Shown here: one piece after another, positions 1 through 16,932 of the stretch | How the letters are laid out: every line of letters begins with the position of its first letter | Position numbering within the stretch: position 1 is the stretch's first letter | NCBI GenBank assembly: GCA_030043395.1 | Contig: JASHXW010000231.1 | Span: 1-16,932 of the forward strand | Reading direction: 5' to 3' | Source of the DNA: Streptosporangiaceae bacterium | GTDB taxonomy: Bacteria; Actinomycetota; Actinomycetes; Streptosporangiales; Streptosporangiaceae | Length of the DNA: 16,932 nt | Program-made: the position numbers and the translations under genes | The notes under the pieces: generated by a model | Databases searched by the model: none | Told to the model about the DNA's origin: nothing | Seen by the model: only the letters and a program-made list of their open reading frames with translations

Positions 1-78
1 CCGCCGCCCAGGCTGGACGAGCATGGCGACGAGATTCGCAAGTGGCTGGCCAGCCCGGCCAAAGATCCCGCCGATTGA
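1..78 (+). CDS. CaiB/BaiF-type CoA transferase, C-terminal end only (partial)
   Basis: Frame 1 is open from the window edge to a TGA at 76-78 and encodes 25 residues containing PRLDEHGDEIRKWL. This resembles the typical end of class III CoA transferases (CaiB/BaiF), which commonly finish with a 'P-x-L-G-E-H-T-D-E-V-L' segment. Those enzymes move CoA between acyl groups in carnitine, aromatic or fatty acid catabolism. The dioxygenase gene starts 21 bases downstream on the same strand, so the two may share an operon, and a catabolic role would fit. Only the tail is visible, so the family call rests on one short motif and the catalytic Asp cannot be checked. Confidence 0.55.
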   Translation, partial: PPPRLDEHGDEIRKWLASPAKDPAD

Positions 79-99
79 CGCCCACGTAGGGAGCAGCAA

Positions 100-960
100 G
101 TGGCCAATGTCGTCGCGGTCATCGCCAGCACGCATCACCCGTTCTACTACCGCGCGAGCACGTCCTCGGGGGATGACCGGCCGCCGTTCGCCGACGACTG
201 GGTGGCCAAGATCGAGGCGTTCCGCGAGACGCTGACCACGGCTCGGCCGGACGTGCTGGTGATGGTCGGCAGCGACCACTTCCACCAGCTCTGGCTGGAC
301 AACATGCCGCAGTTCCTGGTCGGCAAGGCGCCGTTCTACGACGCGAACTACTACAACGAGGAACGCGAGTTCGGCCTGCCCAGGATGTTCCTGCCGGGGG
401 AGGAGGAGCTGTCGGCTTACCTGCTGCGCGAGGGCCTGGATGCCGGATTCGACCTGGCATTCAGCAACGAGCTGCGGATCGACCACAGCATCACCTGCCC
501 ACTCATCACGCTGCGGCCGCAGGCCGACCTGCCGATCGTGCCGGTCTACACGAACATCTTCGCGCCGCCGCTGCCGCAGCCCAGGCGGTTCGTCGAGCTC
601 GGCAAGACGATCAGGCAGCTCGTCGAATCCTGGCCGAGCGACAAGCGGGTGGTCATCATCGGCACCGGCCACCTCTCGCTCGAGCTTGGCGGGCCGCGCC
701 AGTTCGGGCCGCACGGACCCGACCCGGAGTTCGACCGCAAGGCCGTGGAGTGGATCGCGTCAGGTGACCTGGAATCCGCGCTGGCCGAGGTCAGCCTGGA
801 CAGCCTGTGGCTGCCCGGCAACGCCACGCACGGCTTCATGGACTTCATGCTGATGATGGGGGTCGCTGGCGAGAACGCCAAGGCCGACTACACCGACTCG
901 CTCGACCTGTTCCACACGATGGAGGCCTACTTCACCTGGTATCCCAAGGGGGCGGCATGA
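100..960 (+). CDS. LigB-like class III extradiol ring-cleavage dioxygenase, large (catalytic) subunit
   Basis: The product has 286 residues and the fold signature of the LigB superfamily, non-heme Fe(II) enzymes that open catechol-type rings next to the hydroxyl pair. H12 (in STHHP) and H60 (in GSDHFH) match the two iron-binding histidines of protocatechuate 4,5-dioxygenase LigB (H12, H61). H129 (in RIDHSITCPL) matches a conserved second-sphere histidine. The third ligand, Glu242 in LigB, is not evident: the aligned segment reads PGNATHGFMDF with Ala at 242. The active-site GTGGMSH stretch is GTGHLSL here. Start GTG at 100 is preceded by GGAG at 90-93. The gene overlaps the LigA-like gene by four bases. 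Substrate is unknown; protocatechuate, gallate or another catechol are options. Family is secure, activity less so because of the missing Glu. Confidence 0.85.
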   Translation: MANVVAVIASTHHPFYYRASTSSGDDRPPFADDWVAKIEAFRETLTTARPDVLVMVGSDHFHQLWLDNMPQFLVGKAPFYDANYYNEEREFGLPRMFLPGEEELSAYLLREGLDAGFDLAFSNELRIDHSITCPLITLRPQADLPIVPVYTNIFAPPLPQPRRFVELGKTIRQLVESWPSDKRVVIIGTGHLSLELGGPRQFGPHGPDPEFDRKAVEWIASGDLESALAEVSLDSLWLPGNATHGFMDFMLMMGVAGENAKADYTDSLDLFHTMEAYFTWYPKGAA

Positions 961-1319
961 GCAAGTACCTGCTCGACAAGTTCCTCTACACGATCGACCG
1001 CGACCCCGAGCTGGTCGAGCGGTACCGCGCCGACCCGCAGGCCACCGTGGCGTGGTGGGAGGACGAGCGCGCCAACGTGATACTCAACTGCCCATCCAGC
1101 GAGCGGAGCACCTGGCTGAAGTTCACCGACGAGGAGCGCTGGGCCCTGGCCAGCCACGACTACGTGCGGCTGTTCGAGCTCGGGGCGCACAACTTCCTGC
1201 TGCTGACCTTGTTCATCGCGCTGTTCGAGCGCGACTACGCCGAGCCGCTGGCCTTCCAGCGCGAGTTCGCGGCCCGGCTCGGTCACTGGAGCGTGCCCTA
1301 CCCGGACATCGGGACCTGA
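957..1319 (+). CDS. LigA-like small subunit of extradiol dioxygenase
   Basis: The product is a 120-residue helical protein that starts at the ATG of an ATGA overlap with the dioxygenase stop, preceded by AGGGGG at 947-952. It resembles LigA, the alpha subunit of protocatechuate 4,5-dioxygenase, in the segment with FTDEERWALASHDY followed by VRLFELGAHNF. In LigAB the alpha subunit packs over the active site of the beta subunit and helps form the substrate pocket. LigA of Sphingobium is slightly longer (about 139 residues). The overlap suggests translational coupling and equal subunit supply. A longer reading from 807 would be out of frame within the dioxygenase gene and is not supported. I am fairly sure of the family, not of the substrate. 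Confidence 0.8.
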   Translation: MSKYLLDKFLYTIDRDPELVERYRADPQATVAWWEDERANVILNCPSSERSTWLKFTDEERWALASHDYVRLFELGAHNFLLLTLFIALFERDYAEPLAFQREFAARLGHWSVPYPDIGT

Positions 1320-1354
1320 ACTCAACCGGCTTCCCGGTCGTTAGGTCAACAGGC

Positions 1355-1379
1355 CCGGGCCGCGAGTCATGCGGCCCGG
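1355..1379 (+). terminator. GC-rich hairpin after the dioxygenase operon
   Basis: CCGGGCCGC at 1355-1363 and GCGGCCCGG at 1371-1379 are perfect reverse complements with a 7-base loop, 36 bases after the LigA-like stop codon. A stable stem in this position would suit transcription termination. No T-run follows (the next bases are CTATAGCC), as is common in high-GC actinomycetes, so this may be an L-shaped terminator or a Rho-assisted site. Confidence 0.5.
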
Positions 1380-1451
1380 CTATAGCCGGAAAGGCCGTTG
1401 GAACGTCATGATGTCGGACATGGCAATGAGTTTCCCTGCTGCAGCCCGGTA

Positions 1452-2429
1452 ATGGCCAGCGCCGTCGCCTCGCTGACGAGTAGCAGCACCCAGCCGCTGG
1501 CGATCCTCTTCGCCGTCGCGGCGGCGATCAGCTTTGCCGTCGCGAACGTGGTGCAGCAGCGCGTCGCATCGAAGCTGCGCACCTCCGCGGCATTCGACTC
1601 CGCGGTGCTGCTGCGGCTCATTCGCCGTCCGCTGTGGCTGGTCGGACTCGGCCTGATCATCCTCAGCATCACGCTGCAAGCGACCGCGCTCGGCCTGGGG
1701 CGGCTCGTCGTGGTCGAGCCGGTGCTGGCGAGCAGCCTGCTCTTCGCGCTCGCGCTCGCGGCGTGGGCGGACCACCGGCGGATGCGCCCGATCGAGTGGC
1801 TGGCGGCCCTGGCGACCTTCGCCGGCCTGGTCGTGTTCCTGTCCGTCGCGCGCCCCTCCGGCGGCCATACCTCTGCGAGCTTCGCCGATCTCGGCGTCGC
1901 GGCGGCCATCGCCGGCGTGATCGCCATCTTGTCCGGACTGCTGTCGGTCAAGATGCCCCCGCTGCGCCGCGCGCTCATGCTTGGCGTGGGCGGGGGGATC
2001 GCGGCAGGCGCCACCGACGCGACCACCAAGACGGTCGCATTCGCGGTCGGCACCACCAAGCTCGGAGTCTTCGCCGATCCGGCGCTGTACCTGCTGGTCG
2101 CCATCGGCCTGCTGACCTACACGGTTCAGCAGAACGGGTACCGCAGCGCCGGCCTGGCCGCGTTCCTGCCGGTGTTCTCTGTCCTGGATCCCGCGGTGGG
2201 ATCCATGCTGGGGCTGCTGATCTACCACGAGCGGCTCGGCGGCGGGCCGGTCAGGATCGCCGTCGAGATCGTCGCGGTCCTGGCGGCCTTCTGGGGGATC
2301 GGGCAGCTCGCCAAGTCCACGGCGATCGCCGAGCCTATCGTGCCGATCGAGCCACCCGCCGACGTCGTGATCGAGGCGGAGATCCCCGCCGACATGGCTG
2401 AGCACGAGCCCGCGCCAGCGCCCGACTGA
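1452..2429 (+). CDS. DMT-superfamily (NIPA/EamA-like) membrane protein
   Basis: The 325-residue protein has about nine strongly hydrophobic segments arranged as in the drug/metabolite transporter superfamily. An early segment reads AISFAVANVVQQRVAS, followed by RRPLWLVGLG and GLGRLVVVEPVLASSL, which resemble the actinobacterial proteins related to NIPA-type magnesium transporters. The C-terminus (about residues 295-325) is a soluble acidic, Pro/Glu-rich tail. Substrate is unknown; such proteins are usually annotated only as 'DMT family transporter'. I chose ATG 1452 because the TTG at 1398 adds 18 residues that do not look like family sequence (Cys-Cys, His, Gly rich), although no strong ribosome binding site precedes either. 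It stands alone after a hairpin and is followed 25 bases later by the nuclease gene. Confidence 0.75.
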   Translation: MASAVASLTSSSTQPLAILFAVAAAISFAVANVVQQRVASKLRTSAAFDSAVLLRLIRRPLWLVGLGLIILSITLQATALGLGRLVVVEPVLASSLLFALALAAWADHRRMRPIEWLAALATFAGLVVFLSVARPSGGHTSASFADLGVAAAIAGVIAILSGLLSVKMPPLRRALMLGVGGGIAAGATDATTKTVAFAVGTTKLGVFADPALYLLVAIGLLTYTVQQNGYRSAGLAAFLPVFSVLDPAVGSMLGLLIYHERLGGGPVRIAVEIVAVLAAFWGIGQLAKSTAIAEPIVPIEPPADVVIEAEIPADMAEHEPAPAPD

Positions 2430-2442
2430 CAGTGCCGCTGCG

Positions 2443-2457
2443 TAGCATCGGGCCGTG
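2443..2457 (+). promoter_or_regulatory. Possible leaderless promoter (-10 box TAGCAT) for the nuclease gene
   Basis: TAGCAT at 2443-2448 fits the actinobacterial TANNNT -10 consensus and lies six bases before the GTG start at 2455. Transcription would therefore begin at or next to the start codon. No Shine-Dalgarno-like sequence is present in the 25-base gap. No clear -35 box is seen. Confidence 0.4.
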
Positions 2458-4314
2458 GCTACCCGCTATGACGTGTCGGCCGTGCCCCCCCAGGGCGGCT
2501 ACGTCGCTAAGCAATGCCCGGTCCGGGCGCAGTGGGACGCGATCATGCCGGGCGAGCCGGTGCCAGTGCCGCCCGAGCTCGAGCGCCGCTTCGAGCTCGG
2601 CCGCGAGTTCGAGGCCGAGGTCTTCGCCCGGCTGCGCAGGCTGCATCCCGGCGCCGCGATCCTCGCCGACCCGGACCGCGAGAAGCGCGCCGAGCGAGAG
2701 GCGGCAACGCTCGGCGCGATGACTGCCTGCGTGCCGCTGATCATCGGCGGGCGCCTGCCGGCCGACGAGGCCGGCAGGCGGGTCGGGGAGCCCGACCTGC
2801 TGGTCGCCGCGAGCCAGGACAGCCCGGGCTACCGCCCAGTGGACATCAAGCACCACCGGACGCTGCAGTCCGGCGGACCTGGCCTGCGCGCGCTGTGCTC
2901 GCAGCTGGACTTCCCGTCGATGGAGTCAGCCGCCGCTGACCCGGCGGCATCGGCGCGCAAGCGCCGCCAGGACATGCTGCAGCTCGCGCACTACCAGCGG
3001 ATGCTGGAAGCAGCCGGGCTGGCGGCAACTGACGGCCGCTACGGCGGCATCGTCGGAGTCGACCAGGTGGTCACCTGGTATGACCTGGACGCGCCGATCT
3101 GGCAGACCCCCTCCGCCTCAGGCCGGCCGGCGCTCCGCTCGACGATGGCCGTCTACGACTTCGAGTTCGACTTCCGGCTCGACATCATCGCCGTCGCGAT
3201 GCGGCACCTGGCCGACCCGGCTGTGCGGCCGCTCGTCGTGCCGGTGCGAATCTCCGAGTGCCCGGAATGCCCCTGGCGCGACCTCTGCGGTCCGATCTTG
3301 CGGGCGGGCTCGGGAGACGTGAGCCTGCTCCCGCGGGTCGGCTGGCACAAGTGGCGCGTGCACCGCGACCACGACGTTCACGACCGTGCCTCGCTCGCGT
3401 CGCTGGACCACCGCACGGCCGAGCTGGTGGGGGCCGGGGTTGACCTGCGGCCTGTCCTGGCCGCGCTCGGGGAGTTGCCTGGCGACACGTCGCTGGCCGA
3501 GCTCGCGCCGGGCCAGGCACAGGCGGCACGCCTGGCCGCCGCCGGCCTGACCGTGCTCGGCGACGCGCGCGGCCTGGATCGCCGCACCGCCTCGTACTGC
3601 GACGAGCCCATGACGGACCTCGCGCTGCAGATCGACCTGGCCCGGGCGGCGCTCGGCGGCTCCCCGGCCTACCGCCGGCGTGGCGTCACCGCGGTGCAAG
3701 TGCCGCGCGGCGATGTCGAGGTGGACATCGACATGGAGAACACGCAAGACGGCGTCTACCTTTGGGGTGCGCTCGTCACCAGCCGTGCCGGTGCCGAAGT
3801 AGCCGGGTACTACCCGTTCTGCACCTGGGAGCCGATGAGCGCCGAGGTCGAGACGCAGGTATTCGCGCGATTCTGGCAGTGGTTGTCCGGCCTGCGAGAC
3901 CGCACCGCAGCCGCCGGCCTGCGGTTGCGTGCCTACTGCTACAACGCCGCCGCAGAGAACTCCCAGCTCAGCCGGCTTGGCGCCGCCGCCGGGGTGCCGG
4001 ACGAGGTCGGCGCATTCATCGCATCCGCGCAGTGGATCGACCTGCTGCGCGTCTTTGACAGCCAGCTGATCACCGGGACGTCCATCGGGCTGAAGACCGT
4101 CGCCGCGCTGGCCGGCTTCGCCTGGAGCGTGGAGGACCCCGGCGGAGCCGAGTCGCTGCTGCGGTACGACCTGGCGGTCGGCGCAGAGCCGCACGCGGCG
4201 CGCGAGTGGCTCCTGGCTTACAACCGCGACGACACGCGCGCCACGCTGGCCCTGCGCGAGTGGCTCGACACCGCGGGTCCTGGCATCCCGGCGATCGAGG
4301 ACGCCGCCTGGTGA
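2455..4314 (+). CDS. TM0106-family RecB/Cas4-like Fe-S nuclease with C-terminal RNase H-like domain
   Basis: The product has 619 residues. The N-terminal half resembles the RecB/Cas4 PD-(D/E)XK nuclease group: E112-P-D114, then D130-I-K132 form the metal-binding and catalytic motif. C21 together with C269, C272 and C278 (CPECPWRDLC) matches the one-plus-three cysteine pattern that holds a 4Fe-4S cluster in Cas4/AddB-like nucleases. The C-terminal half looks like a DEDD exonuclease of the YprB/RNase_H_2 type: DIDME at 424-428 (Exo I) and YNRDDTRA from 589 (Exo III). The middle Exo II motif is unclear (AAENSQLSRL). Proteins of this plan are annotated 'TM0106 family RecB-like putative nuclease' and have no settled role; DNA repair or end processing is inferred. 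GTG 2455 is the first start giving the family N-terminus and fits a leaderless promoter. It is a lone gene with no CRISPR array near it. Confidence 0.8.
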   Translation: MATRYDVSAVPPQGGYVAKQCPVRAQWDAIMPGEPVPVPPELERRFELGREFEAEVFARLRRLHPGAAILADPDREKRAEREAATLGAMTACVPLIIGGRLPADEAGRRVGEPDLLVAASQDSPGYRPVDIKHHRTLQSGGPGLRALCSQLDFPSMESAAADPAASARKRRQDMLQLAHYQRMLEAAGLAATDGRYGGIVGVDQVVTWYDLDAPIWQTPSASGRPALRSTMAVYDFEFDFRLDIIAVAMRHLADPAVRPLVVPVRISECPECPWRDLCGPILRAGSGDVSLLPRVGWHKWRVHRDHDVHDRASLASLDHRTAELVGAGVDLRPVLAALGELPGDTSLAELAPGQAQAARLAAAGLTVLGDARGLDRRTASYCDEPMTDLALQIDLARAALGGSPAYRRRGVTAVQVPRGDVEVDIDMENTQDGVYLWGALVTSRAGAEVAGYYPFCTWEPMSAEVETQVFARFWQWLSGLRDRTAAAGLRLRAYCYNAAAENSQLSRLGAAAGVPDEVGAFIASAQWIDLLRVFDSQLITGTSIGLKTVAALAGFAWSVEDPGGAESLLRYDLAVGAEPHAAREWLLAYNRDDTRATLALREWLDTAGPGIPAIEDAAW

Positions 4315-4316
4315 AA

Positions 4317-4346
4317 GCGCTGCCCGATGATAGACCGGGGCACCGC
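4317..4346 (+). terminator. Hairpin right after the nuclease gene
   Basis: GCGCTGCCC at 4317-4325 pairs with GGGCACCGC at 4338-4346 with one C-C mismatch and a 12-base loop, starting two bases after the TGA stop. Position and stability suggest a terminator or mRNA-stabilising stem; there is no T-tract. It separates the nuclease gene from the efflux gene, which starts at 4364. Confidence 0.4.
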
Positions 4347-4363
4347 GCGGGAAATAACGTAAC

Positions 4364-6409
4364 GTGACCCAAACCGTGGGCGAGCAGGAGCGGACGGGCG
4401 GGCGGCAACTGAGCCAGCGTCAGATCCTGATCGTCATCGGCGGGCTCATGCTCGGGATGCTGCTGGCGGCGCTCGACCAGACGATCGTCGCCACGGCCCT
4501 GCCGACGATCGCCGGCGATCTGCACAGCCTGTCCAGGCTGTCCTGGGTCGTCACCGCCTACCTGCTGGCATCGACGGTATCCACCCCGCTCTGGGGCAAG
4601 CTCGGCGACCTCTACGGGCGCAAGCTGTTCTTCCAGGCCGCGATCGTGATCTTCCTGATCGGCTCCGCGCTGTCCGGCCTATCGCAGACGATGACGGAGC
4701 TGATCATCTTCCGCGCGCTGCAGGGCATCGGCGGCGGCGGGCTGATGGTCGGCGCCCAGACCATCGTCGGTGACGTGGTCCCGCCGCGGGAGCGCGGCCG
4801 CTACCAGGGGCTCTTCGGCGCCGTGTTCGGCGTCGCCAGCGTAGTCGGCCCGCTGATAGGCGGGTTCTTCGTCGACACGCTTACCTGGCGCTGGGTGTTC
4901 TACGTGAACATCCCGATCGGCATCATCGCGCTGATCGTGGTGGCGGTGGTCCTGCCCAGGCGAGTTGGCCGGGGGCAGCGCTCCATCGACTACCTCGGCG
5001 CAATCATGATCGGCGGCGCGGCCACGAGCCTGGTCCTGCTGACCTCACTGGGCGGGGTGACCTTTCCCTGGCTGTCCGGGCCGATCATCACCCTTGGCGT
5101 GCTCGGCCTCGCATTCATCGTCGGCTTCGTGCTGATGGAGCGCCGGGCCGCCGAGCCGGTACTTCCGCTGCACTTGTTCCGGTTGCGGGTGTTCTCGGCG
5201 GCGGGAGCGATCGGGTTCGTGGTCGGGTTCGCCATGTTCGGCGCGCTGACCTACTTGCCCCAGTACTTGCAGGTCGTCAAGGGCGTCAGCCCGACGTCAT
5301 CGGGCTTGCGGCTGCTGCCTTTGATGGCCGGGCTGCTGGCCACGTCCATCCTGACCGGGCAACTCGTCTCGCGCTGGGGGCGCTACAAGATCTTCCCCGT
5401 CATCGGCACGGCCATCATGACCGCGGGCCTGTTCCTGCTCTCCCGTCTTGGCGTGACGTCTGGCACGCTGCAGTCCTCGCTCGCCATGTTCGTCCTCGGC
5501 GTCGGAATCGGCGCCACCATGCAGGTGCTCGTGATCGCGGTGCAGAACGCGGTCGAGTACGCCGACCTTGGCGCCGGGACATCGGGCGCCACCTTCTTCC
5601 GCTCGATCGGCGGATCCTTCGGAACCGCGGTCTTCGGGGCGATCTTCGACAACGTCCTGCCCGGCAACATCTCCGCGGCGCTGCACGGGCTCGCGCTGCC
5701 TCCAGGGGTCGGCGTGACCAGCGGCGCCAGCCCGGCGGCCCTGGCCCGGCTGCCCGCCCCGATCCACGCCGCGCTCGTCGCCGGGTACGCCCAGTCCATC
5801 CGCACGGTCTTCCTCGCTGCCGTCCCGGTCGGCGCGCTGGCGTTCGCCCTGACGTGGACCCTGAAGGAGCAGCCGCTGCGCGCGACGACCCGCGCCGTCG
5901 ATCCGGCCGACCGGCTCGCACCGACCTCGCGGCCGACGATCAGGACCTCCGACGAGGAAATGCGCCGGGCTATCAGCTCCCTGCTCAGTCGCGAGCGGCG
6001 GCGCGATATCTACGGCGGCATCGTCGCCAGTGCCGGGCTGAACCTGTCGCCGCGGGCTGGCTGGCTGCTGCTGCGCGTGGGCGAGCACAATGGCGAGTCC
6101 GCTGCCGGGCTGGCCAGCCACCTGTCGATCAGCATCTCGGAGCTGGACCGGCGGATGGCCGAGCTGACGGAGGCCGGCTACGTCAAGCCCGGGCCGCCCG
6201 ATCCGATCCGGGCGCAAGAGCTGACCCCCGCCGGCCAGTCGGCGTACGCCAAGATGTTCGCCGCCAGCCAGGACCGGATCGCGCAGCTATGCTCCGGCTG
6301 GAATCCGGAACTGCATCCCAGGCTGCTCGAGCTGCTGTCCGAGATCACCCACGAGCTCGCCGCGAGTCGTGAGCGGCCTGGGCGCGACCTCGAGGCGGCC
6401 AGCGCCTGA
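4364..6409 (+). CDS. DHA2-family (14-helix) MFS multidrug exporter fused to a C-terminal MarR-like winged helix
   Basis: The product has 681 residues. Residues up to about 510 form a drug:H+ antiporter of the EmrB/QacA group: LDQTIVATALPTI in helix 1, GKLGDLYGRK as MFS motif A, and GVASVVGPLIGGFF as the exporter motif C. The usual length for this part is about 480-520 residues. Residues about 527-672 are soluble and resemble a MarR regulator: a helix with EEMRRAISSLL, then LSPRAGWLLLRVGEHNG, a helix-turn-helix with GLASHLSISISELDRRMAEL, and a wing ending RAQELTPAGQSAYAKM. The transporter therefore carries its own DNA-binding-like or sensing domain on the cytosolic side. The GTG start at 4364 has no clear ribosome binding site; the next GTG, at 4376, is also possible. 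The FAD monooxygenase follows 20 bases later or overlaps it. Export substrate is unknown. Confidence 0.88.
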   Translation: MTQTVGEQERTGGRQLSQRQILIVIGGLMLGMLLAALDQTIVATALPTIAGDLHSLSRLSWVVTAYLLASTVSTPLWGKLGDLYGRKLFFQAAIVIFLIGSALSGLSQTMTELIIFRALQGIGGGGLMVGAQTIVGDVVPPRERGRYQGLFGAVFGVASVVGPLIGGFFVDTLTWRWVFYVNIPIGIIALIVVAVVLPRRVGRGQRSIDYLGAIMIGGAATSLVLLTSLGGVTFPWLSGPIITLGVLGLAFIVGFVLMERRAAEPVLPLHLFRLRVFSAAGAIGFVVGFAMFGALTYLPQYLQVVKGVSPTSSGLRLLPLMAGLLATSILTGQLVSRWGRYKIFPVIGTAIMTAGLFLLSRLGVTSGTLQSSLAMFVLGVGIGATMQVLVIAVQNAVEYADLGAGTSGATFFRSIGGSFGTAVFGAIFDNVLPGNISAALHGLALPPGVGVTSGASPAALARLPAPIHAALVAGYAQSIRTVFLAAVPVGALAFALTWTLKEQPLRATTRAVDPADRLAPTSRPTIRTSDEEMRRAISSLLSRERRRDIYGGIVASAGLNLSPRAGWLLLRVGEHNGESAAGLASHLSISISELDRRMAELTEAGYVKPGPPDPIRAQELTPAGQSAYAKMFAASQDRIAQLCSGWNPELHPRLLELLSEITHELAASRERPGRDLEAASA

Positions 6410-6429
6410 ACGCCACCCAGCAGTCCGAC

Positions 6430-8067
6430 GTGCTCATCGTCGGAGCCGGGCCGACTGGATTGCTGCTAGCCGGCGATCTGGCCCTGGCGGGGATCAGCGT
6501 GAACGTGCTCGACCGCGAGCCGCGTCCGCCGGGACTGTCGCGGGCCGTCATCCTGCAGCCCCGGACACTGGAGCAGCTCGATGCCCGCGGCATCGCGGAT
6601 TCGCTGGTTTCCGTCGGCCACCCGGTGACGCTCCTGCGCTTGAGTAGCGCTGGCCATGCCGCCGGTCGCGATCGCCGGGATGGCCCGGGGCGGGTCGCTG
6701 GCCCGGACCGCGCCGAACGCATCGACCTGTCCGGGCTGCCAAGCCGGTTCCCGTACCTGCTCGTCACGCCGCAGCTGCACACCGAGCGCTTGCTGGAGCG
6801 CAGGGCGCGCTCGGCTGGAGCCCTGATCAGCCGGGGCACGCAGGTCACTGGGCTCAGGCAGGACCGCGATGGCGTGGAGATCCACGCGAAGCCAGCGGCT
6901 GGCCGGGCCCGGCGCTGGCAGGCCAGCTACCTGATCGGCGCCGACGGGACCGCAAGCACCGTCCGGCAGGCTCTGCGGTTGCCATTCCCTGGACGGCCAG
7001 TGTTCCGCTCGCTAATGGCCGCCGACGTCCGGCTGCGCCGCCCGCCACCGGGCGCTCTCACCGCCAGAGCGCCTGACGCCCGGCCCGGGCCAGCCGAGGG
7101 AGGCACCGGCGGCGCGGAACCCGCCGAAGGCATGACGACGGGCAGCATCACCGCGGGGAGCATTACCGCGGGCATTAGCTACGACGGCCTCGCGCTGATT
7201 CTCCCGTTCGGGGATGGCTGGTACCGGGTCATGGCCTGGAGCCGCTGGCGCGAGGAGCCGGTTACCTCGGCCGTCGACCTGCCCGAGGTCAGCGAGGTCA
7301 CCCAGGCGGTGCTCGGCGACGACTTCGGCATGCACGACGCGAGGTGGTCGGCTCGCCTGCCGGGGGAGGAACGGCGGGTACCGCAGTTCCGGTCGGGCCG
7401 GGTACTGCTGGCTGGCGACGCCGCCCACACGCACGTCCCGCTGGCCAGCCAGGGCCTGAACGCAGGCCTGCAGGACGCCGCGAACCTCGGCTGGAAGCTA
7501 GCCGCCGTGCTGCGCGGAACTGCCGACCACAGCTTGCTCGACAGTTACGGCCGCGAGCGGGAGCACGCCGGCAGGACGGCCCAGCGGATCACCCAGAACC
7601 TGCTGCGCGCGGGGCTGCTCGAACCAGCCTGGATCGGTGCCGCCGCCGGGCTGGCAACCAGGGTCCGGCCGCTCGCCGGCCGGCTAGCCCGTGGAATGTG
7701 CGGCCTGGACTTGCGTTATCCCGGCCATTCGCGGCTGGAAGGCGAGCGCGCGCCCGACCTCGAACTCCGTCGCGGGTGGCACCGGCGGCTCTACGAGGCG
7801 CTGCGTTACGGGGGATTCGTGCTCGCCGGCAGCCCGCAGGCGCTCGCCAGCTTTGAGCTGCCCGCGCTGCTCGCGCAGTGGCCTGGCCGGGTCCAGGTCG
7901 TCGAGCCGGTCGCTCCGCCGGCCGGGCTGATGCTGATCAGGCCGGACGGCTACGTGGCCTGGGCCAGCTCGGACTCCTCGCCCGTCCGCCGGTACGCCGG
8001 ACTTCGGGATGCGCTCGGAACCTGGTGCGGGCCGCCAGCCGGACGGCCGGTGACCACCGTGGTTTAG
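6430..8067 (+). CDS. Class A FAD-dependent aromatic monooxygenase (PheA/TfdB, Rox-like)
   Basis: The 545-residue protein is a single-component flavin hydroxylase. It has the Rossmann motif GAGPTG near the N-terminus (residues 5-10), the DG motif GADGT at 170-174, and the GD motif LAGDAAHTHVPLASQG around 327-342 that binds the FAD ribityl chain. The last roughly 90 residues (VEPVAPPAGLMLIRPDGYVAW) match the thioredoxin-like tail of phenol hydroxylase relatives. Such enzymes hydroxylate phenols, polyketides or antibiotics such as rifampicin and tetracycline. A Gly/Thr-rich stretch with a doubled GSITAG unit (about 7141-7170) is a probable insertion loop. GTG 6430 leaves a very short N-terminus. 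CTG at 6406 would add eight residues, overlap the exporter stop as CTGA, and sit 10 bases after GAGG at 6392-6395, so it may be the true start. It probably acts with the exporter and MarR regulator beside it. Confidence 0.88.
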   Translation: MLIVGAGPTGLLLAGDLALAGISVNVLDREPRPPGLSRAVILQPRTLEQLDARGIADSLVSVGHPVTLLRLSSAGHAAGRDRRDGPGRVAGPDRAERIDLSGLPSRFPYLLVTPQLHTERLLERRARSAGALISRGTQVTGLRQDRDGVEIHAKPAAGRARRWQASYLIGADGTASTVRQALRLPFPGRPVFRSLMAADVRLRRPPPGALTARAPDARPGPAEGGTGGAEPAEGMTTGSITAGSITAGISYDGLALILPFGDGWYRVMAWSRWREEPVTSAVDLPEVSEVTQAVLGDDFGMHDARWSARLPGEERRVPQFRSGRVLLAGDAAHTHVPLASQGLNAGLQDAANLGWKLAAVLRGTADHSLLDSYGREREHAGRTAQRITQNLLRAGLLEPAWIGAAAGLATRVRPLAGRLARGMCGLDLRYPGHSRLEGERAPDLELRRGWHRRLYEALRYGGFVLAGSPQALASFELPALLAQWPGRVQVVEPVAPPAGLMLIRPDGYVAWASSDSSPVRRYAGLRDALGTWCGPPAGRPVTTVV

Positions 8068-8083
8068 AGCTCTAACTGTTAGA
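8065..8083. promoter_or_regulatory. Overlapping palindromes, likely MarR operator
   Basis: TAGAGCTCTA at 8065-8074 is a perfect 10-base palindrome. TCTAACTGTTAGA at 8071-8083 is a perfect 6-1-6 palindrome that shares four bases with it. Both lie 26-44 bases before the MarR start, upstream of and next to its -10 box, in a locally AT-rich patch. MarR dimers usually bind AT-richer palindromes of this size, so autoregulation is likely. The first palindrome includes the last bases of the monooxygenase gene. Confidence 0.65.
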
Positions 8084-8096
8084 TCGCGCCATGGGA

Positions 8097-8102
8097 TAGC
8101 CT
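8097..8102 (+). promoter_or_regulatory. -10 box TAGCCT of a leaderless promoter for the MarR gene
   Basis: TAGCCT fits TANNNT and ends six bases before the ATG at 8109, so the transcript would begin at or just before the start codon. No Shine-Dalgarno sequence is present between them. The -35 region would fall inside the palindrome at 8071-8083, so bound regulator should block RNA polymerase. Confidence 0.55.
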
Positions 8103-8108
8103 GCCCGC

Positions 8109-8573
8109 ATGCAACCAGCCCAGACGCCGGTCGGCCTGCAGCTCACCCAGGTCGCCCGCGCCGTGGGCCGGGCCTTCGACGAGGCTCTCGCGCAAGCGGG
8201 CGGGTCGCTGCCGGTCTGGCAGATCCTGCTCAGCATGAAGAGCCGCCGGGTCGGCAGCCAGCGTGACCTCGCCGAGGCGGTGGGCGTCAGGGAAGCCACG
8301 CTCACCCACCACCTGAACGCGATGGAAGCCTCGGGCCTGATCACCAGGCGGCGCGACCCGGCGAACCGCCGGATCCACGTTGTCGAGGTCACCGAGGCGG
8401 GCGAGGCCGCCTTCGACCGGCTCAGGGTCGCAGCGATGGAGTTCGATGCCGCGCTGCGCGAGGGCATGAACCAGGAGCAGCTTGCTGCGCTGTCCGACTC
8501 GCTGAGCAAGCTGGCCAGTAACGCCGGCGTGGAGTGGCGCAGGCCGCCATGGTCTGGCCTGGGGCACGACTAG
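8109..8573 (+). CDS. MarR-family transcriptional regulator
   Basis: The 154-residue protein has the standard MarR length and order. A dimerisation helix includes QLTQVARAVGRAFDEAL. The winged helix-turn-helix has SQRDLAEAVGVREATLTHHLN (about residues 57-77) with recognition helix EATLTHHLNAMEASG. The wing reads ITRRRDPANRRIHVVEVTE. A C-terminal helix with LRVAAMEFDAAL follows. MarR proteins bind a palindrome as dimers and let go when they bind a phenolic or other small ligand. It is the last plus-strand gene of the efflux/monooxygenase cassette and has its own promoter with palindromes, so it likely controls itself and perhaps the two genes before it. The ATG start is fixed by the -10 box six bases upstream. 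The next gene, on the minus strand, ends 22 bases away. Confidence 0.92.
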   Translation: MQPAQTPVGLQLTQVARAVGRAFDEALAQAGGSLPVWQILLSMKSRRVGSQRDLAEAVGVREATLTHHLNAMEASGLITRRRDPANRRIHVVEVTEAGEAAFDRLRVAAMEFDAALREGMNQEQLAALSDSLSKLASNAGVEWRRPPWSGLGHD

Positions 8574-8595
8574 GCCCGCGCCCCAGCCACGGCAT

Positions 8596-9414
8596 CTAGG
8601 TCTGCAGCAGCACCGGGTCGGTGACCTCGTCGATCTCCGGCTCGACTTCGGGCTCGCCACGGCCGCGCAGTTCCCTGACGGCCAGCGACAGCAAGTACGG
8701 CACCATGTCGGTCGACCGCTTGACAACCCAGGCGGTTCCCTTGGTCGACATCCACGCGAACTCGGCGAGCTTGCTCGGCGGCTTGTTCGCCGGCTCGGCG
8801 TCCGGCGCCGTGCCGGTCTCCGCGCCAGCTTCCGCGAGCAGCGCGTGGAAGGAGCGGGCGATCATCCGGTGCCCGCGCTCGTTCGGATGCAGGCGGTCGA
8901 CCGCCCACATCTGCTTGTCGTAGGTTTCCGGATTGCCGGCAGCATCGAAGTGCAGCGTGCCGAACTGCTGCGCGATCTCGTCCATGACCGTGTTGACCAT
9001 GTGAGTCCTGCGCGACAGCGGCCTGGCGAGCGCGACGGGCAGGCCGAGCATCCAGCCGGCGTCAGGCAGCCGCATGGTGAGCACGTGCGCGCCACTCTCG
9101 CGAAGTGCTCCGACAGTATGAGCCGCCGACGCCATGATCCGCTCTGGATCGAAGTTTGGCCGCAGGGTGTCGTTAATGCCGAAAACGACGCTTGCGATGT
9201 CAGGCTTCAGCTCCAGGGCACGGGGGAGCTGCTCCGACTCGATCTGAGTGGCGCACGCGCCATTCCCGGCCAGTATGTGCAGTTCAGGTTCAGGCAGGCC
9301 CTCTGCCAGCAGCGCCGCCCAGCCGCGCCACCTGGACGCGCCCTTGACGGCCGGGCGCACAGGATCGCCAACACCGAGGGTGATGGAATCGCCGAGTGCC
9401 GCGAATGTGGTCAT
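8596..9414 (-). CDS. SGNH/GDSL-family hydrolase
   Basis: The 272-residue protein has all SGNH blocks: ALGDS with nucleophile S10 (block I), a Gly-rich AGNGACATQ near 49-57 (block II), GIND with N81 (block III), and VDRLHPNERGH with D173 and H176 (block V). Such enzymes are esterases, lipases or acyl/acetyl hydrolases acting on lipids or glycans. There is no signal peptide, so it is probably cytosolic. After the catalytic domain (about residue 190) comes a Pro/Ala linker and a helical tail containing WMSTKGTAWVVKRSTD, ending in an acidic stretch. Its ATG overlaps the stop of the mannosyltransferase (ATGA, 9414-9411) and is preceded by GGGAG at 9426-9422, so the two are translationally coupled. 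Deacylation or deacetylation of a product of that transferase is a plausible inference. Confidence 0.88.
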   Translation of the reverse strand: MTTFAALGDSITLGVGDPVRPAVKGASRWRGWAALLAEGLPEPELHILAGNGACATQIESEQLPRALELKPDIASVVFGINDTLRPNFDPERIMASAAHTVGALRESGAHVLTMRLPDAGWMLGLPVALARPLSRRTHMVNTVMDEIAQQFGTLHFDAAGNPETYDKQMWAVDRLHPNERGHRMIARSFHALLAEAGAETGTAPDAEPANKPPSKLAEFAWMSTKGTAWVVKRSTDMVPYLLSLAVRELRGRGEPEVEPEIDEVTDPVLLQT

Positions 9415-10562
9415 GCAGCTGCTCCCGCAATGATGATGGGTGCCTCGGATCGCCCGAGCACCGCCTCATAATGGCCAATCAGCTCGTCGCAGCGGGCAGG
9501 CCAGCTGCGGCCGAGAACGGCGAGCCGCGCGGCCCGGCCCTGAGCGAGCCGCAGCTCATCGCTGGCAGCAAGCACAGACACGGCATCGGCGAGCGCGCCA
9601 GCGTCTTCAGGCGGGACGAGAAAGCCCGTCTTCCCATCCTCGACCAGGTCGAGCGGGCCACCCGCCGCGGGGGCCACTACCGGCAGGCCGCTGGCCGCCG
9701 CCTCCTGAAGGGTGTTCCCGAAAGTGTCGTACGGACCGGCATGAACGAACACGTCGAAGCTGGCGTACAGCCTGGCCAGCATGTCGCCCTGGCGCTGGCC
9801 TACGAACAGCGCGTTCGGCAGGAAGCGCCGGACGACGGGCTCATGCGGGCCGCTGCCGACGATGACCAGGCGGACACCGGGCATGGCGGCCACGCCGGTG
9901 AGTAGCTCGAGGCGCTTCTCCGCGGCGAGCCTGCCTACGTAGCCGACGACGAGCTCGCCGTCCGGCGCGATCTGGGCCCGGAGCCGGGCGCTGCGCTTGG
10001 ACGGGTTGAATCGCTCGGTGTCGACGCCGCGACCCCACACCCAGACGCGCTCGAAGCCGCGCACCTGCAGGTCGGCAGCGGTCGCAGTGGACGGCGCCAG
10101 CGTGCGGTCGACTGAGTTGTGGACATTGCGCATGTGCCACCAGCCGAACGCCTCGCCCGGGCGACCTAGGTGATAGGTGCGCGCGTACGCGGCGATATCG
10201 GTGGCATAGACAGCGACGGTCGGCAGGCCGAGGCTCCGGGCGGACGAGCCGCCCTTCGCGCCGAGCCAGACCGGTCCGGCCAGATGCACCAGGTCGGCGC
10301 CGAAATCGGCGATCACCTTGCGGACTCGCGGCAGCGGCAGCCCGACTCGGAAACCGGGGTAGAGGGGCAGGCTGAAGGCCGGGACCCGGACGACCGGGAA
10401 CCCGAGCGTGGCATCCAGGGTCGGAGTGCCCCGAGCGGGTGCTGGGGCGATCACCAGAGGCTGATGACCTTGCATGACGAGATGCTCGGTCACTCTCATT
10501 GCCGTGCTGGCGACGCCGTTGACGTCGGGCGGGAAGGACTCTGTGACATATGCGATGCGCAC
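9411..10562 (-). CDS. GT4 glycosyltransferase, MgtA-like GDP-mannose-dependent alpha-mannosyltransferase
   Basis: With the GTG start at 10562 the product has 383 residues beginning MRIAYVTESFPPDVNG. This start matches the N-terminal beta strand and glycine loop of GT-B enzymes; a reading back to 10679 adds 39 residues without homology-like features. The N-terminal half has DLVHLAGPVWLGAKGG, LPTVAVYATDIAAYAR and RTLAPSTATAADLQ, very like mycobacterial and corynebacterial MgtA (Rv0557). The C-terminal half has GYVGRLAAEKRLELL and a D-x7-E version of the donor-binding EX7E motif in DTFGNTLQEAAASGLP. MgtA adds mannose to a glucuronosyl-diacylglycerol lipid at the inner face of the membrane; the acceptor here is unproven. 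It heads a two-gene operon with the SGNH hydrolase and is divergent from the Hsp70 gene. Confidence 0.82.
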   Translation of the reverse strand: MRIAYVTESFPPDVNGVASTAMRVTEHLVMQGHQPLVIAPAPARGTPTLDATLGFPVVRVPAFSLPLYPGFRVGLPLPRVRKVIADFGADLVHLAGPVWLGAKGGSSARSLGLPTVAVYATDIAAYARTYHLGRPGEAFGWWHMRNVHNSVDRTLAPSTATAADLQVRGFERVWVWGRGVDTERFNPSKRSARLRAQIAPDGELVVGYVGRLAAEKRLELLTGVAAMPGVRLVIVGSGPHEPVVRRFLPNALFVGQRQGDMLARLYASFDVFVHAGPYDTFGNTLQEAAASGLPVVAPAAGGPLDLVEDGKTGFLVPPEDAGALADAVSVLAASDELRLAQGRAARLAVLGRSWPARCDELIGHYEAVLGRSEAPIIIAGAAA

Positions 10563-10819
10563 GCACACACGGTCGCTGATCACAGTGCTGTCCACGGGAG
10601 CAACGACATGACGGCTAGACGAACTCTGGATGACTGTTTGGCGAGTTCGACCTGCGGCTCCAGGAGCAGCCACGAGCACTCGCCAGGGACGGGGTTAGCG
10701 CATTGGCACATGCTGGCTCCAGCCGTGGCAGTCGGTCAAATACCTTAACCCTGGACACTTTCACCATGGTAACGGCGACAGCCGTCCTGTCACAGGCCAT
10801 GCTTCCAGACAGCGGCTCG

Positions 10820-10825
10820 TACTAT
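10820..10825 (+). promoter_or_regulatory. Possible -10 box TACTAT for the Hsp70 gene
   Basis: TACTAT matches TANNNT in the patch just upstream of the Hsp70 start. Transcription would begin near 10832, giving a leader of about 43 bases that contains the ribosome binding site. No -35 hexamer is clear at the 16-19 base spacing. Confidence 0.4.
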
Positions 10826-10862
10826 AAGCCGACACGGCATGAGCCAACCCGCCAATCTGGTC

Positions 10863-10867
10863 AGGAG
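10863..10867 (+). promoter_or_regulatory. Ribosome binding site AGGAG that fixes the Hsp70 start
   Basis: AGGAG lies seven bases before ATG 10875. The in-frame ATG at 10839 would add 12 residues (MSQPANLVRRPG) that precede the usual start of the Hsp70 ATPase and has no such site, so 10875 is preferred. Confidence 0.7.
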
Positions 10868-10874
10868 ACCCGGC

Positions 10875-12443
10875 ATGCCTGAGGCGACCGCCCTGGGGAT
10901 CGATCTCGGGACCACCCTGTCGGTCGTGGCGCAGGTCAACAGCGCAGGGACGCCGGTTGTCCTGGCGAACTCGGAGGGCTCGCTGACGACGCCCTCGGTC
11001 GTGTTCTTCGACGGCCAAACCGTCGTCGTGGGCGAACAGGCCAGGGACGCGCTGGGTACCGACCCCGAGTCGGTCGTCCAGCTCGTGAAGCGGTACATGG
11101 GCTCGGACTGGACGTTCGACTATCAGGGCATCGGCTACCGGCCAGAACATGTCTCCGCCCTCATCTTGCGCAAGCTGGCCGCGGACGCGCGGCTCGCCAG
11201 CGGCAGCAAGGCCAGTGCCAGCCAGGCCGCGGTCACGGTGCCCGCGTACTTCAACGACACGATGCGGGCAGCCACTCGCCGGTCGGCGGAACTCGCCGGC
11301 CTTGACGTGATCGGGCTGCTTTCCGAGCCGACCGCCGCGGCGCTGGCGTTCGGGTATGACAAGCGGCCAGCGGGCGCGACCGGCGTCGTCCTTGACCTCG
11401 GCGGCGGCACCTTCGACGTCACCGTCATGGACTACGACGGCCACGACCTGGCCGTCCGGGCCACCGGCGGCGACTTCTACCTCGGCGGCTCGAACTTCGA
11501 CATGGTTCTCTTTGACTACTTCGTCGAGCAATTCCGCGCCGAGTACGGCCTGGACATCAACGACCCCGCGGTGCTCTCGCTCGAGGAGTGCACTCAGGTT
11601 TCCCAGGACTGGCTGCGCGGCGCCACGCAAGCCAAGCATCAGCTCAGCGAGCGTGAGCTGACCACGGTCCCGCTCCACGCCGCAGGGCTGATGCTGCTTG
11701 TGAAGGTCAGCAGGGAGACCTTCCTGCGGCGCAGCAAGCTGCTTCTTGACGAGGTCTCTGAGAAGATGCGCGACGTCCTGGCTGCCGCTGGAGCCGCGCC
11801 GTCTGATGTCGCCTTCGTCCTGGCCGTCGGCGGCTCTACTAGGATCCCGGCCGTCAAGGAGCGAATCACCGACATTTTCGGTACGGCTCCAGATACCTCT
11901 GTGCCGCCCGATGAGGCGGTCGCACTCGGCGCTGCCTTGTTCGGCGCGCAACAGCAGCTTTCCAACGGCACCGAGCTGAAGATGAAGGCGTCGGCCCGCG
12001 ACTACCTGGAGAAGCTGACCATCACTGACGTCGCTGCCCACACTCTAGGCGTCACCGTCCTCGATGCCGCGGCAGGTTCGTCCGGCCGGCAGGTCGTGCA
12101 GCCGCTGCTGCCGCGCAACACGTCCCTACCCGTCGAGGCCAAGCGGACGCTGCTCACTGCCCGGCCAGACGAGCGAAGGATCGTGGTGCCCGTCCTGGAG
12201 GGCGAGGAGACTGACCCGCGGCTATGCCGCCGGATCGGCGAGGTGGTCATCGACGGGCTGCCGCCGAATCGACCTGCTCACCAGCAGGTTGTCGTGACGA
12301 TGCGGCTGGACAAGGACGGCATACTGCAAGTGTCGGCAGCCGATAGGGAGACGGGATTGGCAGCGACAACGACCATCGTGCACGCGAACCACCAGCCCGA
12401 CCCTGAGGCCGACCGGGCAGCGCAGACGCTGACGGTGCGTTAG
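10875..12443 (+). CDS. Hsp70-family ATPase, short form without the C-terminal lid
   Basis: The 522-residue protein has a complete nucleotide-binding domain: GIDLGTTLSVV (phosphate 1, residues 8-18), VKR with K72 at the place of the catalytic lysine, VTVPAYFND (120-128), LSEPTAAALAFGY (149-161), DLGGGTFDV (phosphate 2, 174-182) and AVGGSTRIPAVK (adenosine). The linker and beta-sandwich substrate domain are present but divergent: the DVLLLDV linker is replaced by KLTITDV. The protein ends about 20 residues after the beta domain. The alpha-helical lid (about 100 residues in DnaK) and the EEVD- or DVVD-like tail are absent. It should bind ATP and peptides, with faster or weaker substrate trapping (inference). 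It is not housekeeping dnaK: no grpE, dnaJ or hspR adjoins. The next gene, a J-domain-like zinc-ribbon protein, begins 10 bases later and is the likely partner. Confidence 0.9.
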   Translation: MPEATALGIDLGTTLSVVAQVNSAGTPVVLANSEGSLTTPSVVFFDGQTVVVGEQARDALGTDPESVVQLVKRYMGSDWTFDYQGIGYRPEHVSALILRKLAADARLASGSKASASQAAVTVPAYFNDTMRAATRRSAELAGLDVIGLLSEPTAAALAFGYDKRPAGATGVVLDLGGGTFDVTVMDYDGHDLAVRATGGDFYLGGSNFDMVLFDYFVEQFRAEYGLDINDPAVLSLEECTQVSQDWLRGATQAKHQLSERELTTVPLHAAGLMLLVKVSRETFLRRSKLLLDEVSEKMRDVLAAAGAAPSDVAFVLAVGGSTRIPAVKERITDIFGTAPDTSVPPDEAVALGAALFGAQQQLSNGTELKMKASARDYLEKLTITDVAAHTLGVTVLDAAAGSSGRQVVQPLLPRNTSLPVEAKRTLLTARPDERRIVVPVLEGEETDPRLCRRIGEVVIDGLPPNRPAHQQVVVTMRLDKDGILQVSAADRETGLAATTTIVHANHQPDPEADRAAQTLTVR

Positions 12444-12453
12444 GGGGTCCACG

Positions 12454-13335
12454 ATGCAACCGCAGCCCGGTCCCGTGCAGCCACGGCCCGACTGGTACGC
12501 GCTGCTTGGCGTAGAGCCGACGGCGAGCACCGAGGAACTGACTGCGGCAGTCGAGCGGATGAGCCGCCAGGCCACCGCGCTCTCCGTGACCGCGCCAGAG
12601 CGGTCCCGGCAGCTGCGTGACCAGATCCGCGCGATCAAGCAGGATCTGCTGTCATCGGACGCGCAACGGCAGCGTTACGACGCGGAGCGCGGCGGGCCTG
12701 CGGCTCATGGGCGGGGACCGTTCGGCGCGCCATTCCAGGGCCAGCAGCACGGGGGTCAGAACTATGGCGTCCCGCAGTACGGCGGCCAACCGCAGGGCGG
12801 CCAGCAGTATGGAGGCCAGCCATACCAGGGCCCGCCTGCGCAGCCGCCACCGCAGCAGCCGCCTGCCTACCAGCCTCCCGGTTACGGCCCGGCCGCAGGG
12901 ACGCCATCCTGGCAGCCGGCGCAGTCTGCCGGGTCGCAGCAGGCCCAGCCGTTCCAAGGCCTCATGTCTCGGGTCGCCCGCTTTCTGCAAACCGGCTGGA
13001 CGTGCAAAACCTGCGGGTTCGGCGCATTGCCGAACGACAAGTTCTGCCACAAGTGCGGCAGCCCGATCGAGCCACCGGCAACCGCCTCTGGGGGCCAGAC
13101 CGGACAGGCAAGGTTCGGCCCTCCGCAGCAATGGACCGCTGGTTCCCCCGGGCAGCCAGGTGCGCCACCAAGCCAGCCAGGTGCGCCACCAAGCCAGCCA
13201 GCAGGGCCGGTGGCTCAGCCACGAGGGCCGGCTGCGGAGCAACAAGGTTCCGGACAGCTCGGATTTTGCGGAAAGTGCGGCGGAGCAATTGCCGCAGGTA
13301 ATACGTTCTGTACCCAGTGCGGCGCCCGCACCTGA
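12454..13335 (+). CDS. Degenerate J-domain protein with Gln/Gly/Pro linker and two C4 zinc ribbons
   Basis: The product has 293 residues. Residues about 12-80 follow a J domain (WYALLGVEPTASTEELTAAV at the front, SSDAQRQRYDAERGG at the end), but the loop that normally carries HPD reads RQATALSVTAPE, so it should not stimulate Hsp70 ATPase in the classical way. Residues about 85-168 are low-complexity Gln/Gly/Pro/Tyr repeats (GGQQYGGQPY). A zinc ribbon follows at C184/C187...C198/C201 (CKTCGFG, KFCHKCGSP), then a Pro/Gln/Gly linker with two PGAPPSQ units. A second zinc ribbon at C272/C275...C286/C289 ends the protein. There are no membrane helices. ATG 12454 follows GGGGG. The 10-base gap to the Hsp70 gene argues for co-expression and direct partnership; scaffold or client-recruiting roles are inferred. 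Confidence 0.78.
   Translation: MQPQPGPVQPRPDWYALLGVEPTASTEELTAAVERMSRQATALSVTAPERSRQLRDQIRAIKQDLLSSDAQRQRYDAERGGPAAHGRGPFGAPFQGQQHGGQNYGVPQYGGQPQGGQQYGGQPYQGPPAQPPPQQPPAYQPPGYGPAAGTPSWQPAQSAGSQQAQPFQGLMSRVARFLQTGWTCKTCGFGALPNDKFCHKCGSPIEPPATASGGQTGQARFGPPQQWTAGSPGQPGAPPSQPGAPPSQPAGPVAQPRGPAAEQQGSGQLGFCGKCGGAIAAGNTFCTQCGART
13156..13197 (+). repeat. Two exact 21-base tandem repeats in the zinc-ribbon linker
   Basis: The unit CCAGGTGCGCCACCAAGCCAG occurs twice in a row (13156-13176, 13177-13197) with no mismatch and encodes PGAPPSQ twice, followed by a related PAGPVAQP. Perfect identity suggests recent slippage duplication; copy number may differ between strains. Confidence 0.85.
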
Positions 13336-13378
13336 CGGATCCTGGACTCTGCCGCGACCACCCGCTCAGTGAGCCCCC

Positions 13379-13408
13379 TTGCAGTGGGCGCCGGAATCGC
13401 CCTAACAT
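13379..13408 (+). promoter_or_regulatory. Possible sigma-70-type promoter before the beta-propeller gene
   Basis: TTGCAG at 13379-13384 and TAACAT at 13403-13408 are separated by 18 bases and fit the -35/-10 pattern of the principal actinobacterial sigma factor. The start point would be near 13415, giving a leader of about 33 bases to GTG 13448. It lies in the only sizeable gap (112 bases) of the Hsp70 gene group and would let the downstream membrane genes be expressed separately. Confidence 0.5.
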
Positions 13409-13447
13409 GCGCCATTGCAAGCCTGTAGATGAGACTGGGATTCCAAC

Positions 13448-14962
13448 GTGCCAAATTGTAGAAATGGGCATTCCGTCCGAATGGGAGCAGCCTTCTGCGG
13501 AGTCTGCGGGGACGACTTGCGGCCGCGCTGCTATCAAGGCCACGCGAATCAGCCTGGTGCGCTGTCGTGCCAAATGTGTGGCAGTCCGCTGACAACGGAT
13601 CCTGGACCTGACGAAGCTACTCCGCTGCTGCTTTCCCCGCAGGAGCCCGTCAATGCGCCGGTCGGCCCGGCTGATGCCGCGGGCTCAGCGGGCGTCGCAG
13701 ATCCCGTCGGACCGGCGGACTGGTCGACCTCACCGACGTCGGCCGAGCCCGCTCTGAGCACCGACACCCAGTCGACTGCGGCATTCGCCACCGACACCCG
13801 CGTAGCGGCGGCTGCTGCGCCGCCGAGCACCGCGCCGCCTGAGGGCGCGCCGCCGCGCCGCAAGCGTCACCGCGGCAGGTGGGTCGCGGCTGCTATCGCT
13901 GTCGTCGTCGTCCTCGCTGGCGGCGGCACGGCCTTCGCGCTGCTCGGCGGGCACCATCCGTCGGCCGCGGGGCACAAGGCCCCGCCCACCCGCTCGGCAA
14001 GCCCGACGGCCAGCCCCACAAGCTCGGCACCGTCTCCGAGCACGACCTCGACGCCTGCCTCCTCACCAGCCCCGACGAGCACGGCCACTGTCGGCGCTTC
14101 CGGTTGGACATATCCAGTGCCCATCGATCAGCCTGCGCTGACCAATGACGACGCGTCCCTGTCGGGGATCTCCTGTGTGGCAGCAGGGAAGTGCTTCGCG
14201 GTCGACTCGCAGGGAAACGTCCTGCAGGAGAACGCCAAGACCGCATGGGCCATTGTCGACACCGACTCGGCTGGCGGGCTCACCTCTATTTCCTGCCCTT
14301 CGGCCAGGTTCTGCGCTGCCGCTGACAACTCAGGGAACGTGGTGATCCTCAGCAAGGGCACCTGGAGCGATCCGATTGCAATCGCCTCCCAGAACAGCCT
14401 CAACAGCATCTCCTGTCCGTCAGCGACGTTCTGCATGGCAGTGGACGGCAACGGCGACGCGTTCACCTATACGGGGACGCAGACGCACTGGACCCAGGCG
14501 ACCGTGACCAGTTACGCCGACTTGGTCTCGATCTCGTGCCCCAGCAGCACGTTCTGCGCCGCCGTCGACAACTCAGGCAACGCCTACACCTACACGGCCG
14601 GCTCATGGAGCGCGGGCTACCAGGCTGACTCCAGCAACGGATTTACCCAGGTGTCGTGCTCGAGCTCGGCCTTCTGCCTGGCCGTGGATGGCAATGGCGG
14701 TTTCGCCGTCTACACCAAGCGCCAGTGGACTTACGGTTCGCTCGGCACAACGGCAACCAATGTGTCCTGCCCGTCCGGTGGGTACTGCGTCGCGGTCGAC
14801 AACGCCGGCGGATTCGTGGTTTATTCGCACGGTAACTGGTCGAAAGTGATCAAGATCGACGGCAACAACATGTTCAACGCCGTAAGCTGTCCCGCTGTCG
14901 GCACCTGCGTAGCCGGCGACGCGAACAATAACGTTCTGACCTACTCGTCATCGAGATCCTGA
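13448..14962 (+). CDS. Membrane-anchored double-zinc-ribbon protein with an external seven-repeat beta-propeller
   Basis: The product has 504 residues. The N-terminus has two copies of a C-x3-H-x8-C-x2-C zinc ribbon: C4/H8/C17/C20 and C28/H32/C41/C44. A Pro/Ala/Thr-rich linker leads to basic residues RRKRHRGR and one membrane helix at about 145-168 (WVAAAIAVVVVLAGGGTAF). By the positive-inside rule the zinc ribbons are cytosolic. After a Ser/Thr/Pro stalk (about 175-215) come seven repeats of about 40 residues, each with C-x5-C and a following A-V-D-N/G; first Cys residues are 243, 283, 323, 364, 404, 441 and 481. Seven units suit a seven-bladed propeller with one disulfide per blade, fitting an extracytoplasmic location. 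The start is fixed by C4: the next Met (12) would lose it. Ligand and function are unknown; a transmembrane sensor or scaffold tied to the Hsp70 group is inferred. Confidence 0.8.
   Translation: MPNCRNGHSVRMGAAFCGVCGDDLRPRCYQGHANQPGALSCQMCGSPLTTDPGPDEATPLLLSPQEPVNAPVGPADAAGSAGVADPVGPADWSTSPTSAEPALSTDTQSTAAFATDTRVAAAAAPPSTAPPEGAPPRRKRHRGRWVAAAIAVVVVLAGGGTAFALLGGHHPSAAGHKAPPTRSASPTASPTSSAPSPSTTSTPASSPAPTSTATVGASGWTYPVPIDQPALTNDDASLSGISCVAAGKCFAVDSQGNVLQENAKTAWAIVDTDSAGGLTSISCPSARFCAAADNSGNVVILSKGTWSDPIAIASQNSLNSISCPSATFCMAVDGNGDAFTYTGTQTHWTQATVTSYADLVSISCPSSTFCAAVDNSGNAYTYTAGSWSAGYQADSSNGFTQVSCSSSAFCLAVDGNGGFAVYTKRQWTYGSLGTTATNVSCPSGGYCVAVDNAGGFVVYSHGNWSKVIKIDGNNMFNAVSCPAVGTCVAGDANNNVLTYSSSRS
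14145..14950 (+). repeat. Seven diverged repeats of about 120 bases (propeller blades)
   Basis: Each unit encodes a core such as SISCPSATFC followed by AVD and a Gly/Asn-rich turn. First cysteine codons are at 14174, 14294, 14414, 14537, 14657, 14768 and 14888, giving steps of 40, 40, 41, 40, 37 and 40 codons. Repeats differ at base level, so the array is old; repeats 2-4 are the most alike. Confidence 0.85.
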
Positions 14963-14987
14963 TCTGCCTTGCCTGGAGGCCTGCGGC

Positions 14988-15713
14988 ATGTGCCCGAACT
15001 GTCAAGCCCCGACAAGACCCGGCGAGGACTTCTGCACGAGCTGTGGCACTGCACTGCGCCGCGACGACTCGGCCGCACAGCAGCCGCAGGGCCAGTACCC
15101 GTCCGCCGGGCAGCCTTTCGGCCAGCAGCCGCCCACGCGGGTCATCGGCCAGCCCGGGCCTGGCGGCCAGCAACCACCGCCACCGTACCCACCGCCCCAG
15201 CAGCAGTGGCCCCAGCAGCAGTGGCCCCAGCAGCCGCCGTCCGGCGGACCGCCGGCTCCCGGCTGGCAAGGCCAGGTCCAGCGCACGTCGACGCCGTTCC
15301 GGTTTGACCTCAAGCGCCTTGGCCAGGCGGACCGCATCATCGGCGGCGCCACGATCGTGATGCTCATCTCGCTGCTCCTGCCCTGGTACGGCTACCTCGG
15401 AGCCACCGAAGACGGGCTTAAGGCACATGGCTACCTGGTGATATCCCTGGTAATCGCCCTGGCGCTGATCGTCTACCTGGTCCTGCGTGCAGGCTGGGAC
15501 GCGCTTCCGTTCCGGTTGCCGATCGCGCACGCCCCGCTGCTCCTGATCGGGACAGGCGTGCAGTTCTTGTTCGTTCTCATCGCCTTCCTGTTCAAGCCGT
15601 TCTCGTTCCTGAGCTGGGAGATCGGCGCGTACCTGGCTCTGGTCGCTGCCGCCGTGGCGTGCGGGGTCATCGCCGTGCCGGCGATCAGGTCGCTCCAGGC
15701 GAGGCAGCCGTGA
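14988..15713 (+). CDS. Zinc-ribbon, Gln/Pro-linker, four-helix membrane protein
   Basis: The 241-residue protein begins with a C4 zinc ribbon right at the N-terminus (C2, C5, C16, C19: MCPNCQAP and DFCTSCGTAL). A Gln/Pro/Gly-rich linker (about residues 26-105, with PQQQW units) follows. Four hydrophobic helices lie at about 115-136, 147-170, 177-203 and 209-233; helix 1 ends LLPWYGYL and a short loop after it probably faces outside. The fold is not one I can name. ATG 14988 has GGAGG at 14975-14979, eight bases upstream, and the gene follows the propeller gene by 25 bases, so they are likely one transcript. The shared plan of ribbon, flexible linker and membrane part suggests that the cytosolic ribbons of neighbouring products bind each other or a common partner. 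Confidence 0.78.
   Translation: MCPNCQAPTRPGEDFCTSCGTALRRDDSAAQQPQGQYPSAGQPFGQQPPTRVIGQPGPGGQQPPPPYPPPQQQWPQQQWPQQPPSGGPPAPGWQGQVQRTSTPFRFDLKRLGQADRIIGGATIVMLISLLLPWYGYLGATEDGLKAHGYLVISLVIALALIVYLVLRAGWDALPFRLPIAHAPLLLIGTGVQFLFVLIAFLFKPFSFLSWEIGAYLALVAAAVACGVIAVPAIRSLQARQP
15195..15224 (+). repeat. Exact 15-base tandem repeat in the Gln/Pro linker
   Basis: CCCCAGCAGCAGTGG occurs twice in a row (15195-15209, 15210-15224), with a third, diverging copy beginning CCCCAGCAGCC. It encodes PQQQW units and probably arose by slippage. Confidence 0.85.
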
Positions 15714-15717
15714 GCGT

Positions 15718-15723
15718 TACAGT
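15718..15723 (+). promoter_or_regulatory. -10 box TACAGT of a possible leaderless promoter
   Basis: TACAGT fits TANNNT and ends six bases before ATG 15730, the same spacing as seen before the MarR and nuclease genes. No ribosome binding site is present in the 16-base gap. The DUF1707 gene may therefore be transcribed on its own as well as from upstream. Confidence 0.5.
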
Positions 15724-15729
15724 TTGCCC

Positions 15730-16386
15730 ATGATGGGCGAGATATCGCCGCTAGGGTCGGACTCAGGGTCGGGCAATCTCCGGGCGTCGCACGAGGACCG
15801 GGACCGGGTTATCGAGGCTCTGCGGGTCGCGGCGGGCGACGGGCGGCTGACGTCTGAGGAGCTCGACCAGCGCGTCGAGGTTGCGTTCTCCGCGAAGACC
15901 TACGGAGAGCTTGCCGCGCTGACGGCAGACCTGCCGGCCGGGAGTCAGTCGCTCGCCCCGGCGACCTCGGTCGCGCCTAAGGATGTCGGGCGCATCGACG
16001 CCAGGAGCGGCAACGCCATCCGGAACGGCCGCTGGGTCGTGCCACGCCGGCTCGAGGTCCGGGTGCGGAGCGGGAACGTCAAGCTGGACTTCACCGACGC
16101 GGTGATCTCGCACGCGGCGCTGGAGATCGACGCCGAGGTGCGCAGCGGCAACGTGGTCATCGTGACCCGGCCGGGCATTGCCGTGGACACCGACGAGGTC
16201 CAGGTACGCAGCGGCAACGTCCGGGTACGGCAACCGTGGGATAGCGACATCCCGGTCTCGTTGCTGATCACCGTGTCCGGCAAGGTCGGCAGCGGCAACC
16301 TGGTCGCGCGCCCGCCCCGCCGCTCTTTCTGGGCGTGGCTGCTGCGCAAGCCAAAGCCGTACGCCGCTGCGAGGCGCAGCCGGTAG
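15730..16386 (+). CDS. DUF1707 plus DUF4097-like beta-repeat protein
   Basis: The product has 218 residues. Residues about 18-70 match DUF1707 (RASHEDRDRVIEALRVAAGDGRL, then LTSEELDQRVEVAFSAKTYGEL), a short helical domain common at the N-terminus of actinobacterial cell-envelope proteins. Residues about 90-190 carry a recurring RSGN motif about every 21 residues (DARSGNAI, VRSGNVKL, VRSGNVVI, VRSGNVRV, VGSGNLVA), which matches the repetitive beta-sheet domain DUF4097. The C-terminus is basic (RRSFWAWLLRKPKP...) and may touch the membrane. No signal peptide is seen. Function is unknown; DUF1707 is often found beside envelope stress genes. ATG 15730 is preferred over TTG 15724 because the -10 box lies exactly six bases before it. 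Confidence 0.85.
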   Translation: MMGEISPLGSDSGSGNLRASHEDRDRVIEALRVAAGDGRLTSEELDQRVEVAFSAKTYGELAALTADLPAGSQSLAPATSVAPKDVGRIDARSGNAIRNGRWVVPRRLEVRVRSGNVKLDFTDAVISHAALEIDAEVRSGNVVIVTRPGIAVDTDEVQVRSGNVRVRQPWDSDIPVSLLITVSGKVGSGNLVARPPRRSFWAWLLRKPKPYAAARRSR

Positions 16387-16428
16387 CGCTGCAGCGAGTG
16401 CAGTCGCCGACCGGAAACGCGGCATAGG

Positions 16429-16434
16429 TAAGAT
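16429..16434 (+). promoter_or_regulatory. Possible -10 box TAAGAT before the PsiE-like gene
   Basis: TAAGAT lies in the most AT-rich patch of the 169-base gap between the DUF1707 gene and the PsiE-like gene. No convincing -35 hexamer is found. The stem-forming pair CGGTAGC (16381-16387) and GCTACCG (16440-16446) flanks it but is 52 bases apart. Confidence 0.25.
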
Positions 16435-16555
16435 TCCCGGCTACCGAGCGTCGTGGCACGAGCCGATGTGGAGCTGGATGTCAGTTTCAGCAGGTGGCGG
16501 CCAGCGAGATCCAGGGAGCGCCCGCCAGGACAGGTCACGCCAAGACGGCCAGGCA

Positions 16556-16932
16556 ATGCACAAGCCGATCGCTGCCTCGGTGTGGTTGCTCGAGCATGCG
16601 CAGGACCTGGTCTCGGTCCTGATCGGGCTGGTGCTCCTGGTGCTGGCTGGAGCCGTGCTGATCTCGGGGATCATCGAGTTCGCGGACATGGTCGGGAGCC
16701 AGTCATCGGGCGGCATCGCGGCGGCTGCTCAGGTGCTTCTAGACCGGGCCCTGTTCGTGCTCATACTGATCGAGATCGTGCACACGGTGGTCCTGTCCCT
16801 GCAGACCCACCGGCTGGTTGCCCAGCCCTTCGTCGTGGTCGGCTTGGTCGCCGTCATCCGGCGGATCCTGCTCCTGCTCAGCAGCACGGGACCGATCGAC
16901 ACCACCGAGCTCGCGGTGCTGATCGCAATGGT
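16556..16932 (+). CDS. PsiE-like (phosphate-starvation-inducible E family) membrane protein, partial
   Basis: The frame from ATG 16556 is open to the window end (125 codons, no stop), so the gene continues outside. It has hydrophobic helices at about residues 17-38, 61-80 and 89-107. Between the last two is the signature EIVHTVVLSLQTHRLVAQPF followed by VVVGLVAVIRRIL, as in the PsiE family. PsiE members are four-helix membrane proteins of unknown function, in E. coli under PhoB and cAMP-CRP control. In-frame ATGs at 16466 and 16478 are alternatives, but codons between 16478 and 16556 lack the strong third-position GC bias of the region, so 16556 is preferred. Its tie to the Hsp70 group is not clear because a 169-base gap precedes it. 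Confidence 0.65.
   Translation, partial: MHKPIAASVWLLEHAQDLVSVLIGLVLLVLAGAVLISGIIEFADMVGSQSSGGIAAAAQVLLDRALFVLILIEIVHTVVLSLQTHRLVAQPFVVVGLVAVIRRILLLLSSTGPIDTTELAVLIAM

Follow-up and report, generated by a model that had tools for sequence, protein, structure and literature searches.

The window, meaning the whole stretch of 16,932 nucleotides analysed, carries four genes at positions 10875-15713. The first encodes a lidless Hsp70 and the second a J-like protein bearing two zinc ribbons; the third product joins a double ribbon, a transmembrane (TM) helix and a propeller, and the fourth has one ribbon and four TM helices. The gaps across this cluster are 10, 112 and 25 nt. Pfam matches, PDB alignments and models confirmed an earlier note, which had read a lidless Hsp70 followed by three genes for zinc-ribbon proteins. 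The features are listed below.

10875..12443, plus strand: lidless Hsp70 (NBD and SBD-beta), 522 aa (Pfam, PDB alignments, family alignment)
12405..12440, plus strand: conserved C-terminal tail replacing the lid (family alignment)
12454..13335, plus strand: protein with a J-like domain and two zinc ribbons, 293 aa (Pfam, family profile, AF2 model)
12487..12693, plus strand: J-like domain without HPD, residues 12-80 (profile, AF2, Foldseek)
13003..13065, plus strand: zinc ribbon 1 of the J-like protein, residues 184-204 (Pfam)
13267..13329, plus strand: zinc ribbon 2 of the J-like protein, residues 272-292 (Pfam)
13448..14962, plus strand: double ribbon, TM helix and seven-bladed propeller protein, 504 aa, GTG start
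13457..13582, plus strand: two N-terminal ribbons of the propeller protein
13889..13945, plus strand: single TM helix of the propeller protein, residues 148-166
14099..14947, plus strand: predicted seven-bladed beta-propeller, residues 218-500 (SCx5C pair in each of seven repeats)
14988..15713, plus strand: zinc ribbon and four-TM protein, 241 aa
15724..16386, plus strand: DUF1707 protein, 10 nt after the four-TM gene

Given this 10-nt gap, the DUF1707 gene is probably co-transcribed with the cluster; its product had no tblastn match in the related loci searched. A promoter and terminator scan returned no terminator and a sole promoter-like site, on the minus strand. The DUF1707 gene was absent from the earlier note, as were an exporter gene lying outside the window and the paired changes in the Hsp70-J contact, both described below.

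The Hsp70 was recognised by Pfam with an E-value of 2e-105. Its start at 10875 is backed by a preceding GGAG and by a 522-aa database form (P0162), an alternative in-frame ATG at 10839 being less likely. Alignments with PDB chains end where SBD-beta ends: in a 534-aa numbering, residue 525 pairs with 482 in DnaK chain 2v7y_A, and residue 516 with 504 in DnaK chain 4b9q_A; just 13 residues align with E. coli 510-600. The lid is absent from 123 of the 125 family members, as judged by a gap at three lid positions tested; the tails of the two exceptions, P0208 and P0227, look out of frame. In the 123 sequences left without these two, the C-terminal tail has A at -11 (121), D or E at -10 (119) and V or I at -2 (122). 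The ATPase domain has its catalytic residues, and K70, P143, R151, E171, T199 and D201 are invariant across the 125-member family. Of the other DnaK-type features, the helical lid (SBD-alpha) is missing, and the hydrophobic linker VLLLD is replaced, mostly by L-(T/S)-(V/I)-(T/N)-D in the family, with the Asp in 125/125. The NCBIfam dnaK equivalog score is 334.9 bits, below the cut-off of 822.55. The missing lid, the altered linker and this score rule out an ordinary DnaK.

The J-like protein matches Pfam DnaJ below the cut-off (E 0.007), and its family profile matches the DnaJ 2 chain 9dyv_A with an E-value of 1.8e-5. The AF2 model of the domain has pLDDT values of 89-98 (ten-residue blocks, residues 11-80), with helix II ending at 46 and helix III beginning at 48. 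J domains topped the Foldseek list with a probability of 1.0 and a best E-value of only 0.016. On this model, the domain keeps the J fold. HPD is absent from 43/43 J-like proteins, a count that omits three of 41 database matches: P0020, which also has no HPD and reads RQANSL, and P0025 and P0040, which begin downstream of the HPD site. T-A-L stands in the place of HPD in the window protein, and in an ungapped alignment its Leu sits on D35 of DnaJ. The pattern RQAxAL or RQAxTL with T/S, P and R (second place Q or H) is matched by 41 of the 43 proteins, the other two reading GRQANALSVTM-P-Q/P-R. A J fold, as modelled, with HPD in 0/43 excludes a class A-C J protein; the protein instead fits a type IV, or pseudo, J protein, which is defined by a recognisable J domain with a non-conservatively replaced HPD.

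Two membrane proteins follow. The propeller protein has basic residues N-terminal of its TM helix, and its two N-terminal ribbons (C4 H8 C17 C20 and C28 H32 C41 C44) are invariant in four sequences, their Pfam matches being under the cut-off; its seven SCx5C repeats are predicted to form a seven-bladed propeller. The product of 14988-15713 combines one ribbon with four hydrophobic helices. In a relative (L023), the J-like domain, a TM helix and a C-terminal part lie in one polypeptide, whose residues 234-308 weakly match a cell-wall hydrolase family (E 8.5e-6, under the cut-off). The link to the membrane and to an external domain that the earlier note had proposed is supported, including by this L023 protein. 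A docking layer of ribbons that would bind each other or the Hsp70, as the same note suggested, is a candidate feature; the J-like ORFs of L004 and L023 carry no CxxC ribbon.

We searched for recurrence of the cluster. The gene order recurs, complete or partial, in L001, L003, L021, L029 and L084, and 15 of 40 J-like matches lie on a contig of exactly the same size as that of an Hsp70 match, against a chance mean of 0.3. A conserved module, and an Hsp70 next to a J-like partner, are supported as the earlier note had proposed. A contig profile search with the J-like alignment returned 7 loci, three of which (L005, L006, L007), aligning chiefly through a ribbon, were set aside and served only as background. 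In G002, 4 of 11 genome-wide Zn_Ribbon_1 matches fall inside the cluster. A census with the window Hsp70 as probe (E cut-off 1e-90 or 1e-100) found few genomes, 2/200, 2/198, 1/9, 1/396, 2/345 and 1/151, in overlapping sets that count the centre genomes, the larger searches scoring only 2-9 candidates per genome. L001 has a GC content of 0.548, and the DnaK locus in that MAG one of 0.650; misbinning was considered, and host assignments of single loci are therefore unsafe. The module is present in several assemblies and is carried by uncultured bacteria.

A gene for an FHA-ABCG exporter lies upstream of the Hsp70 gene in five of six loci (L001, L004, L021, L022, L023); no exporter stands beside the Hsp70 in the window. 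FHA, ABC ATPase and ABC-2 domains occur in one chain in L001 and L022 (two FHA stretches) and in L004 (one), while the exporters of L021 and L023 were seen by tblastn only. The exporter has N-terminal CxxC pairs. No kinase gene was recognised beside the exporter gene; a PknB-like kinase is fused to an Hsp70 of the same family in P0248 and P0250. Rv1747-type exporters act in glycolipid export under Ser/Thr kinase control. Compared by description and not by sequence, the Rv1747 FHA-ABC exporter, with its kinase PknF, shares FHA, ABC and ABC-2 parts with the gene upstream in L001, L022 and L004, but the latter has the CxxC pairs, is followed by Hsp70 and has no recognised kinase gene alongside.

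The contact between Hsp70 and J protein is changed on both sides. D35 is described as bonding Hsp70 residues R167 and Q378 (PMC8215388). Among the 125 family members, the R167 site is G in 116, A in 8 and R in 1, the Q378 site is F in 109 and Y in 16, the N170 site is S in 125/125, and E never occurs at 217, nor D at 477. R167 and Q378 have thus shifted together to a conserved new state, whereas R167, N170, E217 and Q378 are kept in E. coli HscA and HscC and in seven DnaKs from seven of the MAGs. One case runs against a paired change: P0172 retains R167, yet its contig partner P0028 has no HPD. Distances between J-like proteins correlate with those between Hsp70s (r 0.73, 18 pairs; 0/5000 permutations), which is equally expected from joint inheritance. 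The conserved HPD loss and the facing changes in the Hsp70 are reminiscent of a laboratory suppressor pair, R167A/D35N (PMC13012618).

Known systems share parts of this set. DnaK/DnaJ shares with the module the NBD and SBD-beta, the catalytic residues, the J fold and the adjacency of the genes, but the module Hsp70 has no lid, a changed VLLL linker and replaced R167, N170, Q378 and E217, and the J-like protein has no HPD, with no client-binding beta-sandwich seen. HscC is likewise a divergent, short bacterial Hsp70 (556 aa in E. coli) with J proteins of its own, DjlB and DjlC; unlike the module Hsp70 it retains all four residues, and its J proteins are described with HPE (PMC13254874). Pam16 and other type IV or pseudo J proteins share the J fold, the replaced HPD and a membrane motor setting. 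However, Pam16 is described beside a functional J protein, Pam18 (PMC13254874), whereas the module cluster shows no second J protein and has a changed Hsp70 contact site as well. Open-access titles and abstract openings yielded no description of this gene set; the folds are known, the combination is undescribed.

We give about even chances to a reading of the sequences and models in which the dedicated Hsp70:J-like pair would act as a switch linked to the membrane, not as a machine for folding. The J-like domain would dock at the usual J site of the Hsp70 through hydrophobic contacts and ordinary DnaJ would be unable to, so that the pair may be insulated from DnaK and DnaJ. Lacking a lid, the Hsp70 could bind and release exposed segments fast, its targets probably being disordered linkers or tails of the module partners. 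The J-like domain would be tied to the membrane via the ribbons in the window type and by the same polypeptide in L023, and the propeller protein may sense the cell envelope. The most likely output would be the FHA-ABCG exporter whose gene stands upstream of Hsp70 in five relatives; phosphorylation may be a second input, given the kinase-Hsp70 fusions. A fuller version is possible but doubtful: the pair would be orthogonal, a hydrophobic Leu-Gly-Phe contact replacing the D35-R167/Q378 trigger, and would act as a non-folding, ATP-driven switch gating the FHA-ABC exporter on an external propeller signal.

An unlikely alternative is that HPD and R167, both dispensable, were lost independently of each other, leaving a J-independent Hsp70 with a fixed or fast ATPase and a J-like domain that is a mere structural adaptor among ribbon proteins. 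In its favour, L084 has the J-like, propeller and four-TM genes, and no Hsp70 of the lidless family was found in this draft MAG. This single case speaks against the Hsp70 as the module core, and the ribbon genes may therefore have a job of their own. The L084 domain has, however, lost 6 of 21 near-invariant residues (A32, E34, R38, L43, R55, R59), L43 being Glu, so that R38, L43, R55 and R59 are gone in the sole locus without Hsp70; the divergent J-like domains of L023 and P0038 have likewise lost conserved columns (8/23 and 5/21). Another Hsp70 paralogue, L014, is also without R167 and Q378, and these sites alone are therefore not diagnostic; against separate decay, both moved jointly to a conserved state in the module family, and the J-like proteins retain the J fold with a specific motif. 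Pseudo J proteins of unclear relation to Hsp70 are described (PMC13254874). In simulations with ordinary DnaK, changing HPD to AAA abolishes the stable complex, and the J-like domain may therefore simply not bind, but the same source reports that some ATPase activation is left in some systems (PMC13012618).

A module with membrane-linked switching may also be weighed against a redox chaperone, which we regard as improbable. Ruc-type chaperones are redox-switched zinc ribbons with holdase activity. By analogy, the ribbons would be thiol switches that, under oxidation, keep unfolding protein at the membrane and pass it on to the Hsp70. Ruc (Rv0991c) is described as a zinc ribbon with a disordered tail that becomes a chaperone on oxidation and aids folding by the Hsp70 system (PMC7448276), and the window proteins likewise join ribbons to linkers of low model confidence, probably disordered. 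The J-like ORFs of L004 and L023 nevertheless have no CxxC ribbon, a lidless Hsp70 is poorly suited to client holding in light of the lid effects described in PMC8215388, and Ruc is presented in PMC7448276 without J domain or membrane part. Very improbable is a role in conflict or immunity signalling of multicellular bacteria: the distribution is patchy, and Kaur et al. (PMC7159879) describe actinobacterial GTPase systems with HSP70 (one variant without its substrate domain), zinc ribbons and TM parts, but SBD-beta is retained here and a Pfam scan of 12 proteins from the window found no TRAFAC GTPase, GAP1 or tubulin domain. Matches to PADLOC MADS models (L022 exporter to mad3, E 1.6e-27, and mad8, 5.9e-13; P0250 kinase to MAD6, 2.5e-38, under the cut-off) were taken as generic ATPase and kinase similarity; the propeller protein (1.9e-4) and the L023 J-like protein (1.7e-4) matched weakly, and the Hsp70, J-like, four-TM and DUF1707 proteins had no match at 0.01, so that a defence system was not favoured.

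J domains are described as unable to act without HPD, although one designed J domain works in its absence, and a 2026 review calls the role of HPD-less J proteins not elucidated and their origin by accident or selection enigmatic (PMC13254874). In the module the HPD loss is conserved, and the Hsp70 encoded alongside has changed to match at the residues that face it. This brings the question of HPD-less J proteins within reach of tests on two small soluble proteins, and an orthogonal chaperone pair for engineering could result.

Genes of the window treated here are as follows.

100-1319: LigB-type ring-opening dioxygenase, then a small protein that we take to be a possible LigA-type partner
2455-4314: 619-aa protein with an RNase_H_2 match at its C-terminus, presumably, from its appearance, a RecB-like nuclease
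4364-6409: MFS transporter, matched by Pfam up to about residue 446 and continued at the C-terminus by a long stretch that gave no Pfam match and that we read as a MarR-type domain
10875-15713, plus strand: four-gene module
15724-16386: DUF1707 gene, starting 10 nt past the four-TM gene; weak LiaG-family match of the product (E 8e-5, below cut-off)

The features that the earlier note had named in the module genes (lidless Hsp70, J-like domain, zinc ribbons, membrane-anchored propeller, four transmembrane (TM) helices) were all found in this high-GC DNA. The four plus-strand genes and the DUF1707 gene are separated by gaps of 10, 112, 25 and 10 nt, and among the database relatives some bear the name Streptosporangiaceae or Trebonia. 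In place of the lid, the Hsp70 carries a short tail with positions fixed relative to the C-terminus, which may perhaps act as a docking peptide. Seven SCx5C repeats are present in the propeller proteins of the window, L021 and L001; the model of this protein, built from four sequences, reached a pLDDT of about 70-95 across the blades and matched designed seven-bladed propellers (TM-score 0.81-0.82 on target). Its cysteine pairs, together with basic residues preceding the TM segment, suggest that the propeller lies outside the cell and the ribbons inside.

Conservation of gene order, which the earlier note proposed to check, was borne out among loci having sequence on the relevant side. The J-like gene directly follows Hsp70 in 4/6 loci (window, L001, L021, L022), while in L004 it comes ~1.6 kb further on, with strand unchanged, and in L023 ~1.3 kb downstream on the opposite strand, the two genes being at most 1.6 kb apart in 6/6. 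The propeller gene follows the ribbon-type J-like gene in 6/6 (window, L001, L003, L021, L029, L084; L022 and L029 come from one MAG, as separate contigs), and the four-TM gene follows the propeller gene in 5/6, truncated in L084 where the contig stops; the L001 contig stops after the propeller gene, and its four-TM gene lies beyond the exporter, on the other strand. When 118 Hsp70 matches were compared, the window left out, at least 15 of the 40 J-like matches lay on a contig exactly equal in size to that of an Hsp70 match, against a chance expectation of 0.3 on average and 3 at most in 2000 trials.

A 40-sequence J-like profile matched four of 1193 six-frame ORFs from eight loci (in L029, L022, L004 and L023). 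Searches with the alignment A3 gave J-like matches with an E of at most 1e-20 in G002, G108 and G058 (of 200 genomes) and, in a set of 198, in G001 and G326. Lower-scoring matches (7.8e-9 or worse) fell mostly within frames of 300-500 aa, and the one inspected, in L085, contains the HPD motif. The lidless Hsp70 was present in 4/5 genomes with strong matches; as 4/6 A3 rows came from these very genomes, only absence in the others is independent evidence. The Hsp70 family is rare and patchy among the genomes searched, which is a contrary result. A transposase-like ORF, recognized by eye only, lies near the Hsp70 cluster of L004 (14433-16280), in a MAG labelled Bacillota, and hints at mobility.

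We then compared the Hsp70-J contact site. In the DnaK-DnaJ complex, as described in PMC8215388, D35 of HPD bonds R167 and Q378, H33 and P34 touch L391 and P419, respectively, and charged J residues contact E217 and D477. The profile alignment placed x-A-L of the J-like domain on HPD without gaps. Among 125 family Hsp70s, 120 of them database members at least 63 percent identical to the window protein, so that the counts are not independent, residue 167 was G in 116, A in 8 and R in one (P0172, contrary to the family), residue 378 was F in 109 and Y in 16, and residue 170 (N170 in DnaK) was always S (125/125); E at 217 and D at 477 were found in 0/125. P419 was retained in 124 of 125, and the ATPase residues were invariant. 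The Hsp70s of the five loci (54-66 percent identity) showed the same state; residue 167 is Ala in L022, and residue 419 is Gly in L004. HscA, HscC and the DnaKs compared (seven, each of a different MAG) retained R167, N170, E217 and Q378; another Hsp70 paralogue, L014, retained neither R167 nor Q378, a contrary result showing that their loss is possible elsewhere.

The Hsp70/J-like family resembles a natural version of a double change of the R167A/D35N kind, and in the J-like model helix II extends to residue 46. Against this, simulations in PMC13012618 indicate that the HPD/AAA change abolishes the stable complex; the same paper reports that activation is not fully abolished by it in some systems.

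L084 has the neighbours of the window (SGNH, GT4, J-like, propeller and four-TM genes), its relatives of the adjoining window GT4 and SGNH genes being 66 and 59 percent identical, with a different gene at the Hsp70 place. In this relative without Hsp70 (2108-3871) conserved J-like residues are lost: 15/21 near-invariant columns are kept, and A32, E34, R38, L43, R55 and R59 are changed, in what is a single case from a draft MAG. For Hsp70, a whole-genome search of G058 turned up nothing beyond one DnaK-like match (E 3e-81, 39 percent). R38, L43 and R59 are retained in 43/43 other J-like domains; L023 has lost more columns overall than L084, yet keeps these three. A surface patch is likely, since E34/R38 and R55/R59 each lie one helical turn apart.

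The retention of ribbon genes in L084 without Hsp70 is a contrary result. L004 and L023 have J-like ORFs that contain no ribbon, which weakens the idea of a universal ribbon docking layer. The L023 protein (8489-9700) joins a J-like domain, a TM segment and a C-terminal part weakly matching a sporangiospore cell-wall hydrolase family (E 8.5e-6).

An exporter gene lies 5' of Hsp70 in L001, L004, L021, L022 and L023, its FHA, ABC ATPase and ABC-2 membrane domains identified by Pfam (L001, L022, L004) or tblastn (L021, L023). It adjoins Hsp70 directly in four loci, two of which (L021 and L022) have the frames overlapping; one ORF intervenes in L004. Next to the window Hsp70 no exporter gene was found, a divergent GT4 gene taking that place. 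Two CxxC or similar pairs stand at the exporter N-terminus in 4/4 loci where it is complete, and Pfam ribbons matched in L004 and L023 alone, both under cut-off. Two more ribbon proteins, one with two TM helices, adjoin the exporter gene at L022:337-2176 (G108). P0248 (815 aa) and P0250 (854 aa) are fusions of a PknB-like Ser/Thr kinase with the lidless Hsp70. Also among the contrary results, exporter and kinase match MADS defence system models, which probably reflects generic ATPase and kinase likeness. In its layout the exporter locus is reminiscent of Rv1747. This FHA-ABC exporter has a Ser/Thr kinase in its operon (PMC3908365), and a stress protein binds its FHA I (PMC5549992).

At the level of primary structure, the Hsp70/J-like pair is demonstrably changed. 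Our preferred reading is a membrane-located Hsp70 switch that is insulated and does not fold proteins: the J-like domain would dock on the lidless Hsp70, the pair would be insulated, and the switch may gate the exporter.
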